The notes under the pieces are model-generated. The model did not search any database, was not told where the DNA came from, and worked only from the letters and a program-made list of their open reading frames with translations. This document shows positions 1 through 64,000 of a DNA stretch of 64,000 nucleotides, one piece after another. The position numbers and the translations under genes were made by a program. The DNA is taken from contig NZ_JAHHZF010000001.1 of the NCBI RefSeq assembly GCF_018729455.1, positions 316,902-380,901 on the forward strand, read 5' to 3'. The stretch comes from Prosthecodimorpha staleyi. Lineage in GTDB: Bacteria > Pseudomonadota > Alphaproteobacteria > Rhizobiales > Ancalomicrobiaceae. Position 1 is the stretch's first letter. Each line of letters opens with the position of its first letter.

Positions 1-16
1 CTGCGATGCGAGTAGG

Positions 17-64
17 CCCCGGATCGGCGGCCCTGCGGGCCTTGTCCGGGGATGCGCTGGGAGA
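17..64. repeat. Imperfect direct repeat, copy 1, with internal hairpin
   Basis: This 48-bp element is repeated at 307-354 with about six mismatches. It includes CCCCGGA (17-23) and its complement TCCGGGG (45-51), so a transcript could fold into a stem. On the minus strand it lies well past the pccB stop. Confidence 0.6.
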
Positions 65-306
65 TGGCGGCAGGGGGGCCGGCGTCAGATGGTCCACGGT
101 CCACTGCCTGCTGCCCAGTGCCTACTGCCCGGTCCCTACCCACGGCCCACTCCCGAATCCGCACTGCCCCGCGCCCGCCGGAACGGTGCCCCGAGGGGCC
201 GCATTCCCGGCCGCAGCGCAGCGGAGAGCCGGGACCCACTTTGCACGCAACTTACTGAAAAATATGTATAAACTCCAAAAACAGCGATCGCCCAGCCGAG
301 AGGGCG

Positions 307-354
307 CCCCGGATCGACGGCCCTGCGGCCCGTGTCCGGGGATGCGTCGCGAGA
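307..354. repeat. Imperfect direct repeat, copy 2, with internal hairpin
   Basis: Second copy of the 17-64 element. CCCCGGA is at 307-313 and TCCGGGG at 335-341. It lies about 90 bp past the pccB stop on the minus strand and could help end that transcript. There is no clear T-run, so the terminator role is only a guess. Confidence 0.6.
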
Positions 355-443
355 CGGTCGTGTCTCTGCGCTGTCCATACCTGCCGATGGATTGCTGCCG
401 GCGGGCGCCCGAAGTCGGTCGGCGCCGATCCATCCCGCTCCCG

Positions 444-1976
<1,533 letters not shown>

Positions 1977-2107
1977 GGCGCATGTCCTTCGGATGGAATG
2001 TGCCGGCTGCTTACCATGGGGGGATCACCCGGCAAAGTGGGCCGAAGGGCGAAGACGCCGCTGGCGGCGAAGACGCCGCAGGTGCGGAGCAACGGCCGAC
2101 AGGCGGC

Positions 2108-2806
2108 TCAGAAGGCGTAGCCGAAGGCGGCGATCTCGCGCGCATAGAGGCGGCCGACCAGATCGCGGGTGTCGGCATCGTACCAGTGCCGCCAGGTGCC
2201 CTTCTCGGGCCGGTGGCGGGCACGGGCGCGACCGAGCGACGGCGGATCGACGATGCCGAGCCGGTCCATCACGGCCTGGAAATCCGCCTCCAGGTTCTCG
2301 TGGCGCAGCACCCGGTCGACCACGATCCGCCCGCCGATCGTGTAAATGTCGAAATTGTCGATCGGCCAGCGCGCCGTATGGGTCCGCACGAACTCGGCGA
2401 AGGGCGGCCGGTCGTCGGCACGCGGATGCTGGAAGAAGTAGTTGGAGACCTCCCGGTCCCAGGGATTGCGCTCGACGGCAAACTTGAAATAGCCGTCGAA
2501 CACGGCCGGATCGACCATCCGCCGCAGCCGGTCGGCGCGGATGTGGTTGTAGAATTCGACGCCCGCGCGCCGGGTCGTCATGCCGCAGGCGACCTTCAGC
2601 CGGGCGGCGAGCGGCCAGCGCTCGCGCGGCAGGACGTGATTCTGCCAGTTGATGCGCCGGTCCGGATCGGCCCGGGTCCGGGTACCGTCGAGGGGCGTGA
2701 CCACGTCGTCCGGCCCGCACAGATCGGCCAGCGCGATCTCCAGGCTGGTCGAGCCGACCTTGCGGCATTTCAGATAGATGAAGCGGTGCCGATGGCTGAT
2801 GATCAT
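2108..2806 (-). CDS. Sulfotransferase family 2-like protein, tandem copy B
   Basis: 232 aa. It begins with a beta strand and a PAPS-binding-type loop (YLKCRKVGSTSLEIAL, about residues 11-26), followed by CGPDDVV. A mid-protein VERNPWDREVSNYFF matches the conserved Arg/Ser block that contacts the 3'-phosphate in sulfotransferase family 2. It ends in the same IAAFGYxF tail as its neighbour at 2833-3537, so the two are clearly tandem duplicates. The frame extends much further upstream, but homology starts at the ATG at 2806. Family members sulfate surface glycans or other small acceptors with PAPS; the substrate here is unknown. The gap to the upstream paralogue is only 26 bp. Confidence 0.82.
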   Translation of the reverse strand: MIISHRHRFIYLKCRKVGSTSLEIALADLCGPDDVVTPLDGTRTRADPDRRINWQNHVLPRERWPLAARLKVACGMTTRRAGVEFYNHIRADRLRRMVDPAVFDGYFKFAVERNPWDREVSNYFFQHPRADDRPPFAEFVRTHTARWPIDNFDIYTIGGRIVVDRVLRHENLEADFQAVMDRLGIVDPPSLGRARARHRPEKGTWRHWYDADTRDLVGRLYAREIAAFGYAF

Positions 2807-2832
2807 GGGGCGCTGGGCGGCCGTCCGTCCGG

Positions 2833-3537
2833 TCAGAAGGTGTAGCCGAAGGCGGCGATTTCGCGCGCATAGCGCCTTGCGATCGCCTCGCGGGCGGCCT
2901 CGGTATAGTCGCCGCGATAGGAGCGGTTCGTGTCCGGACGATGGCCGGCCTTGGCATACGGCAGCACGGGCGCGAAATCGATGCCGAGATCGGCCATCCA
3001 GGCGGCAAAGTCCTCGGCGAGCCGCTCGTAGCGCAGCACCCTTCCGGCGACGATGCGCCCGCCGACCGAATAGGCCTCGAAATTGCGGAACCGGATATTG
3101 AGCCGTTCGTCCAGCACGTAGGTCTCGAAATCCGGCTTCGCACCCCGCCGGTTGCGGTGGACCCAATGGTAGTTGGAGACCTCGCGGTCCCAGGGATTGC
3201 GCTCGACCGTGACGATCTCCAGGCGGTCGAACAGCGATGCGCCGACCGCGGCCCGGATGCGCCCCGCCGCCATATGCGGCCAGAACCGGGTCAGCCCCGG
3301 CACCTCGCGGTTGGTCCGTCCGGCGAGGAGATGCAGCGGCCAGTCCCAGCGCCGCCGCCAGATCGGCAGCAGGTGGTTCTGCGGCCCCCGTCCCGCCCGC
3401 AGTCGTTCGTCCGGCCGCGAGACCGGCGTGATCACGTCGTCCGGCCCGCAGATCGCCGACAGCGCCAGTTCGATACTGGTCCCGGCGGTCTTGCGCGTCT
3501 TGACGAAGACGAAACGGTGCCGATGCGACAGGATCAT
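2833..3537 (-). CDS. Sulfotransferase family 2-like protein, tandem copy A
   Basis: 234 aa, paralogous to the next gene downstream. It has the P-loop-like FVFVKTRKTAGTSIELAL (about residues 9-26), CGPDDVITPV and the conserved VERNPWDREVSNYHW block. Its ATG overlaps the TGA of the ATP12 gene (ATGA, 3534-3537), which indicates translational coupling and supports this start over the longer open frame. No signal peptide or membrane segment is seen, so it should act in the cytosol on a lipid-linked or soluble acceptor. Placement inside a housekeeping operon suggests a lineage-specific insertion followed by duplication. Confidence 0.83.
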   Translation of the reverse strand: MILSHRHRFVFVKTRKTAGTSIELALSAICGPDDVITPVSRPDERLRAGRGPQNHLLPIWRRRWDWPLHLLAGRTNREVPGLTRFWPHMAAGRIRAAVGASLFDRLEIVTVERNPWDREVSNYHWVHRNRRGAKPDFETYVLDERLNIRFRNFEAYSVGGRIVAGRVLRYERLAEDFAAWMADLGIDFAPVLPYAKAGHRPDTNRSYRGDYTEAAREAIARRYAREIAAFGYTF

Positions 3538-4346
3538 GGCTGGCCGGCCGCGGCCTCCAACAGGAAGGCCGAGGCGACATCGAATTCGCGCCGGCGCGCC
3601 ACCAGGCGGGCGACCGCCTCCTCGTCCTCGCCCCAGAGCTCCAGGTTCCAGGCCTCGTCGACGGTCGCCGCGTCCCAGGTCGCCTGGCCGTCGAGCCGGC
3701 CGCCGGCATGGGCCAGCGCCAGGAACAGCGAGCCGGTCAGCGTGGTCAGCGAGTGCAGGCCTGCGAGCCGCCAGGGATCGAGCGGCTCGAGCGCCCGCCC
3801 GACCGCCGCGATCGCCTCCGGGTCCTGCGCGACATGCACGATCCCCTCGGCGACCAGGAAGTGCGCCCCATAGGTCTCCTCGATCCAGTCGAGCACCGGA
3901 TCCCACAGCCGCGTCTGCCGCTCGACCAGCCGCGCCGCGTCGGTCGCCCGGTAGCAGAGGAGATCGGAACCGGCATATTTCAGGGCATCCGCCGCGACCG
4001 CGGCCGGCTGCACCGCGACGCCGTCGATGACCGCGTTGGCGAGCCGGGTATGCGGCATCGACCGTGGGTCGATGGTGGTCTCCTGCGCGGCCCATTCGGC
4101 CGCCATCGCCTCGGCGAGATCGCGCCGCGGCACCTCCAGATGCCGGCGCGCCGGGGTCCGCACGGGACGGCCGTCGAGCAGCACCCGCCAGGCGCCGCCC
4201 TCCGCCTGGCCGACCGAGACCTCCCGGTAGAAGCGCTTCGGCAGGTCGACGCGGGCATGCTCGCGGGCGCGGGCGACCGGATCGACGACCGGCTCGGTGA
4301 ATTCGGGCTTGGTCTCGTTCGGGTCGTAGCTCAGGAAATCACGCAT
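3534..4346 (-). CDS. ATP12 family F1-ATPase assembly chaperone
   Basis: 270 aa, typical for alphaproteobacterial ATP12. The protein binds the free alpha subunit and helps assemble the F1 sector of ATP synthase. Conserved family patterns seen are KRFYREVSV, WRVLLDGRPVRTPARR, EWAAQETTIDPRSMPHTRLAN, SDLLCYRA and the C-terminal LTGSLFLALA. The ATG at 4346 gives the start MRDFLSYDPNE; the longer frame upstream overlaps the HAD gene. The 8-bp overlap with the upstream HAD gene and 4-bp overlap with the downstream sulfotransferase gene indicate an operon. The HAD-ATP12 pairing is common in Rhizobiales. Confidence 0.93.
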   Translation of the reverse strand: MRDFLSYDPNETKPEFTEPVVDPVARAREHARVDLPKRFYREVSVGQAEGGAWRVLLDGRPVRTPARRHLEVPRRDLAEAMAAEWAAQETTIDPRSMPHTRLANAVIDGVAVQPAAVAADALKYAGSDLLCYRATDAARLVERQTRLWDPVLDWIEETYGAHFLVAEGIVHVAQDPEAIAAVGRALEPLDPWRLAGLHSLTTLTGSLFLALAHAGGRLDGQATWDAATVDEAWNLELWGEDEEAVARLVARRREFDVASAFLLEAAAGQP

Positions 4347-5016
4347 GGTCGGACCATCCGAACAGGTTGGAGAGGACCGGATAGGCCTCGTCGAAGCGCT
4401 CCAGCACCCGGTGCGCGCCGCGCGCGGCGAGGCTCGCCGGGTCCTGGTAGCCCCAGGAGACGCCGACCGCATGGATGCCGGCCGCCGCGGCCATGTCCAT
4501 GTCGTAGGCGCTGTCGCCGAGGATGACGGCGCGCTCCGGCGCCACCCCGGTCTCCGCCAGCGCCGTCAGGATCATCGAGGGATGCGGCTTGGACGGGTGG
4601 TCGTCGGCCGTCTGGATGGTGGCGAAGCGGCCTTCGAGGCCGTGCAGGTCGATGATCGAGCGCACGCCGCGGCGCGACTTGCCGGTGGCGATGCCGAGCA
4701 CCACGTCGGCCCGGTCGCCGATCCGCCGGATCGCCGCAAGCGCGCCCGGATAGAGCGGCTCCTGCCGTGTGGCGGCCTGGCGCAGGCGCTGGAAGGCAGC
4801 CTTGTAGGCCTCGGCGAGCGCGCGCGCCGCCGCCGGCTCGATGCCGGGCACGAGCGCCTCCATGGCTTCGACCAGCGACAGCCCGACGACGCCGAGCACC
4901 GCCTCGCGCTCCGGCACCGGGCGGCTCTCGGCCTCGAAGGCCGTGGTCATGGCGGCGACGATCATGTGCTGGCTGTCGACCAGGGTGCCGTCGACATCGA
5001 AAAGGACGAGAAACAC
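4339..5016 (-). CDS. HAD family hydrolase (phosphoglycolate phosphatase-like)
   Basis: About 225 aa. HAD motif I is LFDVDGTLVDS at the very N-terminus, with the nucleophile and acid aspartates. Motif II is the Thr of LGIATGKSRRG, motif III the Lys in SKPHPS, and motif IV is ILGDSAYDMDMA. A helical cap lies between motifs I and II (subclass IA). The family dephosphorylates small phosphometabolites such as phosphoglycolate or sugar phosphates; the substrate is not readable. The GTG at 5016 places motif I at the expected distance from the N-terminus. An ATG at 5055 would add 13 residues and has no ribosome binding site. It overlaps the start of the ATP12 gene by 8 bp. Confidence 0.87.
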   Translation of the reverse strand: MFLVLFDVDGTLVDSQHMIVAAMTTAFEAESRPVPEREAVLGVVGLSLVEAMEALVPGIEPAAARALAEAYKAAFQRLRQAATRQEPLYPGALAAIRRIGDRADVVLGIATGKSRRGVRSIIDLHGLEGRFATIQTADDHPSKPHPSMILTALAETGVAPERAVILGDSAYDMDMAAAAGIHAVGVSWGYQDPASLAARGAHRVLERFDEAYPVLSNLFGWSDHA

Positions 5017-5127
5017 GGGGAACGTCCGGCGCTGAGAGGAATTTCGAGCCCCCATATGGCGCGTCGCCGCGGCTCGCGCCAGTCCCCTGCCGGCGGGTTC
5101 CGTCGGCCTGCGCGTTCCGGTGCGGTC

Positions 5128-6120
5128 CTAGCCGGCGTTTCCCGGCGCGCGGTCCATGGCCCGGAAGAAGGCGTCGGGGATCGGGGCCTCGAGCGACAGG
5201 GGAGCCTGGGTGCGCGGATGCCGGAAGGAAAGCCGATTGGCGTGCAGCAGCAGTCGCTCTGCGGCCTGCGGATCGCCATAGATCGGATCGCCGAGGATCG
5301 GGTGGTCGGTCAGGGCGCAATGGACGCGCAGCTGGTGGGTGCGGCCGGTCTCGGGGAAGAGCGCGAGAAGCGCGGCGGCGCCGTCCGGCGAGACTGCCAG
5401 CCGCCGGAAGCCGGTGCGGGCGGTCTGGGCGTCCGGATCGTCCGCGGCGGCGGCGGCCATGCGGCCGCCATGGGAGGTCTCGACCTTGCGGATGGCGATA
5501 TCGATCAGCCCTTCCGGCTGCGGCACACCCGCGACGACCGCCCGATACTCCTTGTCGACCCGGCGCGTGGCGAAGGCCTTGCCCATCACGCCGGCGAGCG
5601 GGCGGCGCTTCACGGCGACGAGCAGGCCGGAGGTATCCTTGTCGAGCCGGTGCACCAGGACGGGCCGATCGCCGTCCGGACCGACCATGCGCACCAGAAG
5701 CCGGTCGAGGTCGACCCGGGTGCCCGAGCCGGAATGAACCGCGAGCCCGGCCGGCTTGTCGAAGACGATCAGGTCGTCGTCCTCGAACACGGTCATGGCC
5801 GCCAGGAACGCCCTTTCGGCCGCGCTCAGCGGTACCGGTGCCGGCGCGCCGCCCGCCCCGCTGCCCGCACGGGCACCGGACCGAACCGGCGGCGGCGGTT
5901 CCGGCGGCGTGTTCAGCACGACGAGATCGCCCGCCGCCAGGCGGTCGGTCGGCTTGGCGCGCCGCCCGGCCACGGTCAGGCCGCCATGCTTCAGAAGCGC
6001 GGCGAGGCGGCCGGGCGCGATGGCCGGGTAGTGGATGCGCATGAAGCGGTCGAGCCGCATCCCCTTTTCGGAGATGTGCACCCGCCGCTCCGTCGCTCCC
6101 GCCTGCGCCGATTCGCTCAC
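5128..6120 (-). CDS. RluA-family pseudouridine synthase with S4 domain
   Basis: About 330 aa. An N-terminal S4 RNA-binding domain (RLDRFMRIHYPAIAPGRLAALL) is followed by a Pro/Gly-rich linker and a catalytic domain. The latter has DLIVFDKPAGLAVHSG, the active-site Asp in VHRLDKDTSGLLV, and PETGRTHQLRVHC. These are the hallmarks of RluC/RluD enzymes that isomerise uridines in 23S rRNA. The open frame runs to 6282, but the GTG at 6120 is preceded by GAGGGGGA and lies just before the S4 domain, so it is preferred. It is followed closely by the HAD gene and then ATP12. A second RluA-type gene is at 7134-8132, so the two probably modify different sites. Confidence 0.9.
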   Translation of the reverse strand: MSESAQAGATERRVHISEKGMRLDRFMRIHYPAIAPGRLAALLKHGGLTVAGRRAKPTDRLAAGDLVVLNTPPEPPPPVRSGARAGSGAGGAPAPVPLSAAERAFLAAMTVFEDDDLIVFDKPAGLAVHSGSGTRVDLDRLLVRMVGPDGDRPVLVHRLDKDTSGLLVAVKRRPLAGVMGKAFATRRVDKEYRAVVAGVPQPEGLIDIAIRKVETSHGGRMAAAAADDPDAQTARTGFRRLAVSPDGAAALLALFPETGRTHQLRVHCALTDHPILGDPIYGDPQAAERLLLHANRLSFRHPRTQAPLSLEAPIPDAFFRAMDRAPGNAG

Positions 6121-6333
6121 CCCGATCCCCCTCGTCTTCGGTCCCGGCACCTCGGCCGGCCCCGATCTGACTGTCTCCGGCCCGGTGCCACCCGCCTGGG
6201 ATGCCGGAGCGGTGCGGCATTGCCACAATGTTCCGTCAAACGACCGCGCCCGCCCATCTCGTGCGGCGGCGATGGATGACATGTCACCTTTCCCCTGTAT
6301 AGCTTAGGGCAGTCAGTGAGTGCGGATCGGATC

Positions 6334-7005
6334 ATGCCCATCGAAAAGTGCCTGAAAGTCGCGGCGCTCGCCTCTGCCGCCCTGGTAGCGGCTGCGGCGC
6401 CGTCCCGGTCAGACGATCTGATCAAGCCGCGGCTCGACGTAAACTCCGCCTTTTGCGCGGGCACGGGCGACTGCGCCGTCTCGATCTTCGCCGGCCCGCG
6501 CCTCGACACCCACATGGTCAGCGTGTTCGGCATCTCGAACTTCCAGGCGCCGACCAAGTACCAGTACGGCAACAGCTGGATCACGGCCGGCACCTTCTCC
6601 CGCAGGCTGCTGTCGGTCGGTCCGGTCGATTTCGAAGGCGAAGTCGGCGCCGGCAAGCGCTGGGGCAGCCTCGGCGAAGGCGAGGGCTGGCTGGCCCTCT
6701 ACGGCCGGTGGACTTGGTTCCCCTGGAACGACTATGTCCGCACGACAGTGGCGGTCTCGACCGGCCTGACGCTGGCCACCGGCAATCCGCGCTACGAAGT
6801 TCGGCGCGAGGGCGTCAAGGGCGCCTATGTGCTGCACTATCTCTCGCCGGAAATCACCTTCGCCCCGCCGAAGAGCCAGTGGGAGGGCTTCCTGCGCCTG
6901 CATCACCGCTCCGGCGGCGGCGACTTCATCGGCGACACCTCGATCTTCAAGGGCGCCTCGGGCGGCGCCCAGTATCTGGTCTCCGGCATCCGCTACCGGT
7001 TCTGA
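6334..7005 (+). CDS. Outer-membrane beta-barrel protein, PagL-like in pattern
   Basis: 223 aa from the ATG at 6334; a GTG at 6316 would add six residues. It has a signal peptide (MPIEKCLKVAALASAAL, Ala-rich, cleavage near residue 25). Alternating aromatic/hydrophobic strands follow, and the last residue is Phe after RYRF, as in outer-membrane barrels. A paralogue at 48064-48798 shares the C-terminal block LHYxxPExTFA...RxHHRSG. The HxS pair recalls lipid A 3-O-deacylase PagL, but no Glu sits 12 residues after the Ser, so enzymatic function is unproven. It is divergent from the pseudouridine synthase at 5128-6120 and is followed by a UUCG hairpin. Confidence 0.72.
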   Translation: MPIEKCLKVAALASAALVAAAAPSRSDDLIKPRLDVNSAFCAGTGDCAVSIFAGPRLDTHMVSVFGISNFQAPTKYQYGNSWITAGTFSRRLLSVGPVDFEGEVGAGKRWGSLGEGEGWLALYGRWTWFPWNDYVRTTVAVSTGLTLATGNPRYEVRREGVKGAYVLHYLSPEITFAPPKSQWEGFLRLHHRSGGGDFIGDTSIFKGASGGAQYLVSGIRYRF

Positions 7006-7027
7006 GGCGAAGGGTCCGCCGGCCACC

Positions 7028-7045
7028 AACGCCCTTCGGGGCGTT
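7028..7045 (+). terminator. UUCG-loop hairpin after the outer-membrane barrel gene
   Basis: AACGCCC, loop TTCG, GGGCGTT makes a perfect 7-bp stem closed by a C(UUCG)G tetraloop, 23 bp past the barrel stop. No T-run follows, so it may work as a 3' stability element or a Rho-assisted end. It also sits between convergent genes and is symmetric enough to serve both strands. Confidence 0.45.
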
Positions 7046-7133
7046 ATGAGGCTGCGGACAGTTTCGACGCCAAGGAACGTTTTCGCATCGGCCCTGATCG
7101 CGCGGGGCGATCGTCCTCAGCCGCCCTGCCCTC

Positions 7134-8132
7134 CTACTCCTCCTCGTCCTCGGCCGGATCGTAGGAAGCCGTATCGAAACCGAGCAGGTTCCAGGACTGC
7201 TGCATATGCGGCGGCAGCGGTGCGGTCACGTCGATGCGGCCGCCGCGCGGGTGCGGCAGGGCGATCCGGCGGGCGAGCAGGTGCAGCTTGTTCTGCATGC
7301 CGCCGGGCAGTTCCCAGTCCTGCCGGTCGAAATATTTCGGATCGCCGACGATCGGATGGCCGATATGGGCGCAATGGGCGCGCAACTGGTGCGTCCGTCC
7401 GGTGACCGGCTTCAGCGACAGCCAGGCGAGCTTCGGGCCGGCGGTGTCGACGACCGAATAATGGGTCAGCGCATGGGCGGCACCATCGTCGCCGTGGCGG
7501 GCGACGCGCATGCGCTCGGTATCGTCGCTGTCGCGCGCCAGCCAGGTCGAGATGCGGCCCTGCGCCGGCTTCGGCACGCCGGCGACCAGCGCCCAATAGA
7601 CCTTGCGCGCCGAGCGCGACCGGAAGGTCTTGGCCAGTTCGGCCGCGATCGAGCGCGTCTTGGCGACGACCAGGCAGCCGGCCGTGTCGCGATCGAGGCG
7701 GTGGACCAGGCGCGGCACCTGACCCTTGGCGTCCTTCAGGCTCTCCAGCATGGCGTCGACATGGCGCGTCAGGCCCGAGCCGCCCTGCACGGCGAGGCCG
7801 GCCGGCTTGTTCAGGACCATGATGTCCTTGTCCTCGAACAATGTGATCGAGCGCAGGAAGGCCGCATCGTCGCCGTCGGCGCGCGGCATGGCCCGGACCG
7901 GCTCGGCCCTGGCGGCCTCCGCGATCATGGCGCCCGGCGGCACGCGCACCATCTGGCCGGGCACGAGACGGGTGGAGGTCTCGACGCGCTTGCCGTCGAC
8001 GCGCACCTGACCGGTCCGGACGAGCTTCTGCAGCGCGCCGAAGCCGAGGCCCGGGTAGCGGCCCTTGAACCAGCGGTCGAGGCGAAGCCCGGCTTCGTCC
8101 TCGCCTACGGTGACAGTCTCGACGGTGGCCAT
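7134..8132 (-). CDS. RluC-type 23S rRNA pseudouridine synthase
   Basis: 332 aa. The S4 domain (LRLDRWFKGRYPGLGFGALQ, residues 16-35) is followed by the RluA catalytic fold: DIMVLNKPAGLAVQGG, the catalytic Asp in LVHRLDRDTAGCL, and VTGRTHQLRAHCAHIG. The C-terminus is acidic (PAEDEEE). It is the RluC-like enzyme of the conserved crcB-rluC-HAD-ATP12 neighbourhood in Rhizobiales, here split from the HAD gene by a second pseudouridine synthase and the barrel gene. The ATG at 8132 has AGGA about 8 bp upstream; the longer frame to 8402 overlaps crcB and is not used. Confidence 0.92.
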   Translation of the reverse strand: MATVETVTVGEDEAGLRLDRWFKGRYPGLGFGALQKLVRTGQVRVDGKRVETSTRLVPGQMVRVPPGAMIAEAARAEPVRAMPRADGDDAAFLRSITLFEDKDIMVLNKPAGLAVQGGSGLTRHVDAMLESLKDAKGQVPRLVHRLDRDTAGCLVVAKTRSIAAELAKTFRSRSARKVYWALVAGVPKPAQGRISTWLARDSDDTERMRVARHGDDGAAHALTHYSVVDTAGPKLAWLSLKPVTGRTHQLRAHCAHIGHPIVGDPKYFDRQDWELPGGMQNKLHLLARRIALPHPRGGRIDVTAPLPPHMQQSWNLLGFDTASYDPAEDEEE

Positions 8133-8274
8133 GAAAGTTCCTGTTTTCGGGCTCCTCCTGTCGCGCAATGCGGGCGGGGATGCAAGCGCGGACACATGTC
8201 CACAGCGGCGCAGGCCGCTCCGGGAGCCGAATTCCAACCCGTTCGGCGTTTCAACCGGGCTCCCGCGCCGCGCC

Positions 8275-8676
8275 TCAGGCGGACAGCAGCGCCCGCGTGG
8301 CGAGCAGCCCCGCCGCCAGCGCCGCGAAGGATACGACCACCGAGGCGGCGACATAGGCCAGTGCCGCCCCTTGCGCGCCGCGCTCCCACAGGATCCAGGC
8401 ATCGAGCGAAAAGGCCGAGAAGGTGGTGAATCCGCCGAGCATGCCGGTCATCAGAAACAGCCGCAACTCCGTGCCGCCGGCCTCCGGCGTCCAGCGCGCC
8501 AGGATCCAGGCGGCGAATATGCCCATCACCGCCGAACCGATCACGTTCACCGTGAAGGTCCCCCACGGATAATGCGGCCCGAAGCGGGCGACCAGGGCGA
8601 GATTCACGGCGTAGCGGAGGCCGGAGCCGAGGCCGCCGCCGACGAAGACCAGAGCGATATGCAGGAGTGGCGGCAT
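8275..8676 (-). CDS. crcB: Fluoride channel CrcB/Fluc
   Basis: 133 aa with four hydrophobic segments, the normal size for Fluc. The family signature GMLGGFTTFSAFSLD (about residues 80-94) holds the Phe and Ser/Thr residues that line the fluoride path. GGGLGSGLRY and GTFTVNVIGS are the other conserved blocks. It works as a dual-topology dimer that lets fluoride leave the cell. The ATG at 8676 gives MPPLLHIAL; 25 extra residues in the open frame are polar and unlike the family. It lies 142 bp upstream of rluC on the same strand. I looked for a fluoride riboswitch in the 190 bp upstream and did not recognise one. Confidence 0.93.
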   Translation of the reverse strand: MPPLLHIALVFVGGGLGSGLRYAVNLALVARFGPHYPWGTFTVNVIGSAVMGIFAAWILARWTPEAGGTELRLFLMTGMLGGFTTFSAFSLDAWILWERGAQGAALAYVAASVVVSFAALAAGLLATRALLSA

Positions 8677-8867
8677 GGCTGGCGGGCGGCCCTTTTCGGA
8701 CGGGGCCGATCGTCCCGAATCGGACCTGTCGTTTGAGATCGCCTTTACCATGGCACAACCGCCATCGGTCCGATCGCGGCCGATAACCCGATGCTTAGGA
8801 CTCCTCCCCTATTCGTGACTGTCACGAGCCTGACATAACGCATGGATCGTCGGCGCCGCGGATTGAT

Positions 8868-9947
8868 ATGCAAAACTACGATTATGTTCTTGTCTATGCC
8901 GATCCGAGCAGCCACGGCTCCTATCGCGACGCTCTGCCCGAACTCGACCTCCGTCTGACAGCGGCCGCCGAGGAATTGGAACGCCGTTCGGACGATCCCC
9001 GGTCGGTCGCGGTCATCGATGTCGATCTCTGCGACGCCGAGGTGGCCGCGGGCCTGAAGCGGGCGCTGCGCTCGACACATCGGGCTTCGCCGCTGATCGT
9101 CGTTGCCGACCGTCGCAGCCGCGCCGCCCAGGTCCGGGCCAAGGCGATCGGGGCGAGCCATGTGGTCGCCACCCGCGGCGAGGCGGAGGCCCTGGTGCGC
9201 ACGCTCTGCAGCGGCACGCCGGCGATGCCGCGCTACGCGCCCGAACGCAAGGCCTTCACCGTCCAGACCACCGCTCGCCAGGCCGCCGGCACCCTCGACA
9301 TGCTGTTCTCGAACCTGCTGACCGGTCGGCGGATCGATCCCGACGCAGTGCGCGCGAGCGGCACCCGCATCGTCGAGACGATCGGCGCGTCGGGCGTCGG
9401 CGCCTGGCTGGCCTCGGTGCGCCAGCACCATACCGGCACCTTCCAGCACTGCCTGCTGGTCACCGGCCTCGCCATCGCCTTCGGCCGCGCCCGCCGCCTG
9501 CCCGCCGCCGACATCCAGATGCTCGCCACCGGCGGCCTGCTGCACGACATCGGCAAGGCCAAGATCCCGCTCGCCATCCTGGACAAGCCCTGCGGCCTCG
9601 ACCCGGACGAGTTCGCGGTGATGAAGTTCCACACCGTCTACGGCGACAGCTTTCTGCGCGACCACACGACGGTGTCGCCCGCCATCCGAAGCCTCGTCCG
9701 AAGCCACCACGAATATCTCGACGGCAGCGGCTATCCGGACGGCCTCAAGGGCGACGCCATCCCGGAATTGACCCGCATGCTGACCATCGCCGACGTGATG
9801 GGCGCCCTGGTCGAAGACCGCGCCTATCGCAAGGGGCTGCCGGGCGCCGAGGCCTATGCCCGGATCGTCGCGATGGCCGAGGCCGGCAAGCTGGACCGGA
9901 TGCTGGTCCGCGCCTTCGCGGACGTGGTCAAGGCGATGAAGGCCTGA
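8868..9947 (+). CDS. HD-GYP domain protein, probable cyclic-di-GMP phosphodiesterase
   Basis: 359 aa. The N-terminal 110 residues resemble a degenerate receiver-like domain, with VAVIDVDLCDAEV and PLIVVADRRS but no full phospho-acceptor set. The C-terminal domain carries HHTGTFQHCLLV, the metal-binding LLHDIGKAKIPLA, and HHEYLDGSGYPDGLKGD, the HD-GYP signature. MLTIADVMGALVEDRAYRK follows, where the usual DAL is GAL. The family hydrolyses c-di-GMP to pGpG/GMP and lowers the cell's sessile signal. It is alone on the plus strand between crcB and rarA and convergent with rarA (7-bp gap), so it looks inserted into an otherwise conserved minus-strand order. Confidence 0.87.
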   Translation: MQNYDYVLVYADPSSHGSYRDALPELDLRLTAAAEELERRSDDPRSVAVIDVDLCDAEVAAGLKRALRSTHRASPLIVVADRRSRAAQVRAKAIGASHVVATRGEAEALVRTLCSGTPAMPRYAPERKAFTVQTTARQAAGTLDMLFSNLLTGRRIDPDAVRASGTRIVETIGASGVGAWLASVRQHHTGTFQHCLLVTGLAIAFGRARRLPAADIQMLATGGLLHDIGKAKIPLAILDKPCGLDPDEFAVMKFHTVYGDSFLRDHTTVSPAIRSLVRSHHEYLDGSGYPDGLKGDAIPELTRMLTIADVMGALVEDRAYRKGLPGAEAYARIVAMAEAGKLDRMLVRAFADVVKAMKA

Positions 9948-9954
9948 AAGGGCC

Positions 9955-11265
9955 TCAGCCGCCGCGCCGTTCGCGCCGGAGCTTTTCCCACCAGTCCAGC
10001 CGCTTGCGGATGTCGCGCTCGAAGCCGCGCTCGACCGGCTCGTAGAAGCTGCGCCGGCCGAGCTTTTCGGGGAAATAGTCCTGGCCCGAGAAGGCGTCGG
10101 GCTGGTCGTGGTCGTACTGGTAGCCGGCGCCGTAGCCTTCCCGGCCCATCAGCTTGGTCGGCGCATTCAGGATATGCTTCGGCGGCACCAGCGAGCCACC
10201 CTCCTCGGCCGCGCGTCTGGCCGCCTTCCAGGCGGTATAGACCGCGTTCGACTTCGGCGCGGTGGCGACATAGACGACCGCCTGAGCGATCGCCAGTTCG
10301 CCTTCCGGCGAGCCGAGGAAATCGTAGGCATCCTTGGCCGCATTGGCGACGACGAGGGCCTGCGGATCGGCCAGCCCGATATCCTCGACCGCCATCCGGA
10401 CCACGCGCCGCGCGATGAACAGCGGATCCTCGCCGGCATCGACCATGCGGGCGAGATAGTAGAGCGCGGCGTCGGGATCGGAGCCGCGCACCGACTTGTG
10501 CAGCGCGGAGATCAGATTGTAGTGGCCGTCCTGGCCCTTGTCGTAGATCGGCGCGCGCCGCTGCACGACCGCCTGCAGGGTCGCGGCATCGAACACCTCA
10601 CCGGGACCGGCGGCCCGGGCCACATCCTCGGCCAGCGTGATCGCGGCCCGGCCGTCGCCGTCGGCCATGCGGATCAGGACGCCGCGCGCTTCCGCGTCGA
10701 GCGGCAGCGGCCGGCCGAGTTCCATCTCGGCGCGCTCCAGAAGCCGGCCGATCGCGGCCTCGTCATGGGCCTTGAAGACCAGCACATGGGCGCGCGAGAG
10801 CAGCGCCGCGTTGAGCTCAAAGGACGGATTCTCGGTGGTCGCGCCGACCAGCACGATGGTGCCGTCTTCCATCACCGGCAGGAAGCCGTCCTGCTGGGCG
10901 CGGTTGAAGCGATGGATCTCGTCGACGAAGAGCAGCGTGCCCTGCCCGGAGAGGCGGCGCCCGCGCGCCGCCTCGAACACCTTCTTCAAGTCGGCGACGC
11001 CGGAGAAGATCGCCGAGATCTGCTCGAAATGCAGCTTCGTCTCACCGGCCAGCAGCCGGGCGACCGTCGTCTTGCCGGTGCCGGGCGGCCCCCAGAAGAT
11101 CAGGCTGCCGAGCGAGCCGGAGCGCAGCATGCGGGTGATCGTGCCGTCCGGCCCGACCAGATGGTCCTGCCCGACCACGTCGGCGAGCCGCGTCGGCCGC
11201 AACCGGTCGGCGAGCGGGCGCACCGCCGCCCTGTCGAGCCCGGCCGAACTGAACAGATCCGCCAT
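9955..11265 (-). CDS. rarA: Replication-associated recombination protein A (RarA/MgsA AAA+ ATPase)
   Basis: 436 aa, normal length. Seen are the N-terminal LADRLRPTRLADVVGQDHL, Walker A GPPGTGKTT, Walker B LLFVDEIHRF, sensor 1 GATTENPSF and the arginine-finger region LLSRAHV. The C-terminal MgsA domain has YDKGQDGHYNLISALHKS, GSDPDAALYYLARM and the terminal QDYFPEKLGRRSFYEP. It acts at stalled replication forks. GTG at 11268 and ATG at 11265 are adjacent; GGAGG lies 5 bp before the ATG, which is chosen. It starts 27 bp after degQ on the same strand, the usual pairing in alphaproteobacteria. Confidence 0.95.
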   Translation of the reverse strand: MADLFSSAGLDRAAVRPLADRLRPTRLADVVGQDHLVGPDGTITRMLRSGSLGSLIFWGPPGTGKTTVARLLAGETKLHFEQISAIFSGVADLKKVFEAARGRRLSGQGTLLFVDEIHRFNRAQQDGFLPVMEDGTIVLVGATTENPSFELNAALLSRAHVLVFKAHDEAAIGRLLERAEMELGRPLPLDAEARGVLIRMADGDGRAAITLAEDVARAAGPGEVFDAATLQAVVQRRAPIYDKGQDGHYNLISALHKSVRGSDPDAALYYLARMVDAGEDPLFIARRVVRMAVEDIGLADPQALVVANAAKDAYDFLGSPEGELAIAQAVVYVATAPKSNAVYTAWKAARRAAEEGGSLVPPKHILNAPTKLMGREGYGAGYQYDHDQPDAFSGQDYFPEKLGRRSFYEPVERGFERDIRKRLDWWEKLRRERRGG

Positions 11266-11292
11266 CACCGCCTCCGGCCGAGGGGCCGCCCC

Positions 11293-12708
11293 TCAGCTGC
11301 GCACCGCGAAGCGGACGACCTCGCCGCCGCGCTGGACCGCGACCCGCCAGGAGCCCGGATCCGACTGGGTGACCTTCTCGAGCGTCTTGGTCGAGTCGAT
11401 CTTGGTGCCGTTGACCTCGAGGATCACGTCGCCCTTCTGCACGAAGCGACCGGCCAGCGCGCCGGTCTCGACCGACTTGACGACCACGCCTTCGAGCGCG
11501 TTCGGAACACGCAGTTCCTCGGCGACGGCCGGCGAGAGATTGGCCACCACCGCGCCCTGGAACGGCGAGATCGCCCGGATCATGCGCTCGTCGCGCGGCA
11601 CCGTCTCCGGCGCGGCGACCAGGCCGACCTCGACGGTCATCGGCTTACCCTGTCGGATGATCGAGATTTTCGCCGTTCCACCGATCGGCCGCGTCGAATA
11701 GCGGTAACCGAAGCCGTCGAGATCGTCGATCTCGAAGCCGTCGATCGCCACCAGGAGATCGCCGACCTTCAGGCCGGCATTGGCAGCCGGCCCCTTCGCC
11801 GACATGCCGGCGACGAGAGTGCCGACCGGACGCTTGATGCCGAGCGCCTCGGCCATATCGGGCGTGACATTCTGCAGGGTCGCGCCGAACCACGGTCGGC
11901 GCAGGCTGCCGCCGGTTTTGGCCTGTTCGGCGACGAACTTGACCATCGCGCCGGGGATCGCGAAGCCGATGCCGATCGAGCCGCCGGAGCGCGAATAAAT
12001 CGCGGTCGGCACGCCGACGAGCCGGCCTTCCATGTCGACCAGCGCGCCGCCCGAATTGCCCGGATTGATCGCCGCGTCGGTCTGGATGAAGAAGCGATAG
12101 TCGGAGACGCCGACCTGGGTGCGGGCGAGCGCGGACACGATGCCCTGCGTCACCGTCTGGCCGACGCCGAACGGATTGCCGATCGCCAGCACGAGGTCGC
12201 CGACCTCGATCTGGTCGCTGTCGCCGAATTCGGCGAAGGGATAGTCGCCCTTCTCCTTGATGCGCAGGACGGCAAGGTCGGTGCGGTCGTCCTTGAGCAC
12301 CACGTCGGCCTCGAACTCGCGCTTGTCGGAAAGCGCGATCTTGACCTCGGTGGCGTCCTTGATGACGTGGTGGTTGGTCACCACCAGGCCGGAGCGATCG
12401 ATGATCACGCCCGAGCCGAGCGAGGATTCGACCCGATCCTTCGGCATGCCGAGCGGCCCGTCGCCGAAGAAGCGGCGGAACAGCGGATCGTCGAACATCG
12501 GCGATCCGCCCTGCTGGCGCAGCGTGCGTTGGGCATAGACGTTGACGACGGCCGGCGCGACGCGCTTGACGATCGGCGCGAAGGACAGCTGCACCTGCGC
12601 CTTGCTTTCCGGGACCACCCGAGTCTGGGTCTGGGTCTGCGCTTGGGCGGGAGCCGAGACGGCAACGGCAAGTATCAGGGCGGCAACGAACGAACCGGCA
12701 CGAACCAT
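11293..12708 (-). CDS. degQ: Periplasmic serine endoprotease DegQ/DegP family
   Basis: 471 aa with a signal peptide (VAALILAVAVSAPAQAQ; cleavage near residue 23), so it is periplasmic. The trypsin-like domain has the triad His114 (TNHHVIKDA), Asp144 (DRTDLAVLRI) and Ser219 (NPGNSGGAL). Two PDZ domains follow, the first around GTLVAGMSAKGPAANAG and the second with VVKSVETGALAGRFVQ. It degrades or refolds damaged envelope proteins. The leader has GGAGGAG 6-8 bp before the ATG, immediately after a 10-bp stem (12720-12745) that could affect ribosome access. It is the first gene of the degQ-rarA pair. Confidence 0.94.
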   Translation of the reverse strand: MVRAGSFVAALILAVAVSAPAQAQTQTQTRVVPESKAQVQLSFAPIVKRVAPAVVNVYAQRTLRQQGGSPMFDDPLFRRFFGDGPLGMPKDRVESSLGSGVIIDRSGLVVTNHHVIKDATEVKIALSDKREFEADVVLKDDRTDLAVLRIKEKGDYPFAEFGDSDQIEVGDLVLAIGNPFGVGQTVTQGIVSALARTQVGVSDYRFFIQTDAAINPGNSGGALVDMEGRLVGVPTAIYSRSGGSIGIGFAIPGAMVKFVAEQAKTGGSLRRPWFGATLQNVTPDMAEALGIKRPVGTLVAGMSAKGPAANAGLKVGDLLVAIDGFEIDDLDGFGYRYSTRPIGGTAKISIIRQGKPMTVEVGLVAAPETVPRDERMIRAISPFQGAVVANLSPAVAEELRVPNALEGVVVKSVETGALAGRFVQKGDVILEVNGTKIDSTKTLEKVTQSDPGSWRVAVQRGGEVVRFAVRS

Positions 12709-12719
12709 GGAACACTCCT

Positions 12720-12745
12720 CCGATCGCCTGGATCTAGGCGATCGG
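12720..12745 (-). promoter_or_regulatory. 10-bp hairpin abutting the degQ Shine-Dalgarno
   Basis: CCGATCGCCT and AGGCGATCGG are perfect complements separated by six bases. On the minus strand the stem ends in CGG and runs directly into AGGAG of the degQ ribosome binding site, so the last two stem bases are also SD bases. It may modulate degQ translation, or serve as a 3' hairpin for the upstream small gene, which ends at 12792. Confidence 0.5.
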
Positions 12746-12791
12746 GCACCGCATGGGAAGGCTCAGGGTCTTCCCCCGACACGATGTCCGT

Positions 12792-13172
12792 TCACTCGGC
12801 CGCGGAACTCTGCAAATCGGTGTTCGGCCAGATCGCCGCCACCGACGGCAAATGTGCCAGGCGCAAGATGTCCGGACCATTCGCATCCACGATGAAGCTG
12901 TTGGAGGACGCCAGAAAGCGCCCGGGGTCGCGGCCGAGCGCTTGCGTGATCTCTGCCGTGACGGCGGCGAGATCGACCGGTTCTGCAGCCCGGATGCCGA
13001 GGCTTCGGCGCCCCGGAAGACCGACCATGGCCGGGCGTGCATAAAGCGTCGGCCGCGGCGCCTCGATTTCCACGATCACGACGCGCCTCTCACCGCGCTC
13101 GGCTTCCGCGTCGCGCCGCAGATCGGCGGACCTGATCTTCTCCAGAGCAGCATCGACTAGGCCGGTCGTCAT
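12792..13172 (-). CDS. Small protein resembling a free-standing subtilisin propeptide (inhibitor I9-like)
   Basis: 126 aa, no signal peptide. The pattern is a beta strand (RRVVIVEIEAP, residues 29-39), a helix (VDLAAVTAEITQAL), a strand (NSFIVDANGPDILRLAHLP) and a final VAAIWPNTD. This matches the I9/propeptide layout, where the last strand normally reads V-x-x-V/I-x-P-N/D. It lies 172 bp downstream of a subtilase on the same strand. I infer that it may be a trans-acting foldase or inhibitor for that protease. The ATG at 13172 is preceded by AAAGGAG. This is a pattern-level call; a profile search is needed to confirm the family. Confidence 0.62.
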   Translation of the reverse strand: MTTGLVDAALEKIRSADLRRDAEAERGERRVVIVEIEAPRPTLYARPAMVGLPGRRSLGIRAAEPVDLAAVTAEITQALGRDPGRFLASSNSFIVDANGPDILRLAHLPSVAAIWPNTDLQSSAAE

Positions 13173-13344
13173 GTGCGTGCTCCTTTCGAACCGCAGCAGC
13201 ATCGGCTTGAATCCTTGATGAAGCACAGTAGGCCCGAATATGGGCGATGAACAGAAGGCGCCAACCGCACGCCGGGATTCGCTGAACGCAACCGGCGCCG
13301 CTCTGCCGGGTGGCAGGCGGCGGTGCTCCCCGAGGGTTACTTCG

Positions 13345-14997
13345 TCAGTAGCCGAGGTCTCGCGCAAAACCGACGGCGCGCAGGATGTCGACCCTTCCGA
13401 ATCCGAACCGGTGGTTCTGTCCCGCCTCGCCCAGTTCTTCTGCGGAGCCCGTCAGGAGATCTTGGAGAAGCAGGGCGCGCTCGGCCGGATCGACGCGATC
13501 ACGGATCGCCGTCGCGCTCAGCAGCAACGCGATAGCGCCCGCGACATGGGGGGCGGCCATCGAGGTCCCATTGAAATGCTCCCATTTGCCACCGGGAACC
13601 GAGGATTCGATCGCCACCCCAGGCGCCGAAATGTCAGGCTTGGAGTAGACCAGCGGCAAAAGGTCTTTCGAAAAGAAGGGCGACTGGCGGATGACCTGTG
13701 TCCGTCCGCCGGAAAAGCCAGCCGCCCGGTTGAGGAAATCGGTCGCTCCGACCGCAAAGGCCAGAATATCGTTGCCGGGCGATCCGCTGGTCTGACTGCC
13801 CTCGTTTCCGATTGCGGTGACCACCGGAATGCCGACCCGCAAGGCATTCATGATCGCGCTGGTATAGGTGCTCGGCACGTCCGGTCCCCACATCAGGCCC
13901 CCGAGCGACATGTTGATGACGTCGACCTTCTGGTTGATCGCCCATTCCATGCCGGCCAGGATCTGGGCGTGCGTTCCCCCACGCTCGCCGTTCAGGACCA
14001 AGGCGGCGGCAATCCGTGCTTCCGGCGCGACGCCGATCCAGCGCCCGTTGGCATTGCCGCCGACCATGATGCCCGCGCAGTGGGTACCGTGACGGTCGGA
14101 ATCATAGGGTTTGGACCCCGGAACCGGATCGCCGCGTTCGTCAAATTCCTCCCAGGCGTCGATCTTGCCGGCAAGATCGGGATGGGTCGGGTCGATCCCG
14201 GTGTCGAGCAACGCTATGCGGACGCCGGCGCCCCGGGCGTTGAAGGCGCCCCAGACGCCGAGGGCACCGATCGATCGGACGCCCCAGCCGCTCACCTTGT
14301 TGTCTTCGATCCAATGCGGGATCCGGTTCGGTGCCACGGCGGGAGGCAGCGTGACACGCCGGTTCGGGAAGACCGCCTCGATCTTCTCGGCCAGCGCATC
14401 GCTGTAGAGATTGGCCAGGTCCTTGCCTGCGACCCGCAGCAGGATGCTTCCGGAACTCCAGAATTCCCGCGGTCTGAAGGCGACGCCTTTCCGTCCGGCG
14501 CCCGCGCGCTTGGATGCCGTTGCGGCGGCCGCGGTCGCTCTCTGCGGCATGGCCTCCTGAAGAGCCGACGTGACCTGCTGAAGGGCCGCCATGCTTGTCT
14601 GCCGGAGCAAACTGATGATTGCGCCCATCGACTTGCCGGCCAACTCTTCTCCGTCGCCAGACCCCTTCGGAAGCCGATCGGCGCTACCCGACAGGCTCAG
14701 GTCGTTGACCGCCTGTGCGGCGGCGACAAAGCGCGACGAAGAGGCCACACCCTTTCTTTGCGACGACCGTACGACCGCAGCCTCGTCGACACGCTTCGAC
14801 GGCAGCACGTCGCGGGCCGACGTCGACATCGAGCGCTTCCGCAATGTGGTGGCGATGCTCCGCGAGAAGGCGTCCTCGGCATCGTTCTCCGTGCCTGCCT
14901 TGACGATGATCTCGTGAAAATCGGAAGGTTCCGTGTCCCGTATCGCCTCGACCTGCTCACGCAGACGCTTCAAGTGATCGGCTGAAACCTTCGCCAT
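13345..14997 (-). CDS. Subtilase (S8 family) serine protease without signal peptide
   Basis: 550 aa from the ATG at 14997, which follows AAGGGGGG. The N-terminal ~180 residues are polar, Ala/Ser-rich and unlike known domains. A short I9-like segment (GSILLRVAGKDLANL ... KIEAVFPNRRV) precedes the catalytic domain. Triad: Asp265 (ALLDTGIDPTHPDL), His303 (DRHGTHCAGI), Ser479 (NGTSMAAPHVAGA), with oxyanion Asn398 (AIGNEGS), so it should be active. No secretion signal is visible, which is unusual for S8. It may be cytosolic or leave by another route. The small I9-like gene follows it. Confidence 0.88.
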   Translation of the reverse strand: MAKVSADHLKRLREQVEAIRDTEPSDFHEIIVKAGTENDAEDAFSRSIATTLRKRSMSTSARDVLPSKRVDEAAVVRSSQRKGVASSSRFVAAAQAVNDLSLSGSADRLPKGSGDGEELAGKSMGAIISLLRQTSMAALQQVTSALQEAMPQRATAAAATASKRAGAGRKGVAFRPREFWSSGSILLRVAGKDLANLYSDALAEKIEAVFPNRRVTLPPAVAPNRIPHWIEDNKVSGWGVRSIGALGVWGAFNARGAGVRIALLDTGIDPTHPDLAGKIDAWEEFDERGDPVPGSKPYDSDRHGTHCAGIMVGGNANGRWIGVAPEARIAAALVLNGERGGTHAQILAGMEWAINQKVDVINMSLGGLMWGPDVPSTYTSAIMNALRVGIPVVTAIGNEGSQTSGSPGNDILAFAVGATDFLNRAAGFSGGRTQVIRQSPFFSKDLLPLVYSKPDISAPGVAIESSVPGGKWEHFNGTSMAAPHVAGAIALLLSATAIRDRVDPAERALLLQDLLTGSAEELGEAGQNHRFGFGRVDILRAVGFARDLGY

Positions 14998-15207
14998 CTC
15001 TGCCCCCCTTGGAAGCGGACGTCCGCGGCGAGGCTCCATCCCCGTCCTTTTCGTGCCTGGACGTTCCGCAACGAGAGGTAAGGTTATTTGCACCTATAAG
15101 CAGCGTCAACCGAAATTGCGCAACCGAGGATACGTAACTTCCTCGTCGCTTGGGTTCGACTGACGACGCGTCGGTCAGGCCCTCCGTTGATGGCCGCCGG
15201 CGCCCTC
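14998..15207. other. Intergenic stretch upstream of the subtilase
   Basis: About 210 bp between the subtilase start and the mttB-family stop, both on the minus strand. It is noticeably more AT-rich around 15070-15150 than the genes around it, as expected of a promoter region, but no clear -35/-10 pair was chosen. Confidence 0.3.
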
Positions 15208-16755
15208 TCAATGCGTCGCGTCGGGCATCGAGGCCTTGCGGCGGGCCATGAAGTCGTTCAGGGCTTCGTCGATGCCGGGGTCGATGTCGGGGGCGACGTA
15301 GTCGGCGAGCATCTTCTTCCAGAGGCCGTTGGCGCGCTGGGCGGCGTCCTTGGAGCCTTCGGCCATCCACTGCTCGACCGAATTGTTGTCGGCGACCGAG
15401 GAACGGTAGAAGGCGGTCTCGAAATTGGCCTGGGTGTGGCCGCAGCCGAGGAAATGGCCGCCGGGCGGCACCTCGCGGAAGGCCGCCATGCCCTGCCCGT
15501 TCTCCGACAGGTCGATGCCGCGCGCCAGCACATGCATCATGCCGAGCTGGTCGCAGTCCATGACGAATTTCTCGTAGGACGAGGCGAGCCCGCCCTCCAT
15601 CCAGCCGGCGGCATGGAGCACGAAATTGGCGCCGGCATGGACGGTCGGGATCAGCGTCTGGGCACTCTCGTAGGCCGCCTGGGCGTCCGGCACCTTGGAG
15701 GCGCAGAGCGAGCCGCCGGTGCGGAACGGCATCTTGTAGCGGCGGGCGAGCTGGGCGGCACCATAGATGGCGAGCGCGGCCTCCGGGGTGCCGAAGGTCG
15801 GCGCCCCGGACTGCATCGACAGGGTCGAGACGAAGGTGCCGAAGATGGCCGGCGCGCCGGGCCGAACCAGTTGCAGGAAGCTGACGCCCGCCAGCACCTC
15901 GGCCAGCACCTGGGTCAGCGTGCCGGCGACCGTCACCGGGCTCATGGCGCCCGACAGAATGAAGGGCGTGATGATGCACGCCTGATTATTGCGGGCATAG
16001 ACCTCGGCCGCGCCCAGCATGGTGGCGTCCCAGACCATCGGCGAATTGGCGTTGATGAGCGAGGTCACCACCGTGTTCGACTGGATGAAGTCCTTGCCGA
16101 ACAGGATCTCGGCCATCGAGACCGTGTCCTGCGCCCGGTCGGGATGCGTCACCGAGCCCATGAAGGGTTTGTCGGAAAAGCGCATGTGGGCATAGACCAT
16201 GTCCAGATGGCGCTTGTTGACTGGCAGGTCGACCGGCTCGCACACCGTGCCGCCGGAATGGTGCATGTAGGGGCTCTGGTAGGCGAGCTTCACGAAATTG
16301 CGGAAATCCTCGATCGTGCCGTAGCGCCGGCCCTGGTCGAGATCGTGCACGAAGGGCGAGCCGTAGACCGGCGCGAAGACCGTGTTGCGCCCGCCGATAT
16401 GCACGCTGCGCTCGGGATTGCGCGCATGCTGGACATAGTCGGAGGGCACGGTCGAGACGAGCTGCCGGGCGAGGCCGCGGGGGAAATGCACCCGCTCGCC
16501 GCGCACGTCGCAACCGGCCTGGCGCAGGCGCTCCAGCGCGCTCGGATAGTCGCGGAATTCGATGCCAATCTCCTCCATCAGGGTCTCAGCATTGTGCTCG
16601 ATGATCGACAGGCCCTCCTCGGAGAGCACCTCGGTGATCGGCAGGTTGCGGGTGATGTAGGGCACCGACACGGCGGACCGCGCAGACCGGGCGGCGCGAC
16701 GCGCCTCGCGGCCACGACGCTGTTCGCGGCCACCGGCTTCCGGCATGTCATTCAT
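15208..16755 (-). CDS. MttB-family methyltransferase, non-pyrrolysine type
   Basis: 515 aa. The family pattern is clear: HNAETLMEEIGIEFRDYP near the N-terminus, GTIEDFRNFVKLAYQSP, MRFSDKPFMGS, ANSPMVWDATMLGAAEVYA, SGAMSPVTVAGTL, APTFGTPEAAL, and the C-terminal HFLGCGHTQANFETAFYR. Members move a methyl group from a quaternary or tertiary amine to a corrinoid protein. No amber codon interrupts the frame, so this is the non-Pyl branch that includes glycine betaine methyltransferases. No corrinoid protein or MtbA-type partner is nearby, so the methyl acceptor is unclear. The ATG at 16755 follows GGGAGGG. Confidence 0.88.
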   Translation of the reverse strand: MNDMPEAGGREQRRGREARRAARSARSAVSVPYITRNLPITEVLSEEGLSIIEHNAETLMEEIGIEFRDYPSALERLRQAGCDVRGERVHFPRGLARQLVSTVPSDYVQHARNPERSVHIGGRNTVFAPVYGSPFVHDLDQGRRYGTIEDFRNFVKLAYQSPYMHHSGGTVCEPVDLPVNKRHLDMVYAHMRFSDKPFMGSVTHPDRAQDTVSMAEILFGKDFIQSNTVVTSLINANSPMVWDATMLGAAEVYARNNQACIITPFILSGAMSPVTVAGTLTQVLAEVLAGVSFLQLVRPGAPAIFGTFVSTLSMQSGAPTFGTPEAALAIYGAAQLARRYKMPFRTGGSLCASKVPDAQAAYESAQTLIPTVHAGANFVLHAAGWMEGGLASSYEKFVMDCDQLGMMHVLARGIDLSENGQGMAAFREVPPGGHFLGCGHTQANFETAFYRSSVADNNSVEQWMAEGSKDAAQRANGLWKKMLADYVAPDIDPGIDEALNDFMARRKASMPDATH

Positions 16756-17079
16756 CGTGAACCCTCCCAGGAACGGCCTTGGCCCGCCCGCTTGTCGCCC
16801 GAGCACGCCCCGTCGACATGGCGGACGAGGGCACTCCCTTTTCGTTCAGTCGGAAGCCCGGTCGCGCGATCGGCCGGATCGATCGATCCGATCGACCGGC
16901 CGGCGCGCGAGGCTTGCCGCGACCACGCCGTGCTGCGCGACGGCGCGACCGTCCCGGCGCGTCCCGGTAGGCCGGTCGCGCCGGAACGAGGTTAGGCCGT
17001 TGCAGGGGGCCGAGACTGTGCTGTGCCCGTCACCGGATGGCGCATGCGCGACAGGCTTTCCGCCGGCGGCAGGCCGCCG
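16756..17079. other. 324-bp gap with a 16-bp perfect palindrome
   Basis: No gene is supported. The central part is built from GATC/CGATCG-rich sequence including the palindrome at 16875-16890. The part nearest 16756 must contain the mttB-family promoter on the minus strand, and the part nearest 17079 the 3' end of the nrsF gene. Confidence 0.45.
16875..16890. promoter_or_regulatory. 16-bp perfect palindrome, possible operator
   Basis: CGGATCGATCGATCCG reads the same on both strands and sits in further CGATCG-rich sequence, about 120 bp upstream of the mttB-family start. A dimeric repressor site would look like this. GATC-rich palindromes also occur by chance in this composition, so the role is a guess. 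Confidence 0.35.
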
Positions 17080-17727
17080 TCACCAGCGCACGAGACGGGG
17101 CGCGAGCAGCGCGCCGAGGAGCCCGACGATCAGGATGGCGCCGGCATACCAGGCCGCCACGAAGGCCATCGCATCCTCGGTGCAGTGGACCGCATAGGCG
17201 ATCGCCGCGAGGCTGCCGGCGAAGAGGCCTGCGGCGAAGCCCGCCCCCCTCAGATCGGTCGGGGCGGAGCTGCGCAGGACCGCGACCAGCGCCCCGAAGG
17301 GCACGATCGCATAGAGCGGCAGATAGGTGAGGCAGAAGGTCCAGCTCGATCCGAAGACCAGCGCCGGCATGTCCTGCGGGCCGGCCATGCCGAGTTCGAT
17401 CGAGGCCAACACCGCGATGCCGGCGAAGGGCAGCGCCAGGAGGCCGATCAGGGGTTTCAGCGTCCGCCCCGGCCGGGCCAGGCGGACGAAAACCAGCGCC
17501 GCCGCCGCCGCCGCCGTCAGCACGAACAGGATCTTGGCCAGAACGCGGGGATCGCCCCAGGCCGTTGCCCAATCGCGGCGCATGCCGATGGTTTCGACCA
17601 CCATGAGAATTGCGGCGGCAAGTCCGAGCGTCGCGGCGACCAGCGTCGTGCGCAGGATGCGGTGAGCATCGACCGGCCGGGCATCGGCCGCCAATCGTGC
17701 GATCAGGTCCTCGGTCTGCAAAGCCAA
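17080..17727 (-). CDS. NrsF-family anti-sigma factor (DUF1109)
   Basis: About 215 aa. A short cytosolic N-terminus (LQTEDLIARLAADARPV) is followed by six hydrophobic segments, the layout of NrsF, the membrane protein that holds down SigF-type ECF factors in Caulobacter and relatives. Stretches such as LAAAILMVVETIGMRRDW, GSSWTFCLTYLPLYAIVP and AYAVHCTEDAMAFVAAWY fit the DUF1109 pattern with conserved Cys residues in membrane loops. No ATG or GTG is in place; TTG at 17727 or 17721 is the likely start, behind GGAG and GAGG. It lies 191 bp after the sigma gene, a longer gap than usual for this pair. Confidence 0.8.
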   Translation of the reverse strand: MALQTEDLIARLAADARPVDAHRILRTTLVAATLGLAAAILMVVETIGMRRDWATAWGDPRVLAKILFVLTAAAAAALVFVRLARPGRTLKPLIGLLALPFAGIAVLASIELGMAGPQDMPALVFGSSWTFCLTYLPLYAIVPFGALVAVLRSSAPTDLRGAGFAAGLFAGSLAAIAYAVHCTEDAMAFVAAWYAGAILIVGLLGALLAPRLVRW

Positions 17728-17747
17728 TGCCTCGTTCGCTCCATGAC

Positions 17748-17773
17748 GGCACCCGTCTCCGGCACCCGTCTCC
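17748..17773. repeat. 13-bp tandem duplication between the sigma and nrsF genes
   Basis: GGCACCCGTCTCC occurs twice in a row (17748-17760 and 17761-17773). It lies just before the nrsF translation start and lengthens the gap after the sigma gene. It is probably a replication-slippage duplication. Confidence 0.7.
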
Positions 17774-17918
17774 GGCGCACGCGCCACCCGATCCCGCCTG
17801 GAGCGATTCCGAGCCGGCACCGTACGCACCGGCCGCTCCGGGTGGACCGTTGCGACCCGGCCACCCGAAGCGGCCGTCGCGCCGCCCGACAGGGAATACG
17901 GGCGTCGCAACCGAACGG

Positions 17919-18479
17919 TTACGCCACCCCGTTGCCGGAACCGAAGATCCGGCTGAGCCGCTTCATGCCGCGATGGATCGCAACCTTCAGCGCCGTTTCC
18001 GACATGCCGGCCGTCCGGGCCGCCTCGGCGATGGATCGTCCCTCCAGCTTGACGGCCGCAAACGGACTGCGCAAAGCCGGCGGGAGCCGGTCGAGCACGC
18101 GCGCCACGTCCCAAACCGCATCGGCGGCCTCCTCGGGCGCCGGCAGGAGGTCCTCCAGATCGTCGATCGGCAGGCTCGAGCCGGTCCGCGCCCGGGCGCG
18201 CAGATGGTCGATCACCTTGTGGCGGGCGATGGCATGAACCCAGGCACCGACAGGATAGGCCGCGTCGTAGGTGTGCCGGCGGGTATGAACCGCGATCAGC
18301 ACATCCTGCACGATATCCTCCGCGTCGGCAGTGTTGCCGGCGCGCGCCCGCGACAGGAGCCGGCCGACATGACCGCGCACCAGCCGCGCTATGGCATCCA
18401 GCAAGGAACGATAGGCGGCTTCGTCACCCGCCATGCTCCGCAGCATCAGATCTTTCAGTTGGCTTTCCGGGATGGACAT
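17919..18479 (-). CDS. ECF RNA polymerase sigma factor, NrsF-linked (SigF-like)
   Basis: 186 aa with only sigma regions 2 and 4. Region 2 is AEDIVQDVLIAVHTRRHTYD...GAWVHAIARHKVIDHLRAR. Region 4 is LPPALRSPFAAVKLEGRSIAEAARTAGMSETALKVAIHRGMKRL, with the helix-turn-helix near the end. The ATG at 18479 follows GGGGGAG. The membrane anti-sigma NrsF follows on the same strand, so the pair should answer a membrane-sensed, likely redox or metal stress. Its targets are unknown. The kinase/SPFH/protease genes just upstream on the same strand are possible clients, but no matching promoter was identified. Confidence 0.9.
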   Translation of the reverse strand: MSIPESQLKDLMLRSMAGDEAAYRSLLDAIARLVRGHVGRLLSRARAGNTADAEDIVQDVLIAVHTRRHTYDAAYPVGAWVHAIARHKVIDHLRARARTGSSLPIDDLEDLLPAPEEAADAVWDVARVLDRLPPALRSPFAAVKLEGRSIAEAARTAGMSETALKVAIHRGMKRLSRIFGSGNGVA

Positions 18480-18657
18480 CCGGGCGGCTCCCCCAGGCCG
18501 AGAATACGGCATCAGAGTGCCACGGGATCGAATGCAAAGCCGCTGAACTCTTCTGACCGGAGATGAATTGCGCGTGAACGACCGCGCGACCCGTGGTCGA
18601 CGCGGAGGAGCCCGCGTCCGGACGCCCCGCATGTCCCACCCAAAGGCTCCCGGGCAG

Positions 18658-19677
18658 TCAGAGCTGGAAGTTGTCCTTGATCCGGCGCACGGCATCGCGC
18701 ACGTCCCGGCCGATCTCCGCGCGCAGCCGGTCACGCATCTCTGTGATGCCGGGACCGGTCGCCGCGGCCGCACCATGGGCCGGCGGCGGCGCCAGATGGA
18801 AGCTCGGATTGCGGTCGAGATGGCCGACGATCCAGCTGTCGGCCAGAAATCCCTGCTGCTCGGCGAGCCGGATCGGCATCTCGGCATAGCCGCCCTGACC
18901 CCATTTCGCGCCCCAGCTGTTGCGGATCAGGAAGGTGCCACGGTTGCGGTCGTAGCCGACGATCAGCATGCAATGGCCGCTCTCGGCCGTCGACGGGTCC
19001 AGATTCTCGTCGCCGCGCGGGTCCGGGAAGCGCCCGGTGCGTGCCGCCTCCTCGTAGCAACGCTGCGGCAGGTTGATGGCGAGCGATACCGGCAGGCCCT
19101 GGGCGAGCGCTCCGATGACGCCGTCGGGGCCGACCACCCGGGCGAAGTCGTGGCCCTGGGCGGTCCAGGCCGAATCGTAAACCCGGCGCGGCGGCTCGCG
19201 GTTGAAATCCTCGATCCGGTACGGCCATTCCTGTTCGGGCGGCACCCCGAAGGCGACCACGGAGGCGATCACCTCGGCGGTGGTGTTGCCGCTGTCCTCG
19301 CCGACGGCATTGCGCAGCTTGCGCGCGTTGAAATAGACGAACAGCCGGCTGCGATCGACCGGCGGCTTGCCCTGCTTGATCTGCAGAAACTCCAGCGCGC
19401 CGACCACCGCACAGGAGGCGCAACTGCCGAGCGATTGCTGATCCTCGACAGGCGAACAAAAGGGGCGCAGGTCGACCGTCGGCGGCGCATTGCCGGCGAC
19501 CGCGACCGCCACGGGCGTATCGCGCGGCGGCGCCTTGGCGGCGATCAGGCCGTCGGTACGCCGGGCGCGGGACTGGCGGGGACCGAGACCGGCGACGCGC
19601 CACAATGCGGCGGCGCAGTGCGGGCAGGCCTCCGGCGTCGGATCAGGCAGGACCGTGAAGCATTCCGGACACAGCAT
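18658..19677 (-). CDS. Papain-like (C1) cysteine protease with N-terminal zinc ribbon
   Basis: 339 aa. Residues 1-21 form a zinc ribbon (Cys3, Cys6, Cys18, Cys21: CPEC ... CPHC). The C1 peptidase domain spans about 65-290 with the full catalytic set: oxyanion Gln80 and nucleophile Cys86 (QSLGSCASCAVV), His235 (SGHCMLIVGYD) and Asn253 (IRNSWGAKWGQGGYAEM). A basic/acidic C-terminal helix (MRDRLRAEIGRDVRDAVRRI) follows. There is no signal peptide, so it is a cytosolic papain-like protease, which is uncommon in bacteria. It ends the minus-strand set of membrane protein, SPFH protein and kinase, and starts 93 bp after the kinase stop with GGGAGG before the ATG. It could cleave kinase or SPFH partners, or effectors. 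Confidence 0.88.
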   Translation of the reverse strand: MLCPECFTVLPDPTPEACPHCAAALWRVAGLGPRQSRARRTDGLIAAKAPPRDTPVAVAVAGNAPPTVDLRPFCSPVEDQQSLGSCASCAVVGALEFLQIKQGKPPVDRSRLFVYFNARKLRNAVGEDSGNTTAEVIASVVAFGVPPEQEWPYRIEDFNREPPRRVYDSAWTAQGHDFARVVGPDGVIGALAQGLPVSLAINLPQRCYEEAARTGRFPDPRGDENLDPSTAESGHCMLIVGYDRNRGTFLIRNSWGAKWGQGGYAEMPIRLAEQQGFLADSWIVGHLDRNPSFHLAPPPAHGAAAATGPGITEMRDRLRAEIGRDVRDAVRRIKDNFQL

Positions 19678-19770
19678 ATAAGCCTCCCCGCGCCGGCCTC
19701 GGCCGACACTTGTGACTGTTGGCGCCGGAAAGCCTCCCGGCGCGATGGGACGGCGGGACCGGGGCGGTCG

Positions 19771-22380
19771 TCAGCCGCCGGTGCGGCGGCCGTGGCCGAC
19801 ATCACCGGCAATCTCCTTGGCAAGCCCGCCCAGCGTGTAGCGGTAGGCGACGAAGGTGCCGATACCGACGAACATCGACAGGCCGCCGGCAAGCTCCTCG
19901 GCGGCGGTCTCCCCGACCAACATGGCCGCGAACGCATAGGCGATGAAGAAGACCAGGAACACGTTGGCGGCGATGAAGCCGATATTCGAGCCGGCCTTGA
20001 ACCCGACCGCCACATCGACCCGTGCGCGGTCGGCAGCCATCGGGCTCAGCGTCGCCTCGCCGGTAAAGGTCACCGGCAGCATCGAGGTGCGCTTCAGGTC
20101 GGACCGCTTGGCGGTGAACTGGACGCGGCGGCCCGCATCGAGCTCGGAGACCACAGCCCCGCCGGCCCGGGCGATCCGATCGCGCAGCACGCCGCTCGGA
20201 TCCACCCCGCCGAGCGCGAGTTCGCCCGTCCAGCCGTTGCCGGCCGGCGGCCCGATCGACACCACGCTGACGGTGCCGCTGCCCGACGATCCGCCGCCCA
20301 GGGGTCCGCCGCCGTGCTGGAAGACGGGGTCGGGCTTGAATTCCGGCTTCGGATCGGGCTTCGCGACCGGATCGAGCCGCGGCGGCACGGGATCGACTAC
20401 CGGCTTGCGCTGCGGCTCGGGCGCCGGCGCGCTTGCCAGGGCGGCGGCGAATTCGGCCGCCGTCTGGAAGCGGTTGTCCTCGCGCTGCTGCACCGCCTTG
20501 CCGACGACCTTGTCGAGATAGGCCGGCACGTCGCGGCGCTGTTCGCTCGGCTGGCCGAGCGCGCCGTGGGCGGGCAGCCCGCGCAGCAGGAGTTCGTAGA
20601 GCAGGATGCCGACCGAGTAGAGATCCGCCTCCGGCCCGATCACGTCGGCGCCGGCCTGCTGCTCGGGCGCCCAGTAGCGCGGCGTGCCGGTCGCCCCGCT
20701 CGCCCGCATGGTCGCCATGGACATCGGCCCGGCCGCCTTGGCGATGCCGAAATCCAGGATCCGCGTCTCGACCGCCCCGCTGCCGAAGACATCGCCCTCG
20801 ACAAAGATGTTCTCCGGCTTGATATCGCGATGCACCAGCCCCTGCCGGTGGGCCTCGCCGAGGCCTTCCAGCACGCCGGCCACGATGCGCATCACCGCCG
20901 GCACGGGGATGTCGCGCCGGGTCTGCTTGGCGACATTGAGGACATCGCGCAGCGAACTGCCTTCGAGCAGTTCCATGGTCAGGTAGGGCTGGTCGCCGGC
21001 CACGGCCACGTCGTAGATCGAGACCACGTTACGGTGCCGGATGCGGCGGGCGCGGCGGCCTTCGTCGACCAGCCGCTTGAGCGCGTCGTCGGACTGCATC
21101 AGGTCGCGGCGGACCAGCTTCAGCGCCATCTCGTCCTGGGACTGCACGTCGCGGACGGCATAGACCTGCCCCATGCCGCCCTCGCCGAGCTTGCGCAGGA
21201 TCTCGTAGCGCCCCGCGAAGACGCCGCCCTCGGCGAGGTCCGGCCGCTTGTCGCGCAGGTCGGTCGTGCGCACCATCTCGATCCGGTCGACCCGGCCGCG
21301 GCCGGGCACGAAGGTGACGGCGATCTCGGCCGAGCGGACCTCGTCGGGCAGCAGCGCGATGCGGTTCGACGGACCGAGCGCGAAGCGTTCGTCGCGCGCC
21401 AGCCGTCGTCCGTCGACCGCGACGCCGCCCTGGATCAGGTTGACCAGCACCAGCCGGTCGTTCTCGATCTGCAGGCGGAAGCGCGGGCCGGCGAGCCGCG
21501 CCATGGCGGCCGCATCCGACTGCCCGTCCGCGCCTTCGACCGGCAGCGGCAGGTCCGGCGCCGGCTGGCCTTCGATCGGATTGCCGACCGTGATCCGCCC
21601 GAGCGCGGCGAGCCGTCCGGCCGCGAGCGGCGCCTTGACGCCGGTCAGCACCAGTTCGACATCGCGCGGCACCTCCAGATTGCCCTGGTCGGCGAGACCG
21701 CGCAGGCCGGCCTGGCGCTCGTGGCGCTCGGCACGCTGCAGATCGATGATCGCGGCTTCCGCGGCGCGGCCCTCCTCGGCCGGCCGGCCGCCCAGGAAGG
21801 GCGCGATGTTGATCAGCTGGCCCTGGCCGATCGAGGCGCCGGACAGGTCGACATGGAACTGGATCGCCTGCTCGTTCGACGGTGCGATCTCGACGAACAC
21901 CGTGCCCTCATAGGCATAGGTCTCGGTGACCGACCCGCACGGCACCTCGACCACCAGCCGCAGCCCGACCGCATATTTGCCGCTCGATTCGAACGGACCC
22001 GCCTGGACGACGATCTGCCGTCCCTTGCCCTCGCCGGTCTCGACCCGTTCGAACGGCACCGGCACCGGCTGGTAGGGACCGTTGCCCTCGCGCTTCTCGA
22101 AACTGACCAGCCGGAAGCTGCGCTGCGCCAGCGGCGAGCGGTTGGCGATCACGAAGGGCAGCGCCAGCGTGTCGCCACGCCGCATCGAGCCGATCGGCTC
22201 GACGGCGAGAAGCGGTGCCGGCGCGCAGACCGGACAGGCCCGGTCGGGTTCGATCAGCTGGTTGCAGCTGTCGACGCCGGTGCAGCGCAGGAGCGGGTTG
22301 CCGCATTCCGCGCAGGCCATCGCGCTCGGCAGCGCCTGGAGCGTCTCGGAACAGCAGGTGCGATAGGGATGCCACGCCAT
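19771..22380 (-). CDS. Ser/Thr protein kinase with N-terminal zinc ribbons and C-terminal membrane segments
   Basis: 869 aa. The N-terminus has paired zinc-binding cysteines (Cys23, 26, 33, 39, 49, 52). A beta-rich region of about 240 residues follows, ending in an FHA-like stretch (FRLQIENDRLVLVNL, about 301-345). A Hanks-type kinase domain spans about 391-650: glycine loop LGEGGMGQVY, Lys421, HRDIKPEN (Asp519), DFG (543-545) and WAPEQQ. A Pro/Lys-rich linker (650-690) leads to a beta-rich module and two hydrophobic helices (about 803-822 and 832-849). All catalytic residues are present. The start lies 4 bp after the SPFH stop, with GGGAG inside the SPFH end, so the two are translationally coupled. 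The target is unknown. Confidence 0.9.
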   Translation of the reverse strand: MAWHPYRTCCSETLQALPSAMACAECGNPLLRCTGVDSCNQLIEPDRACPVCAPAPLLAVEPIGSMRRGDTLALPFVIANRSPLAQRSFRLVSFEKREGNGPYQPVPVPFERVETGEGKGRQIVVQAGPFESSGKYAVGLRLVVEVPCGSVTETYAYEGTVFVEIAPSNEQAIQFHVDLSGASIGQGQLINIAPFLGGRPAEEGRAAEAAIIDLQRAERHERQAGLRGLADQGNLEVPRDVELVLTGVKAPLAAGRLAALGRITVGNPIEGQPAPDLPLPVEGADGQSDAAAMARLAGPRFRLQIENDRLVLVNLIQGGVAVDGRRLARDERFALGPSNRIALLPDEVRSAEIAVTFVPGRGRVDRIEMVRTTDLRDKRPDLAEGGVFAGRYEILRKLGEGGMGQVYAVRDVQSQDEMALKLVRRDLMQSDDALKRLVDEGRRARRIRHRNVVSIYDVAVAGDQPYLTMELLEGSSLRDVLNVAKQTRRDIPVPAVMRIVAGVLEGLGEAHRQGLVHRDIKPENIFVEGDVFGSGAVETRILDFGIAKAAGPMSMATMRASGATGTPRYWAPEQQAGADVIGPEADLYSVGILLYELLLRGLPAHGALGQPSEQRRDVPAYLDKVVGKAVQQREDNRFQTAAEFAAALASAPAPEPQRKPVVDPVPPRLDPVAKPDPKPEFKPDPVFQHGGGPLGGGSSGSGTVSVVSIGPPAGNGWTGELALGGVDPSGVLRDRIARAGGAVVSELDAGRRVQFTAKRSDLKRTSMLPVTFTGEATLSPMAADRARVDVAVGFKAGSNIGFIAANVFLVFFIAYAFAAMLVGETAAEELAGGLSMFVGIGTFVAYRYTLGGLAKEIAGDVGHGRRTGG

Positions 22381-22384
22381 GCGA

Positions 22385-24100
22385 TCAGGCTCCCAGCGGC
22401 TGGCGGCAATGGACGCAGTTCGGACCGCGCGCGAGCGTCTGCTGGTGGCAGTGCGGGCACTCGATCAGGCTCGGCGGCGGCGCAAAGCCGGAAATCGCCT
22501 GGCCGACGCCCTGGGCGGTGCCGGCGGCGGTCATCGCGATGGTGTTCTGCGCGGTCCGCGCATCCTCGCGGGTGGCGGCGATCTGGTCGCGCAGCGCCTG
22601 GGTCAGGGCCTGGTCGCGCTGCGCGACCGCGTTGGCCTCGGCGGTCAGCACCTGGGCGGCGCCCTGATTGTCGAGCTTGCGCGCCTTCATCTGCTCGGCC
22701 GTCAGCGTGCCCTCGGCGGCGATCAGGCTGGCGGTGTGGCGGGCCGCCGCCTCGGCCTCGCGGATGCGCCGCTCGGCCGAGGAGTCATCGCGGAAGCGCT
22801 CGTTGTCGATCTGGAAGCGCGCATTGGCGGCGTTGAGGTCGTTGAGGTCGCGCAGCCGGGCATGCTGCGCCTCGACATCGCGGATCTCGGTCAGCCGCGC
22901 CGTCTCGCGCAGGTCGGCCTCCAGGCGGGCCTGCTCGCGCCGGCGCTGGTTCTGGATCGAGACCAGCGCGCTCTGATGCTCCTCGCCCTTGAGCGCCTCC
23001 AGCCGGTCCATCTCGGCCAATTCGCCATTGACCCGGCGCTGCGCGATCATGGCGCGGCTGTTGGCGAGCTGGTTGGCCTGGTCGATCTCGGCGCGAATCT
23101 GGCTGCGCCGCGCCTCCTCGATGCCGACATCGATGCCGGCCAGACGCACCTCGCCCTCGCGCAGGGTGCGCGCCTTTTGCTGGTCGATGGCGGCGAGTTC
23201 CTCCTCGAACCGCGCCTGGCGCCGGGCAACCACCTTGGCGATCTCGCCCATCAGGGCGTTCATCTCGGCCGACCGGATGCCGGATTCGCGCGCCTCCTCG
23301 AACTGCAGCTCGTTGGAGAGCACCAGCCGGCGCAGCTCCGCCTCGTCGATCACACGGGTGCGGTCGGCCGCCGTCGCGAGGTTGATCTTCAGGACGGTCG
23401 TATCGGATTCGCGCTTCAGTTGGCTGGTCAGGAGCTCGTGCTCCTGCTTCAGCCGCTGGTCCTCGGCCGCCCTGCGGCGCGCCTCGATTTCGGCGAGCTC
23501 GACCTCGTTCATGGTCCAGGTCGCCGAGACCGCCCGCACCGTCAGGCCGATCTCGCCGGCGACGCGCTCGGCCTCGGCCATGATCCGCGCCTGGATGCGG
23601 TCCTGCAGGCCGACATTGCCGCGGATGTCGACGGCGCCGAGCCGGCCGATCTCGGCCTCGATCACCCGGTCCTTCAGATGGGCCATCAGCCGCGCGGTCA
23701 CGTCGGTCTTCAGGACCGCGCGATGCTCGGCCATGAAGCCGAGGATGTTGGCGGCGCGCTCCGGATCGACCTGGAACTCGAAGGTGAGTTCGCCGCCGAC
23801 CGGCACCCGGTCGGCCGTCAGCGCCGTGACCTGCTCGACCAGCCGGAACGGCTTCAGGTCGGCGACCAGCAGGCGCAGCGAATGCTGCCCGCCGATGGCG
23901 TCCTTCAGCCCCTGCCAGAAGCCGCCGACCGAGACATGCGCGCCGGCCTCGACGCCGACCACCCGGCCGTCGCGGATCAGGATCGCGGCGAGGTCGGGGC
24001 CGACCGCCAGCCGCGTCTCGGCGAAGCCGCGGAATTCGTTGAGGCCGACATATTCGGCAAGAAGCTGGTCACTGGAGAGGGTCAGCACGGAGGACGACAT
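22385..24100 (-). CDS. SPFH/band-7-like protein with long coiled coil and C-terminal zinc ribbon
   Basis: 571 aa. The first ~200 residues look like an SPFH/prohibitin-type domain, with VGVEAGAHVSVGG, VPVGGELTFEFQVDPERA and GEIGLTVRAVSATW. About 300 residues of charged Glu/Arg/Ala-rich sequence follow, predicted as coiled coil. The last 29 residues hold a zinc ribbon (CPHC ... CVHC). There is no clear membrane anchor at the N-terminus. Proteins of this build oligomerise at membranes or into shells; a comparable family is annotated as 'virion core protein' in some databases. The ATG at 24100 follows GAGG. The gene is coupled to the kinase downstream (4-bp gap), which suggests it is the scaffold or main substrate. 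Confidence 0.8.
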   Translation of the reverse strand: MSSSVLTLSSDQLLAEYVGLNEFRGFAETRLAVGPDLAAILIRDGRVVGVEAGAHVSVGGFWQGLKDAIGGQHSLRLLVADLKPFRLVEQVTALTADRVPVGGELTFEFQVDPERAANILGFMAEHRAVLKTDVTARLMAHLKDRVIEAEIGRLGAVDIRGNVGLQDRIQARIMAEAERVAGEIGLTVRAVSATWTMNEVELAEIEARRRAAEDQRLKQEHELLTSQLKRESDTTVLKINLATAADRTRVIDEAELRRLVLSNELQFEEARESGIRSAEMNALMGEIAKVVARRQARFEEELAAIDQQKARTLREGEVRLAGIDVGIEEARRSQIRAEIDQANQLANSRAMIAQRRVNGELAEMDRLEALKGEEHQSALVSIQNQRRREQARLEADLRETARLTEIRDVEAQHARLRDLNDLNAANARFQIDNERFRDDSSAERRIREAEAAARHTASLIAAEGTLTAEQMKARKLDNQGAAQVLTAEANAVAQRDQALTQALRDQIAATREDARTAQNTIAMTAAGTAQGVGQAISGFAPPPSLIECPHCHQQTLARGPNCVHCRQPLGA

Positions 24101-24148
24101 GGGGGCCTCGTTGGCACGGCGAACCGGGACGGGATCGGCAGGCGGGCG

Positions 24149-24766
24149 TCAGGCCCGTTCGCCGCGGCGGGCGGCTGCGATCATGTTGGCGATGATCACG
24201 GCGACCGCGACGGCGACGCCGATCTTGTGCTGCGCGAGGGCGGCCAGGATACCGTCCAGCCCGCCAACCGCCTTGGCGGCCTCCTCAGCCTGCCGGCCGG
24301 CGCCGACCGCCTGGAAGACGACCGCGATCAGCGACGTACCGGCCGCGACCAGCGCGGACATCCGCGACCAGAAGCAGAGCCGGGCATAGGGCGACGGCGC
24401 AAGCACGGAACCGCCGGCCGCGGCGAGCCCGCCCTCGGGGGAAGCCGGAGCGCCGGCCCTCGCTGCCGCCTCGGCGGCCGCCCGGCGATCGGCGTTGCCG
24501 CCGCGGGTGAAGTCGGGTTGCAGCGCCGCCCCGGCCGTTTCCGCCCGGGTCAGGTTGTAGGCGCGCCGGTGCATGGCGGCGAGCACCGCCCCGACCAGCC
24601 ACAGCCCGCCGAGGGCCAGCGTCGCGCCGAACAGAATGCCGGCGGTCCGCTCGAAGTCGAAACCAGAAAGCACGCGATCTCTCCATGGTCGGAACGGCGG
24701 CGGCGCCTGGGCCGCTGCTGCCCCGGTTGGCCGAACTCCGGCCCGGGTCTTCAGGATCGTCGCCAT
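24149..24766 (-). CDS. Small membrane protein leading the SPFH/kinase/protease set
   Basis: 205 aa with three hydrophobic segments: about residues 41-65 (FGATLALGGLWLVGAVLA), 135-157 (SALVAAGTSLIAVVFQAVG) and 181-199 (IGVAVAVAVIIANMIAAA). The intervening loop is Ala/Gly-rich and charged. I do not recognise a family. It is followed after 48 bp by the SPFH gene on the same strand, so it is probably the membrane anchor or sensor of that set. The ATG at 24766 has only a weak ribosome binding site; later starts before the first segment are possible. Confidence 0.68.
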   Translation of the reverse strand: MATILKTRAGVRPTGAAAAQAPPPFRPWRDRVLSGFDFERTAGILFGATLALGGLWLVGAVLAAMHRRAYNLTRAETAGAALQPDFTRGGNADRRAAAEAAARAGAPASPEGGLAAAGGSVLAPSPYARLCFWSRMSALVAAGTSLIAVVFQAVGAGRQAEEAAKAVGGLDGILAALAQHKIGVAVAVAVIIANMIAAARRGERA

Positions 24767-25641
24767 CCGGGTCGCCCGTGCCGTTTCGGCATCGTCCGCG
24801 GTCGGTCCGAAATCCCACCGCGTCTGCGACCGTTTGTTATCCGTTCATTTCCGGAGTTAACCGCAGCCGCCCGCAAAGCGTCAATCGCGCTGCCGCCTCG
24901 CGCCCCGACAACTCAATTGAGGCCCGCCTGCGCCCCGCCTCGCCGCCTCGGGCCGCTCACCGCCTGCCGTCGACATCCACGAGAACACCGAGCCCCGCCC
25001 GCACGCCCCCCTTCCCCTTCGTCCCTAAGGCGGGAGAAGGAAATCAACACGTTGGGAGATCGCGGACACGACCGCCCCCGATCCCGCGGCTCTTTCCCCT
25101 TCTCCCCCCAAGGGGGGGAGAAGGTCGCCGAAGGCGGGATGAGGGGGTCGATACCGCAACAGGCTCGAAGCTGCGGTCCGGACACGGGCCGATCCGGCGG
25201 GCCGCCAGACCGTCCCCCTCATCCGCCCTTCGGGCACCTTCTCCCCCCACAGGGGGAGAAGGGAATCAACACGTTGGGAGATCGCGGACCTGAACACCCC
25301 CGATCCCGCGGCTCCTTCCCCTTCTCCCCCTAAGGGGGGAGAAGGTCGCCGAAGGCGGGATGAGGGGGTCGATGCCGCAAGAGGCTCGAAGCCCGCGGTC
25401 CGGACACGGGCCGATCCGGGGGGCCGCCAGACCGTCCCCCTCATCCGCCCTTCGGGCACCTTCTCCCCCCACAGGGGGAGAAGGGAATCAACACGTTGAA
25501 AGATCGCGGACGTGAACACCCCCGACCCCGCGGCTCCTTCCTCTTCGCCCCCGGGCAGGAAAAATGGCCCCGATGCACCGGGGCGACGGGACGTCCCGAG
25601 GGGCCGACGACCCCGGCTCGGCGGGATCGTCGAACGGAGCC
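24767..25641. other. Gene-free stretch mostly made of tandem palindromic repeats
   Basis: The first ~270 bp (24767-25041) hold the presumed minus-strand promoter of the SPFH/kinase set, with an AT-richer patch near 24830-24860, and C-rich simple sequence. The rest is the 222-bp repeat field (25042-25553). Several open frames cross the repeats only because they lack stops; none has a start context or a domain. About 90 bp remain before the glyoxalase-like stop at 25642. Confidence 0.7.
25042..25553. repeat. Tandem 222-bp palindrome-rich repeat, 2.3 copies
   Basis: Units start at 25042, 25264 and 25486 (partial), each with AATCAACACGTTG at the same place. Inside each unit are strong inverted repeats: CTTCTCCCCC with GGGGGAGAAGG, and CCGCCCTTCGGGC flanked by CCCCTCATC. 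This pairing of a CCTTCTCCCC hairpin and a CCCCTCATCCG hairpin is the intergenic palindromic element well known in Rhizobiales. A long tandem array of it is less usual. Copies differ by only a few bases, so the amplification is recent. Diverged pieces in the other orientation occur at 27798-27925. Confidence 0.85.
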
Positions 25642-26082
25642 TCACCAGACGCCGGTATTCTTCATGCTCGACCAGGGTTCGGCCGGTGCGAGGGCAGAGC
25701 CCTTCTGCAGGAGTTCGATCGAGATCAGGTCGGGCGAGCGGACGAAGGCCATCCGGCCGTCGCGCGGCGGGCGGTTGATGGTCACGCCCGCATCCATCAA
25801 TTTGGCGCAGGTGGCGTAGATGTCGTCGACCTCGTAGGCGAGATGGCCGAAGTTCCGCGCCGTGCCATAGTCCTCCGGATCCCAGTTGTAGGTCAGTTCG
25901 ACCAGCGGGGCCTTGTCGGCGCGGGCAGCGGCCTCGTCTTCGGAGGCCGCGAGGAAGACGAGGGTGTAGCGGCCGGGTTCGTTGTCGATGCGGCGGGTCT
26001 CGATCAGACCCATCTTGTTGACCCAGAAGTCGAGCGATTCCTCCAGATTGCGGACGCGAACCATCGTGTGCAGATATCGCAT
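25642..26082 (-). CDS. Glyoxalase I-type VOC protein (lactoylglutathione lyase)
   Basis: 146 aa. Two beta-alpha-beta-beta-beta halves with the metal ligands of glyoxalase I: His5 (YLHTMVRV), Glu in [10 protein letters not shown], His in [11 protein letters not shown] and Glu in [17 protein letters not shown] and YTLVFLA also match GloA. It turns the methylglyoxal-glutathione adduct into S-lactoylglutathione in the cytosol. AGGAG precedes the ATG at 26082. It is divergent from the sirtuin gene, with 41 bp between them that must hold both leaders. Confidence 0.9.
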
Positions 26083-26123
26083 GGGGGTCTCCTGACCGTG
26101 AAGCGACGCAAGGGCGTGGAGCC

Positions 26124-26906
26124 ATGAATATCGTGTCGGATCTCGCCGAGGGAAGGCGCATTCTCGCCGAGGCGATCGGCGCGGCGAAGCGGCTGGTGCT
26201 GTTCACCGGAGCCGGCGTCTCGACGGAATCCGGAATCCCGGACTTCCGTTCTCCCGGCGGGCTGTGGTCGCGGATGCGTCCGATCACGTTCCAGGACTTC
26301 GTCGCCTCGGAGGCGGCCCGGCTGGAAGATTGGCGGCGACGGTTCCACCTGATGGCCGAATTCGAGGCGGCAATTCCCAATGCGGGTCATCGCGCCATGG
26401 CTCGGCTGGTCGGCAGCGGCAAGGCGATCGCGCTGATCACGCAGAATATCGACGGCCTGCACGAACGGTCCGGGGTGCCGGAGGACCGCCTGATCCGCCT
26501 GCACGGCACCGGCACCCATGCATCCTGCCTCGACTGCCACGAGCGCATGGAGATCGCGGAGGCCGAGGCGGCGATCGCGGCGACCGGGCAGTCGCCACGC
26601 TGTCCAGCCTGCGGCGGTCTGATCAAATGCGCGGTGGTCAGCTTCGGCCAGGCGATGCCGGAAGCCGAGATGACCAGGGCGGAAGCGGCCAGCCGCGCCG
26701 CCGATCTGTTCGTCGCTGCCGGCTCGTCGCTGCAGGTCCATCCGGCGGCGGGGCTTCCGGTCGCGGCCCGGCGCGCGGGGGCGCGGTTGTTGATCGTCAA
26801 TCGTGACGAAACGGCGCTCGACAGTCTCGCCGACCGCGTCCTGCGCGGCCCGATCGGACGCCTGTTCGACCCCTCCGACGATGCCGGCAGGGACGGCGCG
26901 CCGTGA
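26124..26906 (+). CDS. Sir2-family NAD-dependent protein deacylase (CobB-like)
   Basis: 260 aa. The NAD-binding [23 protein letters not shown] and the catalytic His in [10 protein letters not shown] are intact. The zinc site is CLDC (with HASCLDC) and [12 protein letters not shown] and [12 protein letters not shown] complete the fold. It removes acyl groups from protein lysines using NAD. This is a stand-alone sirtuin of normal length. The neighbours are not defence genes, so a role in Sir2-type phage defence is not suggested. GGAG lies 5 bp before the ATG. Confidence 0.93.
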
Positions 26907-27160
26907 GACGACCGATGCTGCAGTGCAGTCCCTGCCGATACGGAGCCGGCGGCCAAAATCCTGTCAATGGCACGAAGCCTTGGAAGCGTGTCTCCGCGGT
27001 ATCAATTGTGGCGAAATCGGGCACAACATCATCGAAACCGGTAGTCGGGCTCGGACTGGGTGATATTGTTTCGTTAAGAATCAGTGCGGGGCTCCAGCTT
27101 CGCGAATCGTAAGCGGGCCGGTATGCTCCGGCCATGTATTTGCCTCGGGGGTGGTTAGGT

Positions 27161-27739
27161 ATGGGGGCCAAGATTACGCCGGACGCCCGCCCTATTGAAG
27201 CGCTGGACGACAGTCAGGCCGTCGACGTGATCGAAGTGGCCGGATCGATCAAGTGGTTCGACGTGGCCAAGGGCTACGGGTTCATTCTTCCCGACAACGG
27301 CCTGCCGGACATCCTCCTGCATGTGACCTGCCTCCGCCGCGACGGCTTCCAGACCGCCTATGAAGGCGCCCGTGTCGTCGTCGAAGTGCTCGACCGCCCG
27401 CGCGGCCTGCAGGCCCTGCGCATCCTGCACATGGACGAATCGACGGCCGTCCACCCGTCGCAGCTGCCGCCCAGCCGAACCCACGTCCAGGTCGTGCCGA
27501 CCAGCGGCATGGAGCGGGCGGTGGTCAAATGGTTCAACCGCATCAAGGGCTTCGGCTTCCTGACCTGCGGCGACGGCACGCCGGACATCTTCATCCATAT
27601 GGAAACCCTGCGCCGGTTTGGCATTGCCGAACTGCGCCCCGGCCAGACCGTTCTGGTCCGGTTCGGCGACGGCCCGAAGGGCCGCATGGCCGCCGAGATC
27701 CGCCCCGACGGTCCAAGCCATATCCCCGCCTCGCACTGA
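27161..27739 (+). CDS. Dual cold-shock-domain protein (CspA family, two CSDs)
   Basis: 192 aa from the ATG at 27161; an ATG at 27134 would add nine residues but lacks a good ribosome binding site. Two cold-shock domains are seen. The first (about 27-95) has KWFDVAKGYGFI and DILLHVTCLRR; the second (about 118-185) has KWFNRIKGFGFL and DIFIHMETLRR. These are the RNP1 and RNP2 nucleic-acid binding motifs. A Pro/Ser linker separates them. Such two-domain proteins are typical of Rhizobiales and act as RNA chaperones. The 254 bp upstream is AT-richer than the surroundings and probably includes the promoter. Confidence 0.9.
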   Translation: MGAKITPDARPIEALDDSQAVDVIEVAGSIKWFDVAKGYGFILPDNGLPDILLHVTCLRRDGFQTAYEGARVVVEVLDRPRGLQALRILHMDESTAVHPSQLPPSRTHVQVVPTSGMERAVVKWFNRIKGFGFLTCGDGTPDIFIHMETLRRFGIAELRPGQTVLVRFGDGPKGRMAAEIRPDGPSHIPASH

Positions 27740-28303
27740 GCCGGCCACCCTGCCCGACCCCTTCGGATAGCGCCGCTCAAGCGGTTCTCCCTGTTCGTTC
27801 CCTTGGGAAGAAGGGGGCTGCGGAATCGGGAGCGCTCATTTCCGCGATCACTCAACGAGTTAGCTCCCTTCTCCCCCCTTGGATGCGAAGGGGAAGGAGG
27901 CGCGGGATCGGGGGCGTTCACGTCGAGGTAGGCTGCTTGCGGATGGCGCTCGAGTGTCGATACCCGATTGGCGGGCAAACTCCGATCGCCTTGCGAATCT
28001 GAATATGATCGTTTCGGGACCGGGATGCCCGGAAAAGGAGCGCGTTTGCCTGAAGCTTCGATCTGGGAAAAGTTTTTTCTTTCGGATACCCATTCGCCTG
28101 GGTAGCGTGCGCAGGCCGTCGGTTCGGCCCTTCCCTTGGGAAACCGCATCGCACCGCCGCAGCGGTCTCGCCGGGATCGTCGCGCGCGGCCGACGCGATC
28201 GCGGAAGTCCGGTCGGACCGACGTTCACGCCCCGGGCCGCCTCTCGCCGAACGCGAAGCCGGCCCTGCCGAAAGCACGGCCCGAAGCCGTCAGGAGTATC
28301 CCC
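27740..28303. other. 564-bp gap with diverged repeat pieces and the transporter leader
   Basis: No gene is supported. 27798-27925 holds diverged, inverted and partly joined pieces of the 222-bp palindromic element. From about 27960 the sequence is AT-richer (a run of T near 28075) and probably carries the promoter for the ABC transporter operon, which begins at 28304 behind CAGGAG. Confidence 0.6.
27798..27925. repeat. Diverged inverted copies of the 222-bp palindromic element
   Basis: Read in reverse relative to the array at 25042, the sequence repeats AAGGGGAAGGAG, GCGGGATCGGGGG and CTCAACGAGTTAGCTCCC in an order that implies one full-width and one truncated diverged piece. It has many more differences than the array copies and is therefore older. 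Confidence 0.65.
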
Positions 28304-29173
28304 ATGGAAGATGCCATCGACCGCCGCCATCTGTTCAGCGCCGTGGCGCTTGCCACCGCCGCGACCGCGCTGCCCCTGACCGCCACGCCGGCCGCCGCCC
28401 AGGCTCCGGCTTCGGGCGACCTTCTGCAGCAGATCAAGGCGCGCGGCGAGCTGCGCATCGGCACGCCGCCGGGCGAGCCGTGGTTCTTCAAGGACCAGCG
28501 CTCGGGCGAATGGAAGGGCATCGGCTGGGGCGCAGGCCTCGCGCTCGCCCGCGAACTGGGCGTCAAGGCGGTCGCGGTCGAGACCACCTGGGGCACCGCC
28601 ATCGCCGGCCTGCAGGCCAACCAGTTCGACATCCTGTTCGCCATGGATGCCACGCCGCAGCGCGCCCTGGCGATCGATTTCCCGGTCCAGCCGATGTTCT
28701 ACTACGCGCTCGGCGTGCTGGCGCGCGACGGCCTGGCCGCCAAGACCTGGGCCGATCTCGACAAGCCGGAGGTGCGCATCGGCGTCGTGCTCGGCACCTC
28801 GCCCGACCGCGAGCTGACCCGCCGCCTGCCCAATGCCAAGATCGAGCGCTTCCCGAACATCGACGAGACCGGGGCGGCCTTCGTCGCCGGCCGCGTCGAC
28901 GTGGTCTCGCTGTTCCATCCCGCCCTCGTCCTGCTGCGCTCGCGGGTGAAGCGCGGCACCGTGGTGCTGCCGGATCCCTTCCGCGTCGCCTCGACCAGCG
29001 CCGGCGTGCGCCGGGATGCCGACAAGTCGTGGCGCGACTGGGTCGGCGTGGCCCTCAACGCGCTTTACGAAACCGGTGAGATCCAGAGGATTTACGAGGA
29101 ATTCCTCACCTTCCGCGGCATCGACCCGAAGGAAGCGCCGGCGATCGTCCGCGAGCTCTGGACCAAGGCCTGA
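28304..29173 (+). CDS. Amino acid ABC transporter substrate-binding protein (family 3), Tat-type signal
   Basis: 289 aa. The N-terminus has a twin-arginine-like DRRHLFSAVALATAATALP and an Ala-x-Ala cleavage site near residue 35. The mature part follows bacterial SBP family 3: LLQQIKARGELRIGTPPGEPW, GAGLALARELGV, NQFDILFAMDATPQRA (site of ligand contact), VRIGVVLGTSPD and a final WRDWVGVALNALYETG. It binds a polar amino acid or analogue in the periplasm. The ATG at 28304 is preceded by CAGGAG; the longer frame to 28136 is not signal-like. It is the first gene of a six-gene operon running to 33761. Confidence 0.9.
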   Translation: MEDAIDRRHLFSAVALATAATALPLTATPAAAQAPASGDLLQQIKARGELRIGTPPGEPWFFKDQRSGEWKGIGWGAGLALARELGVKAVAVETTWGTAIAGLQANQFDILFAMDATPQRALAIDFPVQPMFYYALGVLARDGLAAKTWADLDKPEVRIGVVLGTSPDRELTRRLPNAKIERFPNIDETGAAFVAGRVDVVSLFHPALVLLRSRVKRGTVVLPDPFRVASTSAGVRRDADKSWRDWVGVALNALYETGEIQRIYEEFLTFRGIDPKEAPAIVRELWTKA

Positions 29174-29243
29174 GCAACGCCCGACGCGCATCCCGCCCCG
29201 GCGATGCGCGTCGGCTTCCGTGCGAAGCGACCGGACCCGATCG

Positions 29244-29915
29244 ATGCCCTATGTCTGGGATTTCAGTGCCGTCACCCGAAACTGGACCGTGCTCCTGTCC
29301 GGCCTCGGGGGAACCATCATGCTGTCGCTGGCCGGCATCGCGCTCGGCATCCTGATCGGCGCCGGCCTGGCCGCGATGCGCCTGTCCGGCCTGCGCGCGC
29401 TGAAATGGCCGGCGACGGCCTGGATCGAATTCTTCCGCAACACCCCGCCGCTGGTGCATTTCTTCTGGTTCTTCTATGGCCTGCCGATGGCCTTCGGGAT
29501 CACGCTGTCGTCCTTCGGGGCCGCGCTGGCCGCGCTCGGCATCCAGTCGAGCGCCTTCTTCGCCGAGGTCTTCCGGGGCGGCATCGTTTCGGTCGAACGG
29601 GGCCAGTGGGAGGCCGGCCGGGCGCTCGGCATGAGCCGGACGCGGCTCTTCCGCCGCATCATTCTGCCCCAGGCGGCACGGCGGATGGCGGCACCCTTCG
29701 TCGAGCGCTGCTTCGAACTGGTCAAGACGACCACCCTCGCCGCGGCGCTGGCCCATCACGAACTGCTCTATGCCGCCATGGTGGTGGTGACCGAGACCTA
29801 CCGGCCGCTGGAGGTCTATACGGTGGTGGCGATCCTGTTCCTGACCGTCCTGTTCGCCGCCAGCCAGGTGTCCGAATGGCTCGAGGCGCGCGGTCGCGCC
29901 ATGCAGGGGCGCTGA
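29244..29915 (+). CDS. Amino acid ABC transporter permease, HisM/GlnP type (1)
   Basis: 223 aa, about five membrane segments. FFRNTPPLVHFFWFFYGLP is the typical polar amino acid permease N-terminal block. The EAA loop that docks the ATPase is GQWEAGRALGMSRTRLFRRI. It follows the binding protein after 70 bp. The ATG at 29244 (MPYVWDFSAV) is preferred over the longer frame because family members begin just before the first segment. It pairs with the next permease to form the channel. Confidence 0.92.
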   Translation: MPYVWDFSAVTRNWTVLLSGLGGTIMLSLAGIALGILIGAGLAAMRLSGLRALKWPATAWIEFFRNTPPLVHFFWFFYGLPMAFGITLSSFGAALAALGIQSSAFFAEVFRGGIVSVERGQWEAGRALGMSRTRLFRRIILPQAARRMAAPFVERCFELVKTTTLAAALAHHELLYAAMVVVTETYRPLEVYTVVAILFLTVLFAASQVSEWLEARGRAMQGR

Positions 29916-29919
29916 GACG

Positions 29920-30576
29920 ATGCCCGAATTGCAGTTCGGCGTCGTCTTCGCCGATTTCGATCTCCTCGTTCGCGCCGCCGGCACCACCGCGCTGCTCTGG
30001 GCGGCGGCCTTCTCGATCGGCTGGTCGGCCGGCTGGATCGTCGCCTTCGGCCGGCGTTCGCCCCGGCTCGCCCTGGCCATCCCGGCGCGGGGATTCGTCG
30101 AGTGCTTCCGCAACACGCCGGTGCTGGTCCAGCTGATCTGGTTCTACTACGCCCTTCCGGTGCTGACCGGCATCCAGATGCCGGCCTTCGGCGCCGCCGT
30201 GCTGGCGCTCGGCCTCAACGGCACCGCCTATTGCGCCGAAATCCACCGCAATGGCTTGCAATCCGTTGCAATAGGCCAGTGGGAGGCGGGCCGGGCGCTC
30301 GGCATGAGCCGCCTGCGCGTCTTCTTCCGCATCATCCTGCCCCAGGCGGTGACCCGGATGATCCCGGCCTACACCAACCGCGCCGTCGAGATGGCCAAGA
30401 ACACCTCGGTCGCCTCGGTCATCTCGGTGCATGAGCTGATGTACAATGCCCGCCTGTTCAGCAGCCAGAACTACGTGCCGCTCGAAACCTTCACCGTGGT
30501 CGCCGGCATCTATTTCGTCGTGATCTGGCCGATCTCCCTCGCCTCCTCCCTGATCGAGCGCCGCCGGAGCGCATGA
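29920..30576 (+). CDS. Amino acid ABC transporter permease, HisQ/GlnP type (2)
   Basis: 218 aa. It has the same family marks as its partner: ECFRNTPVLVQLIWFYYALP and EAA loop GQWEAGRALGMSRLRVFFRI. The start is 4 bp after the previous stop, so translation is probably coupled. Together the two permeases form a heterodimeric inner-membrane channel for the binding protein at 28304. Confidence 0.92.
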   Translation: MPELQFGVVFADFDLLVRAAGTTALLWAAAFSIGWSAGWIVAFGRRSPRLALAIPARGFVECFRNTPVLVQLIWFYYALPVLTGIQMPAFGAAVLALGLNGTAYCAEIHRNGLQSVAIGQWEAGRALGMSRLRVFFRIILPQAVTRMIPAYTNRAVEMAKNTSVASVISVHELMYNARLFSSQNYVPLETFTVVAGIYFVVIWPISLASSLIERRRSA

Positions 30577-30580
30577 GAAG

Positions 30581-31363
30581 ATGACCAGCCCCGAACCCGT
30601 CGTGCTCGCCGCGACCGCCATCACCAAGCGCTTCGGCACCGTCGACGTCCTGAAGGGCGTCGACCTCGCAGTGTGCAAGGGCGAGCGGATCGCCATCCTC
30701 GGCTCCAGCGGCTCGGGCAAGAGCACGCTGCTGCGCTGCCTGAACCTCCTGGAACGCCCGACCGGCGGCACCATCGCGCTCGACGGCCGCACGATCGGCC
30801 GGCCCGACGGCAAGGGCGGGCAGCGCTACGACGAGCGCGAGCTCGACCGGGTGCGCACCCGGGTCGGCATGGTGTTCCAGCAGTTCAACCTGTTCCCGCA
30901 TATGCGGGTGATCGAGAATGTCATGGAGGCGCCGCGTGGGGTGCTCGGCAAGTCGAAGGCCGAGGCGCGCGCCATCGCCGAGCGCCAGCTCGCCGCGGTC
31001 GGGCTCGCCGAGAAGGCGGATGCCTGGCCGGCGCAGCTCTCCGGCGGCCAGCAGCAGCGCGTCGCGATCGCCCGCGCCCTGGCCATGGATCCGGAGGTGC
31101 TGCTGCTCGACGAGCCGACCTCCTCGCTCGATCCGGAACTGGTCGGCGAGGTGCTGGCGGCGATCCGGGCGCTGTCCAACGAGGGCCGCACCATGCTGAT
31201 CGTCACCCACGAACTCGGCTTCGCCTTCCATTTCGCGACCCGCGTGCTGTTCCTGCATGACGGCAAGGTGCTGGAGGAAGGCCCGCCCGAGCAGGTCCTG
31301 AAGGCGCCGCGCGAGGAGCGCACCCGCCGCTTCATCGAGCGCTTCACCGAACGCCGCTTCTGA
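30581..31363 (+). CDS. Amino acid ABC transporter ATP-binding protein (HisP/GlnQ type)
   Basis: 260 aa. Walker A is GSSGSGKSTLL, signature LSGGQQQRVAIARAL, Walker B VLLLDEPTSSLDPELVGEV, and switch His in IVTHELGFAFHF. The C-terminal PEQVLKAPREERTRRFIERF is typical of polar amino acid importers. It starts 4 bp after the second permease. It powers uptake from the inner side of the membrane. Confidence 0.95.
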   Translation: MTSPEPVVLAATAITKRFGTVDVLKGVDLAVCKGERIAILGSSGSGKSTLLRCLNLLERPTGGTIALDGRTIGRPDGKGGQRYDERELDRVRTRVGMVFQQFNLFPHMRVIENVMEAPRGVLGKSKAEARAIAERQLAAVGLAEKADAWPAQLSGGQQQRVAIARALAMDPEVLLLDEPTSSLDPELVGEVLAAIRALSNEGRTMLIVTHELGFAFHFATRVLFLHDGKVLEEGPPEQVLKAPREERTRRFIERFTERRF

Positions 31364-31377
31364 CGCCGGAGCCGAGC

Positions 31378-32766
31378 ATGACGGCCGCCGCCGCGACGCT
31401 GACCGACCGGATCGCCGCCTTCGCGGCCGAGACCCGCTTCGAGGACCTTCCCGACGACCTGATCGAACGGGTCCGGCTGCATCTTCTCGACGCGATCGGC
31501 TGCGCGATCGCCGCGGTGCCGACCGATCTCGCCCGGCGCCTCCTCGCCGCCACCGCCGCCGAGTCGCCCGCCGGCCCCTGCCCCATCCTCGGAACCGACC
31601 GAACCGCCGGGCCGGGCGCGGCCGCCTTCGCCAATGCCGGGCTGATCAACGTGCTCGACTATGACGACGGCTTCGAGGTCGCCGGCAAAGGCCTCGGCCA
31701 TCCGGGCGCCTCGATCGTCGCCGCCGCGCTCGCCGCCATGGCCGGCGGACCGGTCGACGGCAGGGATCTGCTGACGGCGCTCGCGCTCGCCTTCGAGGTC
31801 AACGGCCGCGTCATCCTTTCGATCCAGCCGAGCCCGGAACGCCACCGGCAGGTCTATGGTGTCTGCCAGCACCAGGCGATCGGCGCCGCGGTCGCCTATG
31901 GCCGTCTCGGCGGGCTCGGCACGGCCGATCTCGGCAACGCGATCGGCTTCGCCGCCGGCCTCGCGCCCCTGCCCTCGCTGCGCAAATACAACTGGGAAAA
32001 GCGGCCGCTGGTGTCGTTCAAGGACTATGTCGCCCCGGCGGCCGAGGCCGGGGTGCGCGCCGTCCTCCATGCCCGGGCCGGTCTGGTCGGGCCGGTCGAT
32101 GTCTTCGACGGCGAAACCGGCTTCTGGCGCATGATCGGCTCCGACCGCTTCGATGCCGACGCCCTGACCAAGGATCTCGGCCATGTCTGGTGGGCGCGCA
32201 ACCTCAGCCTGAAGACCTATCCGGCCTGCCGCTGGATCCATACCGCGCTGGAATCCTTCGAGATCGCGTTCCGCGACTGCGGGCTCGATCCGGCCGCGAT
32301 CGAGCGGATCACGGTCCATACCTCCGCCGGGCTCGCGCGCGACTTCCTCGATGCGGCACCCGCCACCATGGTCGACGCCCAGTTCAGCCTGCCCTTCTGC
32401 CTCGGTGCGATCGCCGCCGGACACCCCAAGGCGCATTGGTACGATCCGGCCGTGAGGACCGATCCGACCGTCGCGGCCGTCGCCCGGACGGTGACCGCAG
32501 ATGTCGACCCGGAGATCGACCGCATCATGTCCGGCCCTGAGCGCCGGCCGGCCGGCCGTGTCACGATTCAGGCCGGCGGGCGGACCCTGGAGGGTCCGTT
32601 CCTGCCCCTGCCGCGCGGCACGGCGGAACGGGCGGTCGGCCGCGCCGAGGTGATCGCCAAATTCACCGACAATGCGACGGCCGGCGGCTGGACCGCGGAT
32701 TGCATAGACCGCCTCGCCGGGTCCATCCTGTCGCTCGGCGCCCCGGGCGTCCGTTTCTCGGTCTGA
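31378..32766 (+). CDS. MmgE/PrpD family protein
   Basis: 462 aa. The family features are the N-terminal helical domain with LLDAIGCAIAAVP, DYDDGFEVAGKGLGHPGAS, the block LRKYNWEKRPLVSFKDY, and LKTYPACRWIHTALES (the K-x-Y-P-x-C-R motif). The family includes 2-methylcitrate dehydratase, cis-aconitate decarboxylase and iminodisuccinate epimerase, so the name alone does not fix the reaction. No methylcitrate-cycle genes are near. The position between an amino acid importer and an aminotransferase suggests a step on an amino or imino acid. Starts 14 bp after the ATPase, with CGGAG before the ATG. Confidence 0.88.
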   Translation: MTAAAATLTDRIAAFAAETRFEDLPDDLIERVRLHLLDAIGCAIAAVPTDLARRLLAATAAESPAGPCPILGTDRTAGPGAAAFANAGLINVLDYDDGFEVAGKGLGHPGASIVAAALAAMAGGPVDGRDLLTALALAFEVNGRVILSIQPSPERHRQVYGVCQHQAIGAAVAYGRLGGLGTADLGNAIGFAAGLAPLPSLRKYNWEKRPLVSFKDYVAPAAEAGVRAVLHARAGLVGPVDVFDGETGFWRMIGSDRFDADALTKDLGHVWWARNLSLKTYPACRWIHTALESFEIAFRDCGLDPAAIERITVHTSAGLARDFLDAAPATMVDAQFSLPFCLGAIAAGHPKAHWYDPAVRTDPTVAAVARTVTADVDPEIDRIMSGPERRPAGRVTIQAGGRTLEGPFLPLPRGTAERAVGRAEVIAKFTDNATAGGWTADCIDRLAGSILSLGAPGVRFSV

Positions 32767-32819
32767 CCGGAACTGCCGACCGCATCGGAATCTCGTGTCG
32801 ATTGAAGGGAGTGCGCGCA

Positions 32820-33761
32820 ATGACCCTGCACACGTCGCCGGCCCGCACGGCCACGGATCCCCGCTATGCCGGCGGCGCCGCCTATATGGACGGCACCTTC
32901 ATGCCGCTCGGCGAGGCACGCATTCCGATCACCGATTGGGGCTATCGGCGCTCGGACGTGGTCTATGACGTGGTCAGCGTCTGGGACGGCTGCTTCTTCC
33001 GCCTCGACGACCACCTGACCCGCTTCCGCGCCTCCATGGAGGCGACCCGGCTGGTGCCGCGCGAGACCGACGACGAGATCCGCTCGATGCTGCACCGGCT
33101 GATCGCGCTGTCCGGATTGACCGAATCCTATGTCGCCATGGACTGCCTGCGCGGCGCGCCGCTGCCCGGCACCACCCGCCATCCGAAGAATGCCCGCCCG
33201 TATCTGATCGCCTTCGCGATTCCCTATGTGCGGCTGGTGCCGGCGGAGGTGATCGAGCGCGGCACCCATGCCATCGTCGCCTCGGCGGTGCGCATCCCGG
33301 ACGCGTCGCTGGATGCCCGGCACAAGAACTTCCACTGGGCCGACATGACCTCGGGCCTGTTCGAGGCCGACGAGCGCGGCGCCGACATGCCCATCCTGCT
33401 CGATGCCGCCGGCAACGTGACCGAGGGTCCGGGCTTCAACGTCTTCGTCATCCGCGACGGCCGGGTGGCGACGCCCGACAGCAACGTGCTCGGCGGCATC
33501 ACCCGCTTGACCGTGATCGAGCTTTGCGCGGAGCTTGGCCTGCCCTGCGACGTGCGCCCGGTCTCGGCGGAGGAACTGCGCAACGCCGACGAGATCCTGT
33601 TCTCCTCGACCTCGGGGGGCCCCTTCGGCGTCACCCGCATCGACGGCCGCATCCTCTCCAACGACCGCCCCGGCCCGCTCACCAACCGCCTGCGCGAGGC
33701 CTATTGGGCCAAGCGCAAGGCCGGCTGGCATGCCGAGCCGGTCCGCTACGACCTGGTCTGA
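32820..33761 (+). CDS. PLP-dependent aminotransferase, class IV (BCAT/D-amino acid aminotransferase fold)
   Basis: 313 aa. Class IV marks: RIPITDWGYRRSDVVYDVV, the PLP lysine in DARHKNFHWADM, LLDAAGNVTEGPGFNVFV, the phosphate-binding SNVLGGITRLTVIEL, and FSSTSGGPFGVTRID. It swaps an amino group between an amino acid and a keto acid; whether it prefers L-branched or D substrates cannot be read. The ATG at 32820 follows AAGGGAG. It is the last gene of the operon with the amino acid importer and MmgE/PrpD protein, so it probably starts or ends breakdown of the imported compound. Confidence 0.88.
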   Translation: MTLHTSPARTATDPRYAGGAAYMDGTFMPLGEARIPITDWGYRRSDVVYDVVSVWDGCFFRLDDHLTRFRASMEATRLVPRETDDEIRSMLHRLIALSGLTESYVAMDCLRGAPLPGTTRHPKNARPYLIAFAIPYVRLVPAEVIERGTHAIVASAVRIPDASLDARHKNFHWADMTSGLFEADERGADMPILLDAAGNVTEGPGFNVFVIRDGRVATPDSNVLGGITRLTVIELCAELGLPCDVRPVSAEELRNADEILFSSTSGGPFGVTRIDGRILSNDRPGPLTNRLREAYWAKRKAGWHAEPVRYDLV

Positions 33762-33891
33762 GCGCGCTCCGGCAAAGACGGAACCGGACCATCCGTCCGT
33801 TGGGGCCGAACCGGCCCTGGGTCCCATCCGAACGCGGCAAGGCCGGCTGGGTCCATCCGGTAACGCCGCTCCGCAGCGGCCCCGGTCGGGG

Positions 33892-35100
33892 TCAGTTCTC
33901 GTCGAACTGCGCTGAAACGGCTTCGAACGCGGTGAAGCGGCCTTCCAGGTGTCCCGACCGCCGATAATGCTGCACGGGATCGATGCCGGCCGCCAGGACA
34001 TCGCGATTGAGCAATAGGTAGTGCACCGGATCGAAGGTTTCGCGTGTCGGCGTCAGGCTTCGCGTATATCTGTCGATGCTCTGGTCCGGATTGACCGATT
34101 TCGCGATCTCCTCCAACGCCATCCGCAAGAGCTCGGCGCTCTCCACACAGGCCGCCTCGACAGTGTTGCCAGCCGGACGCGGCCCGGCGACAGTGTCATC
34201 GACGGCCGGATTTCCGACATTGGAGATCAGACGTCGGAGCATCTCCTGGCACGTCGGACTTTCAAGCCGTCCGGCATTCTCGGCAAGCACCCGGCGAAAG
34301 ACATCGAGCACTCTCGCACGGTCGACGCTGTCCTCGTCGCTGGCTGCATCCGGATTCGAACGGATCCAGCGATTGCTGATGCGGGTCGCCAGTCCATCGT
34401 CACGAAATACCGAATTGACCCCTCGCAGAATTTGCAGTTCGGGGCCGGTCAAGGATCGATTGACGACCTGCTCGGGAATGGCTTCCGCCAGACGCGGATC
34501 CTCCCCAAGGGCGCTCAGCAATGCACCGAGAAGGCCCGATTGCCGATAGTCCAAGACATGCACAATGTTGGGTATGCCTCCGATCACCGATAGCTGAGCG
34601 ACGAGCTGTTTGCTGAAGATCTCGAAGAACGTCTCGTCATACTCTCCAGAATAAGAGCGTCGTTTGACTTTCTGGTGGTAGCTTGCACGGCACAGCCGCT
34701 CAAAAGGCCGCACGAAGACCAAGATCTCGACCGATCGCGCATGCGAGCCGAGGATTTCGAGCAGACAGGCCATCCGTTGCGGCGGCGCCCAACTGAAGAG
34801 CTCGCTTGAAATCAACAGATTGGGCTTGGAGTTATCCGCCGCGTCCAAAATGTCCCGCAGACGCTGCGACACGGTCTCCGCGGCGACGTCCGAAACATTA
34901 TTCACCGACAATTGAGCGGCAACGAACTGACCGTTTCCAGACTGAATGCGCCCGAAGTCCTCGTTTTGATCCAAGACCGGATAACTGGTATGAATCATTA
35001 CACTCTGATGGGAAAGCAAATCCAGAGCGTTCTGCAGATAAGTGCTTCCGGTCTTCGGCATTCCAACATGCAGGTAAATTTTATTATACATGACCGACAT
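33892..35100 (-). CDS. Sulfotransferase-like protein with C-terminal glycan-associated tail motif
   Basis: 402 aa. The N-terminus has the 5'-phosphosulfate-binding loop YLHVGMPKTGSTYLQNAL (about residues 9-26) and a later VFVRPFERLCRASYHQKVK, the counterpart of the 3'-phosphate site. The last ~40 residues carry FDPVHYLLLNRDVLAAG and HYRRSGHLEGR, a motif usually seen as repeats in glycan-modifying proteins of alphaproteobacteria. The gene is less GC-rich than its neighbours (for example 34900-35095), which suggests transfer. ATGs at 35100 and 35091 are both possible. It is a lone gene opposite the aminotransferase operon and upstream of glmS. Confidence 0.72.
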   Translation of the reverse strand: MSVMYNKIYLHVGMPKTGSTYLQNALDLLSHQSVMIHTSYPVLDQNEDFGRIQSGNGQFVAAQLSVNNVSDVAAETVSQRLRDILDAADNSKPNLLISSELFSWAPPQRMACLLEILGSHARSVEILVFVRPFERLCRASYHQKVKRRSYSGEYDETFFEIFSKQLVAQLSVIGGIPNIVHVLDYRQSGLLGALLSALGEDPRLAEAIPEQVVNRSLTGPELQILRGVNSVFRDDGLATRISNRWIRSNPDAASDEDSVDRARVLDVFRRVLAENAGRLESPTCQEMLRRLISNVGNPAVDDTVAGPRPAGNTVEAACVESAELLRMALEEIAKSVNPDQSIDRYTRSLTPTRETFDPVHYLLLNRDVLAAGIDPVQHYRRSGHLEGRFTAFEAVSAQFDEN

Positions 35101-35292
35101 CCGGACGACCGACTTCCGAAGGCATCATAGCCTGCAAGAGTGCGCTCGTCTCGGGGGATGTCAGCGTGGATGTTCTCGGTGACAAGGGCCGCCCCCAATC
35201 CGATCGAAGCCTCTTGGATGGCACCAGGCGGCCAAACGCGTCGATCGGCGAGGCGCCGGCGCGACCGGTCCAAGAAGGGGTTGGCGCACCCA

Positions 35293-35331
35293 GTCCCGGC
35301 TCCGAAGGCTCTCCCCGGACCAGACCGGGAC
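35293..35331 (-). terminator. Possible weak hairpin after glmS
   Basis: On the minus strand GTCCCGG and CCGGGAC bracket a 25-base loop that itself can fold (AGCCTTCGG). It starts about 5 bp after the glmS stop. No T-run follows, so this is only a candidate. Confidence 0.3.
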
Positions 35332-35335
35332 GCCC

Positions 35336-37165
35336 CTACTCGACCGTGACGGACTTGGCCAGGTTGCGGGGCTGGTCGACGTCGGTGCCCATGATCACGG
35401 CGGTATGGTAGGCGAGCAGCTGGACGGGAATCGCGTAGATCATCGGGGTCACGGTCGCCGGCATGGCGGGCAAGACGATGGTCTCGACCGCGTCGACGGT
35501 GGCGGCCTCGGCGCCGGCGGCGTCGGTGATCAGGATGATGCGGCCGCCGCGGGCGGCAACCTCCTGCATGTTGGAGACGGTCTTGTCGAAGACGCGGTCA
35601 TGCGGCGCGATGACCACGACCGGCATCTTGTCGTCGATCAGCGCGATCGGCCCGTGCTTGAGCTCGCCGGCGGCATAGCCCTCGGCATGGATGTAGCTGA
35701 TTTCCTTGAGCTTCAGCGCGCCCTCCAGCGCGAGCGGAAAGGACGTGCCGCGGCCCAGATAGAGCACGTCGCGGGCCTTGGCGATGGTCTTGGCGAGCCG
35801 CTCGATCTGCGGCTCCAGCCGCAGGGCCTGGGCGGCGAGGCGCGGGATCTCGGCGAGCGCGGAGACCAGCGCCTGCTCGTCGGCGTCGGTCAGGACGCCG
35901 CGTGCCCGCCCCGCCGCCACCGCCAGGCAGGCCAGGGTCGACAACTGGCAGGTGAAGGCCTTGGTCGAGGCGACGCCGATCTCAGGCCCGGCGAGCGTCG
36001 GCAGGACCACGTCGGCCTCGCGCGCGATGGTCGAGGTGGTGACGTTGACGACCGCCGCGATCGCCTGGCCCTGCGCCTTGCAGTAGCGCAGCGAGGCCAG
36101 CGTGTCGGCGGTCTCGCCGGACTGGGAGACGAAGATGGCCAGACCGTTCTGCGGCAGCGGCGCCTCGCGGTAGCGGAATTCCGAGGCGACATCGATGTCG
36201 ACCGAGATCCGGGCCAGCCGCTCGAACCAGTATTTGGCGACGAGACCGGCATAGTAGGCCGTGCCGCAGGCCGAGATCGAGATCCGATCGAGCGTCTTCC
36301 AGTCGAACGGCAGGTGCGCCGGCAGGGCGGTGCGGCCCGTGGTGAAATCCAGATACTGGCCGAGCGTGCGGCTCATGACCTCCGGCTGCTCGTGGATCTC
36401 CTTGGCCATGAAGTGACGGTAGTTGCCGCGGTCGACCAGGAAGGCGGAGGCGGCCGAGATGACCATCCCGCGCGTGACCGGCACGTCGTGCTCGTCGAAG
36501 ATGCGCGCGCCGGCACGGTCGATCACGACCCAGTCGCCCTCTTCCAGATAGGTGACCTTGTCGGTGAAGGGCGCGAGCGCGATGGCGTCGGAGCCGAGAT
36601 ACATCTCGCCGTCGCCATGGCCGACCGCCAGCGGCGAACCGCGTCGGGCGCCGATCAGGAGGTCCGGATGGCCGGGAAACAGAAAGGCGAGCGAGAAGGC
36701 GCCGGTCAACCGCTTCAGCGACTGCGCGACCGCCTGTTCGGGCGTGGCGCCCTCGTCGATCGCCTGGGAGACCAGGTGGGCGACCACCTCGGTATCGGTA
36801 TCGGAGGCGAAGACGCGGCCCTTGGCCTTCAATTCGTCCTTCAGCTCGCGGAAATTCTCGATGATGCCGTTATGAACCACCGCGACCTTGTCGGTCGCAT
36901 GCGGATGGGCGTTCGATTCGGTCGGCGCGCCGTGGGTCGCCCAGCGGGTATGGCCGATGCCGATCAGGCCGGCGAGCGGGCTTTTCTGCAGCTTGTCGTC
37001 GAGGTTGCGCAGCTTGCCCTCGGCGCGGCGGCGGGCGAAGGCGCCGTCCGGCTCGATCGTGGCGACGCCGGCGGAATCATAGCCGCGATATTCGAGCCGC
37101 TTCAGCGCGTCGACCATGAGCGGCGCGACCGGTTTGCGGCCGACGATCCCGACGATTCCACACAT
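35336..37165 (-). CDS. glmS: Glutamine-fructose-6-phosphate aminotransferase (isomerizing)
   Basis: 609 aa, full length. The N-terminal glutaminase domain starts with the catalytic Cys2 (MCGIVGIVG) and has GHTRWATHGAP and NGIIENF. Two SIS domains follow (ISACGTAYYAGLVAKYW, FVSQSGETADTLASLR, GRGTSFPLALEGALKLKE), and the protein ends in QPRNLAKSVTVE, as expected for the C-terminal active-site tail. It makes glucosamine-6-phosphate, the first step to UDP-GlcNAc for peptidoglycan and LPS. GGGAG lies before the ATG. glmU is 1.3 kb upstream on the same strand with an inserted plus-strand transporter gene between. No glmS ribozyme was recognised. Confidence 0.97.
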   Translation of the reverse strand: MCGIVGIVGRKPVAPLMVDALKRLEYRGYDSAGVATIEPDGAFARRRAEGKLRNLDDKLQKSPLAGLIGIGHTRWATHGAPTESNAHPHATDKVAVVHNGIIENFRELKDELKAKGRVFASDTDTEVVAHLVSQAIDEGATPEQAVAQSLKRLTGAFSLAFLFPGHPDLLIGARRGSPLAVGHGDGEMYLGSDAIALAPFTDKVTYLEEGDWVVIDRAGARIFDEHDVPVTRGMVISAASAFLVDRGNYRHFMAKEIHEQPEVMSRTLGQYLDFTTGRTALPAHLPFDWKTLDRISISACGTAYYAGLVAKYWFERLARISVDIDVASEFRYREAPLPQNGLAIFVSQSGETADTLASLRYCKAQGQAIAAVVNVTTSTIAREADVVLPTLAGPEIGVASTKAFTCQLSTLACLAVAAGRARGVLTDADEQALVSALAEIPRLAAQALRLEPQIERLAKTIAKARDVLYLGRGTSFPLALEGALKLKEISYIHAEGYAAGELKHGPIALIDDKMPVVVIAPHDRVFDKTVSNMQEVAARGGRIILITDAAGAEAATVDAVETIVLPAMPATVTPMIYAIPVQLLAYHTAVIMGTDVDQPRNLAKSVTVE

Positions 37166-37516
37166 GGCAGGGCTCCCGTTTCGTGGCGGTCAGGCCCTCC
37201 TGATAGCGGACGGGCCGGCCGGCGCGACAATCACATTCGATGTCGGATCGTGACAGCACGGATCCGGTCCTGGCCGAACCGGGCGCCGACGGCCGATTCC
37301 GGTTTCGCACGGGTACTATAGGGGCGACCGGATAAGAAGCGGTTAGGGATCGTCGGCCGACCGTCCGCATCGCCCGGAGGACGATCCCGGCGCCGGACCC
37401 GGGGAGCCGCGGGCCGGGGGCCGTCATGCCGATCCGGCATAGACGATATCCCATAGATCGGTCTCGCGCCGGAGCGGCGCTCGCGTATGGTCGCGCACCC
37501 GAAGCCGAGGCGCGCC
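37166..37516. other. 351-bp divergent gap between glmS and an EamA transporter gene
   Basis: No gene is supported. It must hold the glmS promoter (minus) and the transporter promoter (plus). A 9-bp inverted repeat, GGGATCGTC at 37346-37354 and GACGATCCC at 37380-37388, lies in the middle, and ATGCCG/CGGCAT lies at about 37427-37443. Neither has been tied to a regulator. Confidence 0.4.
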
Positions 37517-38437
37517 ATGACCGAGATCCCGATCGAGACGGCCCCGCCGCGCGCCCGCTACCTGGCCGGCGCACTCTACGGCCTCGGCGCCATCGCGATC
37601 TGGTCGAGCTGGATGGCGATCACCCGGCTCGGCATCACGACGACGCTGACCACCCTCGACATCGTCATGCTGCGCTTCGTGACCGCCGGCATCATCCTGG
37701 CGCCGGTCTTGATGAAGCGCGGCCTCGCGGTCGACCGGCTCGGTTGGCCGCGGATCGCGATCTTCGTCGTCTGCGCCGGCGCCCCCTATGGCGTCCTGGC
37801 GGCCGGCGGTCTGCGCTTCGCCCCGGTCGCCCATGGCGGCATCCTGATTCCCGGCGTGATGCCGCTGTTCGTCGCACTGCTCTCCGCGCTCCTGTTCCGG
37901 GAACGCTTCTCGGCCGCGCGCAAGACCGGCTACGGTCTGATTCTCATCGGGATCCTGGTGATCGCCGGCCTGACCGCCTTGACGCCGGGGGAAACCAAGA
38001 CAATCGGCCATCTCCTGTTCCTGTCGGCCGCCTTCGTGTGGGCCTGCTACACGGTGGCGCTGCGCGGCATCGCGATCGATCCTCTGCATGCCGCCGCAAT
38101 CATCTCGGTCGGCTCGGCGATCCTGTTCCTGCCCTTCTATCTCGCCATCCACGGCTTCGCGCCGCTCGGCGCCTCGGCCGGGGAACTCATCTTCCAGGCG
38201 ATCTTTCAGGGCGTCGTCGCGACGATCCTGTCGCTGGTCCTGTTCGCCAAGGCGGTCTCGATCCTCGGCCCCTCGTCGGGCGCGGCCTTCGGGGCGCTGG
38301 TGCCGGCCGTCTCGACGTTGCTCGCCATCCCGATCCTCGGCGAGATCCCCGCCCCGCTCGACTGGTTCGGCATTCTGGCGGTCACGCTCGGCGTCTATCT
38401 GGCCAGCGGCGGACCGCTGCCGCGCTTGCGGCGCTGA
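37517..38437 (+). CDS. EamA-family (DMT superfamily) transporter
   Basis: 306 aa with ten hydrophobic segments in two EamA halves (GLGAIAIWSSWMAITRLG starts the first; FLSAAFVWACYTVALRG starts the second). Family blocks VAHGGILIPGVMPLFVALLSALLFRERF and GAAFGALVPAVSTLLAIPILGE are present. Such proteins export amino acids or other small metabolites through the inner membrane; the substrate is not readable. The ATG at 37517 follows GAGG. It is convergent with glmU (6-bp gap) and splits the glmU/glmS neighbourhood. Confidence 0.9.
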   Translation: MTEIPIETAPPRARYLAGALYGLGAIAIWSSWMAITRLGITTTLTTLDIVMLRFVTAGIILAPVLMKRGLAVDRLGWPRIAIFVVCAGAPYGVLAAGGLRFAPVAHGGILIPGVMPLFVALLSALLFRERFSAARKTGYGLILIGILVIAGLTALTPGETKTIGHLLFLSAAFVWACYTVALRGIAIDPLHAAAIISVGSAILFLPFYLAIHGFAPLGASAGELIFQAIFQGVVATILSLVLFAKAVSILGPSSGAAFGALVPAVSTLLAIPILGEIPAPLDWFGILAVTLGVYLASGGPLPRLRR

Positions 38438-38443
38438 GCCGGA

Positions 38444-39796
38444 TCAGCGCTTCGCCTTCTCGGCCTTCATCCGCTCGCGGAAGGCGCGCGCCCAGCCTTC
38501 GCGGATCTCCTGCCGGCCGCGGCCGACCGCCAGCGCATCGGCCGGGACATCGTGGGTGACCACGCTGCCGGAGCCGACATAGGCGCCGTCGCCAATCCGG
38601 ACCGGCGCCACCAGCGAGGAATTGGAGCCAACGAAGGCGCCCGCCCCGATCTCGGTCTTGTACTTGCCGTAGCCGTCATAATTGCAGGTGATGGTGCCGG
38701 CGCCGATATTGGTTTTCGCGCCGACACGGGCATCGCCGATATAGGACAGGTGATTGGCCTTGGCGCCGTCGCCGATGACCGCGTTCTTGACCTCGACGAA
38801 ATTGCCGATATGCGCCTCGCGGCCGATCTCCGCGCCCGGCCGGAGCCGTGCATAGGGGCCGATCACCGCCCCCTCGGCGACGCGCGCGCCTTCGAGATGC
38901 GAGAAGGCGCGAATGCGCGCGCCGGCCTCGACGACCACGCCCGGGCCGAAGACCACGTTCGGCTCGACCACCACGTCGCGGCCGAGCGCGGTGTCGATGG
39001 CGAAGAACACCGTCTCGGGCGCGATCAGCGTCACCCCCGCGGCGAGCGCGGCGCGACGGCGGCGCTCCTGGAACAGCCGCTCGCACTCGGCCAATTGGGC
39101 GCGGTCGTTGACGCCGAGCACCTCGCGGCCGTCGCCCTCCACCGCCGCGACGCGCAAGCCCCGCCGCGACGCGATCTCGACCGCATCGGTCAGGTAGAAT
39201 TCGCCCTTGGCGTTGGCATTGCCGATCGCATCGAGCAGCGACAGCATGGTGGCGCCGCGGAAGCCCATGATGCCGGAATTGCAGAAGGTGACGGCGCGCT
39301 CGGCCGGGGTCGCGTCCTTTTCCTCGCGGATGGCGACAAGCCGATCGCCCTCGGTCAGCAGGCGGCCGTAGCCGGTCGGACGATCGATGCGGAAGCCGAG
39401 CACGGCGACATCGGCGCCGGCCTCCAGCGTGCAGCGGACGCGGTCCAGCGTCTCGGGCGTGACCAGAGGCGTGTCGCCGAAGAGCACCAGTACCTCGGCC
39501 GCGCCCTGCTCGATCGCCGCGCGCGCCACCAGCACCGCATGCGCGGTGCCGCGCCGTTCGGTCTGGGTGAAGATCGCGGCCCCCGGCGCCGCCTTGTGGA
39601 CCGCCTCGGCGACCGCCGTCATGCCGGGGCCGACCACGACGGCGAGCCGGTCCGCCCCTGCCCCGCGCGCCGCGGCGACGACATGACCGACCATGCTGCG
39701 GCCGCCGATCTCGTGCAGAACCTTCGGGATCTCGGAGCGCATGCGCGTTCCCTCTCCGGCGGCGAGCACGATCATCAGGCAGGAGCGGGCGGACAT
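38444..39796 (-). CDS. glmU: Bifunctional UDP-N-acetylglucosamine pyrophosphorylase / glucosamine-1-phosphate acetyltransferase
   Basis: 450 aa. The N-terminal nucleotidyltransferase has [20 protein letters not shown] and [13 protein letters not shown]. The C-terminal left-handed beta helix has hexapeptide repeats ending in [36 protein letters not shown] and [20 protein letters not shown]. It acetylates glucosamine-1-phosphate and then forms UDP-GlcNAc. GGAG lies 8 bp before the ATG at 39796. With glmS it supplies the cell's UDP-GlcNAc. Confidence 0.97.
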
Positions 39797-39854
39797 GGGG
39801 GGATCTCCGGCAGGATCAGACGGCCGGCATGTCGAGCATGCGGGGCCGCGCCGG

Positions 39855-40634
39855 TCAAGGGCGCTGCGACGGTCGGTTCGGAGCAGAACCGCGGGACGCC
39901 GCCCGGCGCAGGCGCCGGATGGGGCGTCGGATCACCCGCCGGACGGACTTGGAGGCACGGCGAAGACGATCGACCGCCGCCACCCACGGCGAGTGATTGA
40001 TCCGCACCGCGCCGCACCGTTTCAGCCAAGCCCGCTCGTGGGCGATGTGGTGCTCCCGCCAGAAGGGGCGATGCGAACCGGAAAAGCCGACCGCTACGAA
40101 GGTGGTCGACAGGCCCGCCCGCGCCGCGAAGTCCTGCATTCCCTTCAGCGTCAGGAGACCGGTCGTGGGGGTCACCGGCCGATCCGGAAAGGGGGACGGG
40201 TCAAGCCATTCCGATTCCAGCCACGGCACGGCCGCGACCGCGACGGCCTCGCCGCCGCCGGCGAGGGCTTCCAGAACCTCGGTGCTGAGCCGGCCCGACG
40301 CGACCGCGTCATTGAAGGCCAGGATGATTGTGGCGCCGCCCCCCCGGTCGCGTGCGACGTCACCGGCGGGGGGAAAGCCGAAGAAGATGCCGGTGTCCGC
40401 TTTCTCGCGATAAACGAACACCTTGCGGGCCGCCACCGACGCGAGGCGTTCGGCATGGATCGTCTTATTGAACTGCACGATCATGTCGTCCGGCCCGATC
40501 TGAAGGCGCCGGATGTCGGAGGCCGTGATCAAGGGATTGTTGGCGATCAGGTAGACCTTGCCGTGATGCCCCTCGAGAAGCAGCGCCCAAGCATCGTCAT
40601 CGACAGGCATGCCACCGAACGCTGCGCTACACAT
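39855..40634 (-). CDS. Putative GT29-like (sialyltransferase-like) glycosyltransferase
   Basis: 259 aa. Blocks [45 protein letters not shown] and [18 protein letters not shown]...ERAWLKRC follow the order seen in bacterial glycosyltransferase family 29 proteins: a nucleotide-sugar strand, D-x-V-x-x-F-N, then a late Gly-Phe and His. The C-terminus is a basic tail. The call is by eye and is uncertain. The ATG at 40634 follows AGGAAG and is preferred over 40706. It lies 58 bp after glmU on the other side of glmU's start, same strand, so it may be transcribed into glmU. Confidence 0.5.
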
Positions 40635-40777
40635 ACAACTTCCTGAATTTGCGACCAACCAAACTCTGTTACGGCAAAGAAAACCGCCGACATATCGAGA
40701 AAGCAACGGATTTTACGATTGATTACCAGGTTTTGCACATTCCGACACGGCCGTTCAGGCGTCTCCGAACCGCCCGC
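40635..40777. other. AT-richer gap upstream of the GT29-like gene
   Basis: About 140 bp between the ornithine cyclodeaminase-family stop and the GT29-like start, both on the minus strand. It is AT-richer than average (40640-40740), as expected of a promoter, with no distinct repeat. Confidence 0.35.
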
Positions 40778-41731
40778 TCAGGCGGCGCCGGCCCGCTCGT
40801 AGAAGGCGATCGCGGTCATCAGGTCGAGATGGCCGCCGCCGGCATTCTTGAACACGGTGATCTCGGACACTTCCCGCCGACCCGGCACCGTGCCGCGGCA
40901 GAGTTCGAACAGGTCGCCGGCGATGTCCTGCGCTCCGATCACTCCGGCGGCGATCGGGCCGGCCACGTCGCCGCAATCGGCTAGCGTGAAGCGGCGCGTG
41001 TCGACCCAGAGCCGGCCGCGGCGGATGGTCTCGTCGTCGGCCTCGCGCATCGCTGCGGTGAAGCCGCCGACCAGGTCGACATGCGTGCCGGGGCGCAGGC
41101 GGGCGCCCTCGACGATCGGAACCGTCGACCCGGTCACGGTCGTGACGATGTCGGCCTGCGCGACCGCCGCGCCCGCATCGGCGACCGTCTCGGCCGCGAC
41201 ATCGAGCGCCTGGCGCAGATGCGCCGCGAGGGCTTCGGCGCGCGCCGCATTCCGGTTCCAGATCAGAACGCGATCGATCCTCGGCCGCACGGTACGCAGC
41301 GCCGCGACCTGCCAGGGCGCCTGCGCGCCGGCGCCGAGCACCGCCAGCACGCGCGCATCCGGCCGCGCCAGATGGTCGGCGGCGAGCGCCGAATCGGCGG
41401 CCGTCTTCATGGTGGTCAGCGCCGACCCGGTCAGCGTGGCGAGCGGCCGGCCGTCGCGGCCGTCGAACAGGACATAGACGGTGGCGTTGGTCGGCTTGCC
41501 GGCGTCCGGATTGGCCGGGAAGACGGAGACCATCTTGACGCCGGCATAGCCGCCGAAGCGCCAGGCCGGCCAGACCAGCAGGTGGTTCGGCGGCGCGCCG
41601 GCAGGACCGGGCTCGGTCAGGAGGACCCTCTCGACCAGATCGACCCCATCGACATGGCCCCGCCGCAGGGCCTCGATCAGCCGCCCAAATCCGAGCGCCT
41701 TCGCCAGAATGTCGCAGTCAAGCGTCAGCAT
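40778..41731 (-). CDS. Ornithine cyclodeaminase / mu-crystallin family protein
   Basis: 317 aa. The family pattern is clear: GGYAGVKMVSVFPANP (with the substrate Lys), TNATVYVLFDGRDGRPLATL, the NAD(P)-binding VLAVLGAGAQAPWQVAAL and VFKNAGGGHLDLMTA at the end. In the block that normally reads LRTAA the sequence is MKTAA, so a conserved Arg is Lys, which may shift substrate choice. Members are ornithine cyclodeaminases, alanine or pyrroline-2-carboxylate (imine) reductases. The ATG at 41731 follows CGGAG. It is divergent from the peptide-type binding protein at 42033, with shared inverted repeats between them. Confidence 0.86.
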   Translation of the reverse strand: MLTLDCDILAKALGFGRLIEALRRGHVDGVDLVERVLLTEPGPAGAPPNHLLVWPAWRFGGYAGVKMVSVFPANPDAGKPTNATVYVLFDGRDGRPLATLTGSALTTMKTAADSALAADHLARPDARVLAVLGAGAQAPWQVAALRTVRPRIDRVLIWNRNAARAEALAAHLRQALDVAAETVADAGAAVAQADIVTTVTGSTVPIVEGARLRPGTHVDLVGGFTAAMREADDETIRRGRLWVDTRRFTLADCGDVAGPIAAGVIGAQDIAGDLFELCRGTVPGRREVSEITVFKNAGGGHLDLMTAIAFYERAGAA

Positions 41732-42032
41732 GTCGAACTCCGGCAAGCCAGCCCTCGCTAAGTGGCGCCAGTCTGGTCCAGGCTGGCCACGCTCGGCAAG
41801 TCGCAACTCGACTGCACGACAGTCGAGTGCTCATCTTTTTATCGCATGCTTTGTATTCGTGCCGTGTATTGCGGCGCAATATTTCAGTCGCGTTTGCGAC
41901 ATCGCCGTCGCAAAAGATTAAACCTAGAAAACCCAACACAAGTCGCCCGAATTCATCTCGACAGACCCGCAGAATGTGCATAGGCTGCGCGGCAGCCGCA
42001 AAGGCAGATCAACGGGAGAGGGCGAATTCTCT
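41732..42032. other. 301-bp divergent promoter region, AT-rich with inverted repeats
   Basis: It separates the ornithine cyclodeaminase-family gene (minus) from the peptide-type binding protein gene (plus). 41830-41950 is the most AT-rich part. The inverted repeats at 41762-41828 lie at the cyclodeaminase side. Confidence 0.5.
41806..41828. promoter_or_regulatory. 9-bp inverted repeat in the divergent promoter region, possible operator
   Basis: ACTCGACTG, five bases, CAGTCGAGT is a perfect 9-bp inverted repeat 75 bp upstream of the cyclodeaminase start, with TTTTT a few bases to the right. A second imperfect repeat (GTGG.CCAG / CTGG.CCAC, 41762-41790) lies next to it. The place and symmetry fit a dimeric regulator acting on both genes. 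A weak plus-strand attenuator is an alternative. Confidence 0.45.
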
Positions 42033-43703
42033 ATGAGCGACGAACGCAAAGTCCCCCATCTGGATTCCCTGAAGAAGCAGCTTTCCGACAAGACGATGGA
42101 TCGGCGCGAGTTCGTGCGCTACGCGACGCTGCTCGGCCTCGCCGCTCCTGTCGCCTACAGCATGGCCGGTTCGATCACCGGCGAGCCCTTCGCCCCGGCG
42201 GCGGAGGCTCAGGCGGCCATGCCGAAGGGCGGCGTGCTGCGCATCGGCACCCGCATCAAGGAGATCAAGTCGCCGCACACCTATTCGTGGGGCGGCTATG
42301 ACTCCAACATCTCGCGTCAGGTGGTCGAGTATCTGACCTTCACCGACCGGGACGGCGTCACCAAGCCGTATCTGTTCGAGAGCTGGACCGTCTCCGAAGA
42401 TCTGAAGACCTGGACCTTCAAGCTCCGCAAGGGCGTGAAGTGGCACAACGGTCAGGAACTGGTTGCCGACCATGTCGTCTGGAACCTGAAGCGCGTGCTC
42501 GACCCGGCGGTCGGTTCATCCATGATCGGCCTGATGAAGGGCTACATGCTGAACGACAAGAAGGGCGCCGACGGCAAGGACACGACCGAGATCTGGGCCG
42601 CCAACGCGATCGAGAAGGTCGACGACTACACCGTCCGCTTCAACTGCAAGGTCCCGCAGGTCGCGGTTCCCGAGCATCTGTTCCACTATCCGATGGCGAT
42701 CCTGCATCCCGACGACAAGGGCGTCTTCGGCGTCGGCGCGCAGGGCACCGGTCCGTTCAAGCTGGTCGAATACGAAGTCGGCAAGAAGGCCGTCTTCAAG
42801 AAGCAGCCCGGCTACTGGGGCGGCGATGTCGCCCTCGACGGCATGGAGCAGATCGACATGGGCGACGATGCCTCCGCGGCCATCGCGGCGCTCGCCTCCA
42901 AGCAGATCCACGGCCTGGTCTTCGCCGACCCGACCCAATACGACGCCCTCAAGGCGATGCCGCATCTCGCCTTCTATGACGTGCCGACCGCCGAGACCGG
43001 CGTCATGCGCATGCGCAGCGACGCCAAGCCGTTCGACGACGCCCGCGTCCGCAAGGCGATGCGCCTCGCCATCGACAGCGAGACCGTGCTCAAGGTCGCC
43101 CTGCGCGGCCTCGGCACCGTCGGCGAGCACCATCACTGCTCGGTCTCCCACCCCGACTATGCGGCGATCGCGCCGATGAAGCGCGACGTTGCCGCCGCCA
43201 AGAAGCTGCTTGCCGAAGCCGGCCATCCGAACGGCATCAAGAGCGAGATCATCGTGCCGAACGACCATGCCTGGTTCCAGGCCATGGCCGAGGCCTGCCA
43301 GCAGATGTGGAAGGAAGCGGGCATCGACATCGCCATCAAGCCGATGCCGGGCGCGCAGTACTGGGACGTGTGGACCAAGGTGCCGATGGGCGTGACCATC
43401 TGGTACCATCGCCCGCTCGCCATCATGTGCCTCGGCCTCGCCTACCGGACCGGCGTTCCGTGGAACGAGTCGGGCTATTCGAACAAGAAGTTCGACGAGA
43501 TCCTGACCCAGGCCGAAGGCGTCGTCGATCTGACCAAGCGCAAGGCGCTCGTCGCCGAGCTCGAGAAGATCATGCAGGAGGACGGCCCGCTGGTTCAGCC
43601 GGTCTTCCGCAACGCCTTCACCTTCATGGACAAGAAGGTCAAGGGCTTCTCGATGCACCCGACCAACTACCTGTTCGGCTGGCGCGTCGGCCTGGAGGCC
43701 TGA
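42033..43703 (+). CDS. Peptide/opine-type ABC transporter substrate-binding protein (family 5), Tat signal
   Basis: 556 aa. The N-terminus has a twin-arginine signal (MDRREFVRYATLLGLAAP) and a cleavage site near AEAQA (about residue 60). SBP family 5 marks are VSEDLKTWTFKLRKGVKWHNGQ, GTGPFKLVEYEVGKKAVF, DDARVRKAMRLAIDSE and PNGIKSEIIV. It binds oligopeptides, opines or similar compounds in the periplasm. The ATG at 42033 follows GGGAGAGGG. It ends at a strong terminator, and the matching permease/ATPase genes begin 5.3 kb downstream (49049), an unusual split. Confidence 0.9.
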   Translation: MSDERKVPHLDSLKKQLSDKTMDRREFVRYATLLGLAAPVAYSMAGSITGEPFAPAAEAQAAMPKGGVLRIGTRIKEIKSPHTYSWGGYDSNISRQVVEYLTFTDRDGVTKPYLFESWTVSEDLKTWTFKLRKGVKWHNGQELVADHVVWNLKRVLDPAVGSSMIGLMKGYMLNDKKGADGKDTTEIWAANAIEKVDDYTVRFNCKVPQVAVPEHLFHYPMAILHPDDKGVFGVGAQGTGPFKLVEYEVGKKAVFKKQPGYWGGDVALDGMEQIDMGDDASAAIAALASKQIHGLVFADPTQYDALKAMPHLAFYDVPTAETGVMRMRSDAKPFDDARVRKAMRLAIDSETVLKVALRGLGTVGEHHHCSVSHPDYAAIAPMKRDVAAAKKLLAEAGHPNGIKSEIIVPNDHAWFQAMAEACQQMWKEAGIDIAIKPMPGAQYWDVWTKVPMGVTIWYHRPLAIMCLGLAYRTGVPWNESGYSNKKFDEILTQAEGVVDLTKRKALVAELEKIMQEDGPLVQPVFRNAFTFMDKKVKGFSMHPTNYLFGWRVGLEA

Positions 43704-43711
43704 TCGTTCTC

Positions 43712-43744
43712 AGGTCGGGACGCCGCCCGCGGCGACCCCGACCT
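43712..43744. other. 8-bp inverted repeat past the binding-protein gene
   Basis: AGGTCGGG at 43712-43719 and CCCGACCT at 43737-43744 form a perfect stem directly before the main terminator. It probably adds a 3' stem that protects the highly expressed binding-protein mRNA. Confidence 0.55.
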
Positions 43745-43759
43745 CTTCATTCTTTGTCC

Positions 43760-43790
43760 CGGCCGGAACGCAGGTTCCGGCCGTTTTTTT
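43760..43790 (+). terminator. Rho-independent terminator of the peptide-type binding protein gene
   Basis: CGGCCGGAAC, loop GCAG, GTTCCGGCCG gives a perfect 10-bp GC-rich stem, followed by TTTTTTT. It lies 56 bp past the stop at 43703. It is the clearest intrinsic terminator in the window and shows that the permease genes downstream are not in the same transcript. Confidence 0.92.
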
Positions 43791-43820
43791 GTGCCGGTCG
43801 CGTTGATACAGCCCCGCCCC

Positions 43821-44948
43821 TCAGGGCCGCTTCGCATCCCCCGCGCGCGCCGCGCCGGTGATGATCGGATCGACCGTGCCGTCCAACGCCCCGATGAGTT
43901 CGGCGCGCGGATAGCCGGAGATGCGGGCGAGCACGGCCCGCAAGGGCTCGGCCGTCCAGGCGCGCGTGACGAAATCGCGATGCTCGGTGCCCGGCGCCTC
44001 GATGAAGCGGATATCGCCCGGCTCGATCCGGCGCGGCGGCCCGGACTGGATCGGCCCTGTTCCCGCGACCATGCCGGCGAGGCGACGCTGCGCGGACGCC
44101 GTCGCGGGCGAGGCTGCAGCGATGAAGAAGGCATTGCGGCGGCGGGCGATGAAGCGGGCGAAGCGTTCCTCCTCGCCGAACAGCGCGTCGAGCAGGATCA
44201 CGCCGGCCAGCCTGTCCGAGACGCCGCCGACCTCGAGCCCGAAGGCGGCCGGAAGATAGCCGCCGCTATAGGCGGCGATCACCACGGGGGCGGTGGCGAA
44301 GCGCTGCGCGCTGACCGGATCGCCATGCAGGCGCGCGAGCTGGACGGCGGCCTCCTCCAGGAACAGCTTCAGATGACCTGGTTCCCAGAACCGGCCGGCG
44401 CTGGAATCGAGCGCGTCGACGGCCAGTTGCGGCGCGACCAGCACGGCATTGAGGCCGGAGGCGGCAACCTGCCGGGCCACGCCCTGGCGATCGCGCACGT
44501 CCCGATCGAGTCGCGCCTCGTTGCCGTGCAGATAGAGCACGATCAGGGTCGGGCGTGCCGGATCGAAGCCGCGCGGGATCGACAGCAGGACGCGCCGGTC
44601 CGAATAGGTCCGGTCCTCGAAATAGACGCCGCCGCGCGGCGCCGTGTGGCCGAGGCGGCCATCACGCTCGACATCCAGAAACGGCTTGCCGGTGCCCGGA
44701 ATCGTGCCGCGATAGGGGAAGGGTGCGGTCTCGAAGGCGACGATGCGGGTCAGGGTCTCGGCCACGGCGAGATGTCCGGGTTCGCGTCCGTCGGCGCGTG
44801 CCAGGCGCAGAGCGCCCGGATCGCGCAGGGCCTCGGCCGCATCCGCGGAGGTCGGCGACCAGCCGGCCAGACCGGCGAACAGCAGGGCAGCGGCAAGGCG
44901 ATGGCAGACAAGGCGGTGGCAGGCAAGGCGACGGCAGGCAAGGCGCAT
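43821..44948 (-). CDS. Secreted alpha/beta hydrolase-like protein
   Basis: 375 aa. It has a signal peptide of odd make-up (RLACRRLACHRLVCHRLAAA, then a hydrophobic core LLFAGLAGW). The mature part has the alpha/beta hydrolase sequence: LIVLYLHGNEARLD (oxyanion region), nucleophile elbow AAYSGGYLP, LLDALFGEEE (possible acid) and TEHRDFVTRAW (possible His). The exact substrate is unknown; an esterase or related role is likely. The first codons consist of 15-bp tandem repeats (44893-44947). It follows the caspase-like gene on the same strand after 276 bp of palindromic sequence. Confidence 0.68.
   Translation of the reverse strand: MRLACRRLACHRLVCHRLAAALLFAGLAGWSPTSADAAEALRDPGALRLARADGREPGHLAVAETLTRIVAFETAPFPYRGTIPGTGKPFLDVERDGRLGHTAPRGGVYFEDRTYSDRRVLLSIPRGFDPARPTLIVLYLHGNEARLDRDVRDRQGVARQVAASGLNAVLVAPQLAVDALDSSAGRFWEPGHLKLFLEEAAVQLARLHGDPVSAQRFATAPVVIAAYSGGYLPAAFGLEVGGVSDRLAGVILLDALFGEEERFARFIARRRNAFFIAAASPATASAQRRLAGMVAGTGPIQSGPPRRIEPGDIRFIEAPGTEHRDFVTRAWTAEPLRAVLARISGYPRAELIGALDGTVDPIITGAARAGDAKRP
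44893..44947. repeat. 15-bp tandem repeat inside the signal peptide of the hydrolase gene
   Basis: About four copies of a 15-bp unit (GGCAGGCAAGGCGAC with changes) encode R-L-A-C-H/R/V repeats at the start of the hydrolase. The unit is a multiple of three, so copy changes would alter the length of the basic N-region without shifting the frame. It also means the true start codon may be further in. Confidence 0.75.
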
Positions 44949-45112
44949 GAATTCGGTCCCCGCGGAGCCCGGCCTGCAGCGGTCCGGTCATGCGACCGCC
45001 GCGGACAGGCTCCCGGAGACAGTGTCGATGAGGAGACTTGAGGATTCGTTAACCATGACCGTCAGGGCGCCGCCTTGGCACAGGCGCGAGCGTCCTTCCT
45101 AGCGTAACCGGC

Positions 45113-45130
45113 CGATGCGGGCCCGCATCG
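45113..45130. other. 18-bp perfect palindrome in a palindrome cluster
   Basis: CGATGCGGGCCCGCATCG is self-complementary. Related repeats (GATGCCGGCC / GGCCAGCATC and GCCGGATGCCCGGC) follow up to about 45190. The cluster lies between the caspase-like stop (45225) and the hydrolase start (44948), so on the minus strand it could end or stabilise the caspase-like transcript. Confidence 0.55.
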
Positions 45131-45224
45131 CCGGCCGATGCCGGCCAGCATCGCGTGCCGGACGTCCCATGCCGGATGCCCGGCATGCGGCCCCGGCCCG
45201 TCGGGCCCGCGCGCGCCGTCCGGG

Positions 45225-46967
45225 TCACTGATACTCGGTGCGGCAGCAGCGCACGAAACGGGAACTGACCCAGCCGGTGCGGCCGCGCAGCACCTCGACC
45301 CGGTACCAGTCACCGCGCGATTCCAAAACCTTGAGCTTGGTATTCTCGACCAGTTTCTCAACCACATTCGCGAGCGTCGGATCGGCATAGGGCGAGCTGC
45401 GCAGCGCGAGCCAGCGGTCCTCGATCGTCGTGAAGCCGGTGACATAGTGGTAGTTGGCCGAACTGGTCGTCAGCCGGCCGGCCGATCCCGCCGTGCTGCC
45501 GACGGACGCGGTCGCGGTGCCCGACTCGCAGCGCATGAAGCGCGCGGCGGCCCAGCCGATCTGGCCGGTATCGCTCTCGACCCGGTTCCAGTCGCCGCCG
45601 GTCTCGATCAGCCGCACGCGGCTGTCCTCCTGGAGCCGCTCGACCAGATTGCCGAGCGTGGGGTCGGCATAGGGCGTGCTGCGCAGGGCGAGCCAGCGAT
45701 CGACCATCGTCGTGAAGCCGCCGACCGTACAGGTGCGGCGCTCGGGCGGCGGCGGCGGCGTATAGACCGGCGGCGGCGGATTGACCGCAACCGGCGGGGG
45801 CACATAGACCGGGGTGACCGGCGCCGGATCGGGCGGAGATGCGCTCGGCAGGCTGCGCAGGCGGTCGAGCGCGGCGGTGCGCGCCGTGCAGGCCTCGCAG
45901 ACCTGCGCGATGAAGATCAGCAGCTTCTCGCGGTCGAAGCCGGCCGCCTCCAGGCCGCGGCGTTCCGCCTGGATGACGCCGAGCCGCCGTGCGACCTCGA
46001 CGCGGATGTCGGGATTGCGGGCCGAGGCGACCAGCGCATTGAGGGCATATTCGTCCCACGCCGCCCGGCCGAGCGCAGCCGCGTCGGCATCGTAGGAGGG
46101 AGCCGGGGTCAGGGACGGCGGGCCGGCCGTACCGTTCGACGGCGGGACGGGAGCGGCCCCCTCCCCCGTGACGCCGAGCATGATCGGCTCGCTGCCGATC
46201 GAACCGGTGCGATAGGGTTCCTGCGGCTCCCGGTTCTGCCGGCGCGCCATGTCGCGGGTCGAGCGGATCACGTCGTCGCGCACCCGGCGCAGGGCGAATT
46301 CGACCTCGACGCCGGGCTCGGTCAGATGTTCGACCAGCGCCGCCGTGAACGGGCTGAGTCCGCTGTCGCCATCGAAGGCGACGCGGCCCGGTCCGGTCGC
46401 ATAGCCGATCAGGGTATTGGAGACGACCGGTTCGGCCCGCGCCAAGCCGCGCGTGAAGGCGCCCTTGGTGGCGACCCGCTTCATGCCGGTCAGAAACGGA
46501 TTGTCGCGGCAGGCATCGAGCAGGACAAGGCGCAGCTTGGCGACGCTGTCGAGCGAGGCCAGCACGTCGTCGAGCGGGATCGCCTGGTACTTGACTTCGC
46601 GGTCGGTGGTCAGCCTGGCGTCGACCGGAACCAGATAGTTCATGCCCGAGACTTCGATGCCGTGGCCGGAATAGAAGACGACCGCGATATCGGCGCCGCG
46701 CGCCTCGTCCTGGAAGGCGTCCAGGATGCGCGACATCGAGGCGCGGTCGAGATCCTTGCCGGCGATGACGGCATCGAAGCCGGCCTTCTTGAACAGCGCC
46801 TCCATGGCGGCGGCGTCGTTGACGGCATTGATCAGCGGCGCGTTGGGATAGGCCGCATTGCCGATCACCAGCGCGACGCGCTTGCCGGCGGCCCCGGCCG
46901 GTCCGCCCGCCAGCCCGGCCATCGCCAAGATGGCCACCAGCACGATCCAGAGCACACGTCCGACCAT
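45225..46967 (-). CDS. Caspase-like (peptidase C14) protein with two SH3-type domains
   Basis: 580 aa. A signal peptide (MVGRVLWIVLVAILAMAGL, cleavage near GAAG) is followed by a caspase fold: KRVALVIGNAAYPNAPL, INAVNDAAAMEALF, His102 (VVFYSGHGIEV) and Cys153 (LVLLDACRDNPF), so the dyad is intact. A Pro-rich middle (VYVPPPVAVNPPPP) leads to two SH3-like modules of about 70 residues, each with DRWLALRSxPYADPTL and a Trp-rich strand. SH3 modules of this kind bind peptidoglycan peptides, so it probably acts in the periplasm on or near the wall. The ATG at 46967 follows GGTGGGG. A cell-wall amidase is divergent from it. Confidence 0.87.
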   Translation of the reverse strand: MVGRVLWIVLVAILAMAGLAGGPAGAAGKRVALVIGNAAYPNAPLINAVNDAAAMEALFKKAGFDAVIAGKDLDRASMSRILDAFQDEARGADIAVVFYSGHGIEVSGMNYLVPVDARLTTDREVKYQAIPLDDVLASLDSVAKLRLVLLDACRDNPFLTGMKRVATKGAFTRGLARAEPVVSNTLIGYATGPGRVAFDGDSGLSPFTAALVEHLTEPGVEVEFALRRVRDDVIRSTRDMARRQNREPQEPYRTGSIGSEPIMLGVTGEGAAPVPPSNGTAGPPSLTPAPSYDADAAALGRAAWDEYALNALVASARNPDIRVEVARRLGVIQAERRGLEAAGFDREKLLIFIAQVCEACTARTAALDRLRSLPSASPPDPAPVTPVYVPPPVAVNPPPPVYTPPPPPERRTCTVGGFTTMVDRWLALRSTPYADPTLGNLVERLQEDSRVRLIETGGDWNRVESDTGQIGWAAARFMRCESGTATASVGSTAGSAGRLTTSSANYHYVTGFTTIEDRWLALRSSPYADPTLANVVEKLVENTKLKVLESRGDWYRVEVLRGRTGWVSSRFVRCCRTEYQ

Positions 46968-47186
46968 AGCCCCACCCGCGTTTCCGCTGCCCCCCGGCAG
47001 GTCCGATGATCTGATCACGCCACGGAACGGCGCCGTATGCAATCGTTCGGATAGATGTCCGAGGCCCAACAAGGCGTCAAAAAACTTGGAACCGCCCGCT
47101 GCAGGCCACGGCTCTTGCGCGCCGGGGCGCCGGAATGGTCAAGTCGTCCGGGTTCGCCCCCGCCCTTCGTCGAGGATCGCCCGCCC

Positions 47187-48056
47187 GTGTGCCCCCCACG
47201 CCGCCTTGCCGCCAGCCTCGGCGCGCTCCTGTTGGTGGCTGCGGAGGCGTCTGCGCCGGCCGCGGCGCTCGAGCCCGCCCCTGGACCGGCCGGCTGCCGG
47301 CCGGAGGATCTGGTGGTGGTGCTCGATGTCGGCCACACACCCGAGCAGTCCGGCTCCGCCAGCGCGACCGGAAGGCGCGAATACGACCTGAACCTGGCGC
47401 TTGCCGAGACGATCGCCCGCGAGGCGGTCGCGGCCGGCTTCACGGCGACGCAGGTCATGAAGACGACCGGGTCGGGCCGGTCGCAGTTGGAGAGCCGCAG
47501 CCGGCGCGCAGCCGAGATGGGCGGCGGCCTGTTTCTGTCGATCCACCACGATGCCGTGCAGGACCGCTACCTGAAGACCTGGTTCGCAAACGGCGCGGCG
47601 CGTCGCTATTCCGATCTCTTCGCCGGCCACTCCCTGTTCGTCTCCGAACTCGGCGCGCGGCCGGCCGAGAGCTTCGGCTTCGCCATGCGGCTGGGCGACC
47701 GGCTGCGGGCGATCGGCATGCGGCCGACCCGTCACCACAACGAGCCGATCCCGGGCGAGAACCGGCCGTTTCTCGACGAGGCGCGCGGCATCCATCGTTA
47801 CGACGAACTGATCGTGCTGAAGACCGCCGCCATGCCGGCCGTGCTGTTCGAGGCCGGCGTCATCGTCAACCGGGCGGAGGAACGGCGGATCGTCCGGCCG
47901 GAATTCCGCCGCTGCGTCGCCCGCGCGGTCGCCGCGGCGCTGGCTGACTGGTGTCCCGGCGACAAGCCGCCCGAACCCCTCGCCTGCCGCATGCCGACAC
48001 CGGACGGCGGCGCGCTGACGGAACCGCCGGACTCCGACAGCGGCGAAACCGAATAG
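47187..48056 (+). CDS. N-acetylmuramoyl-L-alanine amidase (Amidase_3 type)
   Basis: 289 aa from a GTG at 47187; an upstream start at 47055 is possible but gives a Pro/Arg-rich head before the signal. Signal peptide: LAASLGALLLVAAEASAPAAAL. The zinc site of Amidase_3 is seen as His (VVVLDVGHTPEQSG), Glu (RREYDLNLAL) and His (LFLSIHHDA); the catalytic Glu is in AVLFEAGVIVN. It cuts the bond between MurNAc and the stem peptide. It is divergent from the caspase-like SH3 protein and convergent with the barrel gene at 48064 (7-bp gap). Confidence 0.86.
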   Translation: MCPPRRLAASLGALLLVAAEASAPAAALEPAPGPAGCRPEDLVVVLDVGHTPEQSGSASATGRREYDLNLALAETIAREAVAAGFTATQVMKTTGSGRSQLESRSRRAAEMGGGLFLSIHHDAVQDRYLKTWFANGAARRYSDLFAGHSLFVSELGARPAESFGFAMRLGDRLRAIGMRPTRHHNEPIPGENRPFLDEARGIHRYDELIVLKTAAMPAVLFEAGVIVNRAEERRIVRPEFRRCVARAVAAALADWCPGDKPPEPLACRMPTPDGGALTEPPDSDSGETE

Positions 48057-48063
48057 CCGTCTG

Positions 48064-48798
48064 TCAGAAGCGGTGCCGGTAGCCGACCGAAACCACGTTC
48101 GAGCCGCCCCAGACGCCGTTGAAGGTCCCGAACACGCCCGACCGGTGGTGGAAGCGGAACACGAATTCGTGCTCCTTGTGGTCCGGCAGCGCGAAGGTCA
48201 GTTCCGGCGCGAAATAGTGCAGGATATGCGAGCGGCGGCGGCTCGCCAGTTCCTCGCGCGGGAAGCTGTCGAGATAATTGAGGCCGGTCGAGGCCGCGAG
48301 CGTCGTGTAGAGGCGATCGTTCCAGAAGAAGCCGTCATAGCGGACGAAGGTCGCCACCCAGGCCTCGTTGCCGGAATAGCGCGGGCCGAAGCGGTGGCCG
48401 ACGCCGCCTTCCAGTTCGACCGAGAAATCGGTCCAGAACCGGCCGATGCGGCGGTTCACGGCGACACCCGACCAGACATAGTCTTCCGGATGCAGCAGCC
48501 ACGGCTTGATTAGCAGCTGGTGCATGTCGTGCTGGCCGCCCGACGAGCCGAAGAAGACGGCAAGCCCCCACAGCTTCTCGGTCGCGATCGGCGCCGGCGA
48601 CAGGAGGCTCGCGTCGGGAATCGTGGGTGCGACCGCGACCGGCGCCGGTGCGACCAGATCGGCGGCGGCCGCATGCTGGGCCGCGACCGGTGCGGCCGCG
48701 AGCAGGGCGGCGGCGAGGCCCACGCGCGACGGGCGGCGCAACGCGGCCGGAAGGCCGGGGCGGAGCATCTGGAAGAGGTCTGACTCGGGTCGCCGCAT
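48064..48798 (-). CDS. Outer-membrane beta-barrel protein, paralogue of the 6334 gene
   Basis: 244 aa. Signal peptide VGLAAALLAAAPVAAQHAAA, then a Pro/Ala-rich linker (LVAPAPVAVAPT) and amphipathic strands ending in YRHRF. The C-terminal block LHYFAPELTFALPDHKE...RFHHRSG matches the barrel gene at 6334. The shared His-x-Ser recalls PagL, but the third residue of that site is not found. It faces the periplasm-acting amidase across a 7-bp gap. It is divergent from the permease genes that start at 49049. Confidence 0.7.
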   Translation of the reverse strand: MRRPESDLFQMLRPGLPAALRRPSRVGLAAALLAAAPVAAQHAAAADLVAPAPVAVAPTIPDASLLSPAPIATEKLWGLAVFFGSSGGQHDMHQLLIKPWLLHPEDYVWSGVAVNRRIGRFWTDFSVELEGGVGHRFGPRYSGNEAWVATFVRYDGFFWNDRLYTTLAASTGLNYLDSFPREELASRRRSHILHYFAPELTFALPDHKEHEFVFRFHHRSGVFGTFNGVWGGSNVVSVGYRHRF

Positions 48799-49048
48799 AG
48801 CCTGCTCACGGTTACATATCGGTCACATTCTCAAAAGCCCAGGCGAGCCGCATCGGCACCTTCCTCGGGTGGCGATGCAAACCCGCAACGGTCGCCGACG
48901 GAGCTGCCGTGCCGATCCGAACGGCGCCGTCGAAATCGTTCATTCGCGACGGAAATCGGAGCCGAGGTCGCCCGATGGGTCGCAATCGGGACAACACCGC
49001 GTCAGGAATGGCCCGTAATCTCATGCTCATGTCCCGTCGGATGCCGTC

Positions 49049-50062
49049 ATGATCCAGGCTGTGGTGCGAAAGTTCGTTTCTCTGGTGCTGACGCTGCTCG
49101 CGGCGTCGTTCCTGGTTTTCGCCGTTACGGAATTCTCCCCCGGCAATGTCGCGCGCAAGACGCTCGGCCCCTACGCGCCGCAGGAGAGCGTCGACCTCCT
49201 TTATAGTAAGCTGGGTCTGAACGATCCCTTGCCGATCCGCTACGCGCGCTGGCTCGGCGTGCTGGTCGGGGCCAAGGCGGATCCGCTGCAGGATCCCGCG
49301 CTCGGGCTCGACTTCAAGGACCCGCGCGGCGACCGCTACTTCCTGAATTTCGGCTATTCGTCGCTCTACAAGGTCCCGGTCAACGACGTGATCTGGAAGC
49401 GGCTCGGCAACACGGCGCTGCTTGCCGGCCTCGCCTTCGGTCTGATCGTGCCGCTGGCGCTGATGCTCGGCATTCTCGCCGGCATGCGCGAGGGCAGCGT
49501 GCTCGACCGGACGATCTCGGTCTTCGGCATCGTCACGACCTCGGTGCCGGAGTTTGCTTCCGGCGTGTTCCTGGTTGCGATCTTCGTGGTCTGGCTCGGC
49601 TGGCTGCCGGGGACCAGCCCGCTCGATGCCGGCGCGGGCTGGCCGATCTGGTCGCAACTGATCCTGCCGGTCGCCGTCCTGGTGCTCTACGACACCGGCT
49701 ACGTGGTGCGCATGGTGCGCGGCTCGATGGCCGAGGTGATGAGCAAGGCCTATATCCGCACCGCCATCCTGAAGGGCCTGCCGTTCCGGGACGTTGTGGT
49801 CCGTCACGGCGTGCGCAACGCCATGATCGCGCCCTTCACGGTCATCCTGCTGCAGATCAACTTCCTGATCTCCGGCGTCGTGGTGACCGAGATGGTCTTC
49901 TCCTATCCGGGCTTCGGCCGCATGATCCTGGAGGCGTCGCTGTTCGGCGACATCCAACTGGTCGAGGCGGCGACCCTCATCGCCCTGGTGGTGGCGGTGG
50001 CGACGCAATTCGTCAGCGACATCGGCTACGCCTTCCTCAACCCGCAAATCCGGCTGTCATGA
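49049..50062 (+). CDS. Peptide-type ABC transporter permease (DppB/OppB)
   Basis: 337 aa. Six membrane segments after an N-terminal LVLTLLAASFLVFAVTEFSPGN. The EAA-type ATPase dock is YIRTAILKGLPFRDVVVRHGVRNAMI, and TEMVFSYPGFGRMILEASL is conserved near the end. A longer first periplasmic loop (about residues 45-115) is typical of this subfamily. Its stop overlaps the next permease start (ATGA). The binding protein is most likely the one at 42033. Confidence 0.92.
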   Translation: MIQAVVRKFVSLVLTLLAASFLVFAVTEFSPGNVARKTLGPYAPQESVDLLYSKLGLNDPLPIRYARWLGVLVGAKADPLQDPALGLDFKDPRGDRYFLNFGYSSLYKVPVNDVIWKRLGNTALLAGLAFGLIVPLALMLGILAGMREGSVLDRTISVFGIVTTSVPEFASGVFLVAIFVVWLGWLPGTSPLDAGAGWPIWSQLILPVAVLVLYDTGYVVRMVRGSMAEVMSKAYIRTAILKGLPFRDVVVRHGVRNAMIAPFTVILLQINFLISGVVVTEMVFSYPGFGRMILEASLFGDIQLVEAATLIALVVAVATQFVSDIGYAFLNPQIRLS

Positions 50063-51003
50063 CCGCGCCCCCCGTCCCGACGAAGACCGTCCCGACGCCC
50101 GACGCCCCGCCGAAAGACGCTGCGAGGACGGGCGCCAAGCCGACCGCAGCCGAGGCCCGGGCCGACGCGATCGAGCGTCCGCCCGGCCTGATCCGGCGCC
50201 TGCCGACCTCCGGCGTCGCCATGGTCGGCATCGGTATCATCCTGTTCTGGACGATCCTCGCCATCACGGCCCCGCTGCTGCCGATCGACCCGCCGAACAA
50301 GTCCGATCTCGCCTCCTTCGCCAATCCCGGCCCGTCGGCCGCCCATTGGCTCGGCGTCGACATCAAGGGCCGCGACATCCTCTCGCGCATCATCTGGGGC
50401 GCGCAGCGCGTGCTGACCGTCGCCCCGCTCGCCGCCCTCTGCGCCTATCTGGTCGGCTGCCCGCTCGGGCTGCTCGCCGGCTACTACGGCGGCAAGGTCG
50501 ATGCGGTCGTGTCGCGCGCCGGCGACGTGATCCTGTCGTTCCCGATCATCATCCTCTACGTGATTCTGATCGCCACGATCGGCCCGTCGATCCTGAACAT
50601 CATGCTCGCCGTGGTGCTCGCCTCCGGCCCTGGCGTGGCGCGCATCGTGCGCGGCCTGACGCTCGAGCAGCGCCATCTCGACTATGTCGCCGCCGCCGAA
50701 CTGCGGCGCGAGAGCGCGCTCTACATCATGTTCGTGGAACTGTTGCCGAACTGCCGCGGGCCGCTGATCACCGATTTCTGCCTGCGCGTCGGCTACACGA
50801 TTATCACCATCGGCATCCTCGGCTTCCTCGGCCTAGGCCTGCCGCCGCCGGATCCGGACTGGGGCACCATGGTCAAGGAAGGCACGACCATGATCTCGAT
50901 CCGGCCGCACATGTCGCTGTTCCCGGCCATCGCCATCGTGACCCTGGTGCTCGGCTTCAACCTCGTTGCCGACGGACTGCGCGAACTCTCGCTGAAGGAC
51001 TGA
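50059..51003 (+). CDS. Peptide-type ABC transporter permease (DppC/OppC)
   Basis: 314 aa. A Pro/Ala-rich cytosolic head of about 45 residues precedes the first segment. HWLGVDIKGRDILSRIIWGAQ is the OppC mark, and LEQRHLDYVAAAELRRESALYIM is the EAA loop. It starts inside the previous gene (4-bp overlap), so translation is coupled. It forms the channel with the OppB-type partner. Confidence 0.92.
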   Translation: MTAPPVPTKTVPTPDAPPKDAARTGAKPTAAEARADAIERPPGLIRRLPTSGVAMVGIGIILFWTILAITAPLLPIDPPNKSDLASFANPGPSAAHWLGVDIKGRDILSRIIWGAQRVLTVAPLAALCAYLVGCPLGLLAGYYGGKVDAVVSRAGDVILSFPIIILYVILIATIGPSILNIMLAVVLASGPGVARIVRGLTLEQRHLDYVAAAELRRESALYIMFVELLPNCRGPLITDFCLRVGYTIITIGILGFLGLGLPPPDPDWGTMVKEGTTMISIRPHMSLFPAIAIVTLVLGFNLVADGLRELSLKD

Positions 51004-51007
51004 GCCG

Positions 51008-53089
51008 ATGGCCGCGCCCACCCCCTCTGCGCCCGCGCCGCTGCTGTCGATCGAACATCTGAAGGTCGAGTACCATTCCGCGGCCGGCACCGTGGTGGCG
51101 ATCCCGGACCTGACGCTCTCCATCGCGCCGGGCGAGAGCTACGGCCTCGTCGGCGAATCCGGCTGCGGCAAGTCCACGCTCCTGATGGCGGTGATGCGCC
51201 ATCTGGGCGCGACCGGACGCATCGCCGGCGGCCGCATCCTGTTCGGCGGGCGCGACATCGCCGCCGCGGCGGAGACCGAACTCGGCGACGTGCGCGGCCG
51301 CGGCATCTCGATGGTCTACCAGGATCCGAACGCCGCCCTGAACCCGACCATGAAGATCGGCCGGCAGTTGATGGAAGTGCCGATGCTGCATGCCCGGCTC
51401 GCCGCCGGCGCCGCACGCGAGGAGGCGCGGCGCGTGCTGCGCGAAGTCCACCTGCCCGATCCGGACAGCGTCATGCAGCGCTATCCGCACCAACTGTCGG
51501 GCGGCCAGAAGCAGCGCGTGGTGATCGCCATGGCGCTGCTGGCCAAGCCGCAGCTGCTGCTGCTCGACGAGCCGACCACCGGCCTCGATGTGACGGTGGA
51601 AGCGGCCGTGCTCGATCTGGTCGGCGAATTGCGCGACCGCTTCGGCACGGCGCTGCTCTACATCACCCACAATCTGGGCGTGGTCGCCAAGGTCTGCGAA
51701 CGTGTCGGCGTGATGTATCTCGGCGATCTGGTCGAGGAGGCGCCCGTACGCGAACTCTTCGCCCGGCCGCGCCATCCCTATACGCGCCGGCTGATGGCCT
51801 GCGTGCCGCATCTGGGCGGCGACAAATACACGACCTCGTTCCTGCCGATCCCAGGCCAGCCGCCGGGCCTGTCGCGCCGCCCGCCCGGCTGCGGCTTCGC
51901 CCCGCGCTGCGAAGGCTTCGTGGCCGGCCTTTGCGACAGGCCGGTACCGGAGGAACGGGCCGAGCCGAGCCACCGCATCCGCTGCATCCGTCATCGCGAA
52001 GTCGACAGTTTCGAGGGCACCGGCCAAGGCGCGGTGCATCCGGGCCGGCCGGGCGACACCACGATCCTGGCAGCCGAGCATCTCGCCAAGATCTACGACC
52101 TCGGCCGCCCGGCCTTCGCGGCGCGCGCCCGCAAGCTGATCGCCAATGACGACCTGAACTTTTCGGCCCGCAACGGCGAAATCATCGCCATCGTCGGGGA
52201 ATCCGGATCCGGCAAGTCGACCTTCGCCCGGGTGCTGGCCGGCCTGCAGCCGGCCTCGGCCGGCCGGCTGATGGTGCTCGGCGACGATCTTTCGGCGAAG
52301 AGCGCGCGCGCCCGCACCTCCGATCAGCTGGCGCAGATCCAGATGGTGTTCCAGAACCCGGACGCGACGCTCAACCCCTCGCACAGCGCCGGCTTCCCGA
52401 TCGCGCGCGTGCTCAAGAAGTTCGGCATCGTGTCGGGCGCCAAGGCGATCGACGCGCGCATCGATGCCCTCTTCGACATGGTCCGCCTACCGCGCGCCCT
52501 GAAGAGACAGCGCCCCGGGCGGCTCTCGGGCGGTCAGAAGCAGCGCGTCGCCATCGCCCGCGCCTTCGCGGCCGAACCCTCGATCCTGGTCGCCGACGAG
52601 CCGGTCTCCGCGCTCGACGTGTCGGTCCAGGCCGCGATCGTCAATCTGCTCCTGCAGATCCAGGCCGACCGCGGCACCACCATCGTGTTCATCAGCCACG
52701 ATCTGGCGCTGGTCCGCCATCTCGCCGACAGCGTGATCGTCATGTATCTCGGCCGGGTGATGGAGCAGGGTCCGGTCGGCCGGCTGTTCGACCCGCCCTA
52801 CCATCCCTATACCGAGGCCCTGCTCTCCGCCGTGCCGGTCGCCGATCCGACGGTGACGCAGGCGCGCATCCGCCTGGAAGGCGAGATCCCGAGCCCGATC
52901 GACGTGCCGAAGGGCTGCCGCTTCTCCGGCCGCTGCCCGCGCAAGATCGGCCCGGACTGCGACACGGTCCCGCCGCCGGCACGCGAGGCCGGCGACGGCC
53001 ATGTCATCTATTGCCATATCCCGGTCGACGACCTGGCCCGTCTGGCGCCGATCGTGCGGCACGAGAAGGCGGGCGCCGCCGTCGCCTGA
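51008..53089 (+). CDS. Fused dual ATP-binding protein of a peptide-type ABC transporter (OppD-OppF fusion)
   Basis: 693 aa. Two ATPase domains in one chain. The first (about 10-330) has GESGCGKSTLL, QLSGGQKQRVVIAMAL and LLLLDEPTTGLDVTVE, then an oligopeptide-type tail with clustered Cys (GCGFAPRCEG). The second (about 355-680) has GESGSGKSTFARVL, RLSGGQKQRVAIARAF, ILVADEPVSALDVSVQ and a similar Cys-rich tail (GCRFSGRCPRK). It starts 4 bp after the permease. It hydrolyses ATP for the channel at 49049-51003. The fusion is known in this transporter branch. Confidence 0.94.
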   Translation: MAAPTPSAPAPLLSIEHLKVEYHSAAGTVVAIPDLTLSIAPGESYGLVGESGCGKSTLLMAVMRHLGATGRIAGGRILFGGRDIAAAAETELGDVRGRGISMVYQDPNAALNPTMKIGRQLMEVPMLHARLAAGAAREEARRVLREVHLPDPDSVMQRYPHQLSGGQKQRVVIAMALLAKPQLLLLDEPTTGLDVTVEAAVLDLVGELRDRFGTALLYITHNLGVVAKVCERVGVMYLGDLVEEAPVRELFARPRHPYTRRLMACVPHLGGDKYTTSFLPIPGQPPGLSRRPPGCGFAPRCEGFVAGLCDRPVPEERAEPSHRIRCIRHREVDSFEGTGQGAVHPGRPGDTTILAAEHLAKIYDLGRPAFAARARKLIANDDLNFSARNGEIIAIVGESGSGKSTFARVLAGLQPASAGRLMVLGDDLSAKSARARTSDQLAQIQMVFQNPDATLNPSHSAGFPIARVLKKFGIVSGAKAIDARIDALFDMVRLPRALKRQRPGRLSGGQKQRVAIARAFAAEPSILVADEPVSALDVSVQAAIVNLLLQIQADRGTTIVFISHDLALVRHLADSVIVMYLGRVMEQGPVGRLFDPPYHPYTEALLSAVPVADPTVTQARIRLEGEIPSPIDVPKGCRFSGRCPRKIGPDCDTVPPPAREAGDGHVIYCHIPVDDLARLAPIVRHEKAGAAVA

Positions 53090-53184
53090 CCCGACGTCGG
53101 CTCAGGATCGGAGCCTCATCGCTCGCAGCGTCCTTCCAGGCGCGCCGGCGCGCCCCGGGGGCCGGCCCCTTTGCCGGGCGGCGC

Positions 53185-53607
53185 CTACGATCCGGCCAGC
53201 GTCGCCCGGAGCCGGTCCTCCTGCGCCACCAATTCAGGCGTCATCGCCTCGCCGAAATCGGCCATCTCGAACAGCGGGCGGATCTCGATCTCGCTCGGCT
53301 CCGGCATCGGATTGGGGCAGCGCTTGACCCAGGCGATCGCCTCGTCCAGGTCCTTGACCTGCCAGATCCAGAAGCCGGCGATCAGTTCCTTGGTCTCCAC
53401 GAAGGGGCCGTCGATGACGGTGCGCGACGCCCCGTCGAAGGCGATGCGCTTGCCGGCCGACGACGGCTTCAGCCCGTCGCCGGACAGCATGATGCCGGCC
53501 GCGACAAGCTCCTCGTTGAAGCGGCCCATCGCTTCCAGAAGCTCCGTCGACGGCAGCGTGCCCGCCTCGCTCGACACCGTCGCCTTCACGATCACCATCA
53601 CGCGCAT
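53185..53607 (-). CDS. YCII/DGPF-domain protein
   Basis: 140 aa. The DGPF motif is present (VIDGPFVETKELIAGFWIWQ), along with MRVMVIVKAT at the start and IEIRPLFEMADFGEAMTPEL at the end. The family has a ferredoxin-like fold; many members sit beside ECF sigma factors, but this one does not. No enzymatic role is established. It is convergent with the fused ATPase gene across 95 bp. Confidence 0.88.
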   Translation of the reverse strand: MRVMVIVKATVSSEAGTLPSTELLEAMGRFNEELVAAGIMLSGDGLKPSSAGKRIAFDGASRTVIDGPFVETKELIAGFWIWQVKDLDEAIAWVKRCPNPMPEPSEIEIRPLFEMADFGEAMTPELVAQEDRLRATLAGS

Positions 53608-53807
53608 GTCTTCCGTCCTCCTCTTCTGTTCGGGTCCCCTCGACCCGTCCTACAGATGACGCCGAAGCTGCCATCGGACCGACATCGGCGGCTCCTGATT
53701 TTCCATCATGGCCGCAACCCGCCACGCGTACGTGACCGAGCCGGCCCTGTCCGACCGGATGCACTGTGCTAGATGTCGATCCAACGGACCGATCGAAACG
53801 AGGTTCC

Positions 53808-54251
53808 ATGCCGCTCCGCCGCCTTGCCCTCGCCGCCCTGGTTGCCGTCCCGGCCACCCATGCCAAGTCCGATGCCCTCGCCGACCGGATCGGACAGATC
53901 CCGGCGGAGGTCGAGGAAGCGCGGCTGGTCGGCGAATGGACCGAAGGCACGGAAACCGGCACCTACCGGATCGTGGTGGCCCGCACCGGCCTGCAGGAGG
54001 TGCGCACCCGTCTGTTCGTGCAATGGATCGTGCCGGCAGAGGCGGCGTCCCGCGTCAAGGCGACCACCGAGATCGAGGAGGTGATCGAACTCGGCGGCGA
54101 CGTGAAGGAGACCACCATCGAACTCGCCGACAACACCCTGCAATTGACCGTCGATCTCGGCGGGCCGACCCGGACCGCCGGTCAGTATCTGGTCACGGTC
54201 GAGGCGCCCGGGCGCTATTCCTTCAAGAAGGCGCCGCCGGCACCGCAGTAA
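53808..54251 (+). CDS. Small secreted protein of unknown function
   Basis: 147 aa. A short signal peptide (MPLRRLALAALVAVPATHA) is followed by an all-beta-looking domain rich in Glu, Thr and Val (ETGTYRIVVARTG, LFVQWIVPAEA, EVIELGGDVKETTIELADN). No family is recognised. GAGG lies before the ATG at 53808, so this start is used instead of 53766. It is alone on the plus strand. Confidence 0.7.
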   Translation: MPLRRLALAALVAVPATHAKSDALADRIGQIPAEVEEARLVGEWTEGTETGTYRIVVARTGLQEVRTRLFVQWIVPAEAASRVKATTEIEEVIELGGDVKETTIELADNTLQLTVDLGGPTRTAGQYLVTVEAPGRYSFKKAPPAPQ

Positions 54252-54299
54252 CCGGGAACCGGGCCTCCCCCGGCACAGGTCACTCGGCCGTGTCTCGGC

Positions 54300-54995
54300 T
54301 CACCCCAGGAGCCAGTCGCGCAGGGCTGCCGAGACTGCTTCCGGCTGCTCGAGCGTCGACAGGTGCCCGGCCTCCTCGACCACGACGAGACGGCTGCCCG
54401 CGATGCCGTCGCGCATTTCGCGGGCGAGATCCGGAGGCGTGATGACATCCTCAGCCCCGACCAGGACCAGTGTCGGGCACCTTATGGCGGCGAGCCCGGA
54501 CCGCGAATCGATGCGGTTCAGGATCGCGGTCTGCTGGCGCATGAAGGCCTCGGCGCCGGTCGCCATCGCCATGGAACGAACGATCCCGGTCAGAGCGGCG
54601 TCACCCTGGTGCCGGGCGGCCACGAGCTTCGGGATCTGAAGCTCCGGAATGCGGGCGAAGCCGCCACGCGCGGCAATCGCGATCTGTTGCCGGCGAAGAT
54701 CCTGGGCCTCGGGGCTGTCGGCGCGCGCCTGGGTATCGAGCAGCGCCAGCCGATCGACCCGGTGCGGCGCCTGGCGCAGGATCTCGAAGGCGAGGTAGCC
54801 GCCCATCGACAGGCCGGCGAGCGCGAAGCGCGGCGGTGCGTCCGCCAGGATGGCGGCGGCCAGATCCGCCATGGCGTCGTGGGCCGTGTGATCGGCAACC
54901 GCAACCAGGCGTCCCGCCCCCAGCGTGCAAAGCTGCGCCGCCCACAAGGCCGCCGTACAATTGAGCCCGGGTATCATGAGAAGGGGAAGCGTCAC
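54300..54995 (-). CDS. Alpha/beta hydrolase
   Basis: 231 aa from the GTG at 54995, which follows GAGGA; the ATG at 55040 has no ribosome binding site. It has the oxyanion block LLMIPGLNC, nucleophile Ser in LAGLSMGGYLAFEIL, acid Asp in LVGAEDVITPPDLA and His in VEEAGHLSTLEQPE. The triad is complete. There is no signal peptide. Members include lactonases and esterases; the substrate is unknown. Confidence 0.86.
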   Translation of the reverse strand: MTLPLLMIPGLNCTAALWAAQLCTLGAGRLVAVADHTAHDAMADLAAAILADAPPRFALAGLSMGGYLAFEILRQAPHRVDRLALLDTQARADSPEAQDLRRQQIAIAARGGFARIPELQIPKLVAARHQGDAALTGIVRSMAMATGAEAFMRQQTAILNRIDSRSGLAAIRCPTLVLVGAEDVITPPDLAREMRDGIAGSRLVVVEEAGHLSTLEQPEAVSAALRDWLLG

Positions 54996-55254
54996 GGCTT
55001 GCGATCCTCGGCACCAGTCCACGGGCCGGGGTGGCGCCATGGCAGATCAGAGAATAATCACGATTCCCGGATCAATAACGGCGCTTTTCAAATTCTGAGA
55101 TTGACTTTTTCATCTCGGTCCGTATGTTGCGCGGGTCTTTCGCAGTGCACCATCAGCCTGCGCGCCGCCCGCATGCGAATTCGGACAGCAAGCCCTGGCG
55201 GAGGCCGATTGACGGTCCTCAGCCGGGCATGACGGCGACGCAGCCACGGGACCC

Positions 55255-56859
55255 ATGACCGAACAGCCAACCGCTCCGCAGACCGACGCTCCGATCGAGG
55301 CGTCCGAGTCTCTCCAGGCCGAAACGCCCCGCTTCTCCGATCTCGGCCTGTCAGAGAAGGTTCTCGCAGCCGTCTCGGCGGCAGGCTATCTGACCCCGAC
55401 ACCGATCCAGGCCCAGGCGATCCCGATCGTGCTCGAATTGCGCGACATCGTCGGCGTGGCCCAGACTGGGACGGGCAAGACGGCCTCCTTCGTGCTGCCC
55501 ATGTTGACCCGCCTCGAAAAGGGTCGGGCCCGGGCCCGGATGCCGCGCACGCTGATCCTCGAACCGACGCGCGAACTTGCCGCGCAGGTCGAGGAGAATT
55601 TCAACAAATACGGCATCAACCACAAGCTGACCGTCGCGCTGCTGATCGGCGGCGTCTCGCTCGACGAGCAGGTCAAGAAGCTCGATCGCGGCGTCGACGT
55701 GCTGATCGCGACGCCCGGCCGCCTGCTCGACCTTTTCGAGCGCGGTCGCATCCTGATGAACGGGGTCGAGATCCTGGTCATCGACGAAGCCGACCGCATG
55801 CTCGACATGGGCTTCATTCCGGACATCGAGCGCATCTGCAAGATGCTGCCGCCGAGCCGGCAGACCATGATGTTCTCGGCCACCATGCCGCCCGAGATCA
55901 AGCGGCTCGCCGACACCTTCCTGCGCGATCCGAAGCGCATCGAGACCGCCAAGCCGGCGACCACGGCCAAGACCGTGTCGCAGTTCCTGGTCGCCTCCGG
56001 CCGCGAGCAGCACGACAAGCGCGACGTTCTGCGCACCCTGGTGCGCGATTCGAAGGACCTCAAGAACGCGATCGTGTTCTGCAACCGCAAGCGCGACGTG
56101 CAGATCGTCTATCGCAGCCTGGAGAAGCACGGCTTCAATGTCGGCGCGCTGCACGGCGACATGGATCAACGCGCCCGCATGACGACGCTCGACGGCTTCC
56201 GGGCCGGCCGCATCACCCTTCTGGTCGCCTCCGATGTCGCCGCACGCGGGCTCGACATTCCGGATGTCAGCCACGTCTACAATTACGATGTGCCGGTTCA
56301 TGCCGAGGACTATGTCCACCGCATCGGCCGCACCGGGCGCGCCGGGCGATCCGGCGTGGCCATCACCATCGTCACCGATCTCGACGGCAAGCACCTGGCG
56401 GCCATCGAAAAGCTGACCAGTCAGAAGCTCGAATGGATGGGCGAACCGGCCGCTGCCGGAGGCGGGCGTGCATCGGAGCGTCACCGCGGCGGCGACGAGC
56501 GCCGCCGGTCCGGCCGGTCCTCGCCGGACAGCGATCGTCCGCGTCATACCGCCGCAGCCTCCGGCGAAGGCGGAAGCCGTCCGCCGCGCGGCGAGCGTCC
56601 CGAACGTCAGGAGCGTTCGCGCGTCCGTCCGGTCGAACCGCGCGAGAAGGCCGGCCCCGTCGAGGCGGAGACCCGCAACCGTCCGGCACCGCGGACCGAG
56701 CCGCGCGCCGCGCCGCGTCAGGAGCCCCGGCACGAGCCGCGTCGCCAGGAGCGGCATCATGAACCCGAAGACCAACACGCTTTCGGCCATGGCGATCAGA
56801 TCCCGGCATTCCTTCTGCGCCCGACCCGCCCGGCGAAGGCAGCCGGCTCCGGCAGGTAA
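55255..56859 (+). CDS. DEAD-box RNA helicase (RhlE type)
   Basis: 534 aa. Core motifs in order: Q motif (FSDLGLSEKVLAAV...PTPIQ), I AQTGTGKTASF, Ia PTRELAAQ, II VIDEADRML, III SATMPPEI, and V/VI ASDVAARGLDIPDV and HRIGRTGRAGR. After about residue 400 the tail is strongly basic and Arg/Glu/Pro-rich, likely RNA-binding and disordered. It remodels RNA, for instance in ribosome assembly or at low temperature. The 5' region (54996-55254) is AT-rich near 55040-55120 and could hold a long leader. Confidence 0.94.
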   Translation: MTEQPTAPQTDAPIEASESLQAETPRFSDLGLSEKVLAAVSAAGYLTPTPIQAQAIPIVLELRDIVGVAQTGTGKTASFVLPMLTRLEKGRARARMPRTLILEPTRELAAQVEENFNKYGINHKLTVALLIGGVSLDEQVKKLDRGVDVLIATPGRLLDLFERGRILMNGVEILVIDEADRMLDMGFIPDIERICKMLPPSRQTMMFSATMPPEIKRLADTFLRDPKRIETAKPATTAKTVSQFLVASGREQHDKRDVLRTLVRDSKDLKNAIVFCNRKRDVQIVYRSLEKHGFNVGALHGDMDQRARMTTLDGFRAGRITLLVASDVAARGLDIPDVSHVYNYDVPVHAEDYVHRIGRTGRAGRSGVAITIVTDLDGKHLAAIEKLTSQKLEWMGEPAAAGGGRASERHRGGDERRRSGRSSPDSDRPRHTAAASGEGGSRPPRGERPERQERSRVRPVEPREKAGPVEAETRNRPAPRTEPRAAPRQEPRHEPRRQERHHEPEDQHAFGHGDQIPAFLLRPTRPAKAAGSGR

Positions 56860-57055
56860 TTCTTACCCGGGACAAGTGCTCCACCAGGGTTGCATGTTGT
56901 CGTATGACTATTCGCCCCGAGGGTGAGGTTTGTTTGGAAAGCGAAACGCGGTTTTTGCTTAACCCACGCTTAAGTCCTTGCATATAAATTCGTTTGCAAT
57001 AGGCATGGGGTGCTGCTTTCGGGCCGCATCCCATTGACCGGTTTGGGGACGGGCT
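56860..57055. other. Gap upstream of the diguanylate cyclase gene
   Basis: The second half (about 56930-57000) is AT-rich, with TTAACCCACGCTTAAG and CATATAAATTC, as expected for a promoter. No terminator with a T-run was seen for the helicase gene. Confidence 0.4.
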
Positions 57056-58114
57056 ATGGGCGAGAGTGATGATTTTCGTAGAACGATCGGCTACGGCGAG
57101 TCAGCGCTTGGACATCTTAAAAAGAACGCCATTCCAGCCTATCCGCGCCATTATGAGCTTTGGTATACTTATGCGGCCGGCTTCAATCATTCCCTGAACA
57201 AGGCCATCAACGAAATCATTCGGCTCCGCGGTCGCATCTCGACTGCCGAGGTTGCCCAGGTATACGATCAGTTTGTTTCGCCCAGCCGTCTCGGGGAGCG
57301 CATCGAGGAGGTCGGCGGCCGTCTCTCGACCGAAATCGGTCAGGTGATGGGGGCATTGGACAGCTCGATCGCGACGACGACCGGCTATCGCAACTCTCTC
57401 GACAACGCGACTCAGCTCCTGAACGGTGCGGAGGATGGCGCGGCCGTCAAGGTGGTGATCGACGGACTGATCGCCGTAACGCGCAAGACCGAGCAGGCCA
57501 ACAAGATCCTGGAATCGAAACTCGAGGACAGCCGACGCCAGATCGCCGAATTGCAGGAGAGCCTGGAGGCGATCCGCTACGAGAGCCTGACCGACGATCT
57601 GACCACCCTCGCCAATCGAAAGCACTTCGAGCATTCGATGGAACGGGCTTTGAACGATGCCAACCAGAGCAACGACCCGTTCACGTTGCTGATGACCGAT
57701 ATCGATCACTTCAAGAAGTTCAACGACACCTACGGCCATCAGACCGGCGACCAGGTGCTTCGCCTCGTCGCGCTCGCCGTCAAGCAGAACGTCAAGGGCC
57801 AGGACGTCGCCTGCCGGTACGGCGGAGAGGAATTCGCCGTGATCCTGCCGCGCACCAATCTGCGCCAGGCGGTGGTGGTGGCGGAACATATCCGCCAGGC
57901 GGTGATGTCGAAGGAACTGATCAAGCGCTCGACCGGCGAGAATCTCGGCCGGATTACCATCTCGATCGGCGTCTCCTCCTGGCGGCGCGGCGATACCGCC
58001 CAATCGATGATCGAACGTGCCGACACCTCGCTCTACGCCGCCAAGCGCGGCGGCCGCAATCTGGTCCGCTGCGAGACCGACCAGGACGTCACGGGCAAGT
58101 CAGAGGTGGCGTGA
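57056..58114 (+). CDS. Diguanylate cyclase (GGDEF domain)
   Basis: 352 aa. An N-terminal helical region of about 170 residues ends in a coiled coil (KILESKLEDSRRQIAELQESL). The GGDEF domain has SLTDDLTTLANRKHFE, LLMTDIDHFKKFNDTYGHQ and the active site YGGEEFAVILP. The inhibitory site is KGQD, where most enzymes have RxxD, so feedback by c-di-GMP may be weak. It makes c-di-GMP from GTP. No membrane segment is seen; the N-terminus probably takes its signal in the cytosol. It is convergent with the second caspase-like gene. Confidence 0.92.
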   Translation: MGESDDFRRTIGYGESALGHLKKNAIPAYPRHYELWYTYAAGFNHSLNKAINEIIRLRGRISTAEVAQVYDQFVSPSRLGERIEEVGGRLSTEIGQVMGALDSSIATTTGYRNSLDNATQLLNGAEDGAAVKVVIDGLIAVTRKTEQANKILESKLEDSRRQIAELQESLEAIRYESLTDDLTTLANRKHFEHSMERALNDANQSNDPFTLLMTDIDHFKKFNDTYGHQTGDQVLRLVALAVKQNVKGQDVACRYGGEEFAVILPRTNLRQAVVVAEHIRQAVMSKELIKRSTGENLGRITISIGVSSWRRGDTAQSMIERADTSLYAAKRGGRNLVRCETDQDVTGKSEVA

Positions 58115-58139
58115 GCGGAATTTTCACTTCGCCTTCTGG

Positions 58140-59888
58140 TCAGAAGTCCACTTCGAATGGGGACGGCTTGGTCTTTACGCAAGTCTTGCCCTTGGGCGTC
58201 TCGCCAGGACGACAAACCGATGCCGGGATGTCCACGACGATTGGGGCCGGCTTCGTCTTCTTCGCTTCCAACTTCGTTGGATTTTCAGTCTCGCAGATAC
58301 CCGATGCCGTGCGTCGCGTCCCCTTGGGACATACAAGTTCCAGTGCCACGCACGTCCCGCCCTTGAGCGTCTCGCCAGGCCCACAAGGCGATTCTAAGAT
58401 GTCTACGACGATTGGGGCCGGCTTCGTCTTCATTGCTTCCAACTTCGTTGGATTTTCGGCCTCGCAAATACCCGATGCCGTGCGTCGCGTCCCCTTGGGA
58501 CACGTAAGCTCCAGTACGACGCAAGCCCCGCCCTTGAGCGTCTCGCCCGGCCCGCAAACCGGCTTCGGCTTGCAGAGATTGTCGTCGTAGCGACGCATCT
58601 GCTCCAGAAGGCCGGCATTGATATCGGCGACGGCGACCCGCATCTTGGCGGCGCGCCCGAAGCGAGCCAATGCCTCGGTCGCCGCCGATGTCCATTCACC
58701 CTCGACTGGCCCCGGCGCACAGGCGAGCCGCTGCAATTCGCGCCGGACCGCACGCCCTGTCTCGATCAGGTCCGGTGCCGATCCGCCGGCGCCCGGCGCC
58801 GAGATAGGCCCAGCCGGAGCTTTTGTTTGCGGCAACAATGGATTGACGACTTCAACACCTGACGACGGGGCGCCAGCCGTCGGCTTCGCGTCGGCTCCAA
58901 CAGCCGGTAACGCAACGGCAGCCTGCTTCGCCTTGAGGGTCTCGATGCGCTCCTGGGTGAGCCGGACCAGAAAGCCCTCCTTGTGGAGATCGACGAAGGC
59001 CTGCCAGGCGCCGATGGTTCCAACCCGCTCGGCAAGGTCGAAGTCGTTGCGCTCCGCCGACACGACCGGCGGCGGCGCGACCGCGACGGGCAGCGGAGCC
59101 GGGGCGGCCGCAACCGGAATCGGCTGCACGATATGAACCGGGGCGCGGCCGAAGCTCTGGTAGAGGAACGGCTCCTGCCGGCCGGCAGTCGCGACACGGA
59201 CCTCGTCGGCGACCGCGCCGAACAGGAAGCGCACGTCGAGCCCCGGCGTGACGATGTGCCGGATCAGCGCCGCCGTGAACGGGCTGTTGCGACCCGTGCC
59301 GTCTTCCGCCGTCGTCCTGTCCCGCGCCGCATAGGCGATCGCCTCGCGGCCGCTGGTCTCGACCCGGGCCAGACCGCGGGCGGTGGTGGCGCGCGTCAGG
59401 GTGCCGAGCCCGGCGCGGAACGGATTGTCCCGACAAGCATCCAAGATCACCAGTTTCAGCCCGCGCGCCGGCTCCAGCGCCTGGCGCACGCGGTCGAGCG
59501 GGATGGTCTCGTCGGCGATGCGCGATTCGCGCTTCACCTTGGCGTCGACCGGCACCAGCCAGTTGGTACCGCCATATTCGAAGCCATGGCCGGCGAAGAA
59601 CACGATCGCGGCCTCCGCGCCGACCGCCTTATCCTCGAAGTCCTGCAGCGCCGCAAGCATCTGTTGCCGGGTCAGGTCCTGCCGGATTTCGACCTCGAAG
59701 CCGGCCGCCCCAAGCGTGGCACCGAGATCCGCGGCATCGTTCGGCGGATTGCGCAGGTCGCGGCCATCCGCATAGGCACCGTTGCCGATGATCAGCGCAA
59801 TCCGGTTGGCGGCCGCCTGCACATCCACGGGGAGGAGCAGGACGGCTACAGCGACGGCAAGTGCGACGAGGAGGCGAGGAAGCGGCAT
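58140..59888 (-). CDS. Caspase-like (peptidase C14) protein with near-identical 57-residue repeats
   Basis: 582 aa. Signal peptide PLPRLLVALAVAVAVLLLPVD. The caspase domain has RIALIIGNGAYADGRDL, His101 (VFFAGHGFEYGG) and Cys152 (LVILDACRDNPF), so the dyad is present. A linker with a possible peptidoglycan-binding-like stretch (EWTSAATEALARFGR) leads to two 57-residue Cys-rich repeats (CGPGETLKGG ... CPKGTRRTASGIC ... PAPIVVDI) and a shortened third. Four Cys per repeat suggests disulfides outside the cytosol. The ATG at 59888 sits 8 bp after AGGA; GTG at 59894 is also open. It resembles the protein at 45225 in the caspase domain only. Confidence 0.87.
   Translation of the reverse strand: MPLPRLLVALAVAVAVLLLPVDVQAAANRIALIIGNGAYADGRDLRNPPNDAADLGATLGAAGFEVEIRQDLTRQQMLAALQDFEDKAVGAEAAIVFFAGHGFEYGGTNWLVPVDAKVKRESRIADETIPLDRVRQALEPARGLKLVILDACRDNPFRAGLGTLTRATTARGLARVETSGREAIAYAARDRTTAEDGTGRNSPFTAALIRHIVTPGLDVRFLFGAVADEVRVATAGRQEPFLYQSFGRAPVHIVQPIPVAAAPAPLPVAVAPPPVVSAERNDFDLAERVGTIGAWQAFVDLHKEGFLVRLTQERIETLKAKQAAVALPAVGADAKPTAGAPSSGVEVVNPLLPQTKAPAGPISAPGAGGSAPDLIETGRAVRRELQRLACAPGPVEGEWTSAATEALARFGRAAKMRVAVADINAGLLEQMRRYDDNLCKPKPVCGPGETLKGGACVVLELTCPKGTRRTASGICEAENPTKLEAMKTKPAPIVVDILESPCGPGETLKGGTCVALELVCPKGTRRTASGICETENPTKLEAKKTKPAPIVVDIPASVCRPGETPKGKTCVKTKPSPFEVDF
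58143..58556. repeat. 171-bp coding tandem repeat (57 codons), two and a half copies
   Basis: Units at 58386-58556 and 58215-58385 and a partial one at 58143-58214 encode the C-terminal Cys-rich repeats of the caspase-like protein. The first two are almost identical in DNA, so duplication is recent or kept similar by gene conversion. Copy number may vary between strains. Confidence 0.85.
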
Positions 59889-59983
59889 CGGCACGATCCT
59901 GCAATGCTGTCTTCACGTAAAGGTAGCAGATTGCGTCTGCTTTCCAATTCCCCGCCCCGGCAACCCGCTTGGCACCTGGCCTG

Positions 59984-60355
59984 TCAGCCGGCGGCCGGCG
60001 CACGCCTGCCTCGCTTCGCCTTCGGCTTGTCGGCCGCGTGGCGGCGGGCGGCGGCCATCGCGCGGCGGGCCCAGAGGCGGAACTCGTCGGGATCGTCGAA
60101 GACCCGCTCCGGTGCGCGCCGGTAGGAGGTCAGCACGGCGCCGCGATCGGCGCGCTGGTAGGTGAACGGGCCGAGATCCTCGGCTTCGAACAGCGGTGCG
60201 GTCTCGGCATCGGCCTTGAAATAGAGCGTGTCGCCGGCGACCAGGCCGAACATCGCCTCGTCGGCGAACAGGCCCCAGCCGCCGAACATGCGCCGGAAGC
60301 GGACATCGCCGATCGGTTCGCAGAGTTCCTTCAGGAAATCGACCAGACCGGACAT
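59984..60355 (-). CDS. TfoX N-terminal domain protein
   Basis: 123 aa. VDFLKELCEPIGDVRFRRMFGGWGLFADE and DTLYFKAD are the TfoX-N marks. It lacks the C-terminal TfoX domain, as is usual in Rhizobiales, and has a basic tail (KPKAKRGRR). The ATG at 60355 follows GAGG; the much longer open frame upstream is the shadow of the next gene. It lies 8 bp after the DUF2459 gene and is probably co-transcribed with it and valS. The role in this branch is unknown. Confidence 0.88.
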   Translation of the reverse strand: MSGLVDFLKELCEPIGDVRFRRMFGGWGLFADEAMFGLVAGDTLYFKADAETAPLFEAEDLGPFTYQRADRGAVLTSYRRAPERVFDDPDEFRLWARRAMAAARRHAADKPKAKRGRRAPAAG

Positions 60356-60363
60356 GGCGAGCC

Positions 60364-61083
60364 TCACGATGCGCCGGCGCGCCAGCGCAGTTCCCGCATC
60401 AGGGTTCTCGACAGGGTCGCGGGCACCGGCGATGCCGGCACGCCGGCTTCGGCAAGCCGCTCCGCGACCCAGTGATTGCAGTCCCGAAGGAGACTGTAGC
60501 GGCCGGCCGCGCGATAGAACAGGCTCGCCCCGTAGAGGCCGGGGCCGAGCGTTTCCGGCTGACCGACCGGCGTCAGTGCGAAGGTGGCCGCCAGGCCGCG
60601 CGCCATCCTGTTGAAGCCGCGTTCGCCGAGCGTCAGGCCGATCACGTCGCCGGCCGCGAACACCCGGCGCGGGTCGCCGGTGAAGCCGACGACATGCAGC
60701 ACGGTGCCGTCGTCGAAGCCGGCCAGGGCGCTCAGCGCCATTCCGATCCGGACATCGCCGAGCGTCGGCGCGAAGCGATAGAAGGTCTCGTCGCCCCAGC
60801 CGATCTCCAGCCATTCATAGCCGGCAAAGCGGGCGGCAAGATCGGCCATGGCCGGCGACCCCGTCGCCACAGCGTGGGCGCCGATGCGGCTCGTGGGCAC
60901 GATCAGCCCGACATGGTAGCCGTGATCGACCAGCAGGACCGGCACGGCCGCGTCGCCGCCGCGCGGCGGGAAGAGATCCGGCACGGCCGGCCGCGCGGTC
61001 AGCGCTGCGGCGAGGACGACGAGCGCGCCGAACAGCAGGACGATCCCGGCGCACCATCGCAGAACCACCCGGATCCGCCGCAT
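60364..61083 (-). CDS. DUF2459 family protein (TIGR02117), membrane-anchored
   Basis: 239 aa. An N-terminal membrane helix (VVLRWCAGIVLLFGALVVLAA) acts as an anchor or signal. Family blocks are DHGYHVGLIVPTS, YEWLEIGWGDETFYR and DCNHWVAERLAEAG. The conserved His and Cys-x-His pattern hints at a cysteine-peptidase-like or transglutaminase-like site, but function is unproven. AGGGG lies before the ATG. It is 39 bp after valS and 8 bp before the TfoX-N gene. Confidence 0.88.
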   Translation of the reverse strand: MRRIRVVLRWCAGIVLLFGALVVLAAALTARPAVPDLFPPRGGDAAVPVLLVDHGYHVGLIVPTSRIGAHAVATGSPAMADLAARFAGYEWLEIGWGDETFYRFAPTLGDVRIGMALSALAGFDDGTVLHVVGFTGDPRRVFAAGDVIGLTLGERGFNRMARGLAATFALTPVGQPETLGPGLYGASLFYRAAGRYSLLRDCNHWVAERLAEAGVPASPVPATLSRTLMRELRWRAGAS

Positions 61084-61122
61084 GATGCACCCCTGCCGTT
61101 TTCCCCCTGCCCGCTCTCCGGA

Positions 61123-63852
61123 TCAACCGAGCCGCTTCAGCGCCTCGTCGACCTTGGCGCGGCGCTGGACATATTCCTCGCGCTTCTCGCGATTCTCCTC
61201 GACGACCTCTTCCGGCGCCTTGGCGACGAAGGCCGGATTGCCGAGCTTGGCGTCGATGCGGCCGATCTCGTCGGCGAGCTTCTTCAGCTCCTTGGCGAGA
61301 CGGCCGCGCTCGGCGTCGACATCGATGACGCCTTCGAGCGGCAGGCAGGCGACCGTCTCGCCGATCACGATCTGGGCGGAGGCCTTCGGGGCCGCCTCGA
61401 CCACCGCGATCGAGGAGATGCGCGCCAAGCGGGCGATGACCGCCTCATGGGTGGCGATGCGGGCGCGGATGACACCGTCCGGCGCCACGAAGACCAGCGG
61501 GATCTGGCTCGCCGGCGGCACGTTCATCTCGACGCGCACCGAGCGCACCTCGGTGATCAGGTCGACCAGCCAGTTGATCTCGTCGGCGGCGGCATCGTCG
61601 GTCGCACCCGGCTTCGACCAGCGCGTGGTGACCAGCATCGACGGGCGCTTCAGCCCGGCCTCGCGCGCCGTCGCCGCCCAGAGCTCTTCGGTGATGAAGG
61701 GCATGAAGGGATGCAGCAGCTTCAGGACTTCGTCGAGCACCCAGGCGGTGGTGGCGCGGGTCTCGGCCTTGGACGTGGAATCGCCGTCCTGCTGCAGGAC
61801 CGGCTTGGCGAATTCCAGGTACCAGTCGCAGAAGGTGTTCCAGACGAAGCGATAGGCCGCCCCGGCGGCATCGTTGAACCGGTAGGCCTCGATCGCCTCG
61901 GTGACGGTCTTGACCGTGCGCGCGCATTCGACCGCGATCCAGCGGTTGACCGTATCCACGGCCGCCGCCGGCTCGAAATCCGAGACATAGACGCAGCCGT
62001 TCATCTCGGCGAAGCGGGCCGCGTTCCAAAGCTTGGTGGCGAAGTTGCGGTAGCCGGCGATGCGCTGGGTCGAGAGCTTGATGTCGCGGCCCTGCGCGGC
62101 CATCGCGGCGAGCGTGAAGCGCAGCGCATCGGCGCCATACTCGTCGACGAGGTCGAGCGGGTCGATGACGTTGCCCTTGGACTTCGACATCTTGGCGCCC
62201 TTCTCGTCGCGGACGAGGGCGTGGATGTAGACGTCTTTGAAGGGCTCGGTTTCCATGAATTCCAGGCCCATCATCATCATCCGGGCGACCCAGAAGAAGA
62301 TGATGTCGAAGCCGGTCACCAGCACCGAGGTCGGATAGTAGCGCCTGACCTCGGCAGTGTCGTCCGGCCAGCCGAGCGTGGAGAAGGGCCACAGCGCCGA
62401 GGAGAACCAGGTGTCGAGCACGTCCTCGTCGCGGGTCAGCGCGGTCGGCGCGCCGTAGTGCGTGGCCGCGGCGGCCAGCGCCTCGGCCTCGCTCAGCTCG
62501 ACGAAGACCTGGCCATCCGGCCCGTACCAGGCCGGGATCTGGTGGCCCCACCACAGCTGGCGCGAGATGCACCAGGGCTGGATATTCTCCATCCACTGGA
62601 AATAGGTCTTCTCCCAGGCCTTCGGCACGAAGCTGGTGCGGCCCTCGCGCACGCTGGCGATGGCGGGCTTCGCCAGCGTGGCGGCGTCGACATACCACTG
62701 GTCGGTCAGGAAGGGCTCGATCGGCACGCCGCCGCGGTCGCCATGCGGCACCATGTGGGTGTGCGGCTCGATCTTCTCGATCAGATTGCGCGCTTCCAGC
62801 ATGGCGAGGATGCGCTTGCGCGCCTCGAAGCGGTCGCGCGCCTCGATCGAGACCAGCGTTTCCTGAAGCTCGGTGTCGACGACGAGCCCCTTCAGGAACT
62901 CGGCATTGTTGGCGATGTCGATCGCGCCTTCCACGGTCATCACGTTGATGACGCGGAGATTGTTGCGGCGGCCGACCTCGAAGTCGTTGAAATCGTGCGC
63001 AGGCGTGATCTTGACCGCGCCCGACCCCTTTTCGGGATCGGAATAGTCGTCCGCGACGATCGGGATGCGCCGGCCGACCAGCGGCAGGACCACGTTCCGG
63101 CCGACCAGATGCGTGTAGCGCTCGTCCTCCGGATGCACCGCCACGCCGGTATCGCCGAGCATCGTCTCGGGCCGGGTCGTGGCGACGACGATGAAGGTCG
63201 ACGGATCCTCGGCGTCGAAGCGCTTGCCCTCGATCGGGTAGCGCAGGTGCCAGAGGTTGCCCTTGATCTCGACCTGCTGCACCTCGAGATCCGAGATGGC
63301 AGTCAGGAGCTTCGGGTCCCAGTTGACCAACCGCTTGTCGCGGTAGATCAGGCCCTTCTTGTGCAGGTCGACAAACACCTTGAGGACCGCGCGCGACAGG
63401 CCCTCGTCCATGGTGAAGCGCTCGCGCGACCAGTCGCAGGAGGCGCCGAGGCGCTTCAGCTGGTTGGTGATCGTGCCGCCCGATTCGGCCTTCCAGGCCC
63501 AGACCTTCTCGACGAAGGCCTCGCGCCCGATTGACCGCCGGTTCGGCTCCTGGCGCTCGGCCATCTGGCGCTCGACCACCATCTGGGTGGCGATGCCGGC
63601 ATGGTCGGTGCCCGGCTGCCAAAGCACGTCGCGCCCGCGCATGCGCTCGAACCGCACCAGGATGTCCTGCAGCGTATTGTTCAGCGCGTGGCCCATATGC
63701 AGCGAGCCGGTGACGTTGGGCGGCGGGATGACGATCGTATAGGGCGCCGCGCCCGGTTCGGCGCCGGCCCCGGCACGGAAGGCCCCGGCCTCGTCCCAGG
63801 CCTCGGAGATCCGCGGCTCGACAGAGGCGGCGTCGAAAGTCTTCTCAAGCAT
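61123..63852 (-). CDS. valS: Valine-tRNA ligase
   Basis: 909 aa from the ATG at 63852 ([12 protein letters not shown]). The HIGH box is [16 protein letters not shown] and the KMSKS box [15 protein letters not shown]. The editing domain (with [18 protein letters not shown]) and a C-terminal coiled coil ([19 protein letters not shown]) are also seen. It charges tRNA-Val and clears Thr mischarging. The open frame continues 17 residues upstream to 63903 without conserved content. It is the first gene of the valS-DUF2459-tfoX set. Confidence 0.97.
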
Positions 63853-64000
63853 AGGCTCGGTCTCGTAATGCTCGGCGCGGCCAAACGGATACGGCGCGCG
63901 CAATCGGGGCAGGATCGGCAGGCGTCCGATAAGCCCGAGCAGGCGTCGGGTGTCAACCCGCGGGCAGCATCCGAACCCGAGGGGCGGCTCCGCCCGATGA
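63853..64000. other. Right edge: valS leader
   Basis: About 150 bp upstream of valS up to the window end. No gene start and no T-box or clear promoter motif was recognised. The next gene is outside the window. Confidence 0.4.

What the first reader, a model, noticed from the sequence alone, without database searches (positions are those of the whole stretch)
18658..24766. Four-gene set: membrane protein, SPFH/coiled-coil protein, Ser/Thr kinase and papain-like protease
Four genes run in one direction with 48-, 4- and 93-bp gaps. Seen in sequence: a three-segment membrane protein; an SPFH-type domain plus about 300 residues of coiled coil; a full Hanks kinase with C-terminal membrane segments; and a cytosolic C1 protease with all four catalytic residues. 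I know of no described pathway that joins these four. Inference: an SPFH scaffold at the membrane is phosphorylated by the kinase and the protease is the output, for membrane stress, differentiation or defence.
Basis: partly seen in the sequence, partly recalled or inferred. Interest (0 to 1): 0.78.

Follow-up and report, generated by a model that had tools for sequence, protein, structure and literature searches.

The report
Conserved SPFH–kinase–FHA–papain membrane cassette
Four neighbouring genes in a Prosthecomicrobium-like bacterium belong to a rare gene cassette in which a membrane scaffold protein, a signalling kinase, a phosphate-reading adaptor and a papain-type protease are kept together in distantly related bacteria, which suggests a kinase-to-protease signalling device at the cell membrane.

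Summary
In detail: four minus-strand genes (gaps 48, 4, 93 bp) encode a 3-TM protein, an SPFH/coiled-coil protein, a Hanks kinase and a papain-like protease. A scan of 84,980 species genomes with an SPFH profile gave 31 loci: 26 hold all five modules (25 in the same order), 4 are cut by contig ends, one planctomycete lacks the protease. In a 200-genome sample the adaptor occurs in exactly the 16 genomes with the SPFH protein, and cassette-type proteases only there. Distances of all five modules correlate (r 0.77–0.94); catalytic residues are conserved. Many split kinases share a Thr motif in the linker before the kinase domain; that linker and the FHA phospho-binding residues are both missing in the fused Prosthecomicrobium protein, suggesting that pThr docking was replaced by fusion. 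Best reading: a membrane kinase–FHA relay on an SPFH scaffold controlling a cytosolic papain protease. Signal, substrate and biological role are unknown.

The parts
24149..24766 (-). Module 1: 3-TM membrane protein (205 aa); a positively charged, presumably cytosolic loop between TM1 and TM2 carries the conserved NLT...PDF stretch
   Evidence: TM 44-62, 138-156, 181-199; of 4 homologues tested 3 show three TM, L061 shows two at the threshold; alignment of 15; HMM
22385..24100 (-). Module 2: SPFH-domain / coiled-coil / C-terminal zinc-ribbon protein (571 aa), no TM
23501..24031 (-). SPFH domain (approx. residues 24-200)
22517..23506 (-). long helical / coiled-coil region (residues 199-528)
22406..22459 (-). 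C-terminal zinc ribbon, C548 C551 C562 C565
   Evidence: invariant in 18 of 18 aligned; CxxC..CxxC in 31 of 31
19771..22380 (-). Modules 3+4 fused: Cys-rich/Ig-like/FHA adaptor plus Ser/Thr kinase plus C-terminal TM (869 aa)
22225..22356 (-). N-terminal 8-Cys region (C9,C10,C23,C26,C33,C39,C49,C52), possibly two zinc ribbons
   Evidence: invariant in 18 of 18; but the simple CxxC-x(6-20)-CxxC pattern is met by 0 of 31 adaptors and Pfam zinc ribbons by 2 of 18
21877..22227 (-). Ig/ApaG/Spo0M-like beta-sandwich (residues 52-168)
21286..21663 (-). FHA-fold domain (residues 240-365); pThr-binding residues lost here (GN, AGPRF instead of GR, SRxHF)
20551..21207 (-). Hanks-type kinase domain (residues 392-610) with Lys, HRD, DFG
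19918..19974 (-). C-terminal transmembrane segment of the kinase (803-821)
18658..19677 (-). Module 5: cytosolic papain-like (C1) protease, 339 aa, with N-terminal CxxC..CxxC and a basic C-terminal tail
17919..18479 (-). Neighbour, probably not part: ECF sigma factor with canonical DAED motif
   Evidence: keeps its neighbours in a congener without the SPFH protein
17080..17790 (-). Neighbour, probably not part: NrsF-type anti-sigma factor (start of the ORF approximate)
   Evidence: E 2.3e-58

Best explanation
A membrane-associated signalling and proteolysis cassette. The SPFH protein has no membrane segment of its own; it would assemble as a ring or cage on the inner membrane, recruited by the 3-TM protein. 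A membrane-tethered Ser/Thr kinase senses a signal, in many relatives probably through a tail that follows its single C-terminal TM segment, and autophosphorylates on Thr in the linker between its zinc ribbon and kinase domain. The Cys-rich/Ig-like/FHA adaptor docks on that pThr; in Prosthecomicrobium the docking is replaced by covalent fusion. Zinc ribbons on the SPFH protein, most kinases, some proteases and probably the adaptor would hold the complex together. Output: local release or activation of the cytosolic papain protease. Shown: gene set, order, co-inheritance, folds (predicted), intact catalytic residues, the linker motif and its co-loss with the FHA binding residues. Inferred: complex formation, autophosphorylation, docking, protease as effector, signal and substrate.
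For: Co-occurrence: 26 of 31 loci hold all five modules, 25 of these 26 in the same order. Adaptor in 16 of 200 genomes, the same 16 that hold the full-scoring SPFH protein; the 17th SPFH hit (E 9.5e-4) is a short weak match. Cassette-type C1 hits (19 hits, >380 bits) only in those 16; the best other C1 hit has 162 bits. Mirror-tree r 0.77-0.94 over 27 sets, all ten Mantel p 0.001, the lowest that 999 permutations can give. Catalytic residues: protease 32 of 32, kinase 31 of 31 sequences. dN/dS against P. hirschii 0.06-0.36. SPFH fold, FHA fold. FHA Gly-Arg and Ser-Arg kept in 29 of 29 split adaptors, lost in both fused ones. Linker motif by strict pattern in 19 of 29 split kinases (pattern derived from the same sequences; shuffled linkers mean 0.08, max 2); the linker is absent in the two fused proteins. 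Relatives' kinases: 9 of 9 tested have one C-terminal TM, 7 of 9 with a long tail after it. B. subtilis precedent: the soluble SPFH protein YdjI needs membrane partners YdjG/H (PMC8581546, passages).
Confidence: 0.45

Rival explanations
1. Envelope quality-control complex: the SPFH cage houses or regulates the papain protease, as HflK/C does FtsH, and the kinase only tunes it. The protease works constitutively on membrane or misfolded proteins; there is no phospho-relay to an effector.
For: SPFH-protease pairing is a repeated theme (HflK/C-FtsH structures are among the listed fold matches); the protease is the most constrained of the four genes (dN/dS 0.059); it has no TM segment.
Against: One lineage keeps SPFH, adaptor and kinase without the protease; the cassette carries a full kinase and an FHA reader, more than a tuner needs; distribution is rare and patchy (1 of 384 class genomes, the window's own, after dropping two zinc-ribbon-only hits).
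Confidence: 0.22
2. Anti-phage or abortive-infection system: kinase sensing triggers a suicidal or phage-directed protease.
For: Rare, patchy cassette conserved over deep divergence, with copies in MAGs labelled as other phyla; kinase plus protease; one locus has a caspase-family gene next door (L063); 33 PADLOC families match the kinase.
Against: The 25 of 33 PADLOC matches shown lie in residues 380-790, mostly the generic kinase domain; the other three proteins have none. The flanks listed for ten loci look like ordinary chromosomal genes by eye (few were scanned). No tRNA in the window; integrases were not searched for. The SPFH-protein query found no relative in viral contigs or plasmids.
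Confidence: 0.18
3. Transcriptional envelope-stress pathway: in Hyphomonas-type loci the cassette feeds a phosphorylation-activated ECF sigma factor through the adjacent TPR kinase; in the window the neighbouring ECF/NrsF pair plays that part.
For: ECF gene in 18 and TPR kinase in 17 of 31 loci; 15 of 15 aligned locus ECFs have S/A-T/S-G/S-D in place of DAED; a review reports an ECF43 of Hyphomonas neptunium activated by a Ser/Thr kinase (PMC8999054, passages; not verified to be this gene).
Against: No such ECF/TPR pair in the window or in the Acetobacteraceae, Gemmatimonadaceae, Neomegalonema or planctomycete loci within the 10-kb flanks; the window ECF has a canonical DAED and an NrsF partner, and ECF, NrsF and the next gene stay together in a congener without the SPFH protein.
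Confidence: 0.12
4. Chance neighbours with unrelated roles.
For: Each domain family is common on its own (general knowledge).
Confidence: 0.01

Closest known systems
Bacillus subtilis pspA-ydjGHI (YdjI, SPFH with C-terminal zinc ribbon; PMC8581546 and PMC11237479, passages read; the second paper writes YdjL)
   Same: Soluble SPFH protein with C-terminal zinc ribbon, encoded beside membrane proteins; another protein of that set (YdjG) also carries zinc ribbons
   Different: No PspA among the 8 window proteins scanned; no match to PF13421, which I recall as the YdjI family model (the control rang in B. subtilis); adds kinase, FHA adaptor and papain protease
HflK/C-FtsH and prohibitin assemblies
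   Same: SPFH fold followed by a long helix; SPFH linked with a protease
   Different: No TM segment; the partner protease is a cytosolic papain-like enzyme, not a membrane AAA+ protease; kinase and FHA present
Actinobacterial Ser/Thr kinase-FHA modules (PknB-GarA, Rv1747; recalled apart from the fold matches)
   Different: Adaptor has an N-terminal Cys-rich region and an Ig-like domain; tied to SPFH and a papain protease
Bacterial papain-like protease 3ois (deposited as 'Cysteine protease'; the name xylellain is recalled)
   Same: Closest solved relative of the protease (profile E 4.1e-57)
   Different: The cassette enzyme is encoded with a kinase/SPFH set and has a C-terminal basic tail
EcfP/PknT (ECF43) sigma-factor phosphorylation (PMC8999054, passages)
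   Same: Locus-resident ECF without DAED plus kinase, in relatives
   Different: Only an accessory in some relatives, absent from the window

Membership tests
SPFH superfamily | SPFH fold followed by helical region | tested here: met
SPFH superfamily | Sequence match to Pfam Band_7 | tested here: not met
   No hit for the window protein; 1 of 18 aligned members matches, E 5e-4
YdjI family (Band_7_1, PF13421) | Match to the family model | tested here: not met
   0 matches in the window's genome; control rang in B. subtilis
YdjI family (Band_7_1, PF13421) | C-terminal zinc ribbon | tested here: met
   4 Cys invariant in 18 of 18; Pfam DZR in 15 of 18 at E<=0.1, not the window protein
Hanks-type Ser/Thr kinase | Kinase domain with catalytic Lys, HRD, DFG | tested here: met
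   Pfam Pkinase E 8.5e-41; residues in 31 of 31
FHA domain | FHA fold | tested here: met
FHA domain | pThr-binding Gly-Arg and Ser-Arg-x-His residues (recalled motif) | tested here: not met
   Lost in window and P. hirschii (fused); Gly-Arg and Ser-Arg kept in 29 of 29 split adaptors, the His in 28 of 29 (L080 lacks it)
Papain family C1 | Gln, Cys, His, Asn catalytic residues and C1 domain | tested here: met
   Pfam above cut-off; 32 of 32; 3ois
Papain family C1 | Proteolytic activity | not testable with these tools
   Needs purified enzyme
ECF43-type phospho-activated sigma factor (relatives' loci) | No DAED in sigma 2.2, kinase gene nearby | tested here: met
   15 of 15 aligned ECFs lack DAED; TPR kinase in 17 of 31 loci, ECF in 18
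ECF43-type phospho-activated sigma factor (window neighbour) | No DAED in sigma 2.2, kinase partner instead of anti-sigma | tested here: not met
   DAED present, NrsF adjacent
Known anti-phage systems (PADLOC) | Match beyond the generic kinase domain | tested here: inconclusive
   33 families match the kinase protein; the 25 shown lie at residues 380-790, mostly the kinase domain; the other three proteins none; the 2023 library cannot hold later systems

The most novel reading that the evidence does not exclude
A bacterial phospho-relay that ends in regulated proteolysis: a membrane kinase, an FHA/Cys-rich reader and an SPFH cage gate a cytosolic papain protease. This would be a kinase-to-cysteine-protease pathway at a membrane microdomain that the listings seen do not show for bacteria, with a natural experiment in which pThr docking was replaced by gene fusion.
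Probability: 0.3. Interest if true: 0.82.

Novelty: new variant of a known kind. Interest (0 to 1): 0.62.

Why it matters
The parts are known kinds (Hanks kinase-FHA signalling, SPFH scaffolds with zinc ribbons, papain proteases). In the full-text searches made here I saw no paper joining them (listings; only 15 of 258 papers and only 15 of 21 were listed). If it works as proposed, it would tie bacterial SPFH scaffolds, whose functions are mostly unclear, to a defined kinase input and protease output, in a compact cassette present in culturable Hyphomonas. The pThr-docking idea is directly testable because evolution made both the split and the fused version.

Tried and rejected
Chance adjacency: rejected. 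Plasmid- or phage-borne cassette: SPFH protein tblastn against 72,556 plasmid records gave no match; the kinase protein matched 645 plasmid records, 40 listed, none covering 80% of it; a viral-contig scan with the SPFH protein gave none, with the protease one contig bearing a papain homologue without the other modules in the 10.7 kb held. Weak SPFH hits dropped as not cassette members because they match only short coiled-coil or zinc-ribbon stretches: G783 and G781, G910, 11 genomes of L075's class, G113 and G395.

ECF/NrsF as a cassette part in the window: judged resident neighbours, because congener G002, which has no SPFH match, keeps ECF, NrsF and the next gene (58, 54 and 90% identity; I recall that gene as MttB, it was not scanned). 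Membership in the PF13421 model: not met. A Thr lost only in the fused loci was also seen just after the kinase APE motif (window A576; Thr in 86% of split loci; the +3 residue is Asp in 17 of 28); kept as a lead only. PDB sequence search with the SPFH profile gave only weak zinc-ribbon matches. PspA, integrases and further SPFH families were not searched for genome-wide.

Phylum labels of L059, L061, L067 are record titles of MAGs and may be wrong; L067 clusters inside Hyphomonas. L075's flanks look planctomycete to me (by eye, names recalled).

Full report

Conservation. A single-protein search found the SPFH protein in 1 of the 2 same-genus genomes examined besides the window's own, and a 40% relative in G633. 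G633 carries the same genes in the same order, with adaptor and kinase as two genes. With a profile, 17 of 200 genomes of G633's order matched, 16 of them full. The 16 loci (L007 and the 15 fetched) all hold the 3-TM protein, SPFH protein, adaptor, kinase and protease. A scan of one genome per species (84,980) gave 31 loci. 26 of 31 hold all five modules, 25 of these in the order 3-TM, SPFH, adaptor, kinase, protease on one strand. L080 has the adaptor 3.9 kb away. L059, L066, L078 and L086 are cut by contig ends. L075 (Pirellulaceae MAG) has a short 3-TM ORF and lacks the protease, and only one weak 26-bit protease hit elsewhere in its genome. The scan used two short peptide patterns, so it undercounts; several of the 31 are the same genomes as those fetched. 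Identity to the window over these sets, P. hirschii apart: 3-TM 16-28%, SPFH 31-39%, adaptor 25-30%, kinase 30-39%, protease 30-38%.

Specificity. In the same 200 genomes the adaptor profile hits 16, the same 16. The protease profile hits 28 genomes, but the 19 hits above 380 bits lie only in those 16; the others reach at most 162 bits. Pairwise distances of the five modules correlate over 27 sets (r 0.77-0.94; all ten Mantel p 0.001); shared species history contributes to this. The set is rare: 1 of 384 genomes of the class, the window's own, and 1 of 148 of L075's class, L075 itself, after dropping 2 and 11 short zinc-ribbon-region hits. In the class search at most 3 first-look candidates per genome were scored, which limits sensitivity.

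Function of the parts. Protease residues Gln, Cys, His and Asn are kept in 32 of 32 sequences; kinase Lys, HRD and DFG in 31 of 31. dN/dS between window and P. hirschii: 3-TM 0.36, SPFH 0.14, kinase 0.18, protease 0.06. CxxC-x(6-20)-CxxC: SPFH 31 of 31, kinase 25 of 30, protease 8 of 28, adaptor 0 of 31; the adaptor has its own arrangement of eight Cys, invariant in 18 of 18, so its zinc-ribbon nature is likely but not shown. Of 9 relatives' kinases tested, all have one C-terminal TM and 7 have a long tail after it.

The phospho-docking clue. The FHA Gly-Arg and Ser-Arg residues are kept in 29 of 29 separate adaptors and lost in both fused ones. Looking for Thr that follow the same pattern, I found a conserved motif in the otherwise variable linker between zinc ribbon and kinase domain, often (M/L)xT(V/I/L)GGLETxD. 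By a strict pattern it is in 19 of 29 split kinases, against a mean of 0.08 (max 2) in 1000 shuffles, and in 0 of 31, 31, 28 and 31 of the SPFH, adaptor, protease and 3-TM sequences. The pattern was made from these sequences and the sequences are related, so the shuffle overstates significance. The linker is missing in the fused proteins of window and P. hirschii. The simplest reading is that the adaptor docks on autophosphorylated linker Thr, and that fusion made this unnecessary.

Surroundings. In Hyphomonas-type loci, including Parvularculaceae and Pontixanthobacter, an ECF sigma factor (18 of 31), a kinase-TPR gene (17 of 31) and a small 4-TM protein (13 of 31) lie beside the cassette. The 15 ECFs aligned from the set and L007 all lack DAED, like phosphorylation-activated ECF43 factors (PMC8999054, passages). 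The window has none of these. Its ECF/NrsF pair is canonical and stays with the next gene in congener G002, where the SPFH protein is not found.

Literature. PMC8581546 and PMC11237479 (passages) describe YdjI, an SPFH protein with a C-terminal zinc ribbon, membrane-recruited by partner proteins. PMC7159879 (passages) mentions zinc-ribbon kinases in other conflict systems. Searches (otherwise listings only, partly capped) showed no report of this combination; subscription papers and preprints are not covered.

Verdict. A real, co-inherited five-module cassette that I could not find described. I commit to a membrane kinase-FHA relay on an SPFH scaffold controlling a papain protease (0.45), with envelope quality control and phage defence as the main rivals.

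Noticed in passing
window 25208-25551 and 25642-27739: Short intergenic repeats flank a glyoxalase / SIR2-like / cold-shock-like block (last two named by eye) that lies in the opposite orientation relative to the cassette in P. hirschii: a local inversion.
   Followed up: partly
window about 24850-24885 (-): Upstream of the 3-TM gene a TTGACG-N18-TTAACT block is conserved with P. hirschii (by eye), looking like a sigma-70 promoter rather than an ECF one.
   Followed up: no
L063 12765-18631: A relative cassette with two kinases and a caspase-family gene (Peptidase_C14, E 3.7e-18) right after the papain protease.
   Followed up: no
L007 8841-9410, 16021-18519, 19258-19704 and equivalents: ECF sigma factors lacking DAED, kinase-TPR proteins and a small 4-TM protein without Pfam match at E<=0.01 travel with Hyphomonas-type cassettes.
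   Followed up: partly
L044 5505-6566, L085 14350-15534: C-terminal GPGAGGGY tails, repeated several times, on some cassette proteases.
   Followed up: no
L044, L045, L046, L060, L070, L077, L087: Two papain-protease copies in one cassette; in L060 the second copy is on the opposite strand.
   Followed up: no
L006 4959-5699: A viral contig encodes a papain homologue (41% identity) next to apparent phage structural genes, judged by eye.
   Followed up: no
L058 12860-14773 and 6678-8387: The kinase has a long tail after its TM that looks rhodanese-like by eye; an Hsp70 gene (E 2e-136) lies divergently upstream of the cassette.
   Followed up: no
window 13345-15093 (-): Subtilase (Peptidase_S8, E 4e-54) with mycosin-like similarity below cut-off near the cassette.
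   Followed up: no
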